A DNA stretch of 6,308 nucleotides, from contig JALGZO010000647.1 of the NCBI GenBank assembly GCA_025774865.1, positions 1 to 6,308 of the forward strand, in the 5' to 3' direction. Positions 1-6,308 of this stretch are shown piece by piece (positions within the stretch are counted from its first letter, which is position 1; the number at the start of each line of letters is the position of its first letter). The DNA is from a bacterium (GTDB taxonomy: Bacteria; ARS69). Made by a program: the position numbers and the translations under genes. The notes beneath the pieces were generated by a model. It was not told the origin of the DNA. It was given only the letters and a program-made list of their open reading frames with translations, and did not search any database.

Positions 1-1
1 C

Positions 2-2470
2 GGCTCGGATGACACCGACGGAATGGGTGCGATCGACAACGTGACGATCACGCTCCCGAGGAGTGGCGGCGGAACGATCCTCATCGAGGACGACTTCGAG
101 TCCGGCGACTTCGCGGGGATCACCACGACCGGCGGCGGATCGGCGACGTGGACGCCCGGCGGCCTCGAGGGCAACACCTTCGAGAGCTGGCACATGCTCT
201 TCGACCCGCTCTATCCGAACGTTGGCAACACCTGCACGTTCTCGGACGACTGGATGTGGTCCGCGAAGGACCAGGCCGGGTTCCCGGCCGGCGGGGTGGC
301 CAACGGATTCCGGATGTACCTGGTGTCTCCGGCGTTTGCGACCGACGGATGGACGGGCGGCGTCGCGCAGTTCACCCAGTACCTCTGCATGCCGGGCAAG
401 AAAGAGGACTACATCAATACGCACGCCCGGTTCTACGACACAGGCACGTCCACGTGGTCGCTCTGGAACGACTTCGACGGGTTCATCACCTTCGAAGGTT
501 GCGAGTTCTGGAACGTCAACGATGCCGAAAACCTGACGCCGTACTTGGGCGCGGCGGTGGAGTCGCTCCAGGTCGCCTGGGAGGCGCTTGATGTCTCCCG
601 CGAGGGCGACAACTCCTGGGGCAAGCACGGAAGCGTGCAGTACTTCGTCGACAACGTCTCCTTCGGAAGCTTCGACGGAACGGCCTCGGTGTTCACGGCT
701 CGTGTGATCGACATCTACGCCGACACGTTCTCGCGCGTGGATCCCTCGCACACTCCGTTCCTCGGGAATTCTTCTCAGGGATTGTGGCCGACGACGGAAT
801 TCACTCCGGACGATTCACTCACCGTCGCGATCACGGACATCGACGGGCTGAGCGATGCGGTGACCACCCCGGCGAACGTGTCTATCTGGTTCCGGCACGA
901 CAGCGCCACCGGTCCGACGGTCGCGGACCAGACCTGGACAAGCTGGGCGTCCAAGCCCATGGACCTTTCGATTCCCGACCAGTTCAACCCCGGTTGGGGC
1001 GACTACCGGATGGTCTTCGGTCAAGACGATGGCGGCCCAGAGGACGGCACGGGTGCGGCCGATGGCTTCATCTGGCTTCCCGGAACCACCGTCCAGTACT
1101 ACGTGGAGGTCGAGGACGACGCGAACAACTTCGCTGTCTGGCCGGCGACCGCGGATGATGCTCCTCCGGTCTACTTCGAGTGGTCCGTCCTTCCGTTCTT
1201 CGTGAAGACCGATGGGACCAAGGGACCGTTCGACGGTACGGGTACGGCGGCCGTTCACCTCCTTCTCGTCGACGATTTCACGCGGAACCTCCTGGATTTC
1301 GAGCGTTCCACGGGATACGTGGCGACGGGTGGTGCCGGCAACGGCAACTTCACCGATCCCGTGTTCGATCAGCCGGAAGACATGGTCGAGCGTGCGCTCG
1401 CCATGCTCTATGGCGGACACGAGGGGACGCTGCCGGACGGTACGTTCGATCCGGATCTGTACGATCCGCACTGGGACAAGTACGACGGCTCGAGCGTCCA
1501 AACGGAGCCGCGGGGGAGAGCCTCCGGTGCAGATATCGGCGCCTACGGGGATGACCTCGGAAACCCGCGCTACGACGCCATCATCTGGTTGCACGGGACG
1601 TTCGACCTGTATTCGTACGCGGACACTTCCCGGCTCGAGCTTCAGAACTACCTCGATCGTGGCGGGAAGCTCCTGTCCATGGGCGACGACGTGGCGTTCC
1701 ACCTGGATGCTCAGGGGAACAACGCCGACTCCACCATCGGGTTCATCCAGAACTACCTGGGTTGTGATCTGAACTCGTCGGCTGACGACGAGACGGATGA
1801 TCGGACCCTGAGCTCGGTGGGAGTGGGCGGCACGTACATGGACGGCATCAACCTCGGACTCTACGGGGAGTGCCCGACCCGTCGCTCGTTCGACCGGGGG
1901 CAGCTTTCCAACCCCGCCGGCGGCACCAACGTGGTCCTGATGACCTACGAGGGTGGCAGCAGCAACGACAACGGAACGGCATCGGTGATCGCTTGCCGAC
2001 GGAACGCCATGCCGCAGGGTGTCGTGGTCCATTCGGGCTACGACATCTCGGCGTACCTGAGCGACGACGCCCGGGCGTGCTACATGGACGCCGTGTTCAC
2101 GGCGCCGATCGCGAGCTTCGGATTCGGCCTGCCCGCCACCTCCTACGGCAACTGCACCAAGTCCGGTGTGGATGCTCCGGTGCTGGGACGGTTCGGATAC
2201 GATCTCGCTCGCGCAACGCCGAACCCGTTCCATACCACGACGTCCATCAAGTTCAGCGTTCCGAGTCGGACGCACGTCTCGATCGAGGTCTACAACATCC
2301 TCGGCCAGAAGGTGCGCACGCTCGTGAACGAGGATCTGGACGCGAACTCGTACGTCCGCGACTGGGACGGCCGTTCCGACAACGGAGCGAAAGTCTCCAG
2401 CGGGATCTACTTCTACAAGATGGTCGCCGACAACTTCAGCAAGACCCAGAAGACGGTTCTGCTGAAGTAA
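2..2470 (+). CDS. Large secreted multidomain protein with C-terminal T9SS/FlgD-like sorting domain (5' truncated)
   Basis: The reading frame is open from base 2, so the ATG at 23 is probably internal and the true start lies left of the window. The piece at 2-60 ends in an IDNVTI strand, like the end of a jelly-roll domain. A second such domain seems to run from DDFESGDF (89-112) to YFVDNVSF (641-664). Next come Ig-like or linker beta segments with PGTTVQYYVEVED (about 1079-1117). A Rossmann/glutamine-amidotransferase-like alpha/beta region follows (about 1247-2110), with LLLVDD, YDAIIWLHG (1571-1597) and LQNYLDRGGKLLSMGDD (1640-1690). The last ~85 residues (about 2201-2467) match the T9SS type A / FlgD Ig-like pattern: NPF at 2222-2230, then YNILGQKVRTL, WDGRSDNG, SSGIYFYKM and a terminal VLLK. 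This family style implies export across the outer membrane and surface attachment or release. Substrate and function are unknown. I see no catalytic motif; the amidotransferase-like elbow has no cysteine. An intrinsic terminator follows the TAA stop. Confidence 0.85.
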   Translation, partial: GSDDTDGMGAIDNVTITLPRSGGGTILIEDDFESGDFAGITTTGGGSATWTPGGLEGNTFESWHMLFDPLYPNVGNTCTFSDDWMWSAKDQAGFPAGGVANGFRMYLVSPAFATDGWTGGVAQFTQYLCMPGKKEDYINTHARFYDTGTSTWSLWNDFDGFITFEGCEFWNVNDAENLTPYLGAAVESLQVAWEALDVSREGDNSWGKHGSVQYFVDNVSFGSFDGTASVFTARVIDIYADTFSRVDPSHTPFLGNSSQGLWPTTEFTPDDSLTVAITDIDGLSDAVTTPANVSIWFRHDSATGPTVADQTWTSWASKPMDLSIPDQFNPGWGDYRMVFGQDDGGPEDGTGAADGFIWLPGTTVQYYVEVEDDANNFAVWPATADDAPPVYFEWSVLPFFVKTDGTKGPFDGTGTAAVHLLLVDDFTRNLLDFERSTGYVATGGAGNGNFTDPVFDQPEDMVERALAMLYGGHEGTLPDGTFDPDLYDPHWDKYDGSSVQTEPRGRASGADIGAYGDDLGNPRYDAIIWLHGTFDLYSYADTSRLELQNYLDRGGKLLSMGDDVAFHLDAQGNNADSTIGFIQNYLGCDLNSSADDETDDRTLSSVGVGGTYMDGINLGLYGECPTRRSFDRGQLSNPAGGTNVVLMTYEGGSSNDNGTASVIACRRNAMPQGVVVHSGYDISAYLSDDARACYMDAVFTAPIASFGFGLPATSYGNCTKSGVDAPVLGRFGYDLARATPNPFHTTTSIKFSVPSRTHVSIEVYNILGQKVRTLVNEDLDANSYVRDWDGRSDNGAKVSSGIYFYKMVADNFSKTQKTVLLK

Positions 2471-2479
2471 CCACCGGTA

Positions 2480-2495
2480 TCGACCATCGGGTCGA
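2480..2495 (+). other. Small hairpin between stop codon and terminator
   Basis: TCGACC (2480-2485) and GGTCGA (2490-2495) are perfect inverted repeats around a four-base ATCG loop. The 6-bp stem ends three bases before the terminator stem. It could stabilise the 3' end of the upstream mRNA or be chance; it has no T-tract of its own. Confidence 0.4.
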
Positions 2496-2498
2496 AGC

Positions 2499-2532
2499 GG
2501 GGCCGGTCCTTCGGGACCGGCCCCTTTTTCTT
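2499..2532 (+). terminator. Rho-independent terminator with UUCG tetraloop
   Basis: A perfect 11-bp stem pairs GGGGCCGGTCC (2499-2509) with GGACCGGCCCC (2514-2524). The loop TTCG (2510-2513) is closed by a C-G pair, giving the very stable cUUCGg tetraloop. Five T's and then CTT follow directly (2525-2532). It lies 28 bases past the TAA of the secreted-protein gene, so it ends that transcript and separates it from the phosphatase gene. Confidence 0.95.
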
Positions 2533-2556
2533 GGCGCCGACGATCCCGGATCGTTG

Positions 2557-2565
2557 TGCTACCGT
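2557..2565 (+). promoter_or_regulatory. Putative extended -10 promoter element of the phosphatase gene
   Basis: TGC-TACCGT fits an extended -10 (TGn followed by TAnnnT). The last base of the box is seven bases from the A of the ATG at 2573, so transcription would be expected to start at or next to the start codon. No convincing -35 box is found at 16-18 bases upstream; TTGGCG at 2531-2536 is too far (23-base spacer). The hexamer is only a partial match to TATAAT, so this is tentative. Confidence 0.4.
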
Positions 2566-2572
2566 CCGCGCC

Positions 2573-3358
2573 ATGGACGAGCGGCAGCTCCTCGAGGAGG
2601 CGGTTCGGATCGCCCGGGACGCCGGCGAGCTCTTGAAGGAGCACCGGACGCGGCCGGTGGAGGTTCGCCACAAGGGCGCGGTCGATCTCGTGACGCAGGC
2701 CGACCAGGCCTCGGAGGATTTGATCCTCTCGTCCATCCGGCGTCGATTCCCGGATCACGGGATCCTGGCGGAGGAGAGCGGTGACGCCGCTCGGGGGGAG
2801 CGCGGCGGCTACCAGTGGGTCGTCGATCCCCTCGACGGGACCACGAATTTCGCGCACGGGCTCCCGATCTGGAGCGTCTCGATCGGGATCCTCCGGGGCG
2901 GGGAGCCTCGCTGTGCCGTGGTGCTCGATCCGACTCGCGACGAGTGCTTCACGGCCCTCCGGGGGGCCGGGGCCCGCTGCAACGGGGAGCCGATCCGGGT
3001 CTCGGCGACGGAGGACCTGGAACAAGCGCTTCTCGTCACGGGTTTCCCCTACGACATCCGTACGAGCCCCGAGAACAACCTCGATTACTTCGAGAGATTC
3101 ATGAAGAGGTCACGGGCGGTCCGGCGGCTGGGGAGCGCCGCGATCGATCTGGCCTACGTCGCGTGCGGCCGATTCGACGGCTTCTGGGAGCTGAAGCTGG
3201 CCCCCTGGGATGTGGCCGCGGGCTGGCTTCTCGTCGAGGAGGCGGGCGGGGAAGTGACCCGGTTCGGCGGGGAGGCGTTCGAGCTGCACGCCCGCGACAT
3301 CGTGGCCGGCGGCGGCCGAATCGCGGCTTCGATCCGAGAGGTCCTGAGGGGCGCCTGA
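2573..3358 (+). CDS. suhB: Inositol monophosphatase family protein (SuhB-like)
   Basis: This 261-residue protein is full length for the family. It belongs to the Mg2+-dependent, Li+-sensitive phosphatases that hydrolyse inositol-1-phosphate and related sugar or nucleotide phosphates in the cytoplasm. The metal-binding motifs are intact: AEES at 66-69 (E67 ligand), WVVDPLDGTTNF at 82-93 (D85, D88, T90) and APWDVAAG at 210-217 (D213). The stretch VTGFPY (155-160) and RRLGSAAIDLAYVACGRFDGFWE (184-206, in two parts RRLGSAAIDLAYV and ACGRFDGFWE) follow the E. coli SuhB layout closely. A TTG at 2531 would add 14 residues but lies inside the terminator T-tract, and homologues begin near the ATG, so I chose 2573. 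No Shine-Dalgarno sequence precedes that ATG. The exact substrate is not decided by sequence: histidinol phosphatase, as in some family members, is an alternative. The symbol is at family level only. Confidence 0.92.
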   Translation: MDERQLLEEAVRIARDAGELLKEHRTRPVEVRHKGAVDLVTQADQASEDLILSSIRRRFPDHGILAEESGDAARGERGGYQWVVDPLDGTTNFAHGLPIWSVSIGILRGGEPRCAVVLDPTRDECFTALRGAGARCNGEPIRVSATEDLEQALLVTGFPYDIRTSPENNLDYFERFMKRSRAVRRLGSAAIDLAYVACGRFDGFWELKLAPWDVAAGWLLVEEAGGEVTRFGGEAFELHARDIVAGGGRIAASIREVLRGA

Positions 3359-3378
3359 GGGCCTGGAGAGGGGGTGCG

Positions 3379-3408
3379 TTGACGATCGCCGTTGCACGTT
3401 GCTAGATT
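3379..3408 (+). promoter_or_regulatory. Putative sigma70-type promoter for the peptidase-propeller-barrel gene
   Basis: TTGACG (3379-3384) matches the -35 consensus at five of six bases. An 18-base spacer leads to TAGATT (3403-3408), which matches the -10 consensus TATAAT at four of six and has TGC in front of it, an extended -10. Predicted transcription start is near 3415, leaving a leader of about 68 bases before the ATG at 3483. The leader shows no recognisable riboswitch or strong hairpin. Confidence 0.6.
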
Positions 3409-3473
3409 TGTTCTGGGGTCGTCACAAAGCGGTGCGGCGATCCGCAGTTCTGAGTAGGCCCCACGCCACCCTC

Positions 3474-3479
3474 AAGGGA
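3474..3479 (+). promoter_or_regulatory. Weak, close ribosome binding site
   Basis: AAGGGA lies three bases before the ATG at 3483 (AAGG with a 5-base gap). It is an imperfect Shine-Dalgarno match but supports 3483 as the start, together with the signal peptide that begins there. An in-frame GTG at 3432 would place 17 residues before that signal peptide and is less likely. Confidence 0.45.
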
Positions 3480-3482
3480 ATC

Positions 3483-6308
3483 ATGTCGAGACGCTTCCAG
3501 GCCGTTCGGCTCACTATTCTGCTGCTTCCGGCTCTGCTCGCGTCGTCGGCGCCCGCCCAATTCGGCAAGAACAAGGTCCAGTACAAGAGCTTCGAATGGC
3601 ATACGATCCAGACGGACCACTTCGACATCTACTACTACGAGGGCGAGGAGGAATCGGCCTTCCATGCGGCTCGGATGGCCGAGCGGGGGTATCGTCGGCT
3701 CTCCACGATCCTGAACCATGAGATCCCCGAACGCGTCCCCGTCATCGTCTACGCGTCCCACACCGACTTCCAGCAGACCAACATCTCCCCGGGGCTCATT
3801 CCCGAGGGGGTCGGCGGAATCACCGAGTACTCGAAGCGGCGGGTCTTCCTGCCCTTTACGGGCTCCTACGGCGAGTTCGACCACGTTCTCACGCACGAGC
3901 TCGTCCACGCCTTCCAGGTGGACATCCTGTTCGGGGTCACCGTGGACACCAACCCCTTCTCGTTCCAGCCGCCGCTCTGGTTCATGGAGGGGATGGCCGA
4001 GTACCTGTCCATCGGCGGCGTCGATCCCAATACGGAGATGTGGCTCCGCTGGTCGGCGCTGGAAGGGCAGCTGGTGCCCCTGCACTACATGTCGCGGATT
4101 TACGACATCCGGGTCTACCGGATCGGGCAGGCCGTTTTCGCCTTCCTCGGCGAGATGTACGGCGACGAGAAGATCGGCGAGCTCCTCCGCAAGACCGTCG
4201 CGCTCCGGTCGCTGAACCTCGCGTTCGAGCGGACGCTCGGCATGGACCTGGAGACTCTGGACGAGGAGTGGGAGGACTACGTCCGTCGGAAGTACTACCC
4301 GCAGATCGTCCACTTGAATCGGCCGGAACGCCACGGCCGCCGGCTTCTCAAGAAGAAGGGCTTCAACGGGATCCACCTCGCGCCGGCCCTGTCGCCGGAC
4401 GGCAGCCGCGTCGTCTACATCCGGGACGCACGCTTCTCGAAGGACATCGTCATGGCGTCGGCCATCGACGGGAAGATCCTGGGCAAGCTCGTCGAGGGAG
4501 AACGCTCCGGGGACTTCGAGTCGCTGCGCTACTTCTACACGTCGATCGGCTGGTCACCCGACGGAACCAGGATCGCCTTCCCGTCCAAGAAGGGCGGGGA
4601 GGACGTGCTCAACGTCCTGGATGTGGAGAAGCGGAAGGTCCTTCAGACGCTGGGCTTCGATTTCGACGCTCTCTACTCGCCCTGCTTCCACCCGAACGGG
4701 CGCCAGATCGTGTTTTCGGGGATCCGCGGGGGGAAGTCGGACTTGTTCCTGCTTGAGCTGCAGACTGGCGAGCTCACCCAGGTCACGGACGACCCGCACC
4801 TGGCGCGGGACCCCCAGTGGTCTCCAGACGGGCGGCGAATCGCGTTCGTCACCGATCGCGGTCCCGACACGGATCTCGAGAACCTCATCTTCGGGAAACC
4901 GAAGATCGCGCTGCTGGACGTTGAGACGGGAGCAATCACACTGCTGCCGGGGCAGGTGGGGAAGAACATCACCCCGCAGTGGGGCCCCGACGGCGACCAC
5001 ATCGCATTCGTGTCCGACCGCGACGGTATCTCGAACCTCTACGTTCAGAATCTGAACAACCGCCGCCTCTATCGCTTGACGAACCTCATCACGGGAGTGA
5101 CGGGGATCATCGAGTCGAGCCCACCCTTCTCGTGGGCCCGCGACGGTTCCCGACTCGTGTTCACGACCTTCATGGGAGACGGCTGGGAGCTCTACGAGAT
5201 CGACGACCCGCTCTCCAAGATGGTCGAGGTGGAGATGCCGGAGCCGATCGAGCAGATTGCGCAACGAGAGCGCGAGACGCTGGCGCCGTGGAGTCTCCCG
5301 GACCGGACGAGCGAGGACGTGATCCTCGCCACGAACGGCTCTGGTCAGGGCCACGCCACGACCGCCACGAACGGGTCACCGCTCGATTCGTCGGCGGAAG
5401 AGAAACCGACCCGGATCGCGGATCTCCTGGCGCCGTCGTCGCCGTCACTCACGATTGCGGGTCCGGGTCCGCTGGACCCGACCCCGTCGGTATCGGGGGA
5501 GGCGGACGGCGCGCCTTTCGCCCCGGAGCAGACCCAGCTGACTCTCTCTCAGGTCATGGCGGAGACCACGTACGATCTTCCCGAACGGGCGAGTCTGGAG
5601 TCGCAACCCTACCGGCTGAAGTGGGCGCCGGATTTCATCGGGGCGGCCCCGTTCTTCGCGTCCAACGTCGGATTCGCGGGTTCGGCTCAGATCGCGATTT
5701 CGGACATCCTGTCGAACCACGTCATCCACATCGGGGCGTCCGTCTACGGCTCGCTCTCGGACGCCGACCTCTTCTTGGGGTACACGAATCTCAAGCACCG
5801 GACGAACTGGGGAGTCTCCGCCTTCCAGTTCCGAAACGACTTCGGCATCTTCGCTGCTCAGGACCGCATCGGGTACCAGAGTCAGATCTACCGCGGCGTT
5901 CAGGGGATCGTGTCCCGTCCGTTCTCGAAGTTCAGCCGGATCGAACTGGCTGGCTACGGAGTCGCCGTCTCGCGGTCGGTGTTCGAGCAGAGCCACGTCG
6001 CCTTCGGCGCGCCCCAGCAGATCGACGCGGACATGCTGTACTACGCGGGGCCAGAGATCGCGCTCGTGACGGACAACGTGATCTACAGTTACTATGGCCC
6101 GGTGTACGGTCGCCGCGCGCGGATCTCGACCGCCCAAGCCTTCGGTGACGTTCAGTACAACACGACGATCGGGGACTACCGGCAATACTTCCCGCTCGGC
6201 AGCAGCGCCGTGTTCGCGCTCCGGCTCCTCGGCGGCGTGAGCCGGGGGAACACGCCGCAGATCTTCCGCATCGGCGGACCAGAGACGATTCGGGGGTTGA
6301 GCTACGGC
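3483..6308 (+). CDS. Outer-membrane fusion protein: zinc peptidase (MA-like), TolB-like beta-propeller, Omp85-type barrel (3' truncated)
   Basis: The frame is open for 942 codons to the right edge with no stop. Residues 1-25 are a signal peptide: basic MSRRFQAVR, a Leu-rich core, cleavage at APA-QF. Residues about 35-275 look like a peptidase-MA gluzincin domain: HELVH at 138-142 (two zinc-binding His and the catalytic Glu), then WFMEGMAEY with E169 as likely third ligand, then the YRIGQAVFAFL helix (from 212) and LGMDLETLDEEWEDYV (from 252). Six WD40-like/PD40 repeats carry SPDG-type turns at D306, D360, N405, D449, D503 and D554, enough for one six-bladed TolB-like propeller. Residues ~604-697 form a Ser/Thr/Pro/Gly-rich linker. 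The barrel starts near YRLKWAPDFIG (710), passes SDILSNH (740-746) and reaches the Omp85 L6 motif GGPETIRG (931-938). Predicted location: barrel in the outer membrane, other domains in the periplasm or outside. No POTRA domain is visible. Substrate is unknown. Confidence 0.88.
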   Translation, partial: MSRRFQAVRLTILLLPALLASSAPAQFGKNKVQYKSFEWHTIQTDHFDIYYYEGEEESAFHAARMAERGYRRLSTILNHEIPERVPVIVYASHTDFQQTNISPGLIPEGVGGITEYSKRRVFLPFTGSYGEFDHVLTHELVHAFQVDILFGVTVDTNPFSFQPPLWFMEGMAEYLSIGGVDPNTEMWLRWSALEGQLVPLHYMSRIYDIRVYRIGQAVFAFLGEMYGDEKIGELLRKTVALRSLNLAFERTLGMDLETLDEEWEDYVRRKYYPQIVHLNRPERHGRRLLKKKGFNGIHLAPALSPDGSRVVYIRDARFSKDIVMASAIDGKILGKLVEGERSGDFESLRYFYTSIGWSPDGTRIAFPSKKGGEDVLNVLDVEKRKVLQTLGFDFDALYSPCFHPNGRQIVFSGIRGGKSDLFLLELQTGELTQVTDDPHLARDPQWSPDGRRIAFVTDRGPDTDLENLIFGKPKIALLDVETGAITLLPGQVGKNITPQWGPDGDHIAFVSDRDGISNLYVQNLNNRRLYRLTNLITGVTGIIESSPPFSWARDGSRLVFTTFMGDGWELYEIDDPLSKMVEVEMPEPIEQIAQRERETLAPWSLPDRTSEDVILATNGSGQGHATTATNGSPLDSSAEEKPTRIADLLAPSSPSLTIAGPGPLDPTPSVSGEADGAPFAPEQTQLTLSQVMAETTYDLPERASLESQPYRLKWAPDFIGAAPFFASNVGFAGSAQIAISDILSNHVIHIGASVYGSLSDADLFLGYTNLKHRTNWGVSAFQFRNDFGIFAAQDRIGYQSQIYRGVQGIVSRPFSKFSRIELAGYGVAVSRSVFEQSHVAFGAPQQIDADMLYYAGPEIALVTDNVIYSYYGPVYGRRARISTAQAFGDVQYNTTIGDYRQYFPLGSSAVFALRLLGGVSRGNTPQIFRIGGPETIRGLSYG
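5327..5374 (+). repeat. 12-base in-frame direct repeat in the linker coding region
   Basis: CGCCACGAACGG occurs at 5327-5338 and again at 5363-5374, exactly 36 bases apart. In the fusion protein this gives ATNGS at residues 616-620 and 628-632, an imperfect 12-residue period in a low-complexity linker. It looks like a small local duplication in a region under weak constraint. Confidence 0.55.

Follow-up and report, generated by a model that had tools for sequence, protein, structure and literature searches.

Proteins of the Omp85 superfamily build outer membranes, and they usually, though not universally, carry at least one POTRA domain; TamA has three, and TamA-type proteins normally have POTRA domains. 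A survey published in 2014 (Heinz & Lithgow, PMC4104836), which includes Omp85 groups without POTRA domains and several subfamilies without a known job, named the WD40-Omp85 proteins, for which TolB was the closest fold and a role like that of BamA-BamB was proposed. In 2025, OMP-TolB-like or 'FhaC-TolB-like' proteins were proposed as the source of TolB (PMC12204202). Two further systems bear on what follows: TamA, which partners TamB at the outer membrane when proteins are assembled (phospholipids, too, may be passed by TamB; PMC11014939), and PlpD, a patatin-Omp85 protein with an enzyme and a barrel in one chain.

The DNA analysed here (the window, 6,308 nucleotides) is an entire contig, C651, of a fragmented genome, G000 (4.7 Mb in 785 contigs). 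As an earlier note on this DNA had claimed, one of its genes fuses a protease, a propeller and an Omp85 barrel in a single polypeptide, and on this the profiles and the model of a complete homologue agree. The features of the window are as follows.

2-2470, + strand: secreted 822-aa protein with a T9SS-type C-terminal sorting domain (TIGR04183, 2.1e-10)
2573-3358, + strand: inositol monophosphatase family gene (4.3e-74), upstream of the fusion in sister genomes too
3483-6308, + strand: 5' part of the protease-propeller-Omp85 gene, 942 codons; final 106 codons on contig C111
3483-3560, + strand: predicted signal peptide, residues 1-26 (MSRRFQAVRLTILLLPALLASSAPAQ), no lipobox Cys, as read from the sequence
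3561-4370, + strand: gluzincin-type zinc peptidase domain, residues 27-296 (Peptidase_MA_2, BSP and M9 profiles; model)
3894-3908, + strand: HELVH zinc-binding/catalytic motif, residues 138-142 (H, E and H invariant in alignments)
3987-3989, + strand: Glu169, presumed third zinc ligand (WFMEGMAEY; invariant in alignments)
4371-5240, + strand: six-bladed PD40/TolB-like propeller, residues 297-586 (PD40, TIGR02800, homologue model)
5241-5609, + strand: linker of low conservation, probably flexible, residues 587-709 (orthologue identity; pLDDT of the homologue model)
5610-6308, + strand: first part of the Omp85 16-strand barrel, residues 710-942 (rest on C111)
6291-6296, + strand: L6-loop R-G of the Omp85 motif (TIRGLSYG), residues 937-938 (conserved in alignments)

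The frame begins with the ATG at 3483 and stays open up to position 6308, where the contig ends. On contig C111 (L004, minus strand, down to 2824) it continues for 106 residues, ending in ...FTIGIDY, and then stops, which supplies the 3' end that was missing from the window. The final 90 bases of the window overlap the reversed contig C111 at 92%; overlap, frame and orthologues all point to a join of the two contigs, and the joined protein would be intact at about 1048 aa. Four sister genomes have orthologues, 60-68% identical along the chain and free of internal stops. The earlier note had held that a stop or frameshift a short way past the window would mark a degraded gene; neither is present, and both degradation and an assembly artefact are ruled out by the continuation on C111 and the intact orthologues. 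The gene is real and intact, and its architecture is near certain. (Within the contig overlap, which on the C111 side spans L004 3235-3146, an 11-base spacer, AGCCGGGGGAA, between the inverted arms GCGGCGTG and CACGCCGC at window 6232-6258 is inverted in C111; the contigs also differ at the final base. The inversion turns SRGN into FPRL and leaves the frame unbroken; the window's reading, SRGNTPQ, is backed by the orthologues' SNGNTPQ, SEGNTPQ and SDGETPQ. Either a strain variant produced by hairpin inversion or an assembly artefact would account for it, and it is perhaps the reason why the assembly breaks at this point.)

Profile searches, proposed in the earlier note, give a strong PD40 match on the truncated protein (5.4e-26 in five stretches, above the Pfam gathering score), with Peptidase_MA_2 (0.0009) and Omp85 (0.0047) each under gathering; the C111-encoded end alone matches Omp85 (PF01103) at 1.2e-7, above gathering. 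The weak peptidase and barrel matches are settled by this end together with the orthologues, the invariant residues and the models of a homologue and of the window's own protease domain. The HEXXH...E site is intact, as had been read from the sequence: H138, E139, H142 and E169 are invariant in three alignments (8/8, 74/74 and 42/42 sequences), the 74/74 retention being biased because that set was found by a scan with protease-derived patterns. The model of the window's protease domain (pLDDT 90.8) matches M9 collagenase (Z 17.8, 233 residues, 3.7 A), M30 lugdulysin (Z 17.0) and also M1 aminopeptidases. With its HExxH, downstream Glu ligand and gluzincin fold, the domain belongs with the gluzincins (clan MA); M9, M30 and M1 peptidases have the same fold, HExxH and downstream Glu, but are about 10-18% identical to it and are not fused to a propeller and barrel. 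Identity between orthologues is highest in the protease (71-80%), followed by the propeller (66-76%), the barrel (60-68%) and the linker (24-47%).

The TolB profile TIGR02800 matches the window protein at 1.1e-37, its 130 bits falling short of the 343-bit cut-off, and a family profile run against solved structures finds TolB (1e-30) and BamA (3e-12). A complete homologue, L020, which is 43-45% identical to the window protein, was modelled with AlphaFold2 (pLDDT 87.2, pTM 0.86). The model contains the peptidase, a six-bladed propeller and 16 barrel strands; it matches TolB (VIA Z 27.1, 242 residues, 2.2 A) and D. radiodurans BamA (Z 24.3, 306 residues, 4.0 A). The six PD40 blades of a TolB-like propeller are thus present as the earlier note had read them, and the barrel that it had expected past residue 710 is seen both in the C111-encoded end and in the model. 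Its L6 motif, TIRGLSYG, stands as well: the R (residue 937) is invariant in the 8-sequence alignment, R-G is invariant in the 74-sequence alignment, and R-G is kept in 41/42 sequences of the third, with one gap. A BamA-related C-terminal 16-strand barrel with an L6 motif of the (V/I)RG(F/Y) type places the protein in the Omp85 superfamily, and a TolB-like propeller N-terminal to that barrel is the WD40-Omp85 arrangement. POTRA domains are absent, as had been noted: none is matched by profile on the truncated protein, and in the L020 model none could fit between propeller and barrel. This interval (residues 587-709, about 120) is poorly conserved and apparently flexible, and L020 residues 612-671 form a disordered stretch (pLDDT <50). 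Because these flexible residues intervene, the propeller is not rigidly fused at the POTRA position, and it is less likely to be a rigid cap that stands in for POTRAs.

How far the fusion is already known can be judged against the systems introduced above. The 'metalloprotease' Omp85 subfamily of the 2014 survey is ruled out as the same thing, since it belongs to a different Pfam family (PF00149, which we take to be the calcineurin-like phosphoesterase family). The window family is likely to be the WD40-Omp85 group: both have a TolB-like propeller N-terminal to an Omp85 barrel and no POTRA (PMC4104836). The word 'peptidase' is absent from the survey's main text. The OMP-TolB-like proteins likewise share with the window protein an outer-membrane barrel and a six-bladed TolB-like propeller with a further domain next to it. 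That domain is given as a Rossmann fold, whereas the one in the window protein is a zinc peptidase (HExxH...E); the main text reports no peptidase in the OMP-TolB-like proteins, the word occurring once, for another clade (PMC12204202). Propeller-Omp85 proteins having been reported in 2014 and 2025 (PMC4104836, PMC12204202), the combination of propeller and barrel had been described before. TolB itself has the same propeller fold (Z 27.1, profile E 1e-37), but the window protein is below the TolB cut-off, has a peptidase as its other domain, is barrel-anchored and occurs alongside a separate TolB. TamA and TamL have the Omp85 barrel in common with it, and some members of the family are encoded with TamB (see below), but the window protein lacks POTRA domains and has a propeller and protease instead. 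PlpD also joins an enzyme, in its case periplasmic, to an Omp85 barrel, but the enzyme is a lipase instead of a protease, and PlpD has a POTRA domain. A literature search for 'peptidase MA' with Omp85 returned nothing, no report of TamB linked to WD40-Omp85 was found in the literature searched (in which few subscription papers were reached), and papers on TAM evolution and TamL contain 'WD40' 0 times and do not mention propeller-Omp85 proteins. Most of the architecture is thus known; what seems new within the literature examined is the protease, the TamB link and the two subfamilies described next.

As the earlier note had suggested, the family is widespread in Bacteroidota and Gemmatimonadota: a barrel-only query matches 148/150 Gemmatimonadota and 62/99 Bacteroidota genomes. 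Without exception, forty Gemmatimonadota matches that were sampled across the score list and picked by barrel alone carry the three domains in the order peptidase, propeller, barrel and retain H, E, H and E (40/40); among 20 Bacteroidota picked by barrel, 17 are intact and 3 have lost the motif. A FastTree phylogeny splits the sequences, with support 1.0, into subfamilies A (113 sequences) and B (77). Subfamily A includes the window gene and every fetched Gemmatimonadota sequence (L206 and L207 are Gemmatimonadota); both subfamilies occur in the window's genome, where the B copy is at C75, and in two relatives. In a pooled set of 190 aligned sequences, in which some genes were fetched twice and from which L039, taken in a wrong frame, was left out, 184 retain all four catalytic residues; the six exceptions are three Bacteroidota genes, each fetched twice (L193/L208, L194/L209, L195/L250). 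These three, all of subfamily B, have lost the whole motif (no HExxH) and kept the architecture; proteolysis is therefore dispensable in some members, which suggests that a binding role outlives catalysis. All five genomes of the window's phylum have a separate BamA over the TIGR03303 cut-off and a separate TolB that matches nearly the whole profile (304-330 bits, just below the 343 cut-off). Since both have genes of their own, the fusion is neither BamA nor TolB, and replacement of either is ruled out.

A survey of gene neighbourhoods, also proposed in the earlier note, separates the two subfamilies. (In these GC-rich loci ORFs were called heuristically, and antisense ORF clusters were disregarded.) In 28 loci from several phyla, TamB lies upstream of a subfamily B gene on the same strand; no other arrangement was seen. 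TamB adjoins the fusion in Eisenbacteria (L059, L065), Krumholzibacteriota (L088, L090) and, in the window's phylum, at the G004 B paralogue, 55 bp away; 23 Bacteroidota loci, which are not independent, have the order TamB-RNase R-fusion. The Pfam TamB match is direct for L065 (7e-34), L212, L216, L222, L229 and G004:C63, and the others were found via an iterated profile. Among loci with flank, TamB accompanies 26/51 B and 0/54 A genes (p 8e-11, uncorrected for descent). Five other subfamily B genes are followed by MlaE-MlaF; neither TamB nor Mla genes neighbour any A gene examined. In the 785 pieces of G000, TamB was not found. G001, G003 and G004 each have a different Omp85 gene (YaeT profile) that shares a contig with a TamB gene at a distance of no more than 5 kb, which resembles the TamA-TamB arrangement; given this other Omp85 near TamB, the B pair of G004 looks like a second TAM-type module.

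The neighbours of subfamily A give no clear function. The window's phylum retains the order sorting-domain protein, IMPase, fusion, GWxTD; in Gemmatimonadota, RsfS and a SPOR-domain protein flank the fusion. The sorting-domain neighbour has 46-51% identical counterparts in the same place in three sister genomes, and SprA is matched in 5/5 genomes of the phylum, over the cut-off in 4. Other neighbours may be recorded here. GWxTD proteins, for which we know of no established function, recurrently adjoin the fusion in the window's phylum and at one Bacteroidota locus (L196, L197, L205, L004); beside the GWxTD gene, L004 2-1198 (+) encodes a protein that is Tyr/Trp-rich and then Lys/Arg/Pro-rich, with no Pfam match. 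At L060, 1344-6989 (+), Tc-complex-like domains (PF18276) are encoded upstream of the KSB1 fusion gene. Two of the dead-peptidase Bacteroidota genes have PssA and the T9SS sortase PorU as neighbours no more than about 3 kb away, and a T9SS plug gene lies 3-91 bp from the fusion, convergent with it, in L204, L233, L239, L241, L243, L246 and L248.

The reading we prefer, with a probability of roughly 0.4, is that the fusion acts in the manner of TamA, as the point in the outer membrane where a TamB-type assembly or lipid bridge ends, and that its protease clears clients. The chain would be directed to the periplasm by its signal peptide and would insert in the outer membrane through its C-terminal 16-strand barrel, which has the L6 motif and the terminal aromatic. 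The propeller and zinc protease would remain periplasmic on a flexible tether, a placement suggested by Omp85 topology and by PlpD. An inner-membrane-anchored bridge of the TamB/AsmA type would then deliver outer-membrane proteins or lipids to the fusion, the propeller serving as a docking surface in place of POTRAs and the protease trimming or removing stalled clients. The B proteins would take TamA's place; we infer from sequence relationship that the role may extend to the window's subfamily A, whose members probably do a related job with another partner. Partner, substrate and protease activity are likewise what we infer, and the TamB association is one of gene linkage, not of physical interaction. 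Several points count against a TamA-like role: the POTRA domains usual in TamA-type proteins are missing, the window gene belongs to A, in which no gene examined has TamB or Mla beside it, G000 yielded no TamB, and the peptidase is dead in three B genes.

Less likely is that the barrel is mainly an anchor, as in a PlpD-like protein: the protease would act on envelope proteins and the propeller would bind the substrate, with no insertase or transport function. PlpD is an Omp85 protein whose N-terminal enzyme is retained in the periplasm (PMC11116518), and an emphasis on the enzyme would suit both a protease that is the best conserved domain (71-80%) with an invariant active site and a subfamily A without a transport-type neighbour. 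However, an anchor has no obvious need of the conserved L6 R-G, members with a dead protease retain propeller and barrel, and subfamily B is linked to TamB and Mla. The fusion is still less likely to be the self-contained machine that the earlier note had pictured, or a BepA-like quality-control factor beside BAM, in which the propeller would capture unfolded outer-membrane proteins, the protease degrade or trim them and the barrel insert them without TamB. A protease, a propeller and an insertase-type barrel on one chain would suit this, as would a general function shared by 148/150 Gemmatimonadota genomes, and in E. coli the periplasmic Zn-protease BepA does act at the BAM complex (PMC8423444); but a separate BamA is present in 5/5 genomes, no Bam gene is among the recurrent neighbours identified, and the proposal of self-containment is less favoured because the TamB and MlaE/F neighbours of B point to a partner-dependent role.

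Two secretion roles are much less probable. That the fusion is an accessory of type IX secretion, handling proteins with a C-terminal sorting domain, is very doubtful, even with the window's 822-aa neighbour holding its place in three sister genomes, SprA in 61/62 fusion-bearing Bacteroidota as against 16/37 others, PorU 2-3 kb from two dead-protease genes and the plug gene beside the fusion in 7 loci. Descent confounds the Bacteroidota association, the plug gene and the fusion are on opposite strands, and 16/61 Gemmatimonadota have the fusion without a SprA match, so that co-occurrence is not strict; SprA being dispensable, type IX secretion is a weak alternative. Most improbable of all is a type Vb/Vd secretion pore, whose barrel would export a client or its own protease domain. 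The Omp85 fold and the 2014 proposal on enzyme-bearing Omp85 proteins (PMC4104836) speak for it, but the enzyme domain of PlpD is periplasmic, not exported (PMC11116518), about 560 folded residues including the propeller would need to cross, and no secreted partner gene was recognised.

If the TamA-like reading is carried further, the family may constitute a second kind of TAM, a tentative proposal that we hold somewhat less firmly than the reading itself: an Omp85 partner of TamB/AsmA-like bridges in which the POTRAs have been swapped for a TolB-like propeller and which brings a protease of its own for clearing. Such a partner would be present in almost all Gemmatimonadota and frequent in related phyla, the dead protease of one branch having become a pure binding domain. 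Taken together, a conserved zinc protease, near-universality in one phylum and TamB in one branch give the family a testable function. The finding also bears on the 2025 proposal for the origin of TolB, since what adjoins the propeller here is a protease and not a Rossmann fold.
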